From contig NZ_FNSQ01000005.1 of NCBI RefSeq assembly GCF_900105205.1, positions 1,922,001-1,986,000 of the forward strand: a stretch of DNA of 64,000 bases, given 5' to 3'. Positions 1 to 64,000 of the stretch are shown here, in pieces. Positions within the stretch are counted from its first letter, which is position 1; every line of letters begins with the position of its first letter. The position numbers and the translations under genes are program-made. The notes under the pieces were generated by a model. It ran no database searches. It was not told where the DNA came from and saw only the letters and a list, made by a program, of their open reading frames with translations. Origin of the DNA: Microbacterium hydrocarbonoxydans. GTDB taxonomy: Bacteria; Actinomycetota; Actinomycetes; Actinomycetales; Microbacteriaceae.

Positions 1-1
1 G

Positions 2-3000
2 GTCGTGAACACTGCCGTCGCGACGGGCACAGCTCCGGCCGACGTCGATGTCGCGTCGAGCGACGCCGAGGTGACGACGGAGCTCGCGCCGGCGACTCCA
101 GATCTCACCGCGACGAAGCGAGGTGCACTGGCCGCCGGTGCGACCGGCCGCGCCGGGGACATCGCCGAGTTCCGCTTCTCGGTCGTCAACACCGGCGACG
201 TGACCATCAGCGAAGTGACGTTCGACGACGCTCTCGCCGGCCTGAGCCCCCTGGCGATCACCTGGCCGGATGCGGCGGCACCCGGCATCCTCGCCCCCGG
301 GGCCGAAGCGACGGCGACGGCCAGCTATACCCTGACGCAGGCGGATGTCGACGCCGGATCCGTCGCGAACGCCGTCACCGTCACCGGCACGCCGGTCCGC
401 GGCGCCCTCGACCCCGCGACCGCGGTCGCCACCATCGGCATCACCCCGGGAGCCGCGTTGTCTGCGGTGAAGTCGGGGGTGTTGGCTGCGGGTGGTGTGG
501 GTGTGGTGGGTGACACGGTGGAGTATGTGGTGGTGGTGACGAACACGGGGAATGTGACGGTCACTGGTGGGGTGTTGGTGGATCCGATGGTGGGTCTGTA
601 TGACGTGTCGATCGTGTGGCCGGATGCGGGTGTTCCTGGTCGTGTGGGTGTGGGGGAGCAGGCGGTGGGTCGGGGGAAGTATGACCTGACTCAGGCGGAT
701 GTGGATCGTGGGTTCGTGGAGAACACGGCGTCGGTGGCGGCGTCGGCGCCTGGTGGGGTGCGGGTGTCTGCGGATACGAATACGGTGCGGGTGAATACGG
801 TGTTGCCGGCTGCGGGGTTGGCGGTGTCGAAGTCGGGTGTGTTGGTCGGTGGTGGTGGTGTCGGTGATGTGGTGTCGTATGAGTTCGGGGTGACGAATAC
901 GGGCAATGTGACGGTGGGCGATGTGGTGCTCTCTGATGCGTTGCCGGGTGTGGTGTTGTCGGGTGTGGTGTGGCCGGATGCGGGTGCGCCGGGTGTGATC
1001 GCTCCGGGGGAGACGGCGACGGCGTCGGGTGAGTATGTGTTGTCGCAGGCGGATGTGGATGCGGGTCGGGTGGTGAACTCGGCGTCGGCGTCTGGTGTGG
1101 CGGTGCGGGGTGGGCCGGTGTCTGCGGTGTCGGCGGAGAGTGTGGTGGTGACGGACGCGGCGGCGCCGGTGGTGTCGGTGGTGAATTCGGGGGTGTTGGC
1201 TCCGGGTGCTGCGGGTCGTGCGGGTGATGTGGTGACGTTCACGTATGTGTTGACCAACGAGGGCAATGTGTCGTTGTCGGGTGTGGTGTTGGCGGATGCG
1301 TTGGGTGGGGTGTCTGCGCCGTCGTATGTGTGGGAGGGTGCGGCGGGTGTGTTGGTGCCTGGGCAGTCGGTCACGGCGACGGCGTCGTATGTGCTGACGC
1401 AGGCGGATGTGGATGCGGGTGGGGTGACCAGTGTGGTCACCGGTACCGGCACACCACCCACCGGCGCACCGGTGTCGGCGGCGGCCCCAGCGACCGTGGC
1501 GATCACCGCCGCGCCAGAGCTCATCGTGACGAAGGACGACGCGGCCACCGGCGGTGCCGTGGGCGACAGCGTCGAGTACTCCTTCACGATCGAGAACCGC
1601 GGGAACGTGAGTCTGTCCGGCGTGGTGCTGAGCGACACCCTCGCGGGCCTGAGTACCCCGTCGGTCTCCTGGCCGGGAACGACCGGTGTCCTCACGCCCG
1701 GACAGATCGCCACGGCGACCGCGACCTACACCATCACGCAGGCGGACGTCGATGAGGGTCGCATCGAGAACACGGCGACCGCGAGGGCGACGATCCCGGG
1801 CGGCACCGGCATCCAGGCCTCTTCCGACACCGTCGTCACCGAGCTCGACGAGGCGGCACCCGCCGTCGTCACCACGAAGTCCGCGCGCCTCGCAGACGGC
1901 GCGAGCGGAGCGGTCGGCGACGCGATCGAGTACACGGTCACGGTGCGCAACTCCGGCAACGTCACCCTGTCGGACGTGGGTATCGTCGACGACCTCGAGA
2001 ACCTCTCGGACATCGCGGTCGTGTGGCCGGGAGCGGCAGGTGTGCTCGCACCCACGCAGACCCTCGTCGGCACGGCGCGGTACGTCATCACGCAGGAGGA
2101 CGTCGACCGAGGCGCCGTCTCGAACGTGGCCGTCGGCTCCGGTACCGACCCGTCGGGGACGGACGTCGACGATCCGTCCGCACAGGTCGTCGTCGACACC
2201 GCCGGCGCGGCACCCGCAGCGACCGTGAGCAAGGCCGGTGCGCTCGAGCCCGGCGCGACCGGGCGCGCGGGAGATCTCGTGCGCTTCACCTTCCGGGTGG
2301 TCAACACGGGCAATGTCACGCTCTCCAACGTCACGCTCGTCGACCCGCTCGAGGGGCTCTCCGAGATCGAGGTCGCCTGGCCGGCGGCCGACGGTGTGCT
2401 GGCCCCCGGCGCTGCCGCGGAGGCGACCGCCGAGTACGCCCTCACGCAGGCGGATGTCGACCGAGGACAGCTCGACAACACCGTGACGCTGTCGGCGACG
2501 GCTCCGGACGGCGCGGTCATCGAGCGCACGGCCGACGCCGTCGTGCCGATCACCGAGGCGGCGGAGCTGACGACCGTGAAGAGCGGTGAGCTGCTCGAAC
2601 CGGGCATCGGCGCGGTGGGAGATGTGATCGAGTACCGGCTCGTCGTCACGAACACCGGAAACGTGACGGTGCAGGAGGGGCGACTGATCGACCGTCTGGC
2701 CGGACTCTCGCTGCCCGAGATCGCATGGCCGGGCCCCGAGGGGGAGCTGCTGGTCGGTGACACCGTCGTCGGCGTCGCACGGTACACGCTCACGCAGGCC
2801 GACATCGATCGCGGCTTCGTCCGCAACATCGCCGGGGTCGAGGCCGTCACCGAGCAGGGGACGGATGTCGTGGCCGACTCGAACCCGGTCGTCATCAACA
2901 CGGTGCAGCCCGCCGCCGCCCTGACCGTCGTCAAGGACGGGGTCATCGACGGCGACGGAGGCGCGGGCAGTGCAGTCGACTACACATTCCGCATCACCAA

Positions 3001-6000
3001 CACCGGCAACGTGACGGTCAGTGCCATCACTCTCGCCGACCCGATGCCCGGGCTGAGCGTTCCGCAGATCACCTGGCCCGGCATCGCCGGCGTCCTCGCG
3101 CCGGGACAGTCGGCGACCGCCACCGCCGGATACGTCATCACGCAGGACGACGTGGATGCGGGATCGATCGCCAATGCCGCGACCGCGAGCGGATCCTCGC
3201 GCGGCGGCCCCGTCACGAGTCCGGCGGGCATCGAGACGGTCGAGACCCAGGGCATCCAGGCTTCCATCGATGTGCGCAAGACCGCCGAGTTCGAGCCGGG
3301 GGCGACCGGTGTCGCTGGAGACGTCGTGAACTGGGCCTACTCGCTGCAGAACACGAGCAATGTGACTCTGACCGGGGTCTCGCTCGCCGATCGCCTGACC
3401 GACTCGTCTGCGCCGACCTACGTCTGGCCGGACCCGGCCCGTCCCGGCGTCCTTCTTCCCGGACAGACGGTGACCGCCGTCTCCGCCTACGTGCTCACGC
3501 AGGCCGACGTCGATCGGGGCACGATATCGAGCGCGGTCGATGGCGTGGGCATGCCGCCCCGCGGAGCCGATGTCACCGGATCGGCGACGGCATCCGTCGA
3601 GATCGCGGCACGACCGGGCATCTCGGCATCGAAGTCCGGAGTCGTCGACGGCGCAGGCGATGTCGGCGACCGCATCGACTACACGTTCGGCATCACCAAT
3701 ACGGGCAACGTGACCCTGACCCTCGTCGATCTCATCGATGCTCTGGTCGGCGTCAGCGCACCGACGTTCGACTGGCCGGGCGAGCCGGGCATCCTGCTTC
3801 CCGGTGAGACCGTCGAGGCGGCAGCCGAGTACACGATCACGCAGGCGGACGTCGACCGCGGCACGGTGACGAACATCGCCACCGCGAGCGGCAAACCGCC
3901 GGTCGGCGACACCATCACGGCCAGCACGCCCCCGACGAACACGACGGTCGCCGCCGCAGCGCCCGAGCTGCGCACAGAGAAGACGGGCGTCGCTCGCGGT
4001 GACGGCGCAGTCGGCGACATCATCGACTACGCGTTCACGATCGAGAACACCGGCAATGTGACCGTGACGGCGATCGGTCTCGCGGATCCGCTGCCAGGGC
4101 TCTCGGTGCCGGACGTGCGGTGGCCGGGTGAGCCGGGCATTCTCGCCCCGGGCCAGATCGCGACCGCGACGGCCAGCTACGCCATCGTCCAGGCGGACGT
4201 CGACGCGGGCGAGGTCGTGAACGTCGCGACGGCAGCGGGCACGACCCCTGCCGGTACCGCGGTGGAAGACGCGAGCGATCCGGCGCGTACTCCGACCATC
4301 GCCGCTGCCGCCGCCGTCGCGATCGACAAGACCGGTGCGCTCGCGCCGGGCTCGACGGGCCAGGTCGGCGACCTCGTGCGGTTCGCCTTCACGATCTCGA
4401 ACACGGGCAACCAGACGCTCACCGACGTGACGCTCACCGACCGGCTCGTAGGGCTCAGCGACATCGACGTGGTGTGGCCGAGCGACGATCCCGCGTCCGT
4501 CGGGGTGCTGCCGGTCGGCTCTCAGGCTCGCGGCACTGCCACGTATACGCTCACCCAGGCTGACATCGACGCGGGCGCGGTCGCGAACGCCGTCGAGGTC
4601 GACGCCGCCACTCCGTCCGGCGCCCCAGTGGACGCATCCGATGCATCGACCGTCGAGATCCCGAGGACTCCCGCGTTGTCTGCGGTGAAGTCGGGGGTGT
4701 TGGCTGCGGGTGGTGTGGGTGTGGTGGGTGACACGGTGGAGTATGTGGTGGTGGTGACGAACACGGGGAATGTGACGGTCACTGGTGGGGTGTTGGTGGA
4801 TCCGATGGTGGGTCTGTATGACGTGTCGATCGTGTGGCCGGATGCGGGTGTTCCTGGTCGTGTGGGTGTGGGGGAGCAGGCGGTGGGTCGGGGGAAGTAT
4901 GACCTGACTCAGGCGGATGTGGATCGTGGGTTCGTGGAGAACACGGCGTCGGTGGCGGCGTCGGCGCCTGGTGGGGTGCGGGTGTCTGCGGATACGAATA
5001 CGGTGCGGGTGAATACGGTGTTGCCGGCTGCGGGGTTGGCGGTGTCGAAGTCGGGTGTGTTGGTCGGTGGTGGTGGTGTCGGTGATGTGGTGTCGTATGA
5101 GTTCGGGGTGACGAATACGGGCAATGTGACGGTGGGCGATGTGGTGCTCTCTGATGCGTTGCCGGGTGTGGTGTTGTCGGGTGTGGTGTGGCCGGATGCG
5201 GGTGCGCCGGGTGTGATCGCTCCGGGGGAGACGGCGACGGCGTCGGGTGAGTATGTGTTGTCGCAGGCGGATGTGGATGCGGGTCGGGTGGTGAACACGG
5301 CGTCGGCGTCTGGTGTGGCGGTGCGGGGTGGGCCGGTGTCTGCGGTGTCGGCGGAGAGTGTGGTGGTGACGGACGCGGCGGCGCCGGTGGTGTCGGTGGT
5401 GAATTCGGGGGTGTTGGCTCCGGGTGCTGCGGGTCGTGCGGGTGATGTGGTGACGTTCACGTATGTGTTGACCAACGAGGGCAATGTGTCGTTGTCGGGT
5501 GTGGTGTTGGCGGATGCGTTGGGTGGGGTGTCTGCGCCGTCGTATGTGTGGGAGGGTGCGGCGGGTGTGTTGGTGCCTGGGCAGTCGGTCACGGCGACGG
5601 CGTCGTATGTGCTGACGCAGGCGGATGTGGATGCGGGTGGGGTGACCAGTGTGGTCACCGGTACCGGCACACCACCCACCGGCGCACCGGCGACCGCCGT
5701 CGCCCCGGCGACGGTCTCGCTGGCGCCCGCGCCCGGCCTCGTCTTCACGAAGACCGCAGCCCTCGACACTCCGGGAGCGAACGCCGCGGGCGACGGAGTC
5801 ACCTTCGGCTTCCGTATCGAGAACACCGGCACGGTGACGCTGTCGGGCGTCGCCGTCACCGATGACCTCGCCGGCATCGGACCGCTCACGATCGACTGGC
5901 CGGGAGCGGTCGGCACGCTGGCGCCGGGGCAGATCGCTCGCGGAACCGCGGCGTACGACATCAGCCAGGAGGATGTCGATCGCGGCTCGGTGCAGAACAC

Positions 6001-8338
6001 GGCATCCGTGCGGGCGATGACCCCCGCCGGCAGCCTGCTGACGAGCCGCTCGACGATCGAGCCGCTCAGCACAGCAGACCACGCGCCGTCGATCCAGACG
6101 GTCAAGGGCGGCAGCTACGTCAGTGGCACGGGCGGTGTGGGCAGCATCATCGAGTACACCTTCGACATCACCAACACGGGCAACGTCACGCTGCGCCTGA
6201 TCCGACTGCAGGACGACCTCGAAGGGCTCGGCATCCCGCAGCTGGACTTCCCGTCGGTGACCGGCATCCTGCCGCCTGGCGGCACAGCGACCGGCGTCGC
6301 GCGCTATACGGTGACGCAGGCCGACGTGGATGCCGGATCGATCACGAACGTGGCCACCTCGTTCGGGACCTCGCCGCGCGGCGTCGTCGTCTCGGACAGT
6401 TCGGCGCCGTTCACGATCGCCACCGACAGTCCCACGAATCCGGAGCAGGCGATCCGCACCACCCAGACCGCGGAGCTCGCCCCGGGTGACATCGGAGTCC
6501 TCGGCGACGCGATCGACTACACCTTCACGATCGAGAACACCGGCAACAGGACGTTGACCGGCGTGACGCTGAGCAACACGCTCACGGGTCTCGGTGGATT
6601 CGTCTACACCTGGCCGGATGCCGCGAACCCCGGGCGACTGCTGCCGGGGCAGACCGTGACGATCACGGCTTCGCATCCCGTCACGCAGGCGGAGGTCGAC
6701 GCGGGGACCGTGCGCAACGTCGCGACCGGCAGCGGCACGCCGCCGACAGGTGCCGCGGTGACGCATTCGACGCCCATGACCATCGTCCCGCTCGCGGGCG
6801 GGACCGGGTCGCTCGAGGTGTCGAAGTCGGGCACGCGCCTCGGTGACGGCAGCGTCGGCACAGAGATCCGATACGACTTCGTGGTGCGCAACACCGGCAC
6901 TCTCACCCTGTCGTCGGTCGCACTGACGGACGCCCTCGAGGGGCTCTCGGAGATCTCGTACGGCGACTGGCCGACCGCGGAGGGCACGCTCGCACCGGGG
7001 CAGTCCGTCACCGCGTCGGCGACTTACACGCTTCAGCAGTCCGACATCGACGAGGGCGCCGTCCGCAACATCGCGGCTGCCAGCGCCCGCACGCCCGGCG
7101 GCGACGGGATCGCCGTCGAGTCGCCGGAATCCGTCGTGACGACGATCGGGGCCGCACCCGCGATCGATGTCGAGAAGCAGCAGGTGCTCGCGGATGGTGC
7201 CACCGGACGCCCCGGCGACGAGGTCGAGTACGCGTTCACGGTGACCAACTCCGGCAACGTCACGCTGCGCGGCGTCTCGCTCGCCGACGCGCAGACCGGT
7301 CTCACCGGCCTCGAGATCACGTGGCCCGGAGAGGTCGGCGTGCTCGCCCCCGGGCAGACCGCGTCGGCGATCGCGCGGTACACGCTGACCCGGGCGGATG
7401 TCGATGCGGGCCGGCTCCAGTCCCTCGCGACGACGACGGGCATTGCGGACGGCACGGTCGTCCGTGACGAGGACGCCGCAGAGACGCTGATCGCCGCGGC
7501 TCCTGCTCTGACCCTGGAGAAGACCGCCGAGCTCACCGGTGCCGCACAGCAGGGCGGCGGCATCCGCTACCTCGTCACCGCGACGAACACCGGCAACGTC
7601 ACGCTCACGGATGTCGCTGTGACCGACGAGCTCGCCGGTCTCGGCTCGCCGAGCACGGCATGGCCCGGTACGCCAGGCGTCCTCGCAGCAGGCGAGAGCG
7701 TCACCGTGCGCGCCGACTACGTCATCACGTCGGCCGACGTCGTGCGCGAGCGCGTCGACAACACCGCATCCGTGACCGGGACCGCGCCGGGAGGTGCGAC
7801 CGTCGAGGCATCCGATTCCGTCCGCGTGGACGTGCCGAACGAGCCGAGCATCCACCTCAGCATGAACATCACGGTGAAGGACGGCCAGCAGGGCTATGCC
7901 GGCGACACTCTGATCTTCCGATACACCGCCACGAACACCGGGACATCGTCGCTCACGGGCGTCCGGATCGTCGACCCGTACCCCGGCCTCTCCGCACTCA
8001 CCTACACCTGGCCCGGCGAGCCGGGAGTGCTGCTCCCCGGTCAGAGCGTGACGGCGGTCGCGAGCGTCGTGATCACCGCGGCCATGGAGGGCACCGTGAT
8101 AACGTCGCGTGCCGTGGTGACCAGTGTCGAGGCGGAGTCGGGCGTGCAGGTGCTCGATGTGGCCTCGGACGCCGTCGATCTCCCCGCTCCTGAACCGACC
8201 GGCATCCTGCCGTTCACGGGCGGTGGCGATCCGCTGCCCCTGGTGGCCGGATCCGCCGCGCTGCTCCTCGCCGGTCTCGTGCTGATGCTCCTCGCACGCC
8301 GCCGCCGTGCGGAGCGCACCTCGAACCTCTTCTCCTAG
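2..8338 (+). CDS. Giant LPXTG-anchored repeat surface protein (5' end outside window)
   Basis: The visible 2,777 residues are about 23 tandem copies of a unit of roughly 115 aa resembling the DUF11/DUF7507 beta-sandwich repeats of surface proteins. Each unit has an NTGNVT-like strand, a WPG/WPD turn, a VLAPGQ-like segment and a final Y.LTQADVD.G motif. The tail is a cell-wall sorting signal: LPFTG at nt 8207-8221, a hydrophobic helix, then RRRR. A sortase should therefore link it to peptidoglycan, probably as an adhesin or stalk; that role is inferred. The first in-window GTG (nt 5) lies inside a repeat, so it is not the true start; the gene begins before the window. Two blocks of three repeats (453-1472 and 4671-5690) are almost identical and codon-atypical. 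The 80-aa-plus ORFs on the other strand are shadows. Confidence 0.9.
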   Translation, partial: VVNTAVATGTAPADVDVASSDAEVTTELAPATPDLTATKRGALAAGATGRAGDIAEFRFSVVNTGDVTISEVTFDDALAGLSPLAITWPDAAAPGILAPGAEATATASYTLTQADVDAGSVANAVTVTGTPVRGALDPATAVATIGITPGAALSAVKSGVLAAGGVGVVGDTVEYVVVVTNTGNVTVTGGVLVDPMVGLYDVSIVWPDAGVPGRVGVGEQAVGRGKYDLTQADVDRGFVENTASVAASAPGGVRVSADTNTVRVNTVLPAAGLAVSKSGVLVGGGGVGDVVSYEFGVTNTGNVTVGDVVLSDALPGVVLSGVVWPDAGAPGVIAPGETATASGEYVLSQADVDAGRVVNSASASGVAVRGGPVSAVSAESVVVTDAAAPVVSVVNSGVLAPGAAGRAGDVVTFTYVLTNEGNVSLSGVVLADALGGVSAPSYVWEGAAGVLVPGQSVTATASYVLTQADVDAGGVTSVVTGTGTPPTGAPVSAAAPATVAITAAPELIVTKDDAATGGAVGDSVEYSFTIENRGNVSLSGVVLSDTLAGLSTPSVSWPGTTGVLTPGQIATATATYTITQADVDEGRIENTATARATIPGGTGIQASSDTVVTELDEAAPAVVTTKSARLADGASGAVGDAIEYTVTVRNSGNVTLSDVGIVDDLENLSDIAVVWPGAAGVLAPTQTLVGTARYVITQEDVDRGAVSNVAVGSGTDPSGTDVDDPSAQVVVDTAGAAPAATVSKAGALEPGATGRAGDLVRFTFRVVNTGNVTLSNVTLVDPLEGLSEIEVAWPAADGVLAPGAAAEATAEYALTQADVDRGQLDNTVTLSATAPDGAVIERTADAVVPITEAAELTTVKSGELLEPGIGAVGDVIEYRLVVTNTGNVTVQEGRLIDRLAGLSLPEIAWPGPEGELLVGDTVVGVARYTLTQADIDRGFVRNIAGVEAVTEQGTDVVADSNPVVINTVQPAAALTVVKDGVIDGDGGAGSAVDYTFRITNTGNVTVSAITLADPMPGLSVPQITWPGIAGVLAPGQSATATAGYVITQDDVDAGSIANAATASGSSRGGPVTSPAGIETVETQGIQASIDVRKTAEFEPGATGVAGDVVNWAYSLQNTSNVTLTGVSLADRLTDSSAPTYVWPDPARPGVLLPGQTVTAVSAYVLTQADVDRGTISSAVDGVGMPPRGADVTGSATASVEIAARPGISASKSGVVDGAGDVGDRIDYTFGITNTGNVTLTLVDLIDALVGVSAPTFDWPGEPGILLPGETVEAAAEYTITQADVDRGTVTNIATASGKPPVGDTITASTPPTNTTVAAAAPELRTEKTGVARGDGAVGDIIDYAFTIENTGNVTVTAIGLADPLPGLSVPDVRWPGEPGILAPGQIATATASYAIVQADVDAGEVVNVATAAGTTPAGTAVEDASDPARTPTIAAAAAVAIDKTGALAPGSTGQVGDLVRFAFTISNTGNQTLTDVTLTDRLVGLSDIDVVWPSDDPASVGVLPVGSQARGTATYTLTQADIDAGAVANAVEVDAATPSGAPVDASDASTVEIPRTPALSAVKSGVLAAGGVGVVGDTVEYVVVVTNTGNVTVTGGVLVDPMVGLYDVSIVWPDAGVPGRVGVGEQAVGRGKYDLTQADVDRGFVENTASVAASAPGGVRVSADTNTVRVNTVLPAAGLAVSKSGVLVGGGGVGDVVSYEFGVTNTGNVTVGDVVLSDALPGVVLSGVVWPDAGAPGVIAPGETATASGEYVLSQADVDAGRVVNTASASGVAVRGGPVSAVSAESVVVTDAAAPVVSVVNSGVLAPGAAGRAGDVVTFTYVLTNEGNVSLSGVVLADALGGVSAPSYVWEGAAGVLVPGQSVTATASYVLTQADVDAGGVTSVVTGTGTPPTGAPATAVAPATVSLAPAPGLVFTKTAALDTPGANAAGDGVTFGFRIENTGTVTLSGVAVTDDLAGIGPLTIDWPGAVGTLAPGQIARGTAAYDISQEDVDRGSVQNTASVRAMTPAGSLLTSRSTIEPLSTADHAPSIQTVKGGSYVSGTGGVGSIIEYTFDITNTGNVTLRLIRLQDDLEGLGIPQLDFPSVTGILPPGGTATGVARYTVTQADVDAGSITNVATSFGTSPRGVVVSDSSAPFTIATDSPTNPEQAIRTTQTAELAPGDIGVLGDAIDYTFTIENTGNRTLTGVTLSNTLTGLGGFVYTWPDAANPGRLLPGQTVTITASHPVTQAEVDAGTVRNVATGSGTPPTGAAVTHSTPMTIVPLAGGTGSLEVSKSGTRLGDGSVGTEIRYDFVVRNTGTLTLSSVALTDALEGLSEISYGDWPTAEGTLAPGQSVTASATYTLQQSDIDEGAVRNIAAASARTPGGDGIAVESPESVVTTIGAAPAIDVEKQQVLADGATGRPGDEVEYAFTVTNSGNVTLRGVSLADAQTGLTGLEITWPGEVGVLAPGQTASAIARYTLTRADVDAGRLQSLATTTGIADGTVVRDEDAAETLIAAAPALTLEKTAELTGAAQQGGGIRYLVTATNTGNVTLTDVAVTDELAGLGSPSTAWPGTPGVLAAGESVTVRADYVITSADVVRERVDNTASVTGTAPGGATVEASDSVRVDVPNEPSIHLSMNITVKDGQQGYAGDTLIFRYTATNTGTSSLTGVRIVDPYPGLSALTYTWPGEPGVLLPGQSVTAVASVVITAAMEGTVITSRAVVTSVEAESGVQVLDVASDAVDLPAPEPTGILPFTGGGDPLPLVAGSAALLLAGLVLMLLARRRRAERTSNLFS
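453..1472 (+). repeat. 1,020-bp internal block, copy 1 (three repeat units)
   Basis: This block matches nt 4671-5690 base for base, except at nt 1079 (T here, A in the other copy; Ser versus Thr). It is 340 codons, about three repeat units, and stays in frame. Inside, Val is mostly GTG, Leu TTG, Gly GGG/GGT and Asn often AAT. Outside, GTC, CTC/CTG, GGC and AAC dominate. Identity begins at the linker CCGCGTTG and ends just after GGCGCACCGG. Confidence 0.95.
4671..5690 (+). repeat. 1,020-bp internal block, copy 2 (three repeat units)
   Basis: Second copy of the block at 453-1472, offset by exactly 4,218 bp, with one mismatch (nt 5297). Flanking repeats differ from those around copy 1, so identity stops sharply at both ends. 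Such long identity beside divergent neighbours points to recent duplication or gene conversion. The repeat is a hotspot for slippage, recombination or assembly collapse. Confidence 0.95.
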
Positions 8339-8362
8339 CGATCTGCACTGAAAGGCGACACG

Positions 8363-8842
8363 ATGCTGAACCTCCGTTCCTCCCTCCCCACCTCCTCCGG
8401 CCGCACGACGGCCAGAGGAGCGATCGTGGCCGGGATCGCCGTGACGCTCGGTCTCGTGCTCGCCGGATGCACCGACTCGGCACCGGAACCGAAGCCCACA
8501 CCGACCGCCACGGAGCAGGCCGAGGCCGGGATCACCGACATCCAGGACACCCCCGGCTCGGGAGAGGGCCTCGAGGGCGCCTTGGCGGATGCCGAGGTCA
8601 AGACCTGCGAGCTCGCCGGCGACCACTGGGAGGTCGAGGGCACCGTGACCAACTCGAGCGAGGCTGCGGCGTCGTACCGCATCTACGTCTCGCTGCTCAC
8701 CGAGGGCGGGGACACGCGGTCGTTGACTCAGGTCGACGTCGACCCGATCGACGCCGGGGAGAGCGCCGACTGGAAGACGTCGGTCGACGTCCAGGACGAG
8801 GCGCTGGACTGCGTGCTGCGCGTCGAGCGCTACGCCTCCTGA
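8363..8842 (+). CDS. Secreted lipoprotein, FxLYD-like
   Basis: The 159-aa product starts with basic residues and a hydrophobic stretch ending in the lipobox LAGC (Cys36), so it should be lipidated and held on the outer face of the membrane. A Pro/Thr/Glu linker follows. The C-terminal part (about residues 75-157) has the pattern of FxLYD-type domains, with the phrase WEVEGTVTNSS and two cysteines (in KTCEL and LDCVL) that could form a disulfide. It begins 24 bp after the giant surface protein, with AAAGG upstream of ATG, so the two are probably co-transcribed. A shared role at the cell surface is inferred; no function is known. Confidence 0.85.
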   Translation: MLNLRSSLPTSSGRTTARGAIVAGIAVTLGLVLAGCTDSAPEPKPTPTATEQAEAGITDIQDTPGSGEGLEGALADAEVKTCELAGDHWEVEGTVTNSSEAAASYRIYVSLLTEGGDTRSLTQVDVDPIDAGESADWKTSVDVQDEALDCVLRVERYAS

Positions 8843-8872
8843 CTCCTGTCGGTCGGCCCTTCGGGCGCGCGG

Positions 8873-10219
8873 TCAGGACTGCGTGGCTGTCCGCTTGACG
8901 ACCTCGTAGGCGGCGAGCGCCGCCTTGCGGGTCGCCGCCAGATCCACGATGGGCTCGGTCGGCGCATCGGCGGCCCACTGGGAGATGTAGAGGCTCTGTG
9001 GGTCGAACTTCTTCGCCTGCAGCTCGGGGTTGAACACCCGGAAGTACGGTGCGGCATCCGCGCCCGACCCCGCCACCCACTGCCAGTTGAACGGATTGCT
9101 CGCGCCGTCCGCGTCGACGAGCGTGTCCCAGAACCACTCCTCGCCGCGCCGCCAGTCGATCAGCAGGTTCTTGACGAGGAAGGATGCCGTCACCATGCGC
9201 ACCCGGTTGTGCATGAAGCCGGTGTGCCACAGTTCGCGCATGCCGGCATCGACGAGCGGGATGCCCGTCGATCCCCGCTGCCACGCCTCGAGATGAGAGG
9301 GACTCAGCCGCGGCCACGGGAAGGCGTCGTACTGCCGACGGAGGTTCTTCGTGGCGATGTCAGGCGCGTGGAAGGTGGTGTGCCAGGCGAACTCGCGCCA
9401 GCCGAGCTCCGAAAGGAACCCCGCGGTGCCGTGCGCTTCCACGGCCTCGTGCCACACGGTGAACGGGCTCAGCTCGCCCCAGCGCAGGCGTGGGGAGAGG
9501 AGCGAGGTCGCGCCGGCCGAGGGTTCGTCGCGTGCGCGGTCGTAGGCCGGGACGTCGTCCTGCAGGAAGGTGCGCAGCCGCGCGCGTGCGGCAGGTTCCC
9601 CCGGTTCCCAGGTCTCGCGCAGACCGCCGGTCCAGTCGGGGCGGGTGGGCAGCAGACCCCAGTCGTCCAGCTCGTCGGAGGACGGAGGCGGGGTCAGGCC
9701 GTCGAGTGCTCGCGGAGCAGGGAGCGGCGCGCGCGGGGTCGGCAGAGCCAGGCACGCCCGCCAGAACGGCGTGAACACCGAGAAGTGCGTGCCGCTCCCG
9801 GTCGTGACGGTCCACGGCTCGTGCAGCAGCGAGGCCTGGAAGGAGGCGACCTCGACGCCCTCCTCGCGGAGCGAGGATTTCAGGCCAGCATCGATGTCTC
9901 GCTCCGCGCCTCCGTACCGTCGGTTCCAGTACACGGCTCCCGCACCGATGTCGGCGACCGTCTGACTGACGACGCGCTCGGCGGGGCCGCGGCGCAGGGT
10001 GAGGGATCCGCCGAGCTCCTTCACCCGCTCGCGCAGTGATGCCAGCGAGTGGTGCAGCCACCAGCGTGCCGCTCCGCCGTGCGGTCGGATGCCGGGGGAC
10101 TCCTCGTCGAGGACATAGAGGAGCGCGACCGGCTCACCGCGATCCATGGCAGCCCTCAGCGCGGGGTTGTCGGCGAGTCTGAGATCGTCGCGGAGCCAGA
10201 CGAGTGAGGGGGAGGCCAT
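8873..10219 (-). CDS. phr: Deoxyribodipyrimidine photolyase
   Basis: Light-driven repair of UV-induced pyrimidine dimers. The 448-aa product has the usual length. Its N-terminal antenna-binding Rossmann domain (about 1-165) begins LVWLRDDLRLADNP. The FAD domain (about 250-430) shows ELGWREFAWH, HNRVRMVTASFLVKN, DWRRGEEWFWDTL and NPFNWQWVAGSG, which carry the tryptophans used in flavin photoreduction. The ORF is open further upstream, but family similarity begins just after the ATG at 10219. GGAGG lies only one base before that ATG, so initiation may be unusual. A cryptochrome role cannot be excluded from sequence alone. It converges on the lipoprotein gene with 30 bp between stops. Confidence 0.93.
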   Translation of the reverse strand: MASPSLVWLRDDLRLADNPALRAAMDRGEPVALLYVLDEESPGIRPHGGAARWWLHHSLASLRERVKELGGSLTLRRGPAERVVSQTVADIGAGAVYWNRRYGGAERDIDAGLKSSLREEGVEVASFQASLLHEPWTVTTGSGTHFSVFTPFWRACLALPTPRAPLPAPRALDGLTPPPSSDELDDWGLLPTRPDWTGGLRETWEPGEPAARARLRTFLQDDVPAYDRARDEPSAGATSLLSPRLRWGELSPFTVWHEAVEAHGTAGFLSELGWREFAWHTTFHAPDIATKNLRRQYDAFPWPRLSPSHLEAWQRGSTGIPLVDAGMRELWHTGFMHNRVRMVTASFLVKNLLIDWRRGEEWFWDTLVDADGASNPFNWQWVAGSGADAAPYFRVFNPELQAKKFDPQSLYISQWAADAPTEPIVDLAATRKAALAAYEVVKRTATQS

Positions 10220-10296
10220 GCCTCCATTCTCGTGCCCGGTACGACGTGCGGCTCGGGACGCGCCCGGCGGCCGATGGGAACGGTCGCAGCGAGCGC

Positions 10297-10725
10297 TCAG
10301 CGCGAGCGGCGTCGCAAGCGACGGCGCAGAGGACCGCGGTGTGCCGGCTCGGCAGTGCACCACAGCGCCCAGAGCACGAGGACCGGCTGCAGGAAGAGGC
10401 GTCCGAACCGCCGAGCCTCCGTGTCGAGGCCCGGCGTCGACCGGTGCGTCCGCCACTGGTGGACGTTCCCGGGGAGGACCGCGACGAAGAACGCGGCGGT
10501 GGCGATGCCGATCCGTCGGCGCTCTCGCGGCAGCGCCAGCAGCCCCGCAGCCAGAGCGACCTCTGCGGCCCCGGATGCGATCACGATCGCGTCCTTGTCC
10601 AGTCGAGTGATTCTGGTCGCCCAGTCGGGAACGACGACCCTGAACCCTCGCGTGCTCACGAAGTGGACGACGCCGATGGCGCCCAGCGCGAGGGCGAGTA
10701 TCCAACGGGCGGCTGCTCTGACCAT
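10297..10725 (-). CDS. DoxX-like small membrane protein
   Basis: A 142-aa integral membrane protein with about four predicted helices. The pattern GNVHQW followed by a Pro-Gly-Leu-Asp segment and a last helix (FLQPVLVLWALW) is typical of DoxX-like proteins of actinobacteria. The C-terminus is a short Arg-rich tail facing the cytoplasm by the positive-inside rule. Its function is unknown; distant relatives are linked to thiosulfate oxidation or redox stress. It lies upstream of phr on the same strand (77 bp gap) and may be co-transcribed with it. Confidence 0.75.
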   Translation of the reverse strand: MVRAAARWILALALGAIGVVHFVSTRGFRVVVPDWATRITRLDKDAIVIASGAAEVALAAGLLALPRERRRIGIATAAFFVAVLPGNVHQWRTHRSTPGLDTEARRFGRLFLQPVLVLWALWCTAEPAHRGPLRRRLRRRSR

Positions 10726-10779
10726 CCGCTCACGCTACCGTGATCGCCCCGACACCCGACGCTTTGCCACACTGGGTGC

Positions 10780-11139
10780 ATGACCGTCCTGCGCATCAGC
10801 ATCCTCTTCGTGCTCGCCGCCGTCGCCGAGATCGGGGGCGCCTGGTTGATCTGGCAGGCCGTCAAGGAGAACAGGGGCTGGGTGTTCGCAGTGCTCGGCG
10901 TCATGGCGCTCGGGGCCTACGGCTTCCTCGCGGCCCTGCAGCCGGACGCCAACTTCGGTCGTGTGCTCGCCTCCTACGGCGGCGTGTTCATCGCCGGGTC
11001 CCTCGCATGGGGGATCATCGTCGACGGCTTCAAGCCCACGATCTGGGACTGGGTCGGCTCCGCGATCGCGCTGGTCGGCGCGGCCATCATCATCCTGGCT
11101 CCGACGTCGACGGACGCCACGGCGGAGACCGCGCTGTAG
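10780..11139 (+). CDS. YnfA/UPF0060 family membrane protein
   Basis: The 119-aa product has four hydrophobic helices and matches the UPF0060 family: [19 protein letters not shown] at the N-terminus, then [24 protein letters not shown] and [12 protein letters not shown]. The family resembles small-multidrug-resistance transporters, and a multidrug efflux role has been proposed for E. coli YnfA. The substrate here is unknown. ATG at 10780 fits the family start. The gene is divergent from the DoxX-like gene, with 54 bp between the two starts. Confidence 0.9.
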
Positions 11140-11197
11140 CGGTCAGCGGCCCCCGGGCATGCGAGTAGCCTAGATCCAGACCCAGATGGAGTGTGCA

Positions 11198-13186
11198 GTG
11201 CCTGAAAATGCTCAGCCGAAAGACGGCTTCGCCCTGTTCTCTGACCGTTCCGTCGTCGCGATGCGCGTCGGCGGCGTCCTCAAGGACCTCGCCGCGACAG
11301 TGACCGATGCCGACGACGTCGAGCCCGTCACCATCGACAGCCCCGACGGGCTGAACATCCTCCGCCACTCGGCCGCGCACGTGCTCGCGCAGGCGGTGCA
11401 GCGCATCAACCCACAGGCGAACCTCGGCATCGGCCCGCCCATCACCGACGGGTTCTACTACGACTTCGGCGTCGACACCCCGTTCACGCCCGAGGACATC
11501 AAGGCCATCACGAAGGAGATGCAGCGCATCATCCGCGAGGGGCAGCGCTTCGTGCGCCGCGTCGTCACCGACGACGAGGCACGGGCCGAGCTCGCCGACG
11601 AGCCGTTCAAGCTCGAGCTCATCGGACTCAAGGGCGGCAAGGAAGCCGCTGAGGGCGCATCGGTCGAGGTCGGCGAGGGCGAGCTGACGATCTACGACAA
11701 CACGACCCGCGACGGCGAGGTCGTCTGGAAGGACCTCTGCCGCGGGCCGCACCTGCCCAACACCCGCATGATCGGCAACGGCTGGGACCTCACCCGCATC
11801 GCCGCCGCCTACTGGCGCGGCAGTGAGAAGAACCCGCAGCTGCAGCGCATCTACGGCACGGCATGGCCGTCGAAGGACGAGCTGCGCGAGTACCAGCACC
11901 GCCTCGAGGAGGCCGCCAAGCGCGACCACCGCCGCCTCGGCAAGGAGCTCGACCTGTTCTCCTTCCCCGAGGAGATCGGCTCCGGTCTCTCGGTCTGGCA
12001 CCCGCGCGGCGGTATCGTGCGCGGCGAGATGGAGCAGCACGCCCGCAAGCGCCACATCGCCGGCGGCTACACCTACGTGTACACCCCGCACATCTCGAAG
12101 GAAGACCTCTTCCTCACCTCGAACCACCTCGTCACCTACAAGGAGGGCATGTACCCGCCGATCGTCATGGACGAAGAACGCGACGACGAGGGCAACATCA
12201 CCAAGCAGGGCCAGGACTACTACCTGAAGCCGATGAACTGCCCGATGCACATCCTGATCTACAAGGAGCGCGCGCGCAGCTACCGCGATCTGCCCCTGCG
12301 GTTCGCGGAGAACGGCACGGTATACCGCAACGAGCTGTCGGGTGCGCTGCACGGCCTCACCCGCGTGCGCGGCTTCACCCAGGACGACTCGCACCTCTTC
12401 GTCACCCCCGACCAGCTCGAGGGCGAGGTCGCGAAGGTCCTGGAGTTCATCCTCTCGATGCTCCGCGACTTCGGCCTCACCGACTTCGAGCTCGAGCTGT
12501 CGATGAAGGACGACGAGAAGTCGAAGTGGATCGGCTCCGACGAGTTCTGGGAGTCCTCGACGGATGCGCTGCGGCGCGTCGCCGTGGCATCCGGTCTGAA
12601 GCTCACCGAGGTGCCGGGAGAGGCCGCGTTCTACGGTCCGAAGATCGACCTGAAGACGCGCGACGCGATCGGCCGCACCTGGCAGCTGTCGACCGTGCAG
12701 GTCGACCCGAACCTGCCCGAGCGCTTCGAGCTCGAGTACATGGACAAGGACGGGCAGAAGAAGCGGCCGATCATGATCCATCGCGCTCTGTTCGGGTCGA
12801 TCGAGCGGTTCTTCGCCATCCTCCTCGAGCACTACGCGGGTGACTTCCCGGTCTGGCTCTCGCCCGTCCAGGTCGTCGGCATCCCCGTCGCCGACGAGTT
12901 CGCCGACTACCTCGGCGAGGTCGTCGACGCCCTGCGCAGCCACGGAGTCCGTGCCGAGCTCGACACCTCCGACGACCGGATGCAGAAGAAGATCCGGACG
13001 CACACCACCGGCAAGGTGCCGCTGCTGCTGATCGCGGGGGAGAAGGACCGCGACGCGGGCACCGTCTCGTTCCGCTACCGCGACGGCACGCAGGAGAACG
13101 GCGTGCCGATCGCCGACGCGGTGGCGCGCATCCGTGCCGCGATCGACGCGCACACCCTCGTGCAGACAGCAGGGGACCTGGCGTGA
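11198..13186 (+). CDS. thrS: Threonine--tRNA ligase
   Basis: Charges tRNA-Thr in the cytoplasm. The 662-aa product has a TGS-like N-terminus, the editing-domain zinc/catalytic motif H57-SAA-H61, class II core motifs (zinc Cys348 in NCPMH, the [11 protein letters not shown] region, and [13 protein letters not shown] near residue 526) and a C-terminal anticodon-binding domain. I chose GTG 11198 because GGAG lies 6 bp upstream. An in-frame ATG at 11186 would add four residues but has no good ribosome-binding site. The TGA overlaps the GTG of the HIT gene, so the two are translationally coupled. Confidence 0.95.
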
Positions 13187-13731
13187 CGACGCCTTCGGAG
13201 CCGTGGGAGGACGCCGGCGAGTTCGCCGGCGTCCCCGACGAGTTCCAGCGGCTGTGGACCCCGCACCGGATGGCGTATATCCAGGCCGGCCCCGAGCCGC
13301 TTCGCGAGGAGTGCCCGTTCTGCGAGGCGCCGAAGTTCCCGGATGCCGAGCGGCTGATCGTCGCACGGGGGGAGACGGCCTACGTGCTGCTCAACCTCTT
13401 CCCGTACAACTCCGGTCATCTGCTGGTGTGCCCGTACCGCCACATCGGCACGTACGACCAGGCAACGCCCGAGGAGGTCGCCGAGATCGGCGCCCTCACC
13501 CAGACGGCCATGCGGGTACTGCGGGAGGTGTCGCGCTGTGACGGCTTCAACCTCGGGATGAACCAGGGGGCAGTGGCGGGCGCCGGCGTCGACGGTCACC
13601 TCCACCAGCATGTAGTCCCGCGGTGGACGTCGGATGCGAACTTCTTCCCGATCATCGCGAAGACCAAGGCGCTCCCGCAGCTGCTGGGCGAGGTCCGCGA
13701 CGCCGTCGCCGAGGCCTGGCCCCGGCCGTAG
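13183..13731 (+). CDS. HIT-family nucleotide hydrolase/transferase
   Basis: A 182-aa histidine-triad protein with the catalytic motif H139-L-H141-Q-H143-VVPRW and an upstream CPFCEAP segment that probably binds zinc. Members hydrolyse or phosphorylyse dinucleoside polyphosphates (AP4A-like) or aminoacyl-adenylates. Position directly after thrS, with a GTGA overlap, is conserved in many actinobacteria and suggests handling of adenylate or Ap4A by-products of the synthetase. That link is inferred. The exact substrate cannot be read from sequence. Confidence 0.9.
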
Positions 13732-13741
13732 CGCCACGCGC

Positions 13742-13767
13742 CCCCGGCGGGCAGTGCCCTACCGGGG
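13742..13767. terminator. Hairpin between convergent HIT and pdxY genes
   Basis: CCCCGG (13742-13747) pairs with CCGGGG (13762-13767), and inside it GGGC (13749-13752) pairs with GCCC (13756-13759) around the loop AGT. It lies between the HIT stop and the pdxY stop, so it could end transcription from both sides. There is no U-tract. Confidence 0.55.
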
Positions 13768-13778
13768 AGCCGCCGTGC

Positions 13779-14630
13779 TCAGCGGATCTGGCGCGCGGTG
13801 AACTGCATGCGCGGGTGCGCGTAGAACTCCTGCGCCTCGACCAGCTGCAGCTCCCGCTCGCCCGAATCCAGCGTGGCTGAGAGCAGGTCGAAGACGCTGG
13901 ATGCCGTGCGCTCGAGCGCCGTCTTCGCATCGGACGTCTCGACGTAGTGTGCCGTGAAGAGCGCTGCGGTGACGTCGCCGGAGCCGTTCGCCTTCATCGG
14001 AAGCCGAGGAGTCTGCACGATCCAGGCGCCGGTGGAGTCCGCGACGAGCATCTCGATCGTGCCCTCTTCGCGATCCGGGCGCTCGACGCTGGTCACGAGC
14101 ACGGTGCGCGGCCCCATCGCCATCGCGAGGTCGACCGAGGCGAGGGTGGACTCCAGCGTGTCGGGCTCGGTGCCGGTGAGGAATCCGAGCTCGAACTGGT
14201 TGGGCGTGATGATGTCCGCGACCGGGACGACCTTCTCGCGCAGCAGGATCGGGATCGCCGGGGCGACGAAGCATCCGGACTTCGCGTTGCCCATCACCGG
14301 GTCGCAGGCGTAAACCGCGTCGGGGTTGGCCGCCTTGACCCTCGCGACCGCGTCGATGATCACGTCGCCGATGCCCTCACCGCCCTGGTACCCGCTGAGG
14401 ACCGCATCGATGCCGCCGAAGACGCCGCGCTCCTCGATGCCGGTGATCACTTCGCGGACGTCGTCGGGGGAGATCAGCGGACCGCGCCAGGCGCCGTATC
14501 CGGTGTGGTTGGAGAAGTTCACGGTGTAGACCGGCAGAACCTCGACGCCGATGCGCTGCAGGGGGAAGACGGCGGCGGAGTTGCCGACGTGTCCGTAGGC
14601 GACTGCGGACTGGATGGAGAGCACCTTCAT
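13779..14630 (-). CDS. pdxY: Pyridoxal kinase PdxY
   Basis: Salvage of vitamin B6 by phosphorylating pyridoxal to PLP with ATP. The 283-aa ribokinase-fold protein starts MKVLSIQSAVAYGHVGNSA, carries the substrate-lid region NFSNHTGYGAWRG, the segment CDPVMGNAKSG, and the catalytic anion hole KANGSGDVTAA, whose Asp is the expected base. ATG at 14630 is preceded by an AAGGA stretch. The gene follows the MocR/PdxR regulator by 46 bp on the same strand, so salvage and regulation are probably one transcript facing away from the de novo genes pdxS-pdxT. Confidence 0.93.
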   Translation of the reverse strand: MKVLSIQSAVAYGHVGNSAAVFPLQRIGVEVLPVYTVNFSNHTGYGAWRGPLISPDDVREVITGIEERGVFGGIDAVLSGYQGGEGIGDVIIDAVARVKAANPDAVYACDPVMGNAKSGCFVAPAIPILLREKVVPVADIITPNQFELGFLTGTEPDTLESTLASVDLAMAMGPRTVLVTSVERPDREEGTIEMLVADSTGAWIVQTPRLPMKANGSGDVTAALFTAHYVETSDAKTALERTASSVFDLLSATLDSGERELQLVEAQEFYAHPRMQFTARQIR

Positions 14631-14676
14631 TCTCCGATCCTTTCATTCAGGGCGGGACTGCTCCCGCGGCGGTGGG

Positions 14677-15984
14677 TCATCGCACGGCGGCGACGAGGTC
14701 GGCGACGAGCGTGTCGGCATCCTCATCCGACAGATCGTGCACGGTGAGGCGCAGGTGATGCGAGGGGTCGGCGCGCTCGTCGAGCGCGAAGTCGTCTCCC
14801 GTGCGGGCGAGCCATCCACGCCGCATGAGTCCCTCGGCGACGACGCGAGCCGGCTTCGGCAGGCCGATCCACAGGCTCAGCCCGTCGGGTGTGGGGGAGT
14901 CGAGGCCGTGCTCGCGCAGACGCGCGGCGAAGGCGGCATTGCGTGCGGCATAGTGCTCGCGGGCGTCGGAGATCCGCGCCGTGACCGCTGGATCCGTGAG
15001 CTGGGTCAGAGTCAGTCGCTGCAGCAGGTGGCTCACCCAGGTCGTGCCGGGGCTGAGACGCATCGCCAGGCGTTCAGCGGTGGTGCGGTCGGTCGCCGCG
15101 ATGGCCAGGCACATGTCGGGGCCGAGGAACTTCGACACCGAGCGGACCAGGGCGAATCGCCGATGCGTCGGTCCGATGAGCGATTCGTACGGGCGCTGCG
15201 ACAGCATCGAGAAGTGGTCGTCCTCGATGATCAGCACATATGGATGATCGGCCAGCACAGCCCGCAGCTCGGCCGCCCGCGTGGCGGTGAGGCTCGCACC
15301 CGTGGGGTTCTGCGCCCTGGGCGTGCAGATCACGGCGCGGACGCCCGCATCCAGTGCCGCGCGCAGACCGTCGACCGTCATGCCCTCGTCGTCCACCGGC
15401 ACCGGGACCGCTCGGTAGCCGCCGAGACGCACGGTGTGGATGCTGGCGAGGAAGCACGGGTCCTCCAGGGCCACCGCGTCGTCGCGCATCAGCGCCTGGG
15501 CGAGCAGTCGCTCGACCGCATCCACCGCGCCGCTCGTGATCGTGACGGCGAAGTCGAGGTGACCGAGGTCCTGAGCGATCCACTGCCGCGCCCATTCGTC
15601 GAGCCCACGATCGATGACGGGCTCGCCGTACAGCACCGGGCGCCCGGCGACGGTCGCGAGGGCCTGAGAAGGGTCGGGGATCAATCGCGGGTCCGGATTG
15701 CCCGTCCCCACGTCGCGGAGCACGGTGTCGGAGGCATAGCCCTCCTGCGCGACGGATTCGTGACCGGTGATCACGGTCCCGGCGCGGCCGCGCGAGACGA
15801 CGAGACCCGCCTGCGCGAGCTGACGGTAGGCGGCTACGGCCGTGTTGCGATTGACGCCGAGGGTCGAGGCGAGCTCACGCACCGGAGGCAGCGGGCTGCC
15901 GGGAACGAGGATTCCGCGGTCGCGCAGCGCACGCACACTGTCGGCGATGTCCGCTGCGGTCGTTCCGGTGATCTGGTCGCTCAT
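14677..15984 (-). CDS. pdxR: MocR/PdxR-type GntR-aminotransferase regulator
   Basis: The 435-aa protein joins an N-terminal GntR winged helix (about 1-75, with [20 protein letters not shown]) to a fold-type I aminotransferase-like domain (about 100-435) that senses PLP. The expected PLP lysine is in SVSKFLGPD, and the NPTG motif (QNPTGASLT) is present. PdxR proteins activate pdxST when PLP is low. Its start is 112 bp from pdxS in the opposite direction, and a perfect inverted repeat lies between them. A TAGAAT -10 on the minus strand (complement of 15999-16004) would give a very short leader. The symbol rests on context; other MocR regulators control other genes. Confidence 0.85.
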
Positions 15985-16024
15985 GGGTCCTCGTGTCGAT
16001 TCTAGGTCGTTCTGGACAGTGCTA

Positions 16025-16046
16025 TCGTTTGGCCTAGATCAAACGA
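16025..16046. promoter_or_regulatory. Predicted PdxR operator between pdxR and pdxS
   Basis: TCGTTTG (16025-16031) and CAAACGA (16040-16046) form a perfect 7-bp inverted repeat with an 8-bp spacer. Further TCGTT half-sites occur at 16007 and 16051. The site lies 21-42 bp upstream of the candidate pdxR -10 and about 50 bp upstream of pdxS, as expected for a shared regulator site. PdxR binding is inferred. Confidence 0.55.
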
Positions 16047-16096
16047 CATTTCGTTCGGTCCGACCCGAACCCGTGCTTCAGCCGACAGGAGCTCCC

Positions 16097-16979
<883 letters not shown>

Positions 16980-16990
<11 letters not shown>

Positions 16991-17588
16991 CCCTCGGGTC
17001 GGAGTCCTGGCGCTGCAGGGCGACGTGCGCGAGCACGCCGCCCTGCTGTCCGGGCTCGGTGCGGACGTCGTCCTGGTGCGTCGTCCTGAGGAGCTCGCCG
17101 CGGTCAGCGGCCTCGTGATCCCCGGGGGAGAATCGAGCGTCATCGACAAGCTGTCCCGCGCCTTCGGCATGCAGGAGCCCATCCGTGACGCGATCGCCGC
17201 AGGACTCCCCGTCTACGGCACGTGCGCCGGACTGATCCTCCTCGCCGACGAGGTGCTCGACGGCATCGCCGGGCAGGAGTCGTTCGGGGGGATGGACATC
17301 GCGGTGCGCCGCAACGCGTTCGGGCGGCAGAACGAGTCGTTCGAGACCTCGCTGTCGGTTCCGGTGCTCGGGGATGCTCCGGTGCGGGCCACGTTCATCC
17401 GCGCACCGATCGTCGATCGCGTCGGGCCGCAGGTCGACGTGCTCGCCGCTCTGCCCGACGGCGGAGTCGTCGCGGTACGGCAGGGGGCGCTGATCGGGAC
17501 GAGCTTCCACCCCGAAGTGGACGGGGAGACGCGCTTCCACGAGCTCCTCCTCGAGAACGCGCGCGCCTACCGTCGTTCGGTCGCCTGA
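16980..17588 (+). CDS. pdxT: Pyridoxal 5'-phosphate synthase glutaminase subunit PdxT
   Basis: Hydrolyses glutamine and channels ammonia to PdxS. The 202-aa class I amidotransferase has the nucleophile Cys82 in YGTCAG and the partner pair His177/Glu179 in SFHPEVD. The early motif [12 protein letters not shown] and the oxyanion segment PGGES are intact. It starts with GTG inside the pdxS end. Its last 22 bp overlap, tail to tail, the decarboxylase gene on the other strand. Confidence 0.97.
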
Positions 17589-18961
17589 ACGACGAGACCG
17601 CGGATGGCCGCGACCGTGCGGTCGATATCATCCCGCGTGGTCGCCCAAGACGACATCGAGCACCGCAGTGCGGCGTGACCGTCCCAGGCGGCACCGGTCA
17701 GCGCCGCGGTGCCCTCGAGGAGCACGGCCTCACCGAGTGCTGTCGTGGCATCGTCGGAATCGAGCCGGAACATCACCTGCGTGTAGTCGACCTCGTTGAG
17801 GACGCGGATGCCGTCGATCGCGGCGAGGCTGGCGGCCATCGCCGCCGCGTTCTCGTGCAGCCGATCGATGAGGTCCGACACGCCGCGCCGACCGAGGCCG
17901 CGCAGCGCCGCCCACGCGGGCACTCCTCGTGCGCGGCGGGAGAGCTCAGGTGTCACGTCCCACGGGTCGAGGCTCGTATAGAGGAGGTAGTCGCCGCCGG
18001 TGCGGAAGGCGGCGATCGAATCGGCCGGATCACGGACGATCGCCATGCCGCAGTCGTACGGCACGTTGAGCGTCTTGTGGGCATCAGTGGCCCAGGAGTC
18101 CGCCGCCGCCATGCCAGCGGTCAGCGGACGCAGCGACTCCGAGGCGGCGGCCCACAGGCCGAAGGCCCCGTCGACGTGCACCCAGGCGCCGTGCTCTTGG
18201 GCGATCGGGATGAGGGAGGAGAAGTCGTCGAAGGCGCCGGTGTGGACCTCTCCCGCCTGCAGGCAGACGATCAACGGGCCCGACGCGTCGGCGAGGATCC
18301 GTTCGAGAGCGTCCGGACGCATCCTCCCCTGATCGTCGGAGTCGACGATCAGGAGCTCCTGCCGCCCGATGCCGAGGAAGCGGGCGGCTCTGTCGATCGA
18401 TCCGTGACGGTGCGCGCCGACGACGAAGCGCAGCCGCGGCGAGTCGCGGATCCCCTGTTCGCTGAGGTCCCATCCTGCTCGGGCGAGGACCGCGTTGCGC
18501 GCGGTCGTCAGACACGTGAAGTTCGCCATCTGGCAGCCGGTGACGAAGCCGACGCTGGAGGAATCCGGAAGGCCGAGGATGTCGAGCATCCAGCGCCCGG
18601 CGACGCGCTCCATGGCGACCGTCGTCGGGGTGAGGGTCGCGGACCCGGAGTTCTGATCCCACGCCGACACGAGCCAGTCGGCGGCCAAGGCCGCAGGATG
18701 TGTGCCGCCGATGACGAAGCCGAAGAACCGTCCTCCGGGGATGGCGACGAGTCCCGGATCCGCAAGACGCGCGATCTCCTCGATCACCGCCTCGGCGTCT
18801 GCGCCCTCGTCGGCGAGCGGGCCGCCGAACGCGTCCAGCATGTCGTCGAGGTTCGCACGCGGCCACACGGGCCGATCATCCAGCGTGCCGAGGAAGTCCA
18901 CGGCGGCGCGGTGCGCGGCGTCGAGGCCGCGGGCTCTGTCTTCGGTGACATCGTCGTCCAT
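17567..18961 (-). CDS. PLP-dependent group II amino-acid decarboxylase
   Basis: A 464-aa fold-type I enzyme of the aromatic-L-amino-acid/glutamate decarboxylase superfamily. PLP-site features are His186 in the GAHRHGSID segment (ring stacking), Asp264 in VHVDGAFG (pyridine nitrogen) and the Schiff-base Lys296 in TDAHKTLNVPYDCG. The substrate is not readable; tyrosine, tryptophan, DOPA or an acidic amino acid are possible, and some relatives are aldehyde synthases. Being next to PLP synthesis may be chance, since it runs convergently into pdxT. The hydrolase 43 bp upstream is on the same strand and could be co-transcribed. Confidence 0.87.
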   Translation of the reverse strand: MDDDVTEDRARGLDAAHRAAVDFLGTLDDRPVWPRANLDDMLDAFGGPLADEGADAEAVIEEIARLADPGLVAIPGGRFFGFVIGGTHPAALAADWLVSAWDQNSGSATLTPTTVAMERVAGRWMLDILGLPDSSSVGFVTGCQMANFTCLTTARNAVLARAGWDLSEQGIRDSPRLRFVVGAHRHGSIDRAARFLGIGRQELLIVDSDDQGRMRPDALERILADASGPLIVCLQAGEVHTGAFDDFSSLIPIAQEHGAWVHVDGAFGLWAAASESLRPLTAGMAAADSWATDAHKTLNVPYDCGMAIVRDPADSIAAFRTGGDYLLYTSLDPWDVTPELSRRARGVPAWAALRGLGRRGVSDLIDRLHENAAAMAASLAAIDGIRVLNEVDYTQVMFRLDSDDATTALGEAVLLEGTAALTGAAWDGHAALRCSMSSWATTRDDIDRTVAAIRGLVVQATERR

Positions 18962-19004
18962 GTGTCCGGACTACACCCGTGCACGGCCTCGCGCCAGAGG
19001 GATA

Positions 19005-19691
19005 TCAGCGGAGACGCCGGTGGGAGAGCAACCAGTCGTAGAACCGCGGGTTCTCGTAGGTCGCGGTCCAGGAATCGTGACCGACGCCAGGGTAACGCGT
19101 GAACTGCACGTCAGCGCCGAGTGAACGGAGCTCAGTCACGATGTGCTCCGTGGCGGAGATCGGCACGACATCATCCGCATCTCCATGGAACGCCCAGACG
19201 GGCAAGCTGCGGATCGGTGCAGCGCTCTGCAGCCAGAGCCCGCCGCAGACGGGCGCGATCGCAGCGAACCGATCGGGATACCGCACCGCCAGGCTCCAGG
19301 TTCCGTAAGCGCCCATGCTGAGTCCGGTCACCGAAATGCGTGCGGCATCCACGCGATGCTCCGCGACGACCTCGTCGAGCAGTACGGAGAGTGTCGAGAG
19401 TTCCGCGACCCACTGGCTCGACGCGCCGCACTGTGGCGTGACGAGGATGAAGGGGAACTCGTGGCCGGCATCCGCCAGCTTCGGTGGGCCGTGCAGCGCG
19501 GCCAGGTCGAGGTCGGAACCCCGTTCGCCTGCACCGTGCAGGAACAGCACGAGCGGCCAGCGCCTGTCCGGGTCGGCGTCGTAGTCGTCCGGCAGATGGA
19601 TCAGGTATCGCAAGGTGTCGGCCGGCATCGGCTCGTGGGCGCGCACCTCGGATGTGCGGAGGACAGGGGCGACGTGTCGGGATCTGCGCAT
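19005..19691 (-). CDS. Alpha/beta hydrolase (esterase/PHB depolymerase-like)
   Basis: A 228-aa alpha/beta hydrolase with the nucleophile elbow GLSMG (Ser125), probable acid Asp174 in HGDADDVVP, and His205 in GVGHDSW. The oxyanion region [11 protein letters not shown] is typical of the prolyl-oligopeptidase-like or poly(3-hydroxybutyrate)-depolymerase-like hydrolases often found in cytosolic esterases. No signal peptide is seen. ATG at 19691 is preceded by AGGATGG. The ORF stays open far upstream, but that part overlaps yebC antisense and is not coding. The substrate is unknown. Confidence 0.85.
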
Positions 19692-19702
19692 ATGTCCATC
19701 CT

Positions 19703-19728
19703 GAACCACTCGCGTGGTTCGATAGAAT
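19703..19728 (+). promoter_or_regulatory. Inverted repeat and -10 upstream of yebC
   Basis: GAACCAC (19703-19709) and GTGGTTC (19714-19720) are a perfect inverted repeat with loop TCGC, directly followed by TAGAAT (19723-19728), a good -10. The repeat would cover the -35/spacer region of a yebC promoter and lies 12 bp from the divergent hydrolase start. It may be an operator for an unknown regulator. Confidence 0.5.
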
Positions 19729-19778
19729 GGACGATGCCCTGGGCTGAGCCCCGGGGCGGATACGACGAGCGGAGACTT

Positions 19779-20540
19779 ATGTCCGGGCATTCCAAGTGGG
19801 CCACCACGAAGCACAAGAAGGCCATCATCGACTCCAGGCGCGCCAAGTCCTGGGCCAAGCTCATCAAGAACATCGAGGTCGCCGCGAAGCTCGGCGGACC
19901 CGACCTGCAGGGCAATCCGACTCTGTTCGACGCCGTGCAGAAGGCGAAGAAGACCTCGGTCCCGAAGGACAACATCGACCGCGCAGTGAAGCGCGGAGCG
20001 GGCATCGGCGGCGAAGCGGTCGAGTACACCTCGATCATGTACGAGGGGTACGGACCCAACGGCGTCGCGATGATGATCGAGTGTCTGACCGACAACAAGA
20101 ACCGCGCAGCGGCAGAGGTGCGCACCGCGCTCAGCCGCAACGGCGGAACGCTCGCCGACCCCGGCAGCGTCGCCTACAACTTCAGCCGCAAGGGCGTCAT
20201 CGTGGTCGGCTCCGAGGGCACCACCGAGGACGACGTCATGATGGCGGCGCTCGAGGCGGGTGCTGAGGAGATCGAGCCGCATGCCGAGGGCTTCGAGATC
20301 ATCACCGAGGCGACCGACCTGGTCGCCGTGCGCAGCGCGCTGCAGGATGCCGGCATCGACTACGAGTCCGCAGACGTCGAGTTCGTCCCGAACCTCAAGG
20401 TCGAGATCGACGCCGACACCGCTCGCAAGATCTTCCGTCTGATCGATGCGCTCGAAGACAGCGAGGACGTGCAGAACGTCTTCACCAACTTCGATCTCAG
20501 CGCCGACGTGCAGGCAGAGCTCGAGAACGACGACGCGTAG
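19779..20540 (+). CDS. yebC: YebC/TACO1-family protein
   Basis: The 253-aa product has the family start [18 protein letters not shown] and all three domains, including the segment [22 protein letters not shown]. YebC proteins have long been listed as transcriptional regulators, but recent work on the family supports a role at the ribosome, helping translation of proline-rich stretches. Either may hold here. ATG 19779 has GGAG 4 bp upstream; the longer open frame upstream overlaps the hydrolase antisense. Position before ruvCAB is conserved in actinobacteria. Confidence 0.95.
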
Positions 20541-20573
20541 GCGCGCCGGACGTCCTGGCGGCGGTACGGCGAA

Positions 20574-20579
20574 TAGCCT
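20574..20579 (+). promoter_or_regulatory. Candidate leaderless -10 for ruvC
   Basis: TAGCCT followed by exactly six bases and the GTG start at 20586. A transcription start at the usual distance would fall on the start codon itself, giving a leaderless mRNA. No convincing Shine-Dalgarno sequence lies before this GTG. Confidence 0.5.
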
Positions 20580-20585
20580 GGGCGA

Positions 20586-21167
20586 GTGACCTCCTCTCTG
20601 CGCGTCCTCGGCATCGACCCTGGGCTCACCCGCTGCGGCGTCGGCGTCGTCGACGTCGACAGGGCGCGCCGAGGCACTCTGGTGCACGTCGGGGTGATCC
20701 GGTCCGCCCCCGAGATGCCGATCGGCGAGAGGCTCGCGCTGGTCGCGGCCGGAATCCGGGAGGTCATCGCCGAGCATCGCCCTGACGCGGTCGCGGTCGA
20801 GCGCGTGTTCGCGCAGCAGAACAGTCACACGGTGATGGGCACGGCCCAGGCGAGCGGTGTCGCACTGCTGCTTGCGGCGGAGGCCGGGTTGCCAGCCGCG
20901 ACGCATACGCCGAGTGAGGTCAAGGCCGCGGTGACCGGCTACGGCTCCGCCGACAAGCGTCAGGTGCAGTCCATGATCGCCCGCATCCTGCGCCTGGATG
21001 CTCCGCCGCAGCCCGCCGATGCGGCCGACGCCCTCGCGATCGCGCTCTGCCACGCGTGGCGACGTGGCGCGGCCGGCGCTCCAGGACAGGAGACGCTGAC
21101 TCCGGCGCAGCGCGCCTGGGCCGACGCGGAGCGTGTCGCTCGAACATATCTACGATCCGGTGCGTAG
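20586..21167 (+). CDS. ruvC: Crossover junction endodeoxyribonuclease RuvC
   Basis: Resolves Holliday junctions by symmetrical nicking. The 193-aa RNase H-like enzyme carries the acidic catalytic set: Asp11 in LGIDPGLTRCG, Glu72 in AVERVF, and Asp145/Asp148 in DAADALAIALCH. It starts with GTG at 20586, probably on a leaderless transcript. ruvA follows after 9 bp and ruvB overlaps ruvA, so the whole RuvABC branch-migration and resolution machine is encoded together. No clear SOS (LexA) box is visible upstream. Confidence 0.97.
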   Translation: MTSSLRVLGIDPGLTRCGVGVVDVDRARRGTLVHVGVIRSAPEMPIGERLALVAAGIREVIAEHRPDAVAVERVFAQQNSHTVMGTAQASGVALLLAAEAGLPAATHTPSEVKAAVTGYGSADKRQVQSMIARILRLDAPPQPADAADALAIALCHAWRRGAAGAPGQETLTPAQRAWADAERVARTYLRSGA

Positions 21168-21170
21168 GCT
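21165..21170 (+). promoter_or_regulatory. Candidate leaderless -10 for ruvA
   Basis: TAGGCT, overlapping the ruvC stop codon (TAG at 21165-21167), then six bases and ATG at 21177. The spacing equals that at ruvC and rarA. The six bases also contain GGAG, so translation from a longer ruvC-ruvA mRNA is possible too. Confidence 0.4.
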
Positions 21171-21176
21171 GGAGCG

Positions 21177-21782
21177 ATGATCTCCTCGCTGCACGGCGCC
21201 GTCCTTCACTCGACCGCCGATCAGGTCGTCATCGACGTCGGAGGAGTCGGGTTCTCCGTCGCGGTGCCTGCCGATGTCGCGCATACAGCGACGGTGGGCG
21301 AGAAACTGCTGCTGCACACGAGCCTCATCGTCAGAGAGGATGCTCTGTCGCTATACGGGTTCATGGACCGCAGCGAGCTGGAGATCTTCGGACTCCTGAT
21401 CAGCGTCACCGGCGTCGGGCCGAAGTCCGCGCTCGGGGTCCTGTCGCACCTGACCGTCGACCAGATCGCCGAGGCGGTCACCGCGGAAGACGACGCGCCC
21501 TTCCGCCGCGTCTCGGGAATCGGGCCGAAGACGGCGAAGCTGATCGTGCTGCAGCTCGCCGGCAAGGTCCACCCGGTCGGAGCGCCCTCGAAGCAGGCTG
21601 CGAGCGGACCCGTCGACGTCGTCGATCAGGTGACCGCCGCGCTGGTCGGACTCGGCTGGTCGGAGAAGGTCGCCGCCGAAGCCGCCGCCCAGACCGCGGC
21701 CGAGGCGACCGAGGCCGAGCGCGCCACCGTCGCGCCGCTGCTGCGCCGTACGCTGGCACTGCTGGGGCCGGCGCGTGTCTGA
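21177..21782 (+). CDS. ruvA: Holliday junction branch migration protein RuvA
   Basis: The 201-aa subunit forms the tetramer that holds the junction open for RuvB. It starts [20 protein letters not shown] (OB-fold), then has the helix-hairpin-helix segments GVGPKSALG and [11 protein letters not shown], and ends in the flexible domain III that contacts RuvB. Length and order match the family. Its last 8 bp overlap the GTG start of ruvB. Confidence 0.97.
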
Positions 21783-22800
21783 GGCGCGTGACGCGACGGA
21801 ACCCGTCGACGACACCGAGCTCGCGATCGAGGGGGCGCTGCGCCCGACGAGTCTCGACGAGTTCGTCGGTCAGCAGAAGGTCCGCGGCCAGCTGCAGCTG
21901 CTGCTCGACGCCGCGCGCATCCAGAACCGACCACCGGACCATATCCTGCTCGCCGGTCCTCCAGGGCTCGGGAAGACGACGCTCGCGATGATCGTCGCGC
22001 ACGAGAGCGAGCGGCCACTGCGCCTGTCGAGCGGTCCTGCGATCCAGCACGCCGGTGATCTGGCAGCCCTGCTGTCGAGCCTGGTGCCGGGCGAGGTGCT
22101 GTTCATCGACGAGATCCACCGGATGGCGCGCTCCGCCGAGGAGATGCTGTACCTCGCGATGGAGGACTTCCGCATCGACATCATGGTGGGCAAGGGCGCT
22201 GGGGCGACGAGCATCCCGCTGGAGCTCGCGCCCTTCACGCTCGTCGGTGCGACCACCCGCTCGGGTCTCCTGCCCAACCCGCTGCGCGACCGCTTCGGGT
22301 TCACCGGGCATCTGGAGTTCTACGACGAACCGGAGCTCGAGAAGGTGATCGAGCGCTCGGCACTCGTCCTCGGTGTCGACGTGCCCAGGGACTCGCTCTC
22401 CGAGATCGCACGGCGCTCGCGCGGCACGCCCCGAATCGCCAACCGCCTGCTGCGACGAGTACGCGACTACGCGCTCGTGCACGGGGGAGGAGCCGCGACC
22501 CTGCAGAGCGTCCAGGCGGCACTCGAGCTGTACGACGTCGATCCGATCGGTCTGGACCGACTCGACAGGGCGGTGCTCGAATCGCTCGTCCGCCGGTTCC
22601 GCGGCGGCCCCGTGGGACTCAGCACGCTCGCCGTCGCGGTCGGCGAAGAGGCCGAGACGGTCGAGAGCGTCGTGGAGCCCTACCTCGTCCGGATCGGCTT
22701 CCTCGGGCGCACTCCGCGGGGGCGAGTCGCCATGCCCGAGGCGTATGCGCATCTCGGTGTCGCGCACCCGGACGGGGCGCTTCGCCTCGATGACCTATAA
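21775..22800 (+). CDS. ruvB: Holliday junction branch migration ATPase RuvB
   Basis: The 341-aa AAA+ motor drives branch migration with RuvA. Walker A is GPPGLGKTT (Lys67), Walker B FIDEIHRM, sensor 1 in VGATTRSG, and the arginine finger region [13 protein letters not shown]. The C-terminal winged helix ([15 protein letters not shown]) binds DNA. It begins with GTG inside the end of ruvA. The stop codon TAA lies within TATAAT, a possible -10 for the next operon. Confidence 0.97.
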
Positions 22801-22801
22801 T
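22796..22801 (+). promoter_or_regulatory. Candidate -10 for yajC-secDF
   Basis: A perfect TATAAT overlaps the ruvB stop and would start a transcript about 65 bases before yajC. No good -35 is seen at 16-18 bp. A second weak -10, TAGAAC, lies nearby at about 22821. Promoter assignment is tentative. Confidence 0.35.
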
Positions 22802-22873
22802 CGCTGAAGACTTCCCCTGATAGAACTGCGCGTGCATTCCGGCGCGCGCACCTGAGAAAGGCCCTTCGCCACC

Positions 22874-23299
22874 ATGCCCATGGAAATCCTGCTCTTCGGC
22901 CTTCTCGCCGTGCTCGTCGTGTTCATGTTCGTCAACGGGCGCAAGCGTCAGAAGCAGATGAAGGCCGAGCAGGAGGAGAAGGCGACCAAGACGGTCCCCG
23001 GCGTGAAGGTCCTGCTCCAGGGCGGCATCTACGGCACCATCGTCGCGTACGACCACGACGACCTCGACTCGCCCGCTCTCGTCGAGATCGCCCCCGGCAC
23101 GGTCATCGAGGTGCACAGCCAGGCGATCCTCCGCATCGTCGAGCCCAAGGGCGTCGTCGCGGACGAGCTCGACTCCGACGTCGTGGTCGTCGACGAGACC
23201 CCGCTGGCCGACCAGGCGCCGCTGACCGACGACGCTCCCTCGATCGAGACCGCCGAGGAGACCCGCCGTCGCCTCGAGCGCGACGCCGACGACAAGTAA
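22874..23299 (+). CDS. yajC: Preprotein translocase accessory subunit YajC
   Basis: The 141-aa protein has one N-terminal membrane helix (EILLFGLLAVLVVFMFVNGR) followed by the conserved cytoplasmic segment RKRQKQMK and GVKVLLQGGIYGTI. The acidic C-terminal tail is longer than in E. coli, as usual in actinobacteria. YajC joins SecD and SecF, encoded next, in the complex that helps SecYEG release proteins on the outer side. GAGAAAGG precedes the ATG. Confidence 0.93.
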   Translation: MPMEILLFGLLAVLVVFMFVNGRKRQKQMKAEQEEKATKTVPGVKVLLQGGIYGTIVAYDHDDLDSPALVEIAPGTVIEVHSQAILRIVEPKGVVADELDSDVVVVDETPLADQAPLTDDAPSIETAEETRRRLERDADDK

Positions 23300-23354
23300 C
23301 CGCCGCACCGTAGCGGCACCTCGGCACTCCGGCATCTAAGAAAGCTGATCACAC

Positions 23355-25085
23355 GTGGCCACTTCTTCCCCGGTCCGTCACGCCTGGCGGGTCCTTCTGG
23401 GCCTGCTCCTGGTGACGGGCGTCCTCTTCGGCATCAACGCGCTCGGAGTCCACGTCTTCGAGAAGAGCTCGTGGACTCCTGAGCTCGCACTCGACCTGCA
23501 GGGTGGAACGCAGATCGTGCTGAGCGCCGAGACCGAGGACGGAGCGGCTCCCTCGAGCGAGCAGCTCGATCAGGCTGCGGCGATCATCCGCCAGCGCGTC
23601 GACGCATCCGGTGTGGCCGAGGCCGACATCACGACCGAGGGCGGCCGCAACATCGTCGTCCAGATCCCCGGTGTGGCGGATGAGCAGACCCGCGAGCGAA
23701 TCCAGTCGAGCGCGCAGCTGCAGTTCCGCGCGGTGCTGTACACGACGGCCGGCACGAACACCTTCATCGGGGAGGACGGCAACGAGACGCCGTTCCCGAC
23801 GCCGGACGAGTCGCTCAGCGACACGCCGACGGCCGAGCCGACCGACCCGAGCGACCTCTCCTGGGTCACCGAGAAGCTCGCCGCCGAGTTCCAGGCGTAC
23901 GACTGCGCCAACCCCGACAACGACCCGTCACGCGAGCCCGCGGACGAGCCGCTCATCGCCTGCGACCCCTCGGGTCAGGCCAAGTACATCCTCGGCCCGA
24001 CCGAGCTCACCGGCACGGCGATCACGGATGCCACGGCCGGCCGTGACCCGAAGTCCGGCGCCTGGCTCGTGCAGCTCACGATGAACGGCGACGGCACCGA
24101 GGCGTTCGGCAAGGTGAGCACACGCCTCAACCAGAACCGTCTGGCCAACCTGTCGCCTCGCGACCAGTTCGCCTTCGTCCTCGACGGGTCCGTCATCAGC
24201 GCGCCGCAGATGAACGGTCAGATCCTCGACGGTCGCCCGAGCATCTCGGGCAGCTTCACGCAGGAGACCGCGACGACGCTCGCCGATCAGCTGAAGTTCG
24301 GTGCGCTGCCGCTGAGCTTCGAGGTGCAGAGCTCCGACACCATCTCGGCGACGCTCGGCACGCAGCAGCTGCAGATCGGCCTCATCGCCGGCCTCATCGG
24401 CCTCGCGCTCGTCGCGATCTACTCGCTGATCGTCTATCGCGCGCTGGGATCGGTGATCATCGCCTCCATCGCGGTGATGGCCGTCCTGACGTACATCATC
24501 ATCTGCATCCTCGCCTGGCGCCTGGGCTTCCGCCTGTCGCTGGCAGGTGTCGCCGGTCTCATCGTGTCGATCGGGTTCACGGCCGACTCGTTCATCGTGT
24601 ACTTCGAGCGAATCCGAGACGAGCTCCGCGACGGGAAGTCGATCACCTCCGCGGTGGAGGACGGCTGGGGCAGGGCCAAGCGGACGATCTACATCTCGAA
24701 GTCGATCAACATCCTGGCGGCCGTCGTGCTGTACATCCTCGCGGACGCCACCGTGAAGGGCTTCGCCTTCACGCTCGGTCTCACGACCCTCATCGACGTG
24801 TTCATCTTCGTGATCTTCACGCACCCCGTGATGCAGCTGCTGGCACGCACGCGGTTCTTCGGCGGAGGGCACAAGCTGTCCGGTCTCGACCCCGAGTCGC
24901 TCGGGGCTGTCTACCGCAGCCGCTCGCAGTTCCGCGAGGTCTCGTCCGCCACGGCAGGGCGAGGCGCGAAGAACTCGCGCGCCCGCGGTGAGGCCGAGCG
25001 CCGACAGACCATCGCAGAGCGCAAGCGCGCCGAAGCACTAGCCGGTGACAGATCCACCAGCACCGGAAGCGAGGGGGACGCCTGA
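23355..25085 (+). CDS. secD: Protein translocase subunit SecD
   Basis: Uses the proton motive force to pull secreted proteins across the membrane. The 576-aa RND-type protein has an N-terminal helix, the P1 base (DLQGGTQIVL), an inserted Pro/Thr/Asp-rich region near residues 140-175, and the P1 head. Five C-terminal helices follow, containing GLIVSIGFTADSFIVYFERI. It starts with GTG 23355 after a weak AAGAAAG site. The TGA overlaps the ATG of secF. The tail after the last helix is basic and disordered. Confidence 0.96.
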   Translation: MATSSPVRHAWRVLLGLLLVTGVLFGINALGVHVFEKSSWTPELALDLQGGTQIVLSAETEDGAAPSSEQLDQAAAIIRQRVDASGVAEADITTEGGRNIVVQIPGVADEQTRERIQSSAQLQFRAVLYTTAGTNTFIGEDGNETPFPTPDESLSDTPTAEPTDPSDLSWVTEKLAAEFQAYDCANPDNDPSREPADEPLIACDPSGQAKYILGPTELTGTAITDATAGRDPKSGAWLVQLTMNGDGTEAFGKVSTRLNQNRLANLSPRDQFAFVLDGSVISAPQMNGQILDGRPSISGSFTQETATTLADQLKFGALPLSFEVQSSDTISATLGTQQLQIGLIAGLIGLALVAIYSLIVYRALGSVIIASIAVMAVLTYIIICILAWRLGFRLSLAGVAGLIVSIGFTADSFIVYFERIRDELRDGKSITSAVEDGWGRAKRTIYISKSINILAAVVLYILADATVKGFAFTLGLTTLIDVFIFVIFTHPVMQLLARTRFFGGGHKLSGLDPESLGAVYRSRSQFREVSSATAGRGAKNSRARGEAERRQTIAERKRAEALAGDRSTSTGSEGDA

Positions 25086-26074
25086 TGGCTTCCATGAACG
25101 AGTTCGGTAACAACCTCTACACGGGGAAGACCTCCTTCCCGTTCGTCGGCAAGCGCCGCCTGTGGTTCATCATCGCGATCGCGCTCGTGGTCGGCTCGGC
25201 CCTCGTGCCGCTGATCCGCCCGATCCAGTTCTCGATCGAGTTCACCGGCGGATCGCAGTTCACCGTCCAGGCGCCCGACAGCACCGACCAGCAGACGGCG
25301 ACGGATGCGGTGCAGTCGATCGTTCCGGGAGCGGCGACCAAGGTCGTCGTGATCAGCGGCAACGACATCCGCGTGCAGACCGACCAGATGAGCGCTGACC
25401 AGACCCAGCAGGTCTCCAACGCCCTCGCGGAGGCGTACAGCGTCGAACCCGACAGCGTCACTTCGTCGTTCATCGGCCCGGCCTGGGGAGAGAACGTCAC
25501 GAGGCAGTCGCTCTGGGGCCTCGCGATCTTCCTTGCGCTGACGTTCCTGATCCTCGCGATCTACTTCCGCACCTGGAAGATGTCCGCCGCCGCGATCATC
25601 GGCCTCCTCGACGTCCTCGTCATCACGGTCGGCGTCTACGCGCTGGCCGGCTTCGAGATCTCACCGGCCGCCGTCATCGGCTTCCTGACGATCCTCTCCT
25701 ACTCGCTGTACGACACCACGGTCGTCTTCGACAAGATCAGGGAGAACACGACGGAAGACGGTGAGCAATCGTCCCGGCTGTTCGGGGAGTCGGTCAACCT
25801 GGCCGTCAACCAGACGCTCGTGCGGTCGATCAACACGTCCGTCGTGGCTGCGCTGCCGGTAGGTGCGGTGCTCTTCATCGGAGCCTTCTGGCTCGGAGCG
25901 GAGTCGCTCACCGACATCTCCCTCTCGATCTTCGTCGGCATCCTCGTTGCGACCTACTCGACCCTGTTCGTGGCTGCCCCGCTCTACTCGCTGTTCCGCG
26001 AGAACGAGCCGGGCATCGCCGCCCGCGATGCCAGGATCCGCGAGGCGCGCACCCGCGCCACCGTCGAGGCCTGA
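25085..26074 (+). CDS. secF: Protein translocase subunit SecF
   Basis: Partner of SecD. The 329-aa protein has one helix near the N-terminus, a periplasmic-type P4 domain beginning with the signature FSIEFTGGSQF, then five helices with YSLYDTTVVFDKIREN in the fourth-fifth helix region. Length is normal. It shares one base with the end of secD (TGATG), so the subunits should be made in step. A strong hairpin closes the operon 9 bp after the stop. Confidence 0.96.
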   Translation: MASMNEFGNNLYTGKTSFPFVGKRRLWFIIAIALVVGSALVPLIRPIQFSIEFTGGSQFTVQAPDSTDQQTATDAVQSIVPGAATKVVVISGNDIRVQTDQMSADQTQQVSNALAEAYSVEPDSVTSSFIGPAWGENVTRQSLWGLAIFLALTFLILAIYFRTWKMSAAAIIGLLDVLVITVGVYALAGFEISPAAVIGFLTILSYSLYDTTVVFDKIRENTTEDGEQSSRLFGESVNLAVNQTLVRSINTSVVAALPVGAVLFIGAFWLGAESLTDISLSIFVGILVATYSTLFVAAPLYSLFRENEPGIAARDARIREARTRATVEA

Positions 26075-26082
26075 TCGTTCCC

Positions 26083-26109
26083 GCTCTGCGGGGCCGCACC
26101 CCGCAGAGC
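26083..26109 (+). terminator. Terminator after secF
   Basis: GCTCTGCGGGG (26083-26093) pairs perfectly with CCCCGCAGAGC (26099-26109) around the loop CCGCA. It is an 11-bp GC-rich stem right after secF, without a U-tract, and separates the sec operon from rel. A TAAGAT at 26115-26120 could be the rel -10. Confidence 0.75.
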
Positions 26110-26142
26110 ACGCGTAAGATTGTGTGATTCGGAGGTGAGCGG

Positions 26143-28392
26143 ATGGCGGAACCGCAGACGGCGTCGCAGGGATCGAGCCTGAGACGACTGGTTCCCCGCA
26201 TCTTCTCCCGCGCGCCCAGGGTCAACGACCTCGACAATCTCACCCGCACGGTCCGTGCGAACCACCCGAAGGGTGATCTCGCGGTCATCGAACGGGCCTA
26301 CGCGGTCGCCAAGGAGAAGCACTCCGGGCAGCAGCGTCAGAGTGGCGAGCCGTACATCACGCACCCGCTCGCGGTCGCGCAGATCCTCGCGGAGATGGGC
26401 CTCGGGCCTCGGGCGATCGCCGCAGCGCTGCTGCACGACACCGTCGAGGACACCGGCTACGCGCTCACCGACCTGACCGCCGAGTTCGGCGACGAGGTCG
26501 CGATGCTGGTCGACGGCGTCACGAAGCTCGACAAGGTCAAGTACGGCGAGAGCGCGCAGGCGGAGACCGTCCGCAAGATGATCGTCGCGATGTCCAAAGA
26601 CATCCGCGTCCTCCTGATCAAGCTCGCCGACCGGCTGCACAACGCACGCACCTGGGGCTTCGTCCCGCCCGAGAAGGCGGCGAAGAAGGCCAAGGAGACG
26701 CTGGAGATCTACGCGCCGCTGGCCAACCGACTCGGCATCCAGGCGATCAAGTCCGAGCTCGAGGACCTGTCGTTCGCTGTCCTGCATCCGAAGATCTACA
26801 ACGAGATCCACAACCTCATCGCCCAGCGCACCCCGCAGCGAGAGAAGTACCTGACGCAGGTGGTCGAGGAGATCGACGAGGATCTGCGCGACCTGCGCAT
26901 CAGGGGCAAGGTCGTCGGACGGCCGAAGCAGCTCTATTCGGTGTATCAGAAGATGGTCGTGCGCGGTCGCGAGTTCGACGACATCTACGACCTGATCGGC
27001 ATCCGCGTCCTCGTCGCCTCGGTGCGCGACTGCTACGCGGTGCTGGGCGCCATCCACGCGCGCTGGACGCCCCTGCCCGGCCGCTTCAAGGACTACATCG
27101 CGACGCCGAAGTTCAACCTGTACCAGTCGCTGCACACGACGGTGATCGGCCCCTCAGGGCGCACCGTCGAGATCCAGATCCGCACGCACGAGATGCACCA
27201 GCAGGCCGAGTACGGTGTCGCGGCGCACTGGATGTACAAGGAGCGGATGAACGGCGGCAAGGCCGAGGTCCGCGCGGCCGACAACGACATGGCCTGGCTC
27301 GCGCACATCTCGGACTGGCAGGCCGAGACAGCGGATCCGGGCGAGTTCCTGGATTCCCTGCGGTTCGAGATCGGTGCGAAGGAGGTCTACGTCTTCACTC
27401 CGAAGGGACGTGTGATCGGCCTTCCCGCCGGCGCGACGCCCGTCGATTTCGCGTACGCAGTGCACACCGAGATCGGGCACCGCACCATGGGGTCCAAGGT
27501 CAACGGACGCCTCGTGCCGCTGGAGTCGGAGCTCAAGAGCGGCGACGTCGTCGAGGTCTTCACCTCGAAGAACCCGGATGCAGGGCCGAGCCAGGACTGG
27601 CTCGGATTCGTCAAGAGCACCAGAGCGCGCAACAAGATCCGCGGCTGGTTCACCAAGGAGCGCCGCGAAGAGGCGATCGAGCAGGGCAAGGAGGCCATCG
27701 CCCGCGCGATGCGCCGACAGAACATGCCTCTGCAGCGCCTGATGAGCCAGGACTCCTTCGCCGAAGTGGCGCACCAGCTCCGCTATGAAGACGTCTCCGC
27801 GCTCTATGCCGCTGTCGGTGAAGGTCACGTGTCGACGCAGTCGGTCCTCGAGAAGGTCACCGCGCTGGTCGCCGCCGCCGATCCGGTCACCGGATCCATC
27901 GAGCTGCCGGGCAGCATGCCCTCCCGAGAGCCGCGCTCCGGCGACTCGGGCGTGCTCGTGCGCGGGGCGTCCGACATCCTCGTCAAGCTCGCCAAGTGCT
28001 GCACCCCGGTGCCAGGCGATGCGATCGTCGGCTTCGTCACCCGTGGCAGCGGCGTCTCGGTGCACCGCTCCGACTGCGTGAACGTCAAGGCGCTGGCCAG
28101 CGAGGAAGACCGATTCGTCGAGGTGTCGTGGGCGCCGACGACGAAGAGCGTCTTCCGGGTGCAGATCCAGGTCGAGGCTCTCGACCGCTCTGGCCTGCTC
28201 TCCGATGTCACCCGTGTTCTCAGCGAGCATCACGTCAACATCCTCTCGGCGACCGTCAGCACCACGGACGAGCGCCTGGCGATCAGCCGATTCGTCTTCG
28301 AGATGGGCGATGCCGTGCATCTCGACAGGATCCTGAACGCGGTCCGGCGTATCGACGCGGTGTACGACGTGTACCGCGTCACCTCCTCCTGA
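26143..28392 (+). CDS. rel: Bifunctional (p)ppGpp synthetase/hydrolase Rel
   Basis: The 749-aa RSH enzyme makes and degrades the alarmone (p)ppGpp. Order: HD hydrolase domain with His98-Asp99 in LLHDTVEDT; synthetase with the RxKD motif (R314-F-K-D, typical of bifunctional Rel enzymes) followed by YQSLHT; TGS domain ([14 protein letters not shown]); a zinc-finger-like segment with [11 protein letters not shown]; and a C-terminal ACT domain. GGAGGTGA just upstream of ATG 26143 is a strong ribosome-binding site. A TAAGAT -10 gives a short leader. Its last 14 bp overlap the AbiEi-like gene on the other strand. Confidence 0.96.
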
Positions 28393-28930
28393 CCATCAGC
28401 CGCTCGAGGGCCCCGCGTCCCGCGCGGGTGCCCGGCACTCGCGAGAGCGTCGACATCGCTGCGGCTGCCTCGACGACGAGCGTGTCGTCGACCGCCGCGA
28501 GCAGGAGCATCCATCGTCGCAGCGACTCGTCGCGGTACAGCCCCAGGGCGAGATCGACCATCGTGCGCACCGGGGTCATGACCGCGATGCCCCCGAGCTG
28601 CACCACGGCATCGCCCGGCAGCGCGGTGTCGTGAAACCTCACCCGTGCGGTGAGTGCGGGGCGGATTCGGCGGGCGACGGCACGCCGGACATGATGGATC
28701 GGCGGTGGCGCGTCGCCGGCGCCGTGGATCCAAGCCGAGGTCGGACCGGACGCCGCCGTGTCTGCCGGGATCAGCGCCGCGATCGCCGAGGCTCGCGCCG
28801 CTGGGCTCTCCACCAGATCTGCGGGGATATACCCCTCGCCGAGTTCGACCACGTGCCCGTCGAGGCGGGCGGCGCTCAGCTCGGAGACCGCCAGCCGCCC
28901 ACCGGGCAGATACAGGAACGCGGGATGCAT
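28379..28930 (-). CDS. AbiEi-like small protein
   Basis: A 183-aa protein with the pattern seen in short actinobacterial proteins annotated as type IV toxin-antitoxin AbiEi-like: SAWIHGAG, a basic patch [13 protein letters not shown], then [16 protein letters not shown]. These resemble the C-terminal part of AbiEi antitoxins. No nucleotidyltransferase (AbiEii-like) toxin lies beside it, so a working toxin pair is not supported; it may be a stand-alone DNA-binding or orphan protein. The start codon sits inside an inverted repeat. The 3' end overlaps rel by 14 bp. Confidence 0.55.
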
Positions 28931-28963
28931 CCCGCCAGTGTGGCGTGCTGCATCCCGCGTTCC
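28915..28963 (-). promoter_or_regulatory. Inverted repeat covering the AbiEi-like start codon
   Basis: GGAACGCGGGATGCA (28915-28929) and its exact complement TGCATCCCGCGTTCC (28949-28963) flank 19 bases. In the mRNA the 15-bp stem would bury the ATG (28928-28930). The left arm also sits in a 16-bp palindrome (28920-28935) centred beside the start codon. Both an autoregulator site and a translation-blocking hairpin are possible. Confidence 0.6.
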
Positions 28964-28991
28964 GTGTGGATCCGAGGATCTGTGGAGAGGT

Positions 28992-30353
28992 TCAGCCGCC
29001 CAGGGCGCTGAGCCAGGTGCGACGGGCCTCGAGGGCGTCCGCCGCTTCCTTCGCGGCCTTCTTGTCGCCTGCCTTCTCCGCTGCCGCGAGCTCGGACTCG
29101 AGCTTCTCGATCGCCTCGAGGAGCTGCGAGCTCATGTCGTTGGCGCGGGCCTTGGTCTCGGGGTTGTTCTTCTTCCAGTCGACCTCTTCGCGGGCCTTCA
29201 ACGCCTGCTCGATCACGCGCAGGCGGTCATCGAGCGCCCGCTCCTTCTCGCGGGGGAAGACGCGGCCGATCTCGTCCCACTGACGCTGGATGCCGGTGAG
29301 CAGTGCCCGTGCGCGCTTGATGTTCGGCTCGTCGGCGACAGCCTTGGCCTCTTCGAGAAGCGCCTGGCGCGCCTCGATCTTCGGGGCGGAGTCGGCTTCC
29401 TCGGCCGCGGCCTGCTCGGCACGCGCGGAGTAGAGCGCGTCGCCGGCGGCCTTGAACCGTGCCCACAGCGCGTCGTCTGCCTTGCGACCGGCCCGGCCGG
29501 CGGCCTTCCACTCGTCGAGCAGAGTGCGATACGCCGGGATCCCGTCGACGCCGCGCGGTGCGAGTGCCTCGGCACGCTCGACCAGACGGGTCTTGGCGTC
29601 GCGAGCGCTCTTGTGCGTGTCGTCGAGCTCGGAGTAGAAGGCGCGGCGTGCCTTGTCGACCGTGGCGCGGGCATCGCGGAATCGCTTCCAGAGCTGCTGC
29701 GACACGCTCTTCGAGAGCCGCGGACCGTTCTGCTGGTGGGCCTGCCAGGCGTCGAAGAGCTCTCCGAGCTCGGCGGTCACCTGCTTCCACTGCACCTTCG
29801 ACAGATCGCGCGCTGCGATCGCCTCGGCGCGCTCGACGAGGGCGGTGCGCTCGGCGATCGCCTTGTCGACGAGTTCCTTGGCCTGCTGGGCCTCCTGCGC
29901 GGTCGCCTCGGAGAGCGAGGCGGTCAGGGCGTTCAGACGGTCCCGCAGTCCAGCGAGGTCGCCGACGGCGGCCGCATCCGTGGCCTCCTCGAGGAGGTGG
30001 CCGGCCTGCTTGACCAGGTCGGCTGCACTCGCGCCGCCCGACTGGTGACGCTGTTCGAGAGCGTGCACCTTGAATGCGATGTCGTCGTACTTGCGCACGA
30101 AGTAGGCGAGGGCCTCGTCGGGGGTGCCGTCGGGGTACTGCCCGACCACGCGCCAGGTGTCGTTCTCGCGGACCTCGACGGTGCCGTCCTCCGAGACACG
30201 GCCCCATTCGGCGGCGTCGGACGACGAGCTCCCGGTGGGGGCGGCCGGTACCGCCGGAGCGACGGCCGCGGGGGTCGGCAGCTTGCGCGGCAGGGGCTTC
30301 GCCGGGGGAGCGGGAACGGGGGGAGTCGGCTTCGACGGCTCTGTGGCAGACAC
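28992..30353 (-). CDS. DUF349 domain-containing protein
   Basis: The 453-aa protein starts with a Pro/Ala-rich disordered region (about 1-45) and a short beta domain around WGRVSEDGTVEV. The remainder is almost all alpha-helical with repeated DUF349 units, recognised by W...G...RKADDALWARFKAA-like and QLWKRFRDAR patterns. Coiled-coil propensity is high. DUF349 proteins are often near rel in actinobacteria; no biochemical function is established. GTG 30353 is preceded by AAGGAG with 6 bp spacing. The protein lacks a signal peptide and is probably cytoplasmic. Confidence 0.85.
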   Translation of the reverse strand: MSATEPSKPTPPVPAPPAKPLPRKLPTPAAVAPAVPAAPTGSSSSDAAEWGRVSEDGTVEVRENDTWRVVGQYPDGTPDEALAYFVRKYDDIAFKVHALEQRHQSGGASAADLVKQAGHLLEEATDAAAVGDLAGLRDRLNALTASLSEATAQEAQQAKELVDKAIAERTALVERAEAIAARDLSKVQWKQVTAELGELFDAWQAHQQNGPRLSKSVSQQLWKRFRDARATVDKARRAFYSELDDTHKSARDAKTRLVERAEALAPRGVDGIPAYRTLLDEWKAAGRAGRKADDALWARFKAAGDALYSARAEQAAAEEADSAPKIEARQALLEEAKAVADEPNIKRARALLTGIQRQWDEIGRVFPREKERALDDRLRVIEQALKAREEVDWKKNNPETKARANDMSSQLLEAIEKLESELAAAEKAGDKKAAKEAADALEARRTWLSALGG

Positions 30354-30501
30354 GTGATTCTCCTTGCGCGGTAGGGCCCGCGGGAGGCGGAAAGGACGAG
30401 GTTCAGCCTAGTACGCCCGCGAGCCTCGGATGTGGTGAGCGCTTCTCACAATGATCGTTACCGATCTGTGAGCAGATCGTTCGACGCGTGAAACACCCTG
30501 C

Positions 30502-30517
30502 GTCACATCCGGGAAAC
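30502..30517 (+). promoter_or_regulatory. Predicted GlnR box upstream of nirB
   Basis: GTCAC, six bases, GAAAC: a full match to the actinobacterial GlnR consensus gTnAc-n6-GaAAc. A weaker copy, GTTCG-n6-GAAAC, lies just upstream at 30479-30494, giving the usual tandem arrangement (spacing 7 rather than 6). It sits 52 bp before the nirB start. It suggests nitrogen-limitation control; GlnR itself is not in this window. Confidence 0.5.
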
Positions 30518-30568
30518 ACCGCGCTCCTATCGTCACCATCACGGCATCCCTCCGGCGATTGGAGCACA

Positions 30569-33148
30569 ATGAGCGATTCGGTCCTCACCCCGGTTGAGAT
30601 CGTGGTCGTGGGCGCCGGCATGGTGGCCCACCGATTCGTGGAGAGCTTGCTCAGCAGAGCGGAGCACCCGCTGCACGTCACGGTGATCGGCGACGAGGGC
30701 CGGAACCCGTACGACCGGGTGGGCCTGACCGGCTTCTTCTCCGGCGCGACCGCCGAGGAGCTCGAGCTGGATCGCTCGGTGCTCGACGACTTCCGGGTGC
30801 GCTTCCTCGCGGACGATCGGGTGCTGCGCATCGACCGCGCAGCGCGGACGGTGACCACCCGATCACGTCGGACGATCGCGTACGACACCCTGGTGCTCGC
30901 CACCGGCTCGTATGCGGCGAAGGTCGCGGTCGACGGGGCCGAGCTGCCCGGATGCTTCGTCTATCGCACCCTCGACGACGTGCAGGGCCTCAGAGACTTC
31001 GTCGAGCGCCGGAGCCGAGCGCTCGGGCGTCCGCTGCGCGGTGCGGTGATCGGGGGAGGGCTGCTCGGTCTCGAAGCCGCCGGTGCGCTGCAGGGTATGG
31101 ACGTCGAGGCGACCGTCGTGCAGTACTCCGACCGCCTGATGTCCGCTCAGCTCGACTCCGCAGGAGGAGGGATGCTGAAGCGCCTGCTCGAGGCGCGCGG
31201 CATCTCGGTGCGCACGGAGTCCCGCACCACGCGCCTCGACCCCGACGCCTCCGGCGCCGTCACGGCGCTGGAGTTCCAGGACGGCTCGATGCACCGTGCC
31301 GATGTGGTCGTGTTCACCGTGGGCGTCCGCCCACGAGATGAGCTGGCGCGCAATGCGGAGATGCGGGTGGATCCGCGAGGCGGGGTGGTGATCGACGAGC
31401 GCTGCGCGACCTCCGATCCGCACATCCTCGCGATCGGCGAGGTGGCCAACTACGACGGACGCTGCGTCGGGCTCGTGGCGCCGGGGTACGCGATGGCCGA
31501 AGTCGCGGCGACCCGACTGCTGGGTGGCGATGCGGTCTTCCCCGGATACGACGACTCGTCCAAGCTCAAGCTCTCCGGAGTCGATGTCGCGAGCTTCGGC
31601 GATGCGATGGCGACCACACCGAATGCGCTCGACGTCGTGTACGCCGACCCCGTGGCCGGGGTCTACAAGAAGCTCGTGCTCTCCGACGACGCGCAGACGC
31701 TGCTCGGCGGGATCCTCGTCGGCGACGCGTCGGCGTACGGCGCGCTGCGACCCCTCGTGGGCGCGCGCCTCGGCGCCGACCCCGCCGCGTACCTCCTTCC
31801 CGAAGGCGGCAATGAGGCGCCAGGCGGGGAGCTCCCCGATGAAGCGGTGGTCTGCTCGTGCTCGAACGTGACGGCCGGTCGCATCCGAAAGGCCGTGCAC
31901 GAGGAGGGGTGCGTAGACGCTGCGGCCGTCAAGGGCTGCACCAAGGCCGGCGCGACGTGCGGCTCGTGCGTCCTGATGGTCAAGAAGGTCGTCGGGCAGG
32001 AGCTCACGAAGCTCGGACAGACCGTGTCGCACGCGCTCTGCGAGCACTTCGACCTGTCGCGCCGCCAGCTGTTCGATGCCGTGAAGGTCGCGCAGCTGAC
32101 CACCTTCAGCGGCATCGTGGAGCGGTTCGGACGAGGACGCGGCTGCGATGTCTGCAAGCCGGCGATCGCCAGCATCCTCTCGGTGCTGGTCGGATCGCAC
32201 GTGCTCGACGGCGAGAACGCGACGCTGCAGGACACCAACGACCACGTCATGGCGAACATGCAGAAGGACGGCACCTACTCGGTCGTGCCGCGCATGCCCG
32301 GCGGCGAGGTGACTCCGGAGGGACTGCTGGCGATCGGTCAGGTCGCCAAGGACTTCGCGCTCTATACGAAGATCACCGGTGGCCAGCGGATCGACATGTT
32401 CGGTGCCCGTCTCGAGCAACTGCCGCAGATCTGGCAGCGCCTCGTGGATGCGGGGTTCGAGTCGGGGCAGGCGTACGGCAAGTCGCTGCGCACAGTGAAG
32501 TCGTGCGTCGGATCGACCTGGTGCCGCTACGGGGTGCTCGACGCCGTCGGCATGGCTGTGAAGCTGGAACTGCGCTACCGCGGGCTGCGAGCGCCCCACA
32601 AGCTGAAGCTCGGCGTCTCCGGCTGCGCCCGCGAATGCGCGGAGGCTCGGGGCAAGGACGTGGGGGTGATCGCGACCGAGACCGGATGGAACATGTACGT
32701 CGGCGGGAACGGCGGCTTCTCTCCCCGTCATGCGCAGCTGCTCGCCTCCGACCTCGACGACGACGGGCTGATCAGGGCGATCGACCGATTCTTCATGTAC
32801 TACATCCGCACGGCGGACCGCCTGCAGCGCACTGCTCCGTGGTGCGAGGAGCTCGAGGGCGGGCTCGACGGCCTCCGCGGAGTGATCTTCGACGACACCC
32901 TCGGGATCTGCGCCGACCTCGACGAGGCGATGGCGCAGCACGTCGACCGGTACGAGGACGAGTGGGCGGCGACGCTCCGGGACCCGGAGAAGCTCGAGCG
33001 GTTCCGCTCGTTCGTCAACGCCGCGGACACCCCCGACCCCTCGCTGGCTTACGTCGCGGAGCGGGGTCAGATCCGGCCCGCGACGGCGGAGGAGCGCCGC
33101 AGCGGCGGCGTCCTGATCGCCGGGACCGCTTTGGAGGTGCGGCGATGA
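30569..33148 (+). CDS. nirB: Assimilatory nitrite reductase [NAD(P)H] large subunit
   Basis: Reduces nitrite to ammonium for assimilation. The 859-aa flavoprotein has an N-terminal FAD/NAD(P)H domain (VVVGAGMVAHRFVE; second nucleotide fold GAVIGGGLLGLEAAG). A BFD-like [2Fe-2S] domain follows near residues 427-470 (VCSCSNVTAG and CTKAGATCGSC), with another CDVC pair near 527. The nitrite/sulfite reductase core has the siroheme-[4Fe-4S] cysteines in SCVGSTWCRYG and VSGCARECAEARG. ATG 30569 has GGAG upstream; the open frame before it contains the GlnR-like box. It overlaps nirD (ATGA). Confidence 0.95.
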   Translation: MSDSVLTPVEIVVVGAGMVAHRFVESLLSRAEHPLHVTVIGDEGRNPYDRVGLTGFFSGATAEELELDRSVLDDFRVRFLADDRVLRIDRAARTVTTRSRRTIAYDTLVLATGSYAAKVAVDGAELPGCFVYRTLDDVQGLRDFVERRSRALGRPLRGAVIGGGLLGLEAAGALQGMDVEATVVQYSDRLMSAQLDSAGGGMLKRLLEARGISVRTESRTTRLDPDASGAVTALEFQDGSMHRADVVVFTVGVRPRDELARNAEMRVDPRGGVVIDERCATSDPHILAIGEVANYDGRCVGLVAPGYAMAEVAATRLLGGDAVFPGYDDSSKLKLSGVDVASFGDAMATTPNALDVVYADPVAGVYKKLVLSDDAQTLLGGILVGDASAYGALRPLVGARLGADPAAYLLPEGGNEAPGGELPDEAVVCSCSNVTAGRIRKAVHEEGCVDAAAVKGCTKAGATCGSCVLMVKKVVGQELTKLGQTVSHALCEHFDLSRRQLFDAVKVAQLTTFSGIVERFGRGRGCDVCKPAIASILSVLVGSHVLDGENATLQDTNDHVMANMQKDGTYSVVPRMPGGEVTPEGLLAIGQVAKDFALYTKITGGQRIDMFGARLEQLPQIWQRLVDAGFESGQAYGKSLRTVKSCVGSTWCRYGVLDAVGMAVKLELRYRGLRAPHKLKLGVSGCARECAEARGKDVGVIATETGWNMYVGGNGGFSPRHAQLLASDLDDDGLIRAIDRFFMYYIRTADRLQRTAPWCEELEGGLDGLRGVIFDDTLGICADLDEAMAQHVDRYEDEWAATLRDPEKLERFRSFVNAADTPDPSLAYVAERGQIRPATAEERRSGGVLIAGTALEVRR

Positions 33149-33513
33149 CCCTCTCGATCGACACGACGGTCGCCGTGCGCGTGTGCACCGTGCACGATCT
33201 CGAGGTCGAGCGAGGCAGGGCGGCGCTCGTGGACGGCGACCAGGTGGCTCTGTTCCTGTTGCCGGACGGCAGCGTGCACGGCGTCGACAACCTCGACCCG
33301 TACAGCGGCGCCCATGTCATCTCGCGCGGGATCGTCGGCTCCCGCGGCGACACGCCCACCGTGGCCTCCCCACTGCACAAGCAGGTGTTCGATCTGCGGA
33401 CCGGGGAGTGCCTGGAGACGCAGGGCAAGGATGCGGCGGCGTTGCGCGTCTGGCCCGTCTCGGTCGTCGACGGCGAAGTCCGTGTCACTCGGCCCGAGGA
33501 GCGATCCTCATGA
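33145..33513 (+). CDS. nirD: Nitrite reductase small subunit NirD (Rieske-fold)
   Basis: A 122-aa protein of the NirD family, a Rieske-type fold partner of NirB. The start VRVCTVHDLEVERGRAALV, the segment VHGVDNLDPYSGAHVISRG and the phrase VASPLHKQVFDLRTGECLE are all family features. The Rieske Cys/His cluster ligands are missing, as in other NirD proteins, so no [2Fe-2S] is expected. It was not visible as a separate open frame because a longer frame runs in from nirB. ATGA overlaps occur on both sides. Confidence 0.93.
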   Translation: MTLSIDTTVAVRVCTVHDLEVERGRAALVDGDQVALFLLPDGSVHGVDNLDPYSGAHVISRGIVGSRGDTPTVASPLHKQVFDLRTGECLETQGKDAAALRVWPVSVVDGEVRVTRPEERSS

Positions 33514-34277
33514 GACGGGCGCTCGTCGGGCGGGTCGACCTCATCGGCGGCGGCCCGGGGCCCGCTGATCTCCTCACGCTGCGGGCGTACCGCCTGCTCA
33601 TGGCGGCCGACGTCGTAGTGGCCGATCGGCTCGGGCCCTTCGAGGAGTTGCGGGACGAGCTGCCCGCGCACGTCGAGGTGATCGATGTCGGCAAGAGCCC
33701 AGGCCACCACCCCGTGCCGCAGCACGAGATCAACGCGCTGCTCGTCGCGCGAGCGCTGGCCGGTCGCCGCGTGGTCCGGCTGAAGGGCGGCGACCCGTTC
33801 GTCCTCGGGCGCGGCGGCGAAGAGGTCCTCGCCTGCGAGGCCGCTGGCGTGCCCGTGACGGTGACCCCCGGGATCAGCAGCGCGATCTCCGTGCCGCAGG
33901 CTGCGGGGATCCCGGTGACCCACCGAGGCGTGGCCTCTGCCGTGCACGTCGTGAACGGACATGGCGATCTCTCCGCCAGCGCGATCGCCTCGCTGGCGGA
34001 CCCCGAGGTCACCACCGTCATCCTGATGGGAGTGGCGTCGCTTCCGCGACTGACCGCCGCCGCACTTGCAGCGGGGGTGGCCGGCGACACCCCGGTGGCG
34101 ATCGTCGAGAACGGTCACACCGAGCGGCAGCGCACGATCCGCAGCGTCCTCGCCGACATCGTGCCGGACGCGACGGCCGCGCAGCTCGCCAATCCTGCCG
34201 TCATCGTGGTCGGAGAGGTCGCGCGCGCGGGTGTGCTGCTCCCCACATCCGCGATGCTGTCGGAGAGCATGAGATGA
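33510..34277 (+). CDS. cobA: Uroporphyrinogen-III C-methyltransferase
   Basis: Methylates uroporphyrinogen III twice with S-adenosylmethionine to precorrin-2, the precursor of siroheme. The 255-aa enzyme has the signature GGGPGPADLLTLRAYRLL, VVRLKGGDPFVLGRGGEE, and PGISSAISVPQAAGIPVTHR. NirB needs siroheme, which explains its place directly after nirD with an ATGA overlap. The later siroheme steps (dehydrogenation and iron insertion) must be encoded elsewhere, as this protein lacks the CysG N-terminal domain. ATG 33510 matches the family start. Confidence 0.93.
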   Translation: MRRALVGRVDLIGGGPGPADLLTLRAYRLLMAADVVVADRLGPFEELRDELPAHVEVIDVGKSPGHHPVPQHEINALLVARALAGRRVVRLKGGDPFVLGRGGEEVLACEAAGVPVTVTPGISSAISVPQAAGIPVTHRGVASAVHVVNGHGDLSASAIASLADPEVTTVILMGVASLPRLTAAALAAGVAGDTPVAIVENGHTERQRTIRSVLADIVPDATAAQLANPAVIVVGEVARAGVLLPTSAMLSESMR

Positions 34278-35401
34278 CGACCGCGCGCACTCTGGATTCC
34301 GCGCTTGCCGGCTGCACGATCATCGTCGCCGCGGACCGGCGCTCCGTCGACCTCGCGACCGCCCTGGAGCGGCGCGGGGCGGTGGTGCACCGTGCGCCCG
34401 CGCTCAGCATCGTCACGAACGCGGACGACGCGGAACTGCTGGCCCGTACCGAGCAGGTGATCGAGTCGCCCCCGGACATCGTGATCGTCACGACCGGCGT
34501 CGGATTCCGCGGCTGGATGGACGCCGCGCACGAGCACGGACTGGACGCGCAGCTGGATGCCGCCCTGCAGGGTGCGCACTTCGTCGCCCGAGGCCCCAAG
34601 GCGCACGGCGCCATCCAGCAGGCCGGGTTCACCGCCGACTGGGTCGCCGAATCCGAGACCTCGGCCGAGGTGGGCGAGTACCTGCTCGCGTCGGGCGTCG
34701 CCGGCAAGCGCATCCTCGTCCAGCATCACGGTGCGGGCTCGGACGGTCTCGACGACCTGCTGCGGGATGCCGGCGCCGAGGTGCTGAGCATCACGGTCTA
34801 CCGCTGGGGTCCGCCGCCCAACCCCGAGGTCGTGCGCCGATCGGTGCTCCAGGCGGCCGGCGGCGAGGCCGACGCCGTGCTGTTCACCTCCGCACCCGGC
34901 GCTGCATCGTGGATCGGCGTCGCTCGGGAGGAGGGAGCGTTGGACAGGATCCGCCGCCGCGCGGATTCAGGACGACTCCTGCTCGCCTCCGTCGGCCCGA
35001 TCACCGCCGCCCCTCTGCACGCGGCCGAGCTGCGCACCACGATCGCCGATCGCGGGCGCCTGGGTTCCCTGGCGCGCACGGTGATCGCCCACTTCGGCGG
35101 CGGTCGCGCTCCCTCGCTTCCCACGGATGCCGGTCGTGTCGAGGTCCGCAGCGGCGGGGTCCTGGTCGGCGGCGAGTTCATCCCGCTCTCGCGCTCGGCT
35201 GCCGCCCTCATCGAGGCTCTCGCGTCTGCGGGCGGTCGTGTGCTCTCGCGGGCGGAGCTGGGTGGCGTCCTGCCCGGTGCAGAGCGCAATGCCCACGCGG
35301 TCGAGGTCGCGGTCGCGCGCCTGCGCGAAGCGCTCGGCAGCAGTGAACTGGTCCACACGGTCGTGAAGCGCGGCTATCGCCTGGCCGTCACCGAGGACTG
35401 A
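34274..35401 (+). CDS. HemD-like/winged-helix fusion regulator (NnaR-like)
   Basis: A 375-aa protein with an N-terminal uroporphyrinogen-III synthase fold (about 1-265) and a C-terminal OmpR-type winged helix (about 275-372, with FIPLSRSAAALIEALAS, HAVEVAVARLREALG and HTVVKRGYRL). This architecture is that of NnaR, which works with GlnR on nitrate/nitrite genes in mycobacteria and streptomycetes. Its place as fourth gene of the nirBD-cobA operon, overlapping cobA by ATGA, supports that role. Retained enzyme activity is possible but unproven. A strong hairpin follows directly. Confidence 0.85.
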   Translation: MTTARTLDSALAGCTIIVAADRRSVDLATALERRGAVVHRAPALSIVTNADDAELLARTEQVIESPPDIVIVTTGVGFRGWMDAAHEHGLDAQLDAALQGAHFVARGPKAHGAIQQAGFTADWVAESETSAEVGEYLLASGVAGKRILVQHHGAGSDGLDDLLRDAGAEVLSITVYRWGPPPNPEVVRRSVLQAAGGEADAVLFTSAPGAASWIGVAREEGALDRIRRRADSGRLLLASVGPITAAPLHAAELRTTIADRGRLGSLARTVIAHFGGGRAPSLPTDAGRVEVRSGGVLVGGEFIPLSRSAAALIEALASAGGRVLSRAELGGVLPGAERNAHAVEVAVARLREALGSSELVHTVVKRGYRLAVTED

Positions 35402-35403
35402 AG

Positions 35404-35444
35404 ACGAAGAGGCCGGGTGAGCATCGCTCACCCGGCCTCTTCGT
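35404..35444. terminator. Bidirectional terminator between nir operon and nirC
   Basis: ACGAAGAGGCCGGGTGAGC (35404-35422) and its exact complement (35426-35444) leave only a three-base loop, a 19-bp perfect stem. It begins 3 bp after the NnaR-like stop and ends 11 bp before the nirC stop, so it can end both convergent transcripts. Confidence 0.9.
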
Positions 35445-35454
35445 GTGCGCGGAT

Positions 35455-36357
35455 TCAGCTGACGCCGGCCGGCTCCGGCGTGCGCTCGACCTCGACGGCG
35501 GCGGGGGAGGGCGCGGTGCTCTTGCCGGCGGTGCTCCGCAGCCTCGGAGCCTTGACTCGGCGGGTGGCCGTGCGTCCGTAGGTGAGGTACAGCGGCAGGC
35601 CGGCGAGCAGCAGTCCGCCGACCAGGTTGCCGATGACCGTGGGGATCTCGTTCCAGATCAGGTAGTCCATGATCGTGAAGTCCGCGCCGAGCAGGAGGCC
35701 GGAGGGGAACAGGAACATGTTCACGATCGAGTGCTCGAAGCCCATGTAGAAGAACAGTGAGATCGGCAGCCACATCGCGATGATCTTGCCAGGCACGCTC
35801 TCGGTGACCATCGCGAGGATGACGGCTGTGGACACCATCCAGTTGCAGAGCATCCCGCGGATGAACAGCGTCAGCATGCCCGCCGCGCCATGATCCGCAT
35901 AGCCGATGGTGCGGCCGTGACCGATCTCGCCGATCGCGAGCCCGACCGGGCTGGGGTCGGCCGAGAAGCCGTAGGTGAAGTACACGGCCATCAGTACAGC
36001 GACGAGGATCGCGCCGCCGAAGTTGCCGAGGAAGACGAGGCCCCAGTTGCGGAACATCGCGCCGACGGTCGCGCCCGGACGCTTGTCGAGGACCGCGAGC
36101 GGCGCGAGGGTGAACACCCCGGTGAGCAGGTCGTACCCCAGCAGATAGAGGAGCACGAATCCGATGGGGAACAGCAGGGCGCCGAGCAGCGGCTGTCCTG
36201 TCTGCGTCGAGACCGTGACGGCGAAAGCGGCGCCGAGAGTCAGGATCGCCGCGCCCATGAAGGCGCGGATGAGTGTGTCTCTGGTCGAGAGCTGCATCTT
36301 GTAGGCACCGGCGTCGACCATCCGGGTGACGAGGGCTGCGGGTGTGGCGTACGACAT
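35455..36357 (-). CDS. nirC: Formate/nitrite transporter (FocA/NirC family)
   Basis: A 300-aa membrane protein with six main helices and FNT signatures: FPIGFVLLYLLGYDLLTGVF, NWGLVFLGNFGGA, and GMLCNWMVSTAVILA, followed by FMGFEHSIVNMF, which includes the pore histidine. The location opposite nirBD-cobA makes nitrite the probable substrate; formate cannot be excluded by sequence alone. The C-terminal 40 residues are a Pro/Thr-rich tail without helices. GGAGG stands 7 bp before the ATG at 36357. A partial GlnR-like sequence lies upstream (36441-36456). Confidence 0.9.
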   Translation of the reverse strand: MSYATPAALVTRMVDAGAYKMQLSTRDTLIRAFMGAAILTLGAAFAVTVSTQTGQPLLGALLFPIGFVLLYLLGYDLLTGVFTLAPLAVLDKRPGATVGAMFRNWGLVFLGNFGGAILVAVLMAVYFTYGFSADPSPVGLAIGEIGHGRTIGYADHGAAGMLTLFIRGMLCNWMVSTAVILAMVTESVPGKIIAMWLPISLFFYMGFEHSIVNMFLFPSGLLLGADFTIMDYLIWNEIPTVIGNLVGGLLLAGLPLYLTYGRTATRRVKAPRLRSTAGKSTAPSPAAVEVERTPEPAGVS

Positions 36358-36523
36358 GGGCGACCTCCATGGGGCGAGGGGAGCGGGATGCTCGTGCCGT
36401 CCATGGTGTCCGTGGGGGATTTCGGATGATCGCGCGCTGCGTTACAGGTGTGGAGCGATCCGCTCACAGCGTGCGCCCGCGCGATGTGAGGACCAGGCCC
36501 GATCACTGCCGGGCGGGCGGGGG

Positions 36524-36838
36524 CTAGCCCGCGGGCGTCTCGGTCGGCAGCGGTGTCTCGGGCAGCGGTGTCTCGGGCGCAGGGGCGTCGGTGGGAAGCG
36601 GGGCGTCGGTGGGCTCGATGCTCGGCGTGGGGGACGGAGCCGGCGGATTCGCCTGCGCATACGCGACCTGGCTCGCGACGGCACCCGCGATCACCAGCAC
36701 TCCGGCGATGACGGCGATCGTGTTGTCGCGGCCGCGTCGACGGATCTGCCCCTCATGCCAGGTCTTGCGCGCGGCGTGCAGTCGGGCGCGCTCCGCTTCG
36801 GTGCGCGACTGCCGCGTGCTCTTCCCGCGTCCGGCCAT
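36524..36838 (-). CDS. Small single-span membrane protein, Pro/Thr-rich tail
   Basis: The 104-aa product has a very basic N-terminus (about 1-40, ending GQIRRRGRDN), one membrane helix (AVIAGVLVIAGAVASQVAYA), and an outer tail of repeated PTDAPLP / PETPLP-like units. It looks like a type II or signal-anchored protein with the tail outside. I do not recognise a domain; similar short proteins are common in Microbacteriaceae. GGGAGAA precedes the ATG. It lies divergent from rarA and 166 bp upstream of nirC on the same strand. Confidence 0.65.
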   Translation of the reverse strand: MAGRGKSTRQSRTEAERARLHAARKTWHEGQIRRRGRDNTIAVIAGVLVIAGAVASQVAYAQANPPAPSPTPSIEPTDAPLPTDAPAPETPLPETPLPTETPAG

Positions 36839-36939
36839 TGCGTTTCTCCCTCACTGGACGTGAATGTGCGACGTCGCCTGAGAGCCTACCGTCGCGTCGG
36901 AGCCGTACCGATCGCGACCGCCGTGTCCGTGGTCCGCGT

Positions 36940-36945
36940 TAGCCT
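36940..36945 (+). promoter_or_regulatory. Candidate leaderless -10 for rarA
   Basis: TAGCCT, six bases, then the ATG of rarA at 36952, with the same spacing as at ruvC. The start site would fall on the ATG, giving a leaderless mRNA. The six bases (GGACGG) are a poor ribosome-binding site at this distance. Confidence 0.5.
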
Positions 36946-36951
36946 GGACGG

Positions 36952-38283
36952 ATGACCTCCGCCGCCGCACTGCTCTCCGGGCAGACGCCCCTCGCCGTGC
37001 GCATGCGCCCCGTCTCGCTCGACGAGGTCGCAGGGCAGAAGCACCTGCTGCGCGCCGGCTCGCCGATCGTCGCCCTCGCCGACCCCGAGGCCACTTCTCC
37101 CGGCGCGGTGTCGATCATCCTCTGGGGTCCGCCCGGCACCGGCAAGACCACGCTGGCGCAGGCCATCGCCCGCTCCTCCGGGCGCCGCTTCGTCGAGCTG
37201 TCGGCTATCACGGCCGGCGTCAAGGACGTGCGCGAGGTGATGCAGGAGGCGATCACCCAGCGCGATCTCTACGGTCAGACGACCATCCTCTTCCTCGACG
37301 AGATCCACCGCTTCACCAAGGCGCAGCAGGATGCTCTGCTCCCCGGCGTCGAGAACGGCTGGGTCATCCTGATCGCTGCGACCACCGAGAACCCCTCGTT
37401 CTCCGTGATCTCCCCACTGCTGTCGCGGTCGCTGCTGCTCACCCTGCAGCCGCTGACCGACGACGACATCGGGCTGCTCGTCGACCGGGCCGTGACCGAT
37501 GCCCGCGGTCTCAACGGTGCGGTGTCGCTCGCGGACGATGCCCGCGCCGCGCTGATCAGACTCGCGTCCGGCGATGCCCGTCGTGCGCTGACCGGCCTCG
37601 AGGCGGCGGCCGCCGTCGCCCTGTCGAACGGCGAGGGCGGCACCGCTCCGGTCGCGACGGCCGACGACGTCGCGCAGGCGGTCGACAAGGCGCTGCTGCG
37701 CTATGACCGTCAGGGCGATGAGCACTACGACGTGATCAGCGCGTTCATCAAGTCCATCAGGGGGTCCGATCCCGACGCGGCGCTGCACTACCTCGCGCGC
37801 ATGATCGAAGCAGGGGAGGACCCGCGCTTCATCGCCAGGCGCCTCGTCATCTCCGCCTCCGAGGACGTCGGGCTCGCCGACCCCCAGGCGCTCGCGATCG
37901 CGGTGGCCGCAGCCGACGCGGTCGCCTTCATCGGCATGCCGGAGGGGCGCATCCCGCTCGCGGAGGCGACGGTGTATCTCGCGACCACGGCCAAGTCGAA
38001 TGCCGCGTACGTGGGCATCGACGCCGCGATCGCCGACATCCGCTCCGGTGGGTTCGGCCGAGTGCCGCTGCATCTGCGCGACGCGCACTACCCCGGCGCC
38101 AAGAGGCTCGGCCACGGTCGCGGCTACGTGTACCCGCATGACAGTGAGTTCGGCATCCTGCCGCAGCAGTACCTGCCGGACGAGCTGCAGGGCAAGCGGT
38201 ACTACGAACCGAAGAATCTCGGCGCAGAACGGGACATCTCCGCGCGCCTCGAGCGCATCCGCCGCATCCTCGACGGGCGCTGA
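36952..38283 (+). CDS. rarA: Replication-associated recombination ATPase RarA (MgsA)
   Basis: The 443-aa AAA+ protein acts at stalled replication forks. Walker A is GPPGTGKTTLAQ (about residue 60), Walker B FLDEIHRFTKAQQDALLP, sensor 1 AATTENPSFSV, and the family-specific C-terminal tetramerisation domain contains KSIRGSDPDAALHYLARM and RLVISASEDVGLADP. Length is normal. Together with ruvABC and ruvX this window encodes much of the junction- and fork-processing set. Confidence 0.95.
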   Translation: MTSAAALLSGQTPLAVRMRPVSLDEVAGQKHLLRAGSPIVALADPEATSPGAVSIILWGPPGTGKTTLAQAIARSSGRRFVELSAITAGVKDVREVMQEAITQRDLYGQTTILFLDEIHRFTKAQQDALLPGVENGWVILIAATTENPSFSVISPLLSRSLLLTLQPLTDDDIGLLVDRAVTDARGLNGAVSLADDARAALIRLASGDARRALTGLEAAAAVALSNGEGGTAPVATADDVAQAVDKALLRYDRQGDEHYDVISAFIKSIRGSDPDAALHYLARMIEAGEDPRFIARRLVISASEDVGLADPQALAIAVAAADAVAFIGMPEGRIPLAEATVYLATTAKSNAAYVGIDAAIADIRSGGFGRVPLHLRDAHYPGAKRLGHGRGYVYPHDSEFGILPQQYLPDELQGKRYYEPKNLGAERDISARLERIRRILDGR

Positions 38284-38295
38284 TCGCGCATCTGT

Positions 38296-38301
38296 TAGAC
38301 T
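38296..38301 (+). promoter_or_regulatory. Promoter -10 and leader of rpsD
   Basis: TAGACT with an upstream TGT (extended -10) just after the rarA stop. The transcript would have a leader of about 138 bases before rpsD, with a small GGACG/CGTCC hairpin at 38389-38401. Such a long leader could serve S4 autoregulation, but no known S4-binding structure is recognised. Confidence 0.5.
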
Positions 38302-38445
38302 GGATCGGCTCGAAACAGAGTTTTCGGGCATCTCCTCGTTCACACCACACCTTGCTGGCGCCCCGGCGTGCGCTCCAAGGCAGAACGCGGACGATACGTC
38401 CGTGAGTCGTGAAAGACGCGACCACGTCATCGGAAGGATAACTTC

Positions 38446-39075
38446 GTGACCACGAAGTCCCAGGACCGCCGCAAGGTTCGTCTGAGCCGTGCACTCGGCA
38501 TCCCGCTCACCCCGAAGGCCGCCCGCTACCTCGAGAAGCGTCCGTACGCTCCGGGTGAGCACGGCCGCACCAAGCGCAAGGCAGACAGCGACTACGCCGT
38601 CCGTCTGCGTGAGAAGCAGCGTCTGCGCGAGCAGTACGGCATCCGCGAGAAGCAGATGCGCAACACGTTCAACGAGGCTCGCCGTCAGGACGGCCTGACC
38701 GGTGAGAACCTGGTTGAGCTGCTCGAGATGCGTCTCGACGCCCTCGTCGTGCGTTCGGGCTTCGCCCGCACCACCGCGCAGGCTCGCCAGCTCGTCGTGC
38801 ACCGTCACATCCTCGTCGACGGCCAGCTCGTCGACCGCCCGTCGTTCCGCGTGAAGCCGGGTCAGCTCATCCACGTCAAGGCCAAGAGCGAGGGCACCGA
38901 GCCCTTCCAGGTCGCAGCAGCCGGCGGTCACGCCGAGGTCCTGCCTCCCGTTCCCGGCTACCTCGAGGTCGAGCTCGACAAGCTCCAGGCCCGCCTGGTC
39001 CGTCGCCCGAAGCGCGCAGAGGTCCCCGTGACCTGTGAAGTGCAGCTGGTCGTCGAGTACTACGCGGCTCGCTGA
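38446..39075 (+). CDS. rpsD: 30S ribosomal protein S4
   Basis: A 209-aa primary 16S rRNA-binding protein that starts small-subunit assembly. The N-terminus (RRKVRLSRALGIPLTPKAARY) has no cysteines, so it is the zinc-independent form. The S4 RNA-binding domain is seen in LEMRLDALVVRSGFARTTAQ and VHRHILVDGQLV. It starts with GTG after GGAAGG. Unlike in many bacteria it is not inside a ribosomal-protein operon; it stands alone between its own promoter and a strong terminator. Confidence 0.97.
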   Translation: MTTKSQDRRKVRLSRALGIPLTPKAARYLEKRPYAPGEHGRTKRKADSDYAVRLREKQRLREQYGIREKQMRNTFNEARRQDGLTGENLVELLEMRLDALVVRSGFARTTAQARQLVVHRHILVDGQLVDRPSFRVKPGQLIHVKAKSEGTEPFQVAAAGGHAEVLPPVPGYLEVELDKLQARLVRRPKRAEVPVTCEVQLVVEYYAAR

Positions 39076-39089
39076 GTTCAGCTTTTCCG

Positions 39090-39121
39090 CAGAAGGCGTC
39101 GGGGTCACCCGACGCCTTCTG
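39090..39121 (+). terminator. Terminator after rpsD
   Basis: CAGAAGGCGTCGGG (39090-39103) pairs perfectly with CCCGACGCCTTCTG (39108-39121) around GTCA, followed by TCGTTT. It is a 14-bp stem 15 bp after rpsD and a typical intrinsic terminator for this GC content. Confidence 0.88.
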
Positions 39122-39180
39122 TCGTTTCCGCATACGATGGTGACACCGCGCCTTCGCGGGTCAGAGGCAAGGATGGCGAC

Positions 39181-39369
39181 ATGAAGAACGTGCTGTGGTT
39201 CCTGATCGGTGTGATCGGCGGCTTCGTCGCGGCCCATTTCATGAACAAGGACCCGCGCGGTCATGACATCCTCGCCGAGGTCGACGCTCGCTTCAACGAG
39301 TTCACCGGCATCATCGGCGACGCCTACCGCGAGCAGCAGGCGCGACTCACAGACCCCGCGGACGACTGA
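39181..39369 (+). CDS. Small conserved membrane protein upstream of alaS
   Basis: A 62-aa protein with one helix (VLWFLIGVIGGFVAAHFM) and a short polar cytoplasmic tail, NKDPRGHDILAEVD onwards. Short ORFs of this type sit between rpsD and alaS in related actinobacteria. ATG 39181 follows GGATGGCG. No function is known. It begins after the rpsD terminator, so it probably leads the alaS operon. Confidence 0.75.
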   Translation: MKNVLWFLIGVIGGFVAAHFMNKDPRGHDILAEVDARFNEFTGIIGDAYREQQARLTDPADD

Positions 39370-39451
39370 GCGCCCTCGACGGTCTCCCGTCGCAGCGCAT
39401 CCGGACGTTCCGCTCTTCCACACCCTGTACGCAAGGACACCTGGCACCCCT

Positions 39452-42112
39452 ATGAAAACTGCGGAGATCGCGCAGCGCTATCTCGACTACTTCGAGAAGA
39501 ACGACCACGTCATCGTCCCCTCGGCCTCGCTGGTCAGCGATGATCCTTCGCTGCTGTTCACGGTCGCCGGAATGGTGCCGATGATCCCGTACCTCACCGG
39601 TGTCGTCCCCGCGCCGCACCCCCGCATCGCCGACCTGCAGAAGTGCATCCGCACGAATGACATCGAAGAGGTCGGCAAGACCGCGCGTCACGGCACGTTC
39701 TTCCAGATGATGGGCAACTGGTCGTTCGGCGACTACTTCAAAGAGGGCGCGATCCGCTACGCGTGGGAGCTGCTGACGAGCTCGGAGGCCGACGGCGGCC
39801 TGGGCTTCGACGAGAAGGACCTCTGGGTCACGGTCTACGAGACGGATGACGAGGCCGAGGCGATCTGGCGCGACATCATCGGGCTCAAGCCGGAGCGCAT
39901 CCAGCGCCTCGGCCGTGCGGACAACTACTGGAACACCGGTCAGCCGGGCCCCGGCGGTCCCGACAGCGAGATCTTCTTCGACCGAGGACCTGCGTACGGC
40001 AAGGACGGCGGCCCCGCCGCTGACGACTCGCGGTTCCTGGAGATCTGGAACCTCGTGTTTATGCAGGACTTCATCGAGAACATCCGCGGCAAGACCGAGT
40101 TCGACATCGTGGGCGAGCTGCCCCAGAAGAACATCGACACCGGAATGGGACTCGAGCGCGTCGCGTTCCTCAAGCAGGGCGTCGAGAACATGTACGAGAC
40201 CGACCAGGTGCGTCCAGTCCTCGATCGTGCCGTCGAGCTCTCCGGTCGACGCTACGGCGCGGTGCACGAGGACGATGTCCGCTTCCGTGTCATCGCCGAT
40301 CACGTGCGCTCCTCGCTGATGCTGCTCTCCGACGGCGTGCGCCCCTCCAACGAGGGTCGCGGCTACATCCTGCGCCGCCTGATGCGCCGCACCGTCCGTG
40401 CGATGCGCCTGCTGGGCGTCGACGAGCCGGTGTTCCCCGAGCTGTTCGCGACGTCGCGCGACGCGATGAAGACGGCGTACCCGGTGCTCGAGAGCGACTG
40501 GTCGACGCTGTCGGCGTCGGCATTCGCCGAGGAGGAGACCTTCCGTCGCACGCTCGCCCAGGGCTCGACGATCCTCGACCTCGCTCTCGACGACACCAAG
40601 AAGGCCGGCGGCTCGACGCTGAGCGGACCGGAGGCCTTCCTGTTGCACGACACGTACGGCTTCCCGATCGACCTCACCCTCGAGGTCGCCGAGGAGGCAG
40701 GACTCGACGTCGACCGTGCCGCCTTCGACTCCCTGATGCAGGAGCAGCGTTCGCGGGCCAAGGCCGATGCGCGCAACCGCAAGCGCCAGCTCGCCGACGT
40801 CTCGGTGTACCGCGACCTGCGCGCGCTGGGGGAGACCGGCTTCGACGGCTATTCCGAGCTCGAGGTCGACTCGCGCATCCTCGGCATCCTCGTCGACGGT
40901 CAACCGGCCCGCAGCGCCTCCGAAGGTCAGATCGCCGAGGTGGTGCTGGCCGAGACGACGCTGTACGCCGAGTCCGGTGGCCAGGTCGCCGACAAGGGCG
41001 TGATCGTCGGGCCAGGCTTCGAGCTCGAGGTGCTCGACGTGCAGCGTCCCGTTCCCGGTCTCATCAGCCACACGGTCGAGGTCACCCGCGGCGCCGTCGC
41101 GGTCGACGATGCCGCCACGACGGTCGTCGATGCGGCGAACCGACGCGCTGCGCGACAGGCGCACTCCGCGACGCACCTCGTGCATGCCGCACTGCGCGAC
41201 ACCCTCGGACCGACCGCCACCCAGGCGGGGTCGCTCAACCGCGCCGGGTACATGCGCTTCGACTTCTCGTGGTCGCAGGCGCTGTCGTCCGAGACGCGCA
41301 CAGAGATCGAGGAGATCACGAACCGTGCCGTCAACGACGCCCTCGAGGTGACGACGAGGATCGTCACGCTCGATGAGGCGAAGGAGGCGGGCGCCATGGC
41401 GCTGTTCGGCGAGAAGTACGGCGACGTCGTGCGGATGGTCGACATCGGCGGACCCTGGTCTCGCGAGCTGTGCGCAGGGACCCACGTCTCGACCAGTGCG
41501 GAGATCGGACTCGTCAGTGTCGTCGGAGAGTCGTCCGTCGGCTCGTCGAACCGCCGCATCGAGGCACTCGTCGGGCAGGACGCGTTCCGTGAGCTCGCCG
41601 CCGAGCGCGCGCTGGTGTCGCAGCTGACCACGTCGCTCAAGACGCCTCGCGATCAGCTCGCCGAGCGCATCGCCGACCTGTCCGCGAGCCTCAAGGCCGC
41701 GGAGAAGCGCATCGCGCAGTTCGAGTCGAAGGAGCGCGCAGGACGCGTTCCGGCGATCGCGGACGCTGCGGCACGCGTCGGCTCGTTCCGAGTGGCTGCG
41801 CAGTCGCTCGGCGAGGTCGCCTCGGCCGACGATGTGCGGGAACTCGTGCTGGGCGTCCGCGACCGTCTCGGATCCGACCCTGCCGTCGTCGCTCTCGGAG
41901 CCGTGGTGAACGGTCGTCCTGTCGTCGTCGTCGCCACGAACGATCCCGCACGTGCAGCCGGCGCCAAGGCCGGTGCGCTCGCGAAGCGCGCGGCAGCGGT
42001 GCTCGGCGGTGGTGGCGGCGGTCGCGATGACGTCGCGCAGGGTGGTGGCACGGATGCCGGAGCGCTGCCTGCCGCGCTGGAAGCCGTCTCCCAGGAGCTG
42101 CAGACAGCGTGA
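39452..42112 (+). CDS. alaS: Alanine--tRNA ligase
   Basis: Charges tRNA-Ala and clears mischarged Ser and Gly. The 886-aa protein has the class II catalytic core at the N-terminus (TNDIEEVGKTARHGTFFQMM), the tRNA-recognition region, the editing domain with zinc ligands H571-SAT-H575 and C674/H678 in CAGTHVST, and the C-Ala domain ending in Gly-rich GGGGGGRDDVAQGGG. The frame is open upstream, but that part overlaps the previous small ORF; ATG 39452 starts the conserved MKTAEIAQRYLDYFEKNDH. The stop overlaps the GTG of ruvX. Confidence 0.97.
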   Translation: MKTAEIAQRYLDYFEKNDHVIVPSASLVSDDPSLLFTVAGMVPMIPYLTGVVPAPHPRIADLQKCIRTNDIEEVGKTARHGTFFQMMGNWSFGDYFKEGAIRYAWELLTSSEADGGLGFDEKDLWVTVYETDDEAEAIWRDIIGLKPERIQRLGRADNYWNTGQPGPGGPDSEIFFDRGPAYGKDGGPAADDSRFLEIWNLVFMQDFIENIRGKTEFDIVGELPQKNIDTGMGLERVAFLKQGVENMYETDQVRPVLDRAVELSGRRYGAVHEDDVRFRVIADHVRSSLMLLSDGVRPSNEGRGYILRRLMRRTVRAMRLLGVDEPVFPELFATSRDAMKTAYPVLESDWSTLSASAFAEEETFRRTLAQGSTILDLALDDTKKAGGSTLSGPEAFLLHDTYGFPIDLTLEVAEEAGLDVDRAAFDSLMQEQRSRAKADARNRKRQLADVSVYRDLRALGETGFDGYSELEVDSRILGILVDGQPARSASEGQIAEVVLAETTLYAESGGQVADKGVIVGPGFELEVLDVQRPVPGLISHTVEVTRGAVAVDDAATTVVDAANRRAARQAHSATHLVHAALRDTLGPTATQAGSLNRAGYMRFDFSWSQALSSETRTEIEEITNRAVNDALEVTTRIVTLDEAKEAGAMALFGEKYGDVVRMVDIGGPWSRELCAGTHVSTSAEIGLVSVVGESSVGSSNRRIEALVGQDAFRELAAERALVSQLTTSLKTPRDQLAERIADLSASLKAAEKRIAQFESKERAGRVPAIADAAARVGSFRVAAQSLGEVASADDVRELVLGVRDRLGSDPAVVALGAVVNGRPVVVVATNDPARAAGAKAGALAKRAAAVLGGGGGGRDDVAQGGGTDAGALPAALEAVSQELQTA

Positions 42113-42585
42113 GCGGCTTCCGCCGCGGCGTGCGGCTCGGAATCGACGTGGGACGCGCCCGCGTCGGAGTCGCGCGCTGCGACCCCGACGGCATGCTCGC
42201 CGTGCCGGTCGAGACGGTGCAGCGCAATGAGACGGCGATCGACCGCATCGCGACGATCGCCGAGGACTACGACGTGCTCGAGTTCGTGGTGGGGCTGCCC
42301 GTGAATCTGATGGGCGCTGACACGGCCTCGACCACGGATTCCCGGGAGTTCGCAGCTGTGCTCCAGACGCGCACCGGCACCCCTGTGCGGCTCGTCGACG
42401 AGCGTCTCAGCACGGTGACCGCACACGCCGCCCTGCGTTCTTCGGGCAGAACTCAGAAGAATTCTCGTAGCATTGTGGATCAGATCGCCGCGGTAGTCCT
42501 GCTGCAGCAGGCGATCGACACGGAGAAGAGCACCGGAAACCCGCCCGGCGCCACGATTCCGCTCGACGAGGAGTCCCCCCGATAA
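42109..42585 (+). CDS. ruvX: Holliday junction resolvase-like / pre-16S rRNA nuclease RuvX (YqgF)
   Basis: A 158-aa RNase H-like protein with the YqgF pattern: LGIDVGRARVGVARCD, FVVGLPVNLMG, VRLVDERLSTVTAHAAL and a last DQIAAVVLLQQ helix. In E. coli the homologue trims the 5' end of pre-16S rRNA; it has also been proposed to cut junctions. Overlap with alaS (GTGA) and mltG (TAATG) is a conserved actinobacterial arrangement. Confidence 0.93.
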   Translation: MSGFRRGVRLGIDVGRARVGVARCDPDGMLAVPVETVQRNETAIDRIATIAEDYDVLEFVVGLPVNLMGADTASTTDSREFAAVLQTRTGTPVRLVDERLSTVTAHAALRSSGRTQKNSRSIVDQIAAVVLLQQAIDTEKSTGNPPGATIPLDEESPR

Positions 42586-44270
42586 TGCCCGAACGCGAGA
42601 GTGCTTCCCCCCAGCACGATCCGGATGCCCGTCTGGGCGACCTGTTCGAGAATCTTCCCGACCCCACGCACCAGCTGCCGACGGTGGACAACACCCCGCC
42701 GCCGCCGGGATCGCGGAGGGCGGCCCGTGAGGCCGCGCGCTCGGCGAACACGCCGGCCGCAGGTTCCGCAGCCGTCTCCGACCCCGCGGCGTCGCCCGGT
42801 CCTGAGACGCCCGGTCCTGCAACACCCGGTGCTGCGACACCCGGTTCCGTGACTACGCCCGGCGTGACGCCGGACGCTCAGGTCTCGTCGGAATCCCCGT
42901 CGCCGTCGGATCGCACGCCCGTCGACCGGTCCACGGCATCCGACGTCGCCCCTGGCGAACCGGAAGACCTCTCCACGAGGGCGCTCCCGGTGGCCGACCG
43001 CGCAGGATCGCTGCGCACGACCGAGTCGGCGGCGGACTCCGCACAGGCCGCGTCCGCCGCGTCCGATGCCGCCACGGGCGGCACGACTGCAGCAGCGCAC
43101 ACGACATCTCAGCCGCCGGCGGGAGGCGGTCTCGAGGACCTCTTCCAGACCCACTCCGACGATGACGCGGCGCACAGTGCGCCAGCGAAGAAGAAGCGCC
43201 GCACCGGTTGCCTGGTCGCACTGATCATCGTCCTCGCGGTCATCGGCGGCCTCGCGGCCGGCGGTGTGTGGGTGTGGAACACCTACGGCGACAAGATCAG
43301 CGACGCACTCGGCTGGGGTGAGCCGGCTGACTGGGAGCCCGGTGTCGCGACCGGCGAGGTGCTGGTCACGATCAACGAGGGTGACACGGGCTCTCCCGTA
43401 TCCACCGCGCTGCACGAAGCGGGGGTGACGCGCACCGAGGAGGTCTTCTACGACTACCTGGTCAAGGAGAACATCGCGGTCACGTTCTACCCGGGCATCT
43501 ACCGCCTGCAGGAGAAGATGACCGCTGAGGCCGCCCTGGAGGCCCTGCAGAATCCGGCGAACAAGCTCGAGAACTCCGCGAGCATCGGTGAGGGAGCGAC
43601 GATCGAATCCTCGCTCCCCGGTATGGCCGAATCCCTCGGGATGCCGCTCGAGGAGCTGCAGGCGGCTGTGGATGCCGACCCGTCGACCTACGGAGTCGAG
43701 GCGTCGACGCTCGAGGGCTGGCTGTTCCCCGCGGTCTACACGTTCGACCCGGGCGTGACGGCCGAGCAGGTCATCCAGCGCATGGTCGACCGCACCCGCG
43801 AATCTCTCGATGCCGCAGGAGTGCCGGCGGCCGATGCGCAGCGCATCCTCACCATCGCGTCGATCATCCAGCGCGAGGGTCGCACCGACGACTTCCCGAA
43901 GGTCTCGCGGGTGATCCAGAACCGCCTCGACATCGACATGAAGCTGCAGATGGACTCCACGGCGCAGTACGGCTACGGATCCCTGCACGAGGGCGTCGTG
44001 TCGAGTTCGGCCGAGGCGCTCGAGGATCCGAACGAGTGGAACACCTACGTCCACACCGGTCTGCCGATCACTCCGATCGCGAGCCCGAGCGATGCCGCCA
44101 TCGACGCCGCGATGCACCCCGCCGACGGGCCGTGGCTGTACTTCGTCACGATCAACCTGGCGACCGGGGAGACCCAGTTCTCCGAGACCTACGAGGAGCA
44201 CCTGCAGGGTGTCGAGAGGTGGGAGCAGTGGTGCCAGGAGAACCCTGACGGCGGCTGCTCGGCCGGATGA
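42585..44270 (+). CDS. mltG: Endolytic murein transglycosylase MltG
   Basis: Cuts nascent peptidoglycan glycan strands next to the membrane and may set chain length. The 561-aa protein has a cytoplasmic, Pro/Ser/Thr-rich disordered region (about 1-205), a basic KKKRR stop-transfer motif, one helix (VALIIVLAVIGGLAAGGVWV) and the outer YceG domain. The catalytic Glu is expected in IASIIQREGRTDDF, and NRLDIDMKLQMDSTAQYG is also conserved. The long N-terminal extension is usual in actinobacteria. ATG shares a base with the ruvX stop. Confidence 0.94.
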   Translation: MPERESASPQHDPDARLGDLFENLPDPTHQLPTVDNTPPPPGSRRAAREAARSANTPAAGSAAVSDPAASPGPETPGPATPGAATPGSVTTPGVTPDAQVSSESPSPSDRTPVDRSTASDVAPGEPEDLSTRALPVADRAGSLRTTESAADSAQAASAASDAATGGTTAAAHTTSQPPAGGGLEDLFQTHSDDDAAHSAPAKKKRRTGCLVALIIVLAVIGGLAAGGVWVWNTYGDKISDALGWGEPADWEPGVATGEVLVTINEGDTGSPVSTALHEAGVTRTEEVFYDYLVKENIAVTFYPGIYRLQEKMTAEAALEALQNPANKLENSASIGEGATIESSLPGMAESLGMPLEELQAAVDADPSTYGVEASTLEGWLFPAVYTFDPGVTAEQVIQRMVDRTRESLDAAGVPAADAQRILTIASIIQREGRTDDFPKVSRVIQNRLDIDMKLQMDSTAQYGYGSLHEGVVSSSAEALEDPNEWNTYVHTGLPITPIASPSDAAIDAAMHPADGPWLYFVTINLATGETQFSETYEEHLQGVERWEQWCQENPDGGCSAG

Positions 44271-45079
44271 GCGCGAGCCGTCTCGCGGTCTGGGGAGACC
44301 CGATCGCGCACTCCAAGTCCCCGCAGCTGCACGCAGCGGCCTACCAGGTGCTCGGCCTGGGGTGGCAGTACACGCGGCGCCGGGTCGATGCCGAGGGCTT
44401 CGCCGAGGCGCTGGACGGGCTCGATGACTCGTGGTGCGGGCTGTCGCTCACGATGCCGCTCAAGGAGCAGGCCTTCCGCGCGTCGACGACGCTCGACCGT
44501 CACGCCCGGCTCACCGGAGCGGTGAACACCCTGCTGCTCAGTGACGGCAGACGAGGGTTCAACACCGACGTCGGGGGGATCGTCGACGCTCTGGCCGCCG
44601 AGGGCATCGACGCAGCGGCGCGCGTGCGTATCCTCGGCGCCGGGGCGACGGCGGCATCGGCCCTGGTCGCGAGCGTCGAGCTCGGAGCAGAGTCGATCGA
44701 GGTGCGTGCGCGTCGACCGGAGCGCGCGGCCGGTCTCGTCGCCCTCGGCGAACAGCTCGACGTCGACGTCACCGCGACGTCGTTCGATGCGGCGCTCGAA
44801 CCGGTGGACCTCACGATCGCGACCCTGCCGAGCGGCACGGTCCTGGACCACGGACTCGCCGCCCGGATGAGCGGGTCCGGGGGTGTCCTCTTCGATGTCG
44901 CGTATTCGCCGTGGCCGTCCACGCTCGCGACGGCATGGGTCGATGGGCGTGCGCTGTCCGGCGAAGGAATGCTGCTGCGGCAGGCCGTGCGCCAGATCCG
45001 CATCTTCGCCCACGGTGACCAGAGCGTGCCGCTGCCGTCAGAAGCCGCCGTGGTCGCGGCCATGAAGGCCGTCCTGTAA
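44267..45079 (+). CDS. aroE: Shikimate dehydrogenase
   Basis: Reduces 3-dehydroshikimate to shikimate with NADPH. The 270-aa protein has the substrate motif [17 protein letters not shown], the catalytic-lysine segment TMPLKEQAF and the cofactor-binding segment [13 protein letters not shown]. The variant MPLKEQ (rather than MPHK) is seen in actinobacterial members. It overlaps mltG by ATGA and precedes aroC by 53 bp, so it starts the aromatic-acid cluster. Confidence 0.93.
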
Positions 45080-45132
45080 CGACGCACGACACGCGGCACG
45101 AGTCGAGGCGAAACGCGTGGGAGACTAGAGCA

Positions 45133-46362
45133 ATGCTCCGCGTGCTCACGGCCGGCGAATCGCACGGCCCAGAACTCATTGCCGTCATGGAGGGTCTGCC
45201 CTCCGGTGTTCCGGTGTCCTCCGACGCGATCCAGACCGACCTCGCACGCCGCAAGCTCGGGTACGGACGCGGCTCGCGGATGAAGTTCGAGCAGGACGAG
45301 CTCACGATCTCCGGCGGCGTCCGCCACGGCAAGACCCTCGGCAGTCCGATCGCCCTGCGCATCGGCAACACCGAGTGGCCGAAGTGGATCGAGGTCATGA
45401 ACCCCGAGCCCGTCGAGCTCACCGACCGGTCGCGCGGACGCAGCGCCCCGCTGACCCGCCCACGACCAGGCCACGCCGACCTCGTCGGCATGCAGAAGTA
45501 CGACTTCGATGAAGCTCGACCGATCCTCGAGCGCGCGAGTGCTCGTGAGACCGCCGCACGCGTGGCCCTGGGCGCGATCGCCCGCTCCTTCCTGGGGGAG
45601 CTCGGCATCCGCCTCGTCAGCCACACCCTGTCGATCGGCCCGGTCCGCGTGCCCGAGGGTGCGGCGCTGCCCACGCCCGACGACGTCGAGGCGTTGGACG
45701 CCGATCCGCTGCGCTGCTTCGACGCCGCGACCTCCGCCCTCATGGTCGCCGAGGTCGACGACGCCAAGAAGGACGGCGACACCCTGGGCGGCATCGTCGA
45801 GGTACTGGCGTACGGACTCCCGCCGGGGCTCGGCTCCCACGTGCATTGGGACCGGCGGCTGGATGCGCGCCTCGCGCAGGCGCTGATGAGCATCCAGGCG
45901 ATCAAGGGCGTCGAGGTCGGCGACGGCTTCGAGACGACCCGTCGTCGGGGCTCAGCGGCACACGACGAGCTCTTCGCGACGGCTGAGGGCATCTCGCGCG
46001 GTTCCGATCGCGCGGGCGGCACCGAGGGCGGCATGTCCACCGGCACGGTGCTGCGCGTCCGTGCCGGCATGAAGCCGATCGCCACCGTCCCGCACGCCCT
46101 GCGCACGATCGACGTCGCCTCCGGTGAGGACGCGACCGCCCACCACCAACGCTCTGACGTGTGCGCGGTGCCCGCAGCGGGCGTCGTGGCCGAGGCGATG
46201 GTCGCGATCGAGCTCGCCAACGCCGTGCTGGAGAAGTTCGGCGGAGACAGCATCCGCGAGACCCGACGCAATCTCGACGGCTACCTCGAGGGCATCCCGG
46301 CGGAGCTCCGCACCACGCCCGCGTCCGAGGCGGCGCTCATCGCGCATGACGAGCGAGGCTGA
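45133..46362 (+). CDS. aroC: Chorismate synthase
   Basis: Makes chorismate from EPSP using reduced FMN. The 409-aa enzyme carries the three family signatures: [36 protein letters not shown] with [15 protein letters not shown], and [15 protein letters not shown]. Two invariant histidines are in GESHG and near RPGHAD. The tail is somewhat long, as in other actinobacteria. Its end overlaps aroK by 17 bp. Confidence 0.97.
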
Positions 46363-46870
46363 GCGGCTCACGCTGGTGCTCGTCGGTCCGATGGCGGCCG
46401 GCAAGACCAGCGTCGGTCGGCGGGTCGCCCGCAGGCTCCGCGTGCCGTTCGTCGACACGGACAAACGGGTGGTTGCTGCGCACGGGCCCATCCCGGCGCT
46501 CTTCGCCGAGCACGGTGAGCCGCACTTCCGCGCGCTCGAGCGCGTCGCCGTCGCCGAGGCGCTGAGCGACAGCGAGGGCGGCGTGATCTCGCTGGGCGGC
46601 GGCGCGGTGACGGATGAGGGGACGCGGGCGCTGCTGCGAGAGCATCCCGTCGTCTTCCTGACGGTGACGCCGGAGGCGGTCGCCGCTCGGATCCGCAGCG
46701 GCGCGCGGCCGCTGCTGGCGGGGGAGGACCCCGTCGCGCGCTGGACGCAGATCTTCGAAGAACGTCGCGGCTGGTACGACGAGGTGGCATCGGTGACGTT
46801 CGACACGTCGCGACGCCCCATGCAGCGCATCGCCGACGACATCGTCGCATGGAGGAGAGAACTGGCATGA
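46346..46870 (+). CDS. aroK: Shikimate kinase
   Basis: Phosphorylates shikimate with ATP. The 174-aa P-loop kinase has Walker [10 protein letters not shown], the shikimate-binding [15 protein letters not shown] and SLGGGAVTD, and the lid region [14 protein letters not shown] 46346 lies inside the end of aroC; a longer open frame upstream is an artefact of the high GC. The last four bases are ATGA, overlapping aroB. Confidence 0.95.
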
Positions 46871-47955
46871 CTACGACCACCATCAGCGTGACGGGCGAGA
46901 ACCCCTACGACGTCAGCATCGGACGCGGCATCCTGGACCGGGTGTCGGCTGCCCTCGATCCTGGCGTGCGCAAGGTGCTCGTGGTGCACCCGCCGACCCT
47001 GGCGGCCCGCGCCGCCGAGCTGCGCGACCGGCTCCTCGCCGACGTCGCAGACGGACCGCGCGAGGTGCTGCTGGCGGAGGTGCCGGATGCCGAGCAGGGC
47101 AAGCGCATCGAGGTCGCTGCCTTCTGCTGGCAGGTCATGGGGCAGGCGGACTTCACGCGCACCGACGCGGTCGTCGGGTACGGCGGCGGTGCGGTCACCG
47201 ACCTCGCCGGCTTCGTGGCGGCGACCTGGCTGCGCGGAGTGCAGCTCGTGCAGGTGCCGACGACGGTGCTCGGTCTGGTCGATGCCTCGGTCGGCGGCAA
47301 GACCGGCATCAACACGGCGGAGGGCAAGAACCTCGTCGGCGCCTTCTGGGCGCCCCGCGCGGTCATCGGCGACCTCGACGAACTGGCGAGCCTCAGCCCG
47401 AACGAGGCGACCGCCGGCTTCGCCGAGGTGGTCAAGGCCGGATTCATCTGGGCACCGGAGATCCTCGACATCATCGAGGCGGATCCGGTCCGCGCGGTCG
47501 ACACGACCACGTCCGAGTTCCGCCGAGCCGTGGAACTCGCCATCGACATGAAGGCGAAGGTCGTCTCCGATGACTTCCGCGAGGCCGGCCAGCGCGAGAT
47601 CCTGAACTACGGGCACACGCTCGGCCATGCGATCGAGCACGCCGAACGGTACCGCTGGCGACATGGAGCCGCGGTCTCGATCGGGATGCTGTACGCGGCA
47701 GAGCTCTCCCGCCTCGCCGGTCGTCTCTCGGATGCCGCAGCGGAGCGGCACCGCACGGTGCTGGACTCGCTCGGGCTGCCGACCTCGTACCGCGCCGGTG
47801 CCTGGCCGCAGCTGCTGGCGACCATGCAGCGCGACAAGAAGAGCAGGGGCGGGATGCTCCGGTTCATCCTGCTCGACGACATCGCCAAGCCCACGGTGCT
47901 GCAGGCACCGGACGAGTCGCTCCTGTTCGCCGCCTACCAGGAGGTCGGCGCGTGA
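46867..47955 (+). CDS. aroB: 3-dehydroquinate synthase
   Basis: Cyclises DAHP to 3-dehydroquinate with NAD and a metal ion. The 362-aa protein shows [19 protein letters not shown], the segment [19 protein letters not shown], and metal ligands in FAEVVKAG and [15 protein letters not shown] 46867 overlaps the aroK stop and has GGAGAG upstream; an in-frame ATG at 46849 would add six residues within aroK and seems less likely. Confidence 0.96.
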
Positions 47956-48389
47956 CGCGGCGGATCCTGCTGGTCAACGGACCGAACCTGAACCTCCTGG
48001 GCAGTCGCGAGCCCGAGGTCTACGGCACGGCGACGCTCGCGGACGTCGAACGGCTCACCACCGAGGCTGCGGCCGCGGAGGGCTTCGAGGTCCGCGCGCT
48101 GCAGAGCAATCATGAGGGCGTGCTGATCGACGCGATCCACGCCGCCCGCGAGGACTGCGCAGGGATCGTCATCAACCCCGGCGGACTCACGCACACCTCC
48201 GTCGCTCTGCGCGATGCACTCACGGGGGTCGCGCTGCCCTTCGCCGAGGTGCACATCTCCGACGTCTACGCGCGGGAGGCGTTCCGCCACCATTCGTACC
48301 TCCACGACGTCGCCGCGGTGCGCGTGATCGGCGAGGGCGTGGACGGGTATGTGAGCGCCGTGCGGCAGCTCGCAGCGCTGATCCCGTAG
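47952..48389 (+). CDS. aroQ: Type II 3-dehydroquinate dehydratase
   Basis: Converts 3-dehydroquinate to 3-dehydroshikimate. The 145-aa dodecameric-type enzyme has the start [17 protein letters not shown] with the catalytic Tyr, [27 protein letters not shown], and the base His in [21 protein letters not shown] overlaps the aroB stop. With aroE, aroC, aroK and aroB this gives five of the seven shikimate steps in one window; DAHP synthase and aroA are missing here. Confidence 0.96.
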
Positions 48390-48392
48390 AAT
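48387..48392 (+). promoter_or_regulatory. Promoter -10 for efp-nusB
   Basis: TAGAAT whose first three bases are the aroQ stop codon. It gives a leader of about 65 bases before efp. A clear -35 is not visible. An own promoter fits the need for constant EF-P and NusB levels. Confidence 0.5.
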
Positions 48393-48463
48393 CGACTGTC
48401 GGCCCACCCAGTCCACCTCGGACGCGAGCGGCCCCCAGACTCTAGGAACGGAAAGTCCCGCGC

Positions 48464-49024
48464 ATGGCATCTACCGCAGACATCAAGAACGGCGTCGTCC
48501 TCAGCATCGAGCGCCAGCTCTGGAGCGTCGTCGAGTTCCAGCACGTCAAGCCCGGCAAGGGAGGCGCGTTCGTCCGTACGAAGCTCAAGAACGTCATGAC
48601 CGGAAAGGTCGTCGACAAGACCTTCAACGCCGGCGCCAAGGTCGAGATCGAGAACGTCGACCGCCGTGACTACACCTACCTGTACACCGACGGCGACGGC
48701 TACGTCTTCATGGACCAGACCGACTACGACCAGATCACGGTCAGCGCCGCGACCGTCGGCGACGCGAAGAACTTCCTGCTCGAGAACCAGCAGGTCACGA
48801 TCGCGCTCAACAACGGCAACCCGCTGTACATCGATCTGCCGGCATCCGTGATCCTCGAGATCACCTACACGGAGCCGGGCCTGCAGGGCGATCGCTCTTC
48901 GGCCGGCACCAAGCCCGCGACGCTGGAGACCGGCTACGAGATCCAGGTCCCGCTGTTCGTAGAGACCGGCACCAAGGTCAAGGTCGACACGCGCACCGGC
49001 GACTACCTCGGCCGCGAGAAGTAA
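48464..49024 (+). CDS. efp: Elongation factor P
   Basis: Relieves ribosome stalling at proline runs. The 186-aa protein has the KOW-like first domain with the tip loop [13 protein letters not shown] and two OB domains; the end contains [16 protein letters not shown]. The tip residue is Lys (in PGKGG). No EpmA or EarP-type modification gene is seen nearby. nusB follows after 3 bp. EF-P should matter for the many Pro-rich proteins encoded nearby, such as MltG. Confidence 0.96.
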
Positions 49025-49027
49025 GGC

Positions 49028-49438
49028 GTGAGCGCCCGTACGAAGGCGCGTAAGCGCGCACTCGACATCCTGTTCTCCGCCGACGTCCGCGGCGACGACG
49101 TCTCGGTGACCCTGGCCGCCGAAGCCAAGCGCGCCGCGAGCGAGCCCGCCCGTGAGGCCTCGTGGCTCTACGCTCGCGAGGTCGTGGACGGCATCATCGA
49201 CCACCGCGACGAGATCGACGAGCAGATCACGACCCACAGTCGCGACTGGCGTCTCGAGCGGATGCCGGCCGTCGACCGTGCGCTGCTGCGCATCGGCGTC
49301 TGGGAGATCCTGTTCAACGACGAGGTGCCGACCGCCGTCGCGATCGATGAGGCCGTCGAACTCGCCAAGGAGTTCTCGACCGACGACTCCGGCGCCTTCG
49401 TGCACGGTGTCCTCGCGCGGGTCTCACGCGCAGCCTGA
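49028..49438 (+). CDS. nusB: Transcription antitermination factor NusB
   Basis: Binds boxA RNA with S10 to support rRNA transcription. The 136-aa all-helical protein starts with the conserved RTKARKRALDILFSAD and has RLERMPAVDRALLRIGVWEI and PTAVAIDEAVELAKEFST. GTG 49028 lies 3 bp after efp. The position next to efp is conserved among actinobacteria. Confidence 0.95.
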   Translation: MSARTKARKRALDILFSADVRGDDVSVTLAAEAKRAASEPAREASWLYAREVVDGIIDHRDEIDEQITTHSRDWRLERMPAVDRALLRIGVWEILFNDEVPTAVAIDEAVELAKEFSTDDSGAFVHGVLARVSRAA

Positions 49439-49494
49439 ACGACGACTCCGAACGCGGCGACCTCGATGTCCGAGGCAGCCGGAAGGATGGGACG

Positions 49495-52400
49495 ATGCCT
49501 GCGCCGCACGTCGATCTCCGCGACCTGATGCACATCACCGATGTCGGCGGGTACCAGCGCGGTCTCGCCTACTTCCGTGAGGGCAACGTCCTCGACGTCG
49601 TCTGGCACGAGGATCTCCTCGAGCTCGAGGGGCACGTCCGCGGAAGCGCCGATGCGCAGTACGTGACGGAGATCGTCTTCCACTCCTCGAACGGCACGCG
49701 CCGGATGCGCACGACGCGCTGCACGTGCCCGGTCCGCACCGGATGCAAGCACGTCGTCGCGACCGTGCTGGCGTCGAACGTGCACGAGTACTCGCAGCAG
49801 AAGGTGGCGCTGCAGACGCCGCCCGAGCCCACGCCCGTACCGCGGGCCGCCCCGAGCGCCTCGTGGCGGAGCCTTCTCGACCCCTCCGTCTCGCGTCATC
49901 CGCAGCCGCTCGCCCTGGGGGTGGAACTCCGCCACCGCGACTCGCGCGAGGAGAATCACTGGGGGCCGCGGCCGGTGCGCGCCGCGACTGCGCGTGACCT
50001 CGCCCGGCCGAGCGGCGAGCTGCTGCTGGCGATCCGTCCGCTGATGCGCAGCGCGCAGACCGGGGCGTGGATCCAGGGCGCCGCGGGGTGGGATGCCGTG
50101 CGCCGCGACGTGTCGCAGTTCGGCCGCGAGCAGAACCGCTGGTTCGGAGACCTGCTCAGCATCTCGCGCGATTCGCTGCTGTCGGGCAACGCCGGCGAGT
50201 GGCTGGTCCTCGACCAGGTCGAGTCCCCGCTGCTGTGGGGACAGCTGCGCTCAGCCGCTGAGGTCGGCATCCCTCTCGTCTCGAGTCAGAAGAGCGCCTC
50301 GGTGCGCATCGCGACGGCGGCGGAGGTCTCGACCCTGATCGCCCGAGCGGACGACGGCTCGCTGTCGGTGACCGCTGACGTGCGCATCGACGATCAGCCG
50401 GTGCCCGCAGCGGAGGTGCACCCGATCGGCCGCACCGGCGTCTACGCCGCGCGGCTCGTCGGAGCGCGCATCGAGATCGTGCTCGCGGAGTCGACGCTCA
50501 GCGAGCAGACCCGTGCGCTGCTCGCCACGGCCGCGCCGATCGAGGTGCCTGCATCCGACGAGGCGGCGTTCATCGCCGACGCGTATCCCCTGCTTGCCAG
50601 ACGAGGGGCGGTGCACACGGTCGGTGCCGTCGATCTTCCCGCCGTCCCCGCACCTGAACCCGTGCTCACCGTCACATACGAGCGCGGGGATGTCGTCAGC
50701 TATGCGTTCGAGTGGTCGTACGGGGAGTTCGGCCGTGTGCCGTTCGCCTGGAACGGCGCGGCAGTGCGCGACGCCGACGCGGAGGCGACCGTGCGGGCGA
50801 CGATCGAGACCGTGTGGCAGGAGTTCCGCAGCACCAGTTTCCGCCCTGCCGGGTCTCTCCACGACATCGATGCCGCCGCGTTCGTCGCCGAATGCGTCCC
50901 GGCACTCGAGGCGGCAGGGGTCTCGGTCGAGTCGCGAGGAGCGCGCAAGGAGTATCGCGAGCTGACCGGCGACCCCCTGGTGAAGGTCACCACGGTCGAG
51001 ACGACGGACTCGGACTGGTTCGATCTGGGCATCCTGGTGACGATCGACGGTCGGCGGATCCCGTTCGGCCCGCTGTTCACGGCGATGAGCCGCGGCCGTA
51101 AGAAGCTGCTGCTCTCGGACGGCGGATACTTCTCGTTGAATCATCCGGCCCTCGATCGACTGCGTGACCTGATCGAGGAGGCCGGGGAGCTCGACGAATG
51201 GGAGACCGGCCCGCGGATCAGCCGGTATCAGGTCGACCTCTGGGAGGAGTTCGAGGACCTCGCCGACGAGGCGGAGCCCGCCGTCAGCTGGCGAGCCACT
51301 GCCGACGGTCTCCGCCAGGCCACCGGAGTTCCCGAGAGTCCGGTGCCCGAGGGGGTGCTCGCCGACCTGCGGCCGTATCAGAAGGCCGGCTTCGACTGGT
51401 TGGCCTTCCTCTGGCGGCATCGGCTCGGCGGGATCCTCGCGGACGACATGGGGTTGGGCAAGACCCTGCAGCTGCTCACGTTCATCCAGCACACGAGAGT
51501 GCAGGGGGAGACGCGGCCCTTCCTCGTGCTGGCGCCCACCTCGGTGCTCAGCACCTGGCGGTCGGAGGCCGCGCGGTTCACACCCGGACTCCGCGTCGCG
51601 GTCGTCGACAGCACGAGCACAGGCGGCAGACGGGCCGACACACTGGCCTCGGCCGCGGCATCCGCAGACATCGTGGTGAGCTCCTACACCGTGGCACGTC
51701 TCGACGAGATGGAGTTCGGGAGGATCGAGTGGGCGGGGCTGATCCTCGACGAGGCGCAGTTCGTCAAGAACCCCAAGACACGGCTGCATCGCGCGATCTC
51801 GACATTCCACGCGGATGTCACCTACGCCGTCACCGGAACCCCGATGGAGAACAGCCTCACGGAGCTGTGGTCGCTGCTGAAGCTCGCCGCTCCCGGCCTC
51901 TTCCCGTCGGCTCGCAAGTTCCGCGACCGCTACATCCATCCGATCGAGAAGGGCAAGGTGCCGGAGAACGAAGAGGGCGGCACGTATCGCGCCCGACGTC
52001 TCGCCCAGCTGCGGCGCCGGGTGCGCCCGCTCATGCTCCGCCGGACGAAGGAACTGGTCGCCCCCGATCTCCCGGACAAGCAGGAGCAGCTGCTCGAGGT
52101 CGAGCTGAGCGCCGAGCACCGCGCACTGTACGACGTCGTGCTCCAGCGCGAACGCCAGAAGGTGCTGGGACTGATCGACGATCTCGACCGCAACAGGTTC
52201 ATCGTGTTCCGCTCGCTCACCCTGCTGCGCATGCTGAGCCTCGCCCCGGCGCTGGTCGACGACGCGGATGCGGAGATCGGGTCGAGCAAGCTCGACACCC
52301 TCCTCGAACGGGTCGTGGAGCTGCAGGCCGAGGGACACCGTGCGCTCGTCTTCAGCCAGTTCACCTCGTTCCTGGATCTGGCCGCCGCGCGTCTCGAGGC

Positions 52401-52791
52401 GGCCGGCATCCCGTACGCCCACCTCGACGGCTCCACGCGACACCGCGAGCAGGTCATCGACGGGTTCAAGGCGGGGGAGCAGCCGGTCTTCCTGATCAGT
52501 CTGAAGGCGGGTGGGTTCGGGCTCACGCTCACCGAGGCCGACTACGTCTTCCTGCTGGATCCCTGGTGGAACCCGGCGGCCGAGGAGCAGGCGATCGACC
52601 GCACGCACCGTATCGGTCAGACGAGCCAGGTCTTCGTCTACCGGATGATCTCGACGGGCACGATCGAGGAGAAGGTGCTGGAGCTGCAGCGGCGCAAGGC
52701 GCGGCTCTTCACCGCCGTGATGGACGACGACGAGCTGTTCGCGCAGTCGCTCACGGCAGACGACATCAAGGGACTCTTCGAGGATCGATGA
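49495..52791 (+). CDS. SNF2-family helicase with SWIM zinc finger
   Basis: A 1,098-aa DNA-translocase-type ATPase. The SWIM finger near residues 75-93 (CTCPVRTGCKHVVA) should bind zinc. A long middle region without recognised domains follows. The SNF2 core has the Walker A segment DDMGLGKTLQLL (about 652-663), Walker B LILDEAQFVKNP (about 751), TGTPMENSLTELWSLLK, and the C-terminal helicase motifs VFSQFTSFLD, LKAGGFGLTLTEADYV and DRTHRIGQT. Bacterial relatives (HelZ/RapA-like) are linked to transcription recycling or repair; the exact role is unknown. No methylase or nuclease partner is nearby, so a restriction or defence role is not indicated. Confidence 0.9.
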   Translation: MPAPHVDLRDLMHITDVGGYQRGLAYFREGNVLDVVWHEDLLELEGHVRGSADAQYVTEIVFHSSNGTRRMRTTRCTCPVRTGCKHVVATVLASNVHEYSQQKVALQTPPEPTPVPRAAPSASWRSLLDPSVSRHPQPLALGVELRHRDSREENHWGPRPVRAATARDLARPSGELLLAIRPLMRSAQTGAWIQGAAGWDAVRRDVSQFGREQNRWFGDLLSISRDSLLSGNAGEWLVLDQVESPLLWGQLRSAAEVGIPLVSSQKSASVRIATAAEVSTLIARADDGSLSVTADVRIDDQPVPAAEVHPIGRTGVYAARLVGARIEIVLAESTLSEQTRALLATAAPIEVPASDEAAFIADAYPLLARRGAVHTVGAVDLPAVPAPEPVLTVTYERGDVVSYAFEWSYGEFGRVPFAWNGAAVRDADAEATVRATIETVWQEFRSTSFRPAGSLHDIDAAAFVAECVPALEAAGVSVESRGARKEYRELTGDPLVKVTTVETTDSDWFDLGILVTIDGRRIPFGPLFTAMSRGRKKLLLSDGGYFSLNHPALDRLRDLIEEAGELDEWETGPRISRYQVDLWEEFEDLADEAEPAVSWRATADGLRQATGVPESPVPEGVLADLRPYQKAGFDWLAFLWRHRLGGILADDMGLGKTLQLLTFIQHTRVQGETRPFLVLAPTSVLSTWRSEAARFTPGLRVAVVDSTSTGGRRADTLASAAASADIVVSSYTVARLDEMEFGRIEWAGLILDEAQFVKNPKTRLHRAISTFHADVTYAVTGTPMENSLTELWSLLKLAAPGLFPSARKFRDRYIHPIEKGKVPENEEGGTYRARRLAQLRRRVRPLMLRRTKELVAPDLPDKQEQLLEVELSAEHRALYDVVLQRERQKVLGLIDDLDRNRFIVFRSLTLLRMLSLAPALVDDADAEIGSSKLDTLLERVVELQAEGHRALVFSQFTSFLDLAAARLEAAGIPYAHLDGSTRHREQVIDGFKAGEQPVFLISLKAGGFGLTLTEADYVFLLDPWWNPAAEEQAIDRTHRIGQTSQVFVYRMISTGTIEEKVLELQRRKARLFTAVMDDDELFAQSLTADDIKGLFEDR

Positions 52792-52834
52792 TTTCTCCCG
52801 GCCGGGTCACCGCATCCGCCCAGGACCCCATCGG

Positions 52835-52840
52835 TAGAAT
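52835..52840 (+). promoter_or_regulatory. Promoter -10 for the MBL-Rieske gene
   Basis: TAGAAT, about 26 bp before AGGAGG-ATTGC-ATG. The leader would be about 20 bases. It implies that the MBL-Rieske gene and the 174-aa gene behind it form a separate transcript from the SNF2 gene. Confidence 0.5.
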
Positions 52841-52866
52841 CGAACGGCTCACTTCAGGAGGATTGC

Positions 52867-54444
52867 ATGCGGATCACGGGACTCGGCCACGCCGGGATGT
52901 TCATCGAGACGGTCGGCGGGAACATCATCTGCGACCCCGTCCTCGGGCCTTCCTTCTTCGGCTCCTGGTTCCCGTTCCCCGACAACAGGGGGCTCGACTG
53001 GGAGCGGTTCGGTCGGGAGGCCGACTTCCTCTACATCTCGCACCGGCACCGCGATCACTTCGATCCTGCGCTGCTCGAGCGATACATCCGCAAGGACATC
53101 GAGGTGCTGCTTCCCGAATACCCGATCGATGACCTCGAACAGGACATCAGGGCCCTCGGCTACACGAACATCACGTATGCGCCCGCCGGGGAGATCATCG
53201 AGCGCGGCGAACTGAAGATCATGATCACCCCGCTGCGGGCGCCGAGTGACGGCCCGATCGGAGACTCGTCGCTGAGCGTCGACGACGGCACGGGCTCTGT
53301 GCTCAATCAGAACGACTCGCATCCGCTCGACCTCGACGCCCTGCTGCACTTCGGCAAGCCTGACGCGTACTTCACCCAGGTGTCCGGAGCGATCTGGTGG
53401 CCGATGGTCTACGACCTGCCGATGGACGCCAAGCAGAACTTCGCGAAGCTGAAGCGCGACGCTCAGAACAAGCGCGCCATGTACTACATCGACAAGGTCG
53501 ACGCGCCGCACGTCTTCCCGATGGCAGGGCCGCCGATGTTCCTGCGCGACGACCTCTTCGACTTCAACGGCATGGGGCGCAACGGCGAGTCGATCTTCAC
53601 CGACCAGAAGCAGTTCCTCGCGCACATGAAGGAGCTGTCGCCGCAGTATGCCGGACACCTCTTCGTCCCCGGGACCGTGGTCACTGTCGACGGGGGAGAG
53701 GTGTCGACCGAGCAGTCGCTCTACACCGAGGCGGAGCTCGCCCACATCTTCGACGAGAAGTGGGACTACCTGGAGGAGCAGCGCGCCTCGCGTCAGCAGG
53801 AGCTCCGCGACGAGGAGGCCTCCCGCGCCGCGGTCCTTCCCGCCGCCGAGATGCTCGAAGAGCTCAAGACCTGGTGGGAGCCGCTGCTGAAGAAGTCGCG
53901 CACCATCCGTCTCGGCGTCGGCGGCTGCGTGCGCTTCCGGATCGGTGACCTCGACATGGTCGTCGACTTCCCCCGAGCAAAGGTCCGCGAGTACGCGGGC
54001 GAGGAGTGCATCTACTGGTACACGATCCCCGCCGACCTGGTCTCGACGAACATCCGCGACCACGAGATCGACTGGTCGAACTCGATCTTCCTGTCGATGC
54101 AGTTCCAGGTCGGACGCAGCGGCAAGTTCAACGAGTTCCTCACGACTTTCCTCAAGTGCCTGTCGGTGGATCGCATCGAGTACGTCGAGAACTGGTACCA
54201 GGAGCAGACGGATCAGACCGAGGATGCCGAGATCGGCGACTGGGTCGTGCAGCGCCGCTGCCCGCACCTGCGCGCTGACCTCACCAAGACCGGGAAGGTC
54301 GATGAGGACGGCATCCTGACGTGCAGCATGCACGACTGGAAGTGGGATCTCAAGACCGGGCGGTGCCTGTCGACGAGCGGCCACCCGATCCGGTCGAGCA
54401 AGATCGACGAGGTCACCGACGCCGTGCTCCGCGAGGCCAGCTGA
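52867..54444 (+). CDS. Metallo-beta-lactamase fold / C-terminal Rieske fusion protein
   Basis: The 525-aa protein starts with a metallo-beta-lactamase-like domain (GHAGMFIETVGGNIICDP; metal motif H59-R-H61-R-D-H64). A middle region rich in charged helices follows (about 270-345). A Rieske [2Fe-2S] motif comes at the end: C465-P-H467 and C486-S-M-H489. The combination recalls CMP-N-acetylneuraminate hydroxylase (CMAH) type proteins, in which I recall the Rieske part coming first; here it is last. An oxidoreductase or oxygenase acting on a sugar-like or lipid-like substrate is possible; nothing in the neighbourhood fixes it. No signal peptide. AGGAGG precedes ATG. Confidence 0.8.
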   Translation: MRITGLGHAGMFIETVGGNIICDPVLGPSFFGSWFPFPDNRGLDWERFGREADFLYISHRHRDHFDPALLERYIRKDIEVLLPEYPIDDLEQDIRALGYTNITYAPAGEIIERGELKIMITPLRAPSDGPIGDSSLSVDDGTGSVLNQNDSHPLDLDALLHFGKPDAYFTQVSGAIWWPMVYDLPMDAKQNFAKLKRDAQNKRAMYYIDKVDAPHVFPMAGPPMFLRDDLFDFNGMGRNGESIFTDQKQFLAHMKELSPQYAGHLFVPGTVVTVDGGEVSTEQSLYTEAELAHIFDEKWDYLEEQRASRQQELRDEEASRAAVLPAAEMLEELKTWWEPLLKKSRTIRLGVGGCVRFRIGDLDMVVDFPRAKVREYAGEECIYWYTIPADLVSTNIRDHEIDWSNSIFLSMQFQVGRSGKFNEFLTTFLKCLSVDRIEYVENWYQEQTDQTEDAEIGDWVVQRRCPHLRADLTKTGKVDEDGILTCSMHDWKWDLKTGRCLSTSGHPIRSSKIDEVTDAVLREAS

Positions 54445-54446
54445 TC

Positions 54447-54971
54447 GTGCCGGGAATCGACCCCGGCGGTCCGCTCAGCGGCGCCAGGTGGGTCGCGCGC
54501 TCCACGACGGATCGACTGGTCCGCGTCGCCCAGGGGTTTCTGCAGGCAGAGGGCTTCGAGGAGCGACCGGACTGCTCCGTGGAGCAGCTCGCTGCCGCGA
54601 GCGAGGAGTGGGTGACCAGCGTGCTGAGCGTCGGCGCGGAGAAGCCCGCGCGCCGGCGATGGTGGGCGCTGCGATCGAGCGATGTCACGACAGTGCAGGT
54701 CGGCAGTCTTCCGCACACCGTGGTGGTCGCCGCTGCACGCCCCGTCGCATCCGGGGTGGCTGAGCTGGTCGTCTTCCCCTTCGTCTCCGGCGCCGCGGAT
54801 GCCGCGCATGCCGAGGCCGTCGCACCGCGCATCGCGTCCGCTCTCGCGAGGATCACCGAGGCGGCAGGGGCCGAGACCGCGATGCTCTCGCACGAGGCGC
54901 TGACCGAGCCGCCCGCCGACGGCTTCCCAACCTCTCGAGATGCTGTCCGTCACAGGCTCGGATGGGACTGA
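54447..54971 (+). CDS. Hypothetical protein after MBL-Rieske gene
   Basis: A 174-aa protein starting with GTG 3 bp after the MBL-Rieske stop, so the two are almost surely co-transcribed. The middle has a basic/aromatic patch (KPARRRWWALRSS) followed by strands (TVQVGSLPHTVVVAAARP, VAELVVFPFVSG), then an Ala-rich helix (VAPRIASALARITEAAG). No membrane helix or signal is visible. I do not recognise a domain. An open frame extends upstream but overlaps the previous gene. It may assist or bind the MBL-Rieske protein (inference from linkage only). Confidence 0.6.
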   Translation: MPGIDPGGPLSGARWVARSTTDRLVRVAQGFLQAEGFEERPDCSVEQLAAASEEWVTSVLSVGAEKPARRRWWALRSSDVTTVQVGSLPHTVVVAAARPVASGVAELVVFPFVSGAADAAHAEAVAPRIASALARITEAAGAETAMLSHEALTEPPADGFPTSRDAVRHRLGWD

Positions 54972-54981
54972 TCGCACCCGC

Positions 54982-54987
54982 TAGACT
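54982..54987 (+). promoter_or_regulatory. Promoter -10 of the pyr operon
   Basis: TAGACT 10 bp after the previous stop. A start near 54994 gives a leader of about 50 bases that holds the predicted PyrR-binding loop and the pyrR ribosome-binding site. Confidence 0.5.
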
Positions 54988-55002
54988 GGATGCATCGAGC
55001 AA

Positions 55003-55033
55003 CCTTTAACACCGTCCTGTGAGGCGGAGAAGG
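55003..55033 (+). promoter_or_regulatory. Predicted PyrR-binding RNA loop over the pyrR ribosome-binding site
   Basis: TCCTGTGAGG (55015-55024) matches the PyrR-binding loop consensus (UCCNGNGAGG). It is closed by CCG (55012-55014) with CGG (55025-55027), and lower by CCTT (55003-55006) with AAGG (55030-55033). The AAGG is part of the pyrR Shine-Dalgarno (AAGGGAG), so PyrR-UMP binding would block translation, as reported for mycobacterial pyr leaders. No terminator follows, so attenuation is unlikely. Confidence 0.7.
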
Positions 55034-55042
55034 GAGCGGCTG

Positions 55043-55573
55043 ATGAGTGCACGCACGATTCTGCACGAAGCCGACATATCGCGGGCTCTGACCCGCATCG
55101 CACACGAGATCCTCGAGTCCAATCGGGGGGCTGAGAACCTCGTCCTGCTGGGCATCCCGACCCGCGGCGTGACTCTCGCCCGTCGCCTCGCCGCTCTGAT
55201 CGGCGAGATCGCCCAGACCTCCGTCCCGGTCGGCGCGCTGGATGTCACGATGTTCCGCGACGACCTCGCCAAGCACCCGACCCGCTCGCCGCGGCCGACC
55301 GAGATCCCTGCCGGCGGGATCGACGGCAGGACGATCGTCCTCGTCGACGATGTGCTGTTCTCCGGCCGCAGCATCCGTGCCGCCCTCGACGCCCTGCAGT
55401 CGATCGGGCGTCCGTCGGTCGTGCGGCTCGCCATCCTCGTGGATCGCGGACACCGCGAACTGCCGATCCGCCCCGACTTCGTCGGGAAGAACATCCCCTC
55501 GTCCCGTCAGGAGCGTGTCAACGTACGCCTGACGGAGGACGACGGGGCCGAGGAGGTGACGATCGAAGCATGA
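55043..55573 (+). CDS. pyrR: Pyrimidine operon regulator PyrR (with UPRTase fold)
   Basis: A 176-aa type I phosphoribosyltransferase fold protein that binds pyr mRNA when UMP is high; many also have weak uracil phosphoribosyltransferase activity. PRPP motif: [19 protein letters not shown] (about 95-113). Other family features are [10 protein letters not shown] and [17 protein letters not shown] 55043 with AAGGGAG upstream was chosen over an ATG-less extension to 55019 that would run into the RNA loop. It overlaps pyrB by ATGA. Confidence 0.95.
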
Positions 55574-56535
55574 GACACCTCCTCGACACCCGTACCCTCG
55601 ATCGCGAGACCGCCCTGCGCATCCTGGATGTCGCCGAGGACATGTCAGACACCCAGTCACGCGAGGTCAAGAAGCTCCCGACCCTGCGCGGCAAGACCGT
55701 TGTCAACCTGTTCTTCGAGGACTCGACCCGCACGCGGATCTCGTTCGAGGCCGCGGCGAAGCGGCTCTCGGCCGACGTCATCAATTTCGCGGCCAAGGGA
55801 TCGAGCGTCTCGAAGGGCGAGAGCCTGAAGGACACCGCCCAGACCCTGCAGGCGATGGGAGCGGATGCGGTCGTTATCCGCCACCACGCCTCCGGTGCGC
55901 CGCAGACGCTCGCGACGAGCGGCTGGATCTCCGCCGGGGTGGTCAACGCCGGAGACGGCACCCATGAGCATCCGACGCAGGCGCTGCTGGACGCGTTCAC
56001 GATCCGCAAGCGCTTCTTCGGCGCGGACAGCCGGGGCCGCGATCTGTCCGGCCTCCGCGTCGTCGTCGTCGGCGACGTGCTGCACTCCAGGGTCGCGCGG
56101 TCGAACGTGTGGCTGCTCACCACGCTCGGCGCCGAGGTCACACTGGTCGCGCCGCCCACGTTGGTGCCGCAGAACATCTCGCTCTGGCCCGTCAGGATCG
56201 TCTACGACCTCGATGAGGCGCTGGCCGAGGGCCCGGACGCCGTCATGATGCTGCGCATCCAGCTCGAGCGGATGAGCGCCGCGTATTTCCCCACTGAGCG
56301 GGAGTATTCCAGGCGCTGGGGTCTGGACGCACGGCGAGTGGCCGGGCTTCCGGACGGTAGCATTGTGATGCACCCCGGACCCATGAACCGTGGGTTGGAG
56401 ATCTCCTCCGAAGCCGCCGATTCCCCGCGCTCGACAGTGCTGGAACAGGTGACCAACGGAGTGTCCATCCGCATGGCGGTGCTGTACCTGCTTCTGGCAG
56501 GCGAACGAGACGACGAACGAGGGGGAGACCAGTGA
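55570..56535 (+). CDS. pyrB: Aspartate carbamoyltransferase catalytic subunit
   Basis: Makes carbamoyl aspartate from carbamoyl phosphate and aspartate. The 321-aa protein has the carbamoyl-phosphate motif [49 protein letters not shown], and [10 protein letters not shown]. No regulatory chain (pyrI) is present, as in other actinobacteria. Overlaps of four bases with pyrR and pyrC show tight coupling. Confidence 0.97.
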
Positions 56536-57836
56536 GCGAGACCCTCGTCATCACCGGCGCACAGCTTCTCGGCGCACAGAGCGCCGACATCATCGTGGAG
56601 AACGGCGTGATCGCCGAGATCGGCTCGGGACTGAGCCGTTCGGGTGCGCGCGTCATCGACGCCGACGGCCTCGTCGCTCTCCCCGGCCTCGTGGACCTGC
56701 ACACGCACCTGCGTGAGCCGGGGTATGAAGCCTCCGAGACGATCCTCACCGGTACCAGGGCCGCGGCCGCCGGCGGATTCACCGCGGTGTTCGCGATGCC
56801 GAACACCTCACCGGTGGCCGATACGGCGGGCGTGGTCGAGCAGGAGCTGGCCCTCGGCGAAGCGGCCGGCTACGCCACCGTGCAGCCGATCGGTGCCGTG
56901 ACGGTCGGGCAGAAGGGCGAGCGCCTCGCGGAACTCGGCGCCATGGCGTCGTCGCGGGCGCAGGTGCGCGTGTTCAGCGACGACGGCTTCTGCGTCTTCG
57001 ACCCGCTGATCATGCGCCGCGCGCTGGAGTACGTGAAGTCGTTCGGCGGCGTCATCGCGCAGCACGCGCAGGATCCACGGCTCACCGAGGGCGCCCAGAT
57101 GAACGAGGGCACCGTGTCGGCGGAGCTCGGACTCGCCGGGTGGCCGGCAGTCGCGGAGGAGTCGATCATCGCTCGTGACGTGCTGCTCGCCGAGCATGTG
57201 GGCTCCCGCCTGCACGTGTGCCACCTCTCGACGGCAGGCTCGGTCGACATCATCCGCTGGGCCAAGAAGCGGGGCATCGACGTGACTGCGGAGGTCACCC
57301 CGCATCACCTGCTGCTCACCGACGAGCTCGTACGCGGCTACGACGCCCGGTACAAGGTCAACCCGCCGCTGCGTCGCGAGGAGGACGTCCTGGCCGTACG
57401 GGAAGGACTCGCCGACGGGACGATCGACATCGTCGCGACCGACCACGCGCCGCACCCCAGCGAGCACAAGTCGTGCGAGTGGCAGGCGGCCGCCAACGGC
57501 ATGGTGGGTCTCGAGAGCGCACTGCGCGTCGTGCACCAGTCGATGGTGCAGACGGGGCTCATCGGATGGGACGACGTGGCACGGGTGATGAGCGCCGCGC
57601 CGGCGCGCATCGGCCGCCTCGCCGGCCACGGCACGCCTCTCGAGGTCGGCGCCCCCGCGCAGCTCACGCTGTACGACGCCTCGGTCGCAGGGGTCTTCAC
57701 GGAGGCCGACCTGCACGGTCGCAGCGCGAACTCGCCCTACCTCGGGCGCGACCTCCCCGGGCGCGTCGAGTACACGGTGCACGGCGGCACGCTGACGGTC
57801 GACCGCGGCACCGTGGTCGAGGAGCTGGGCGCATGA
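56532..57836 (+). CDS. pyrC: Dihydroorotase
   Basis: Closes the ring of carbamoyl aspartate to dihydroorotate. The 434-aa type I dihydroorotase (amidohydrolase) has zinc ligands in [10 protein letters not shown], the segment [12 protein letters not shown], the ligand-bearing [12 protein letters not shown], and the catalytic Asp in [16 protein letters not shown] 56532 overlaps pyrB; it overlaps the PH-like gene by four bases. Confidence 0.96.
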
Positions 57837-58369
57837 GCGCTCGGGACATCGCCGTCGCCATCACGATCGGCGTCGCCATCCTCGTGCTGATCGTGATGTT
57901 CACCGCCTGGCGACGACGACTCCGACGCGACTCGGGGCTGACCGCACCGCTCGGAGTGCCGGAGCATGCCGAGGTCCTCGATCGCCACGAGGTGCTCTAT
58001 GTCTCCACGACGAAGCACGATCAGCCGCTCGAGCGGCTGGCGATCCATCCGCTCGCGTACCGCGCCCGCGGCGAGGTCGCGGTCACGGACAGGGGGCTCG
58101 CCCTCTGCCTGGACGGAGCGCCCACGGTGTTCCTCGCCTCCTCGCGACTCGAGAGCGTCGGACGAGCGACGGTCACGATCGACCGGGTCGTCGAACCCGG
58201 TGGTCTCGTGCGAGTGGCCTGGGAGGTCGACGGCGGCACGATCGTCGACTCCTATCTCCGCCTGACCGACGGCGACCCGAAGAACTTCATCTCTGAACTG
58301 CAGCGACTCGTCCCCGCCCCCGGCGCCAGGGACGACATCGCCACCCCCGACACAGGAGCATCGTCATGA
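57833..58369 (+). CDS. Membrane-anchored PH-like protein in the pyr operon
   Basis: A 178-aa protein with one N-terminal helix ([20 protein letters not shown]), a basic stop (RRRLRRDS), and a cytoplasmic beta-rich domain of the PH-like type. The same place between pyrC and carA is held by a membrane protein in mycobacteria (Rv1382), which supports a real gene with a conserved link to pyrimidine synthesis. The role is unknown; scaffolding of carbamoyl phosphate channelling at the membrane is speculation. It has overlaps of four bases on both sides. Confidence 0.8.
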
Positions 58370-59511
58370 CAGCCCTCCCCGAACCCGCCGTCCTCGTCCT
58401 CGAAGACGGCACCCGCCACACCGGTCGCGCTTACGGCGCGCTGGGCACCACGATCGGCGAGGTCGTCTTCGCCACCGGCATGTCCGGATACCAGGAGACC
58501 CTCACCGACCCGTCCTACGCCGGACAGATCGTGCTGCAGACCGCTCCCCACATCGGCAACACCGGGATGAACGATGAGGACACCGAGTCCCGCCGCATCT
58601 GGGTCGCCGGATACATCGTGCGCGACCCCTCGCGCGTCGTCTCGAACTGGCGGGCGAACGCCTCGCTCGACGAGATCCTCGTGCAGGACGGGATCGTCGG
58701 CATCAGCGGCATCGACACCCGCTCCATCACCCGCCACATCCGCTCGGCGGGGTCCATGCGCGGCGGAGTGTTCTCCGGCGAGGCGGCGACGCTCGATGCC
58801 GAGGAGCAGCTGCGTCTGGTGCGCGAGGCGCCGCAGATGGCCGGCCAGAACCTCTCCGCGCAGGTCTCCGTGGAGACGGCGACCGTGACCGAGGCCGTGG
58901 GGGAGAAGGTCGGCAACCTCGCCGTCCTCGACCTCGGAGTCAAGCAGGCCACGGTCGACAACCTCGCCGCCCGCGGTTTCGAGGTGCACGTGCTCCCGCA
59001 GGACGTCTCGATCGAGGGCATCCGCGCGATCGACCCTGTCGCCGTCTTCTACTCGAACGGCCCCGGCGACCCCGCAGCCTCCGGCGACCACGTCGAGCTG
59101 CTGCGCTCGGTGCTCGATGACGGCCTGCCGTTCTTCGGCATCTGCTTCGGCAACCAGCTGCTCGGACGCGCACTCGGACTCGGCACCTACAAGCTGCCGT
59201 TCGGACACCGCGGCATCAACCAGCCGGTCCTTGACAAGTCCACCGGGCGAGTCGAGATCACCGCGCACAACCACGGGTTCGCCGTGGAGGCACCGCTGGA
59301 GGGCTCCTTCGACAGTCCCCACGGCTACGGCAAGGTCGAGGTCAGCCACGTCGGCCTCAACGACAACGTGGTGGAAGGACTCCGCGCCCTCGACATCCCC
59401 GCGTTCTCCGTGCAGTACCACCCGGAGGCGGCCGCAGGCCCGCACGACGCCAACTACCTCTTCGACCGCTTCCGTGACATGGTCATCGCCAGCAAGAAGG
59501 ACGCCAAGTAA
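58366..59511 (+). CDS. carA: Carbamoyl-phosphate synthase small subunit
   Basis: Hydrolyses glutamine to feed ammonia to CarB. The 381-aa protein has the N-terminal CPSase domain ([20 protein letters not shown]) and class I amidotransferase with the nucleophile Cys260 in [14 protein letters not shown] and a His/Glu pair in [14 protein letters not shown]. Overlap ATGA with the PH-like gene and one base (TAATG) with carB. Confidence 0.96.
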
Positions 59512-62500
59512 TGCCCAAGCGCGACGACATCAACTCCGTTCTCGTCATCGGCTCCGGCCCGATCGTCATCGGCCAGGCCTGTGAGTTCGACTATTCGGGC
59601 ACCCAGGCGTGCCGGGTGCTCCGCGAAGAGGGCGTCAGGGTCATCCTGGTGAACTCGAACCCGGCGACGATCATGACCGATCCGGACTTCGCCGATGCGA
59701 CCTACATCGAACCGATCACCTGGCAGGTCATCGAGACGATCATCGCCAAGGAGCGGCCGGATGCGATCCTCCCGACGCTCGGCGGTCAGACCGCTCTGAA
59801 CGCCGCGATCGAGCTGCACAATCACGGCATCCTCGAGAAGTACGACGTCGAGCTCATCGGCGCGAGCTTCGAGGCGATCAACAAGGGCGAGGACCGCCAG
59901 ATCTTCAAGCAGCTCGTGCTGGATGCCGGGGCCGACGTCGCCCGCAGCATCATCGCGCACACGATGGACGACCTGCTCGAGGGGGCGGCCGAGCTCGGCT
60001 ACCCGCTCGTCGTGCGGCCCTCGTTCACGATGGGCGGCCTCGGATCCGGCTTCGCCTACAACGAGGAGGACCTTCGCCGTATCGGCGGCGCGGGGCTGCG
60101 CGACTCGCCCACCACCGAGGTGCTCCTCGAGGAGTCGATCCTCGGCTGGAAGGAGTACGAGCTCGAGCTCATGCGCGACACCGCCGACAACACGGTGGTC
60201 GTCTGCTCGATCGAGAACGTCGATCCGGTCGGCGTGCACACCGGCGACTCGATCACGGTCGCGCCCGCGCTGACCCTCACCGACCGCGAGTACCAGAAGC
60301 TGCGCGACATCGGCATCGACATCATCCGGGCCGTCGGGGTGGACACCGGCGGCTGCAACATCCAGTTCGCGGTGGATCCGAGCAACGGACGCATCATCGT
60401 GATCGAGATGAACCCGCGCGTCTCGCGCTCCAGCGCCCTGGCGTCGAAGGCCACCGGATTCCCGATCGCCAAGCTCGCCGCCAAGCTGGCCCTGGGCTAC
60501 CGCCTCGACGAGATCCCCAACGACATCACCGGCGTGACCCCCGCGAGCTTCGAGCCCACGCTCGACTACGTCGTGGTCAAAGTGCCCCGGTTCGCGTTCG
60601 AGAAGTTCCCGGCGGCCGACGCGACCCTGACCACGACCATGAAGTCGGTCGGCGAGGCGATGGCCATCGGTCGCAACTACGCGACGGCTCTCCAGAAGGC
60701 GCTGCGCTCGCTCGAGAAGCGCGGCTCCAGCTTCCACTGGGGCGACGAGCAGCGCTCGATGGAAGAGTTGCTCGAGATCGCGAAGGTCCCTACCGATGGC
60801 CGCATCGTCACGCTGCAGCAGGCGCTGCGCAAGGGTGCCACGATCGAGCAGGCCTTCGAGGCGACGGCGATCGACCCGTGGTTCCTCGACCAGATCGTGC
60901 TGATCAACGAGGTCGCCGAGATCGTCCGCACCGCGCCGGAGCTCGACGCCGCCACCCTCCGCTATGCGAAGGAGCACGGTTTCTCCGACGCGCAGATCGC
61001 CGAGCTGCGGGGCGAGAAGGAGGCCGAGATCCGCGGTGTACGCCACGGCTTCGGCATCCGCCCGGTCTACAAGACGGTCGACACGTGCGCGGGCGAGTTC
61101 CCGGCCCTCACGCCGTACCACTACTCGAGCTACGACTTCGAGACCGAGGTCGCGCCGTCCGAGCGCACCAAGGTGGTCATCATCGGCTCCGGCCCGAACC
61201 GCATCGGCCAGGGCGTGGAGTTCGACTACTCCTGCGTGCACGCGTCGTTCGCCCTCTCGGATGCAGGTTTCGAGACAGTCATGGTCAACTGCAACCCCGA
61301 GACGGTCTCGACCGACTACGACACCTCGGACCGGCTGTACTTCGAGCCGCTGACCCTCGAAGACGTCCTCGAGGTGCTCGACGCCGAGGCGGCGAGCGGA
61401 ACCATCCTCGGCGTCGTCTGCCAGCTCGGCGGACAGACCCCGCTCGGCCTCGCCAAGGGCATCGAGGCGGCCGGCTACACGGTGCTCGGCACGAGCCCCG
61501 AGGCGATCGACATCGCCGAGGAGCGGGAGCTGTTCTCGCAGCTGCTCGATTCCGCTGGCCTCATCGCGCCGCGTCACGGCACCGCGATCGACGCGGACGG
61601 CGCGGTCGCAGTGGCCGAGGAGATCGGCTACCCGGTGCTCGTGCGTCCGAGCTTCGTGCTCGGGGGCCGCGGCATGGAGATCGTCTACAGCTCCGAGTCG
61701 CTGCGCGAGTACTTCGTCCGCACCGCGGGTGAGGTCATCATCGAGGAGGGCAAGCCGCTCCTCGTCGACCGATTCCTCGACGACGCTATCGAGCTCGACG
61801 TCGACGCACTGTACGACGGCACCGACCTGTTCATCGGCGGCGTGATGGAGCACCTCGAAGAGGCAGGCATCCACTCCGGCGACTCGAGCTGCACGCTGCC
61901 CCCGGTCTCGCTCGGACGCAGCGACATCGACCGTGTGCGCGAGGCGACGCTCGCGATCGCGAAGGGCGTCGGCGTGCGCGGGCTGCTGAACGTGCAGTTC
62001 GCGATCAGCGCCGGAGTGCTCTACGTCATCGAGGCGAACCCCGGGCGAGCCGCACGGTGCCCTTCGTCTCCAAGGCGCTGGGCATCCCGATGGCCAAGGC
62101 CGCGAGCCGCGTCATGGTGGGCGCGACGATCGCCGAGCTCCGCGCCGAGGGGATGCTCCCCGAGCAGGACGGCTCGCGGGTTCCGCTCGACGCTCCCGTC
62201 TCGGTCAAGGAGGCCGTGCTGCCGTTCAAGCGGTTCCGCACCGCCGAGGGCAAGACCGTCGACTCGATCCTCGGACCGGAGATGCGCTCGACCGGCGAGG
62301 TCATGGGCATCGACCGCGACTTCCCGACGGCGTTCGCCAAGAGCCAGGCCGCCGCATACGGAGGGATGCCGACCTCCGGCACCGTGTTCATCTCGGTCGC
62401 CGACTCGGACAAGCGCGCGGTGATCCTGCCTGCGCACCGTCTGCAACAGCTCGGCTTCACGATCGTGGCCACCGAGGGCACCGCCGAGATCCTCTCCCGC

Positions 62501-62797
62501 AACGGCATCGCGGTCACGGTCGTCGAGAAGTTCAGCGAGACCCAGGAGTCGGGCGCCACGAACATCGTCGACCTCATCAACGAGGGCGCCATCGACATCG
62601 TCGTGAACACCCCGTCCGGCGGAGCCGCTCGTGCCGACGGCTACGAGATCCGGGCGGCGGCCGTCGCTGCCGACAAGGCGCTCTTCACGACGATGGCCGT
62701 GCTCGGTGCGGCGGTCAGTGGCATGGATGCGGCGCACGAGGGCTTCCAGGTGAAGAGCCTGCAGGAGTACGCGCTCGATCGGAAGGCCGCGGTGTGA
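59511..62797 (+). pseudogene. carB: Carbamoyl-phosphate synthase large subunit, one-base frameshift
   Basis: Makes carbamoyl phosphate for pyrimidines and arginine. The first ATP-grasp half is complete ([32 protein letters not shown]), and the second half follows ([20 protein letters not shown]). At nt 62038-62045 the conserved [15 protein letters not shown] breaks: AAC-CCC-GGG-CGA replaces the expected AAC-CCN-CGG-GCG, one base short. The frame then runs wrong to a stop at 62423, while the correct frame goes on intact from about 62045 to 62797, including the MGS-like allosteric domain. Repaired length would be about 1,095 aa, normal for actinobacteria. A sequencing or assembly slip in the C/G run is likely, as the downstream part shows no decay. 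Confidence 0.9.
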
Positions 62798-63639
62798 GCA
62801 CGCGCTTCGGTGAGCGGGTCCGTGCGGCGGTGACGTCGCACGGCCCGCTCTGCGTGGGCATCGACCCGCATGCGGCGCTGCTCGCAGCCTGGGGCCTCGG
62901 AGACGACGCAGCAGGCGTGCGCGAGTTCGGACTGCGCACGGTCGAGGCCGCTGCCGGTCGGGTGGGCATCGTGAAGCCGCAGGTGTCGTTCTTCGAGCGC
63001 TTCGGGTCCGCGGGATTCGCCGCGCTGGAGGACGTGCTCTCCGCCGCGCGCTCCGCAGGACTCATCGTCATCGCCGATGCGAAGCGCGGCGACATCGGAT
63101 CCACCATGGATGCCTACGCCGCGGCGTGGCTGACGCCCGGGTCACCGCTGGAGGCCGACGCTCTCACCGTCAACCCGTTCCTCGGAGTCGGGGCGCTCGA
63201 CGGCGCCTTCGACCTCGCAGCGACCCACGGCAAGGGACTGTTCGTGCTGGCAGCGACCAGCAACCCCGAGGCGGAAGTGCTCCAGCGCTCCGTGTCGGAA
63301 ACGGGGCGCGCCGTGTCGGCTGACATCATCTCGGTGGTCTCGGCGCGCAACGCCGAGCACGCGGCCGCGGGGGAGTGGGGCAGTTTCGGCTTCGTCATCG
63401 GCGCGACGGTGGACTGGACTGATGCCGGCATCGCCGCCTTCACGCCGACGGCACCGATCCTCGCGCCCGGCTTCGGCGCGCAGGGCGCCGATCCATCCGA
63501 TCTGCACAGGCGGTTCGGCTCGATGAGTGCCGCCGTCATCGCGAGTGAGAGCCGCAGCATCCTCTCCGCTGGACCGTCCGGTCTCGCCGCCGCCATCGAC
63601 GCCCGCGTCGCAGAGTACAGAGAGGTCGGCCGTGTCTGA
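62794..63639 (+). CDS. pyrF: Orotidine 5'-phosphate decarboxylase
   Basis: Last step to UMP. The 281-aa protein is of the longer, mycobacterial-type OMP decarboxylase: [28 protein letters not shown], the catalytic [25 protein letters not shown] and [11 protein letters not shown] 62794 overlaps the end of carB by four bases. pyrD and pyrE are not in the window. Confidence 0.95.
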
Positions 63640-64000
63640 ATCCCGTCCAGTGCCGGAGGTCGACCGCGCAGCCGCGGCACGCAAGGCCGTCGAACGTCGT
63701 CGTGCCCGTGCGTCTCTCAAACGCGACCTCACGATGCGGGTGGTGACGCCGCAGACCGTGCTCGAGCGAGCCACAGCCGACCCCGATTCGGTCGAGGGCT
63801 CGATGCGCATCACCGATTTCCTGCTCGCGCTGCCGGCGATCGGCGCGGGCAAGCGCGACCGCATCCTGGACGAGCTGCACATCTCGCCGGTGAAGCGACT
63901 GGGCGGTCTCGGTGTGCGTCAGCGCGTGGCGCTCGCGCAGTGGCTCGACACCCGCTTCCCGCGCCTCCAGCCGCGGGGAGCACGCAGCCGCCTGCTCGTG
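63632..64000 (+). CDS. mihF: Integration host factor mIHF, probably fused to guanylate kinase (3' end outside)
   Basis: GTG 63632 overlaps the pyrF stop by 8 bp. The 123 visible residues have the actinobacterial IHF pattern: basic N-terminal helix (ARKAVERRRARASLKRDL), then RITDFLLALPAIGAGKRDRIL and a helix-two-turn-helix stretch, SPVKRLGGLGVRQRVALAQW. The N-terminus is longer than the minimal mIHF. The frame has no stop at the edge and ends in GARSRLLV, resembling the strand before a guanylate kinase P-loop. mihF and gmk are adjacent in mycobacteria. A fused mIHF-Gmk is therefore likely but cannot be confirmed here. Confidence 0.8.
   Translation, partial: MSESRPVPEVDRAAAARKAVERRRARASLKRDLTMRVVTPQTVLERATADPDSVEGSMRITDFLLALPAIGAGKRDRILDELHISPVKRLGGLGVRQRVALAQWLDTRFPRLQPRGARSRLLV

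Follow-up and report, generated by a model that had tools for sequence, protein, structure and literature searches.

The vls system of the Lyme Borrelia combines a surface-protein gene with conversion between repeats (PMC11499132, PMC3585125), and the authors of one report, in the part drawn on here, read its GC skew as being under strong selection (PMC11499132). In E. coli, TG-rich DNA preferred by RecA and Chi-associated GT-rich islands present a TGG/GTG-rich strand on which stable RecA filaments are expected (PMC3763553). In Apilactobacillus kunkeei, recombination within the genes has shaped very large surface proteins (PMC12863079), and fibrillar stalks have been described from DUF7507/DUF11 (CLIPPER_2/CLIPPER) proteins (PMC12617251). 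The locus that we analyzed, which lies in a 64-kb window of a Microbacterium hydrocarbonoxydans genome, has features in common with all of these.

The gene is a chromosomal gene of Microbacterium encoding a giant DUF7507/CLIPPER_2 cell-wall stalk adhesin. Its 3' part occupies positions 2-8338 on the forward strand, in a frame that is open from C5:1917238 to C5:1930338, and a further 5' part lies in another frame, from about C5:1912124. Positions 2-8338 contain 23 DUF7507 stretches and the 5' part another 12, and the whole-protein scores were far over the Pfam cut-off. At the C-terminus (8207-8335, forward strand), an LPFTG motif (8207-8221), a hydrophobic stretch and a positively charged tail form what we take to be a sortase signal. 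Among nine aligned triplets of units, residues K6, D43 and N90, together with K126, D161 and N208, were invariant; the isopeptide Lys-Asp-Asn positions were assigned by approximate spacing from the available part of one report (PMC12617251), and unit 3 of the block described below lacks the isopeptide Lys. Tandem DUF7507 units, Lys-Asp-Asn residues and a sorting-type C-terminus are common to this protein and to the published stalks, as far as these are covered in that part of the report, making it an ordinary member of the class except for the homogenized, G/T-rich pair that it carries in addition (PMC12617251).

Block copy 1 (453-1472, forward strand), with 339 codons in three DUF7507-type units, and copy 2 (4671-5690, forward strand), which lies 4,218 bp downstream and in frame, are 1,020 bp each and have a single mismatch, T at 1079 and A at 5297, which exchanges a Ser and a Thr codon. 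This pair is the sole direct repeat with exact shared 30-mers in the 64 kb. An earlier note was right to describe a near-identical pair in a gene whose other repeats are diverged. Between the copies, a paralogous triplet of units (2567-3568, forward strand) is neither homogenized nor G/T-rich, and shares 52-53% protein identity with the block. The note's reading of each copy as three whole units agrees with the predicted structure (mean pLDDT 90.3), in which beta-rich modules span approximately residues 2-114, 122-232 and 240-333, in keeping with a beta-sandwich fold for each unit. The PDB matches of this model were largely multi-domain beta proteins with low whole-chain TM-scores, and a profile search among solved structures gave no match. 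Elsewhere in the genome, the block had seven matches among the 40 of 114 candidates that were scored, each of at most 189 bp and 68-93% identical. One short match, at C5:3349672, falls within G-rich repeats that belong to none of the genes read at that place, and has no relation to the block.

The coding strand of the block has a G+T content of 0.721, a GC skew of +0.46 and a strong AT skew of -0.40; outside the blocks, G+T averaged 0.493 (sd 0.022, maximum 0.549) over 1,982 overlapping 1,020-bp windows. Base use at third codon positions is G.65, T.25, C.09 and A.01 in the block, compared with G.37, C.51, T.07 and A.05 in the remaining gene (window positions -4600 to 8335), and TTG, AAT and TAT are used in the block but are uncommon elsewhere in the gene, confirming that codon use is unlike that of the flanks. 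TGG occurs 57 times per kb in the block, against 10, and runs of at least three G number 44 per kb on the coding strand and 1 on the other, compared with 17 and 14 in the flanks. The exact E. coli Chi octamer was not found in the block. On the right side, the skew ends about 60 bp before the identity between the copies does (G+T 0.48 in bin 960-1019), leaving a G/T-rich portion of copy 1 of about 453-1410. Predicted folding energy, using RNA parameters, was -0.13 per nt for the complementary strand, against -0.46.

This keto bias extends to the encoded residues, with Val at 22.7% compared with 11.3% in the rest of the gene, Ile at 0.6% compared with 4.2%, and Thr at 8.0% compared with 14.5%. 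Together with the uncommon codons, the doubled Val and the reduced Ile and Thr are consistent with selection on expression or on the protein, acting through translation speed, an unfolded C-poor mRNA or Val/Gly-rich units, with the identity of the copies being secondary. We consider this explanation unlikely. Selection on the protein alone is insufficient, as the shift at fourfold sites persists after amino-acid standardization (G+T 0.92 vs 0.46), and the coding-strand RNA is predicted to fold only slightly more weakly (-0.36 vs -0.44 per nt).

Near-identical copies with codon use unlike their flanks could also reflect the import of a cassette from a different gene or organism and its recent duplication or spread. 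The earlier note had proposed such an import, with subsequent duplication or spread by gene conversion. A nucleotide search of 299 family genomes, including our own, revealed matches from just three genomes of other genera (E<=1e-12), the best being 97 bp at 82% (G253) and the longest 396 bp at 65% (G321); neither these genomes nor 50,697 phage and 72,556 plasmid records, which contained no block match, pointed to a donor. Codon choice within the block is mostly host-like, since five of the seven amino acids compared (Val, Ala, Pro, Thr and Arg) have a G:T ratio within G/T-ending codons like that in the rest of the gene; for Gly and Ser there is a small shift toward T, and Val differs slightly from 12 other ORFs of the window (p 0.03).

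The pair was present in six Microbacterium species, in frame and 4,218 or 4,221 bp apart. Within any one of these genomes the homogenized tracts had 0-5 differing sites, and they covered all or part of the block, depending on the species: the copies differed at 1 of 1,020 sites in our genome and in L042, at 2 in the first 850 in G127, at 3 in the first 715 in G179, at none in positions 272-849 in G544, and at 5 aligned columns in G518. Over its first 640 bp (a cut of about 640 bp that is not an exact unit border), the block was 86-96% identical between four species. Flanks of copy 1 and copy 2 in the same genome had identities of 0.54-0.60, whereas same-position flanks had identities of 0.72-0.90 between four species, and are thus orthologous by position. 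Combined with copies that are near-identical within each genome and differ between species, this indicates long-term concerted evolution by gene conversion. Sequence comparison therefore shows the pair to be kept near-identical by repeated gene conversion while drifting between species.

The same pair and spacing in six divergent species make import and recent duplication or spread very improbable; of the origins that the note had suggested, only gene conversion is upheld. The note would have taken the same codon pattern in many repeats of sister strains, at normal divergence, as a refutation; this outcome is seen by half, as the sisters do have the pattern, but again in near-identical copies. 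Surface variation, a role that it had suggested, is not apparent from these data; the process within each genome erases differences between the copies. An assembly artefact with a single real copy might be suspected, given that several draft assemblies break or gap in the block, but is extremely improbable: both copies lie in one contig with distinct flanks in five other species, four of which (G127, G179, G518 and G544) have single-contig assemblies. In the draft G186, the copies matched at 298 of 298 bp where both are visible. The Leaf159 copies agreed at 63 of 63 sites adjoining assembly gaps, but more distant stretches had 50 differences in 466 sites and 52 in 255, so that not all relatives are homogenized throughout. 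At 1079/5297, three other compared species show the copy 2 state, indicating that the copy 1 state is derived. No deletion or amplification between the copies was seen in the six species, in which the spacing is constant.

Fourfold sites in the orthologous flanks have largely turned over (identity 0.44-0.52 in five of six species pairs, and 0.64-0.68 in L042/G179), yet the block is still G/T-rich, which also argues against a foreign codon style. Changes between G and T made up 54-84% of fourfold changes in the first 640 bp (six species pairs), compared with 6-11% in the orthologous flanks, where the main change was between C and G. Fourfold C in the first 640 bp was 1-6% in four species, with the exception of the first third in G127 (16%). 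In the small sample of seven within-genome copy differences, four went from G/T to A/C, two the reverse, and one was unclear. Flank turnover, a block that stays G/T, and young changes that mostly leave G/T together suggest that the composition is maintained and not mutational. Our results thus support a G/T-rich coding strand that is apparently kept against ordinary mutation, whether by selection or by conversion bias.

Mutational explanations were considered and rejected. Deamination of an exposed strand predicts young changes toward G/T, the opposite of four of the seven, and mainly T replacing C, whereas G takes most C positions. The gene is roughly on the leading strand, judged by dnaA position, in our genome, G179, G185, G159, G180 and G148, a call that assumes a terminus opposite dnaA (in G127 the gene lies near the terminus); however, a replication-strand cause cannot account for a sharp 1-kb block. 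It is conceivable, though in our judgment doubtful, that ordinary conversion acts on long near-identical copies and that the G/T strand is a relic or a product of biased mismatch repair, with no role in recombination. A relic would be expected to have faded, given the fourfold turnover of the flanks, and biased repair requires strand polarity. We know of no such polarity in bacteria.

Relatives provided evidence on both sides of this question. Near-identical internal tracts were present in 16 of 89 related open frames, and, once amino acids were standardized, 14 of the 16 showed a fourfold-site shift toward G/T, including G185 (0.91 vs 0.50) and, from other genera, L150 and L162; the orthologous group makes up 6-7 of these 14, and counting loci once, with independence assumed, gives 8 of 10, while G142, G316, G159 and G001a gave weak results in mask-shift tests. 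The two unshifted frames were G001b (-0.16) and the first frame of G185 (-0.01). In the 73 frames without tracts, G+T reached at most 0.67 in 240 bp. In bins where species differ in homogenization, the homogenized ones had higher G+T in eight of nine; G544 is the only source of the contrast in four of the nine bins, and G179 in two. Skew thus tends to coincide with homogenization by position across species, and also at other loci, e.g., G185 and G428, which counts against ordinary conversion with an unrelated composition; selection on expression predicts neither this tie nor the absence of the skew in the 73 tract-free frames. On the other hand, less skewed DNA also converts: several homogenized tracts are shifted only mildly, tract GC skew is 0.00 in G180 and -0.27 in G001b, and the last 360 bp of L042 are fully homogenized with G+T of merely 0.37-0.68, indicating that conversion is possible without skew.

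We cautiously favor, as the probable explanation, a conversion-maintained in-frame cassette pair in which the G/T-rich strand promotes recombination, the promoting step being the part that we infer. Conversion repeatedly overwrites one copy with the other, and the most likely use of the G/T-rich strand, with its TGG/GTG motifs and G-runs, would be to promote pairing. The complementary strand, having little predicted structure, may allow stabler RecA filaments or R-loop/G-rich intermediates, and such stabilized intermediates may raise the conversion rate. The likely outcome would be a stalk with two segments that are identical; less often, a 1,406-residue segment would be gained or lost in frame. 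Counting against this explanation, the GT-rich islands of E. coli are reportedly ascribed to codon usage, as titles of papers suggest. TGG repeats showed the slowest departure of RecA monomers in the available part of one study, but RecA nucleation was not favored by TG-rich DNA, which likewise counts against it (PMC3763553).

A literature search in which few subscription journals were covered returned no title on such a case. In contrast to the E. coli GT-rich islands, as described in the part of the report used here, the Microbacterium blocks are sharp, about 1 kb long and tied to a repeat pair instead of to genome-wide codon use (PMC3763553), and they lack an exact Chi octamer. The A. kunkeei events are, in the excerpted report, exchanges between strains or species (PMC12863079), whereas here two copies in one gene undergo conversion and have a strand-specific composition. 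The resemblance to vls is closer, as far as the consulted parts of the reports go: mean coding-strand GC skew is 0.52 in vls and 0.46 in the block (PMC11499132), coding-strand-biased G-runs number 27 and 44 per kb, and in both cases the composition is unlike that of the host and conserved between species, although AT skew is about 0.05 in two Borrelia strains and -0.40 in the block (PMC11499132, PMC3585125). Unlike vls, both copies lie in one open frame, with no silent array accompanying an expression site; conversion homogenizes the copies over all or part of the block in the six species and does not create variety; and the protein is unrelated and has no known immune role.

The Microbacterium pair thus represents a second, apparently unrelated case in which strand-specific composition is tied to conversion of a surface gene, in a genus and protein unlike those of Borrelia. 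Local odd codon use need not indicate foreign DNA, and draft assemblies break at such repeats. We tentatively raise the possibility that a C-poor, G/T-rich coding strand serves generally, in bacterial genes for repeat proteins, as a recombination code acting in cis. Selection would write it with synonymous codons and conservative exchanges of residues where two repeats are to stay interchangeable, and host-like codons would return elsewhere. If so, the vls skew and the Microbacterium blocks would be independent uses of one principle. The Microbacterium gene has two copies instead of an array, and the proposal made for vls, that composition drives recombination, could be tested by synonymous recoding in this harmless bacterium.

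The block pair in the giant stalk-adhesin gene was borne out as near-identical: the two copies (window 453-1472 and 4671-5690, + strand) match over 1,020 bp with a single difference (T at 1079 vs A at 5297), lie in frame at an offset of 4,218 bp, and form the only direct repeat in the 64-kb window that shares exact 30-mers. The host gene reads on the + strand to window 8338, ends in an LPFTG motif (8207-8221, + strand), and contains 23 DUF7507 stretches in its window part and 12 in its 5' part. DUF7507 is now named CLIPPER_2, and the relevant section of PMC12617251 describes it as a predicted isopeptide-bonded domain in surface-protein stalks; the predicted structure of the block consists of three beta-rich modules (mean pLDDT 90). 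Downstream lie genes for a DNA photolyase and a class II tRNA synthetase, and the setting is an ordinary chromosomal one. The frame is open from contig position 1917238, and the gene continues 5' on the + strand, in a different frame, from about 1912124. This frame change (contig 1,917,240-1,917,350, left of the window) may be a sequencing error or a true break; in genome G127 and in M. hydrocarbonoxydans P30 the gene stays in a single frame for about 6,075 codons, and G179 has its frame change at another position.

The block has a G+T content of 0.72 and a GC skew of +0.46, compared with a mean G+T of 0.493 (sd 0.022, maximum 0.549) in 1,982 overlapping 1,020-bp windows outside it. The shift is strongest at third codon positions, and G or T occupies 92% of fourfold sites vs an amino-acid-standardised expectation of 46%. 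To the earlier note the codon use looked like that of a cassette from another gene or organism, a reading that the choice between G and T does not bear out. Among codons ending in G or T, those for Val, Ala, Pro, Thr and Arg have a G:T ratio in the block that agrees with the ratio elsewhere in the gene (Fisher p 0.09 to 1), with Gly and Ser tilting to T (p 0.02); when 12 other long ORFs of the window served as the reference, slight differences were seen for Val (p 0.03), for Gly (0.04) and for Ser (0.03). The block thus looks mostly like host codon use without C and A.

A protein-based scan of named genomes yielded five loci, from P30 and strains Leaf320 and Leaf159, and a search of 366 Microbacterium genomes, scoring two candidates in each, found block matches (E<=1e-40) in 12, the source genome included. 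Both copies occurred on one contig in six of these (the source genome, P30, G127, G179, G518 and G544), spaced 4,218 or 4,221 bp apart, and no length change between the copies was found among these six species; G518 has an ungapped offset of 4,217, yet its gapped alignment contains no indel in the block. In four genomes (G186, G559, G586 and G572) the contig ends inside the block match or within 20 bases of it, and G564 has a single weak, contig-internal match. In Leaf159 the segment between the copies forms a separate small contig with block pieces at its two ends, and a large contig (locus L046, 16500-17600) connects the flank to the left of copy 1 with the flank to the right of copy 2 over N gaps inside the block. 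This arrangement is likely an assembly gap, although some cells of the culture may truly have lost the segment.

Within each of the four fully compared species, the first 640 bp of the two copies are 0.997-0.998 identical, whereas between species this region differs by 4-14%. Since the species differ, constraint alone is insufficient, and gene conversion between the copies, one of the options in the earlier note, explains their identity. Within a genome, the flanks of copy 1 and copy 2 showed 0.54-0.60 identity, vs 0.72-0.90 for flanks at the same place in different species. The identical tract begins at the same codon in the source genome, P30, G127 and G179, and ends at about 1,020 in the first two, at 848 in G127 (followed by one more patch) and at 714 in G179; the G544 copies are identical at 272-849 only, and those of G186 over all 298 bp where both are visible. 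The Leaf159 copies agree at 63/63 sites next to the gap, then differ at 50/466, and differ at 52/255 on the left side, so that homogenisation there is confined to the middle at most.

Comparison among species also supports maintenance of the block's composition. Fourfold identity of orthologous flanks was 0.44-0.52 in five of six species pairs (0.64-0.68 for P30 and G179), with C<->G the commonest change. Within the block's first 640 bp it was 0.78-0.90, G<->T made up 54-84% of fourfold changes, and fourfold C was 1-6% in the four species, except for 16% in the first third of G127. Seven young differences between copies, polarised by the other three species, comprised four changes from G/T to A/C, two in reverse and one unclear. 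As these mostly leave G/T, ordinary mutation seems to wear down the G/T state, with something restoring it, although seven is a small number.

Across the six species, G+T was higher in the homogenised species in 8 of 9 60-bp bins of mixed state (mean difference 0.096); for four of the nine bins the contrast comes from G544 only, and for two from G179 only. The link is clearest in the last 360 bp, where the source copies are identical and G/T-rich and those of G179 are neither; P30 is a counter-example, its copies being identical there and G/T-rich in part only. We also surveyed 88 regions, a non-random set picked from search hits, which gave 89 long open frames classed solely by base composition and motif filters, a broken gene possibly counting twice. 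With parameters fixed while viewing the same data, 16 of the 89 had near-identical internal tracts, with a fourfold G/T shift in 14 (6-7 of them one orthologous group) and none in two. Counting loci once and assuming independence, 8 of 10 tract-bearing loci were shifted, which is at most suggestive. Mask-shift tests were strong for G185, G172, G428 and G180, and weak for G142, G316, G159 and G001a; the strongest other case was G185, with a tandem 351-bp unit (0.91 vs 0.50). Among the 73 tract-less frames, the highest 240-bp G+T was 0.67, in G253, and the only other frame reaching at least 0.62 was in G161; both are cut by the start of a contig. One contig of G253 has, close to its start, a stretch that agrees at 55/55 bp with the end of the other contig, and both stretches are G/T-rich.

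The G185 units lie in a different giant gene on the - strand (L103, coding-strand 8090-12367) and have 80% G and 9% C at fourfold sites, apparently an independent instance of the block's signature. A counter-example is found in G001 (L115, 7224-9980), where near-identical 354-bp units have a C-rich coding strand (fourfold C 0.59). Near-identical pairs in G001 (L053, about 5450-8930) and G172 (L052, 6815-9041) are separated by about 2,100 bp, which corresponds to a single higher-order repeat period, and not by 4,220. Other Microbacteriaceae genera (L125-L138) have DUF7507 proteins whose open frames reach about 6,170 codons, and no near-identical internal repeats or G/T-rich block were found in the stretches compared. 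A G-rich minisatellite elsewhere in the source genome (contig 3349200-3349860; L012, 4201-4860), directly 3' of an ABC-transporter-ATPase-like gene, is unrelated to the block.

Sequence comparison supports a conversion-type homogenisation of the copies, and the G/T composition may well aid recombination, through an intermediate that may be a RecA filament, an R-loop or a G-rich structure. The cell might benefit from two identical stalk segments, or from in-frame changes of stalk length. TGG occurs on the block's coding strand at 57 vs 10 per kb, and the complementary strand is predicted to be nearly without structure. The density of runs of three or more G is 44 per kb for the coding strand and 1 for its complement, as against 17 and 14 for the same strands of the flanks. 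In PMC3763553, RecA leaves TGG repeats most slowly, although its nucleation on them is not favoured. Neither concerted evolution nor skewed conversion cassettes are new in themselves; in the openly licensed literature we did not find both combined in two copies within one actinomycete adhesin gene in a host-codon G/T style. The Borrelia vls system offers a comparison: in the relevant sections of the two reports, its mean GC skew is 0.52, from which the authors inferred strong selection (PMC11499132), vs +0.46 in the Microbacterium block, and its coding strand has 27 G-runs per kb (PMC3585125) vs 44.
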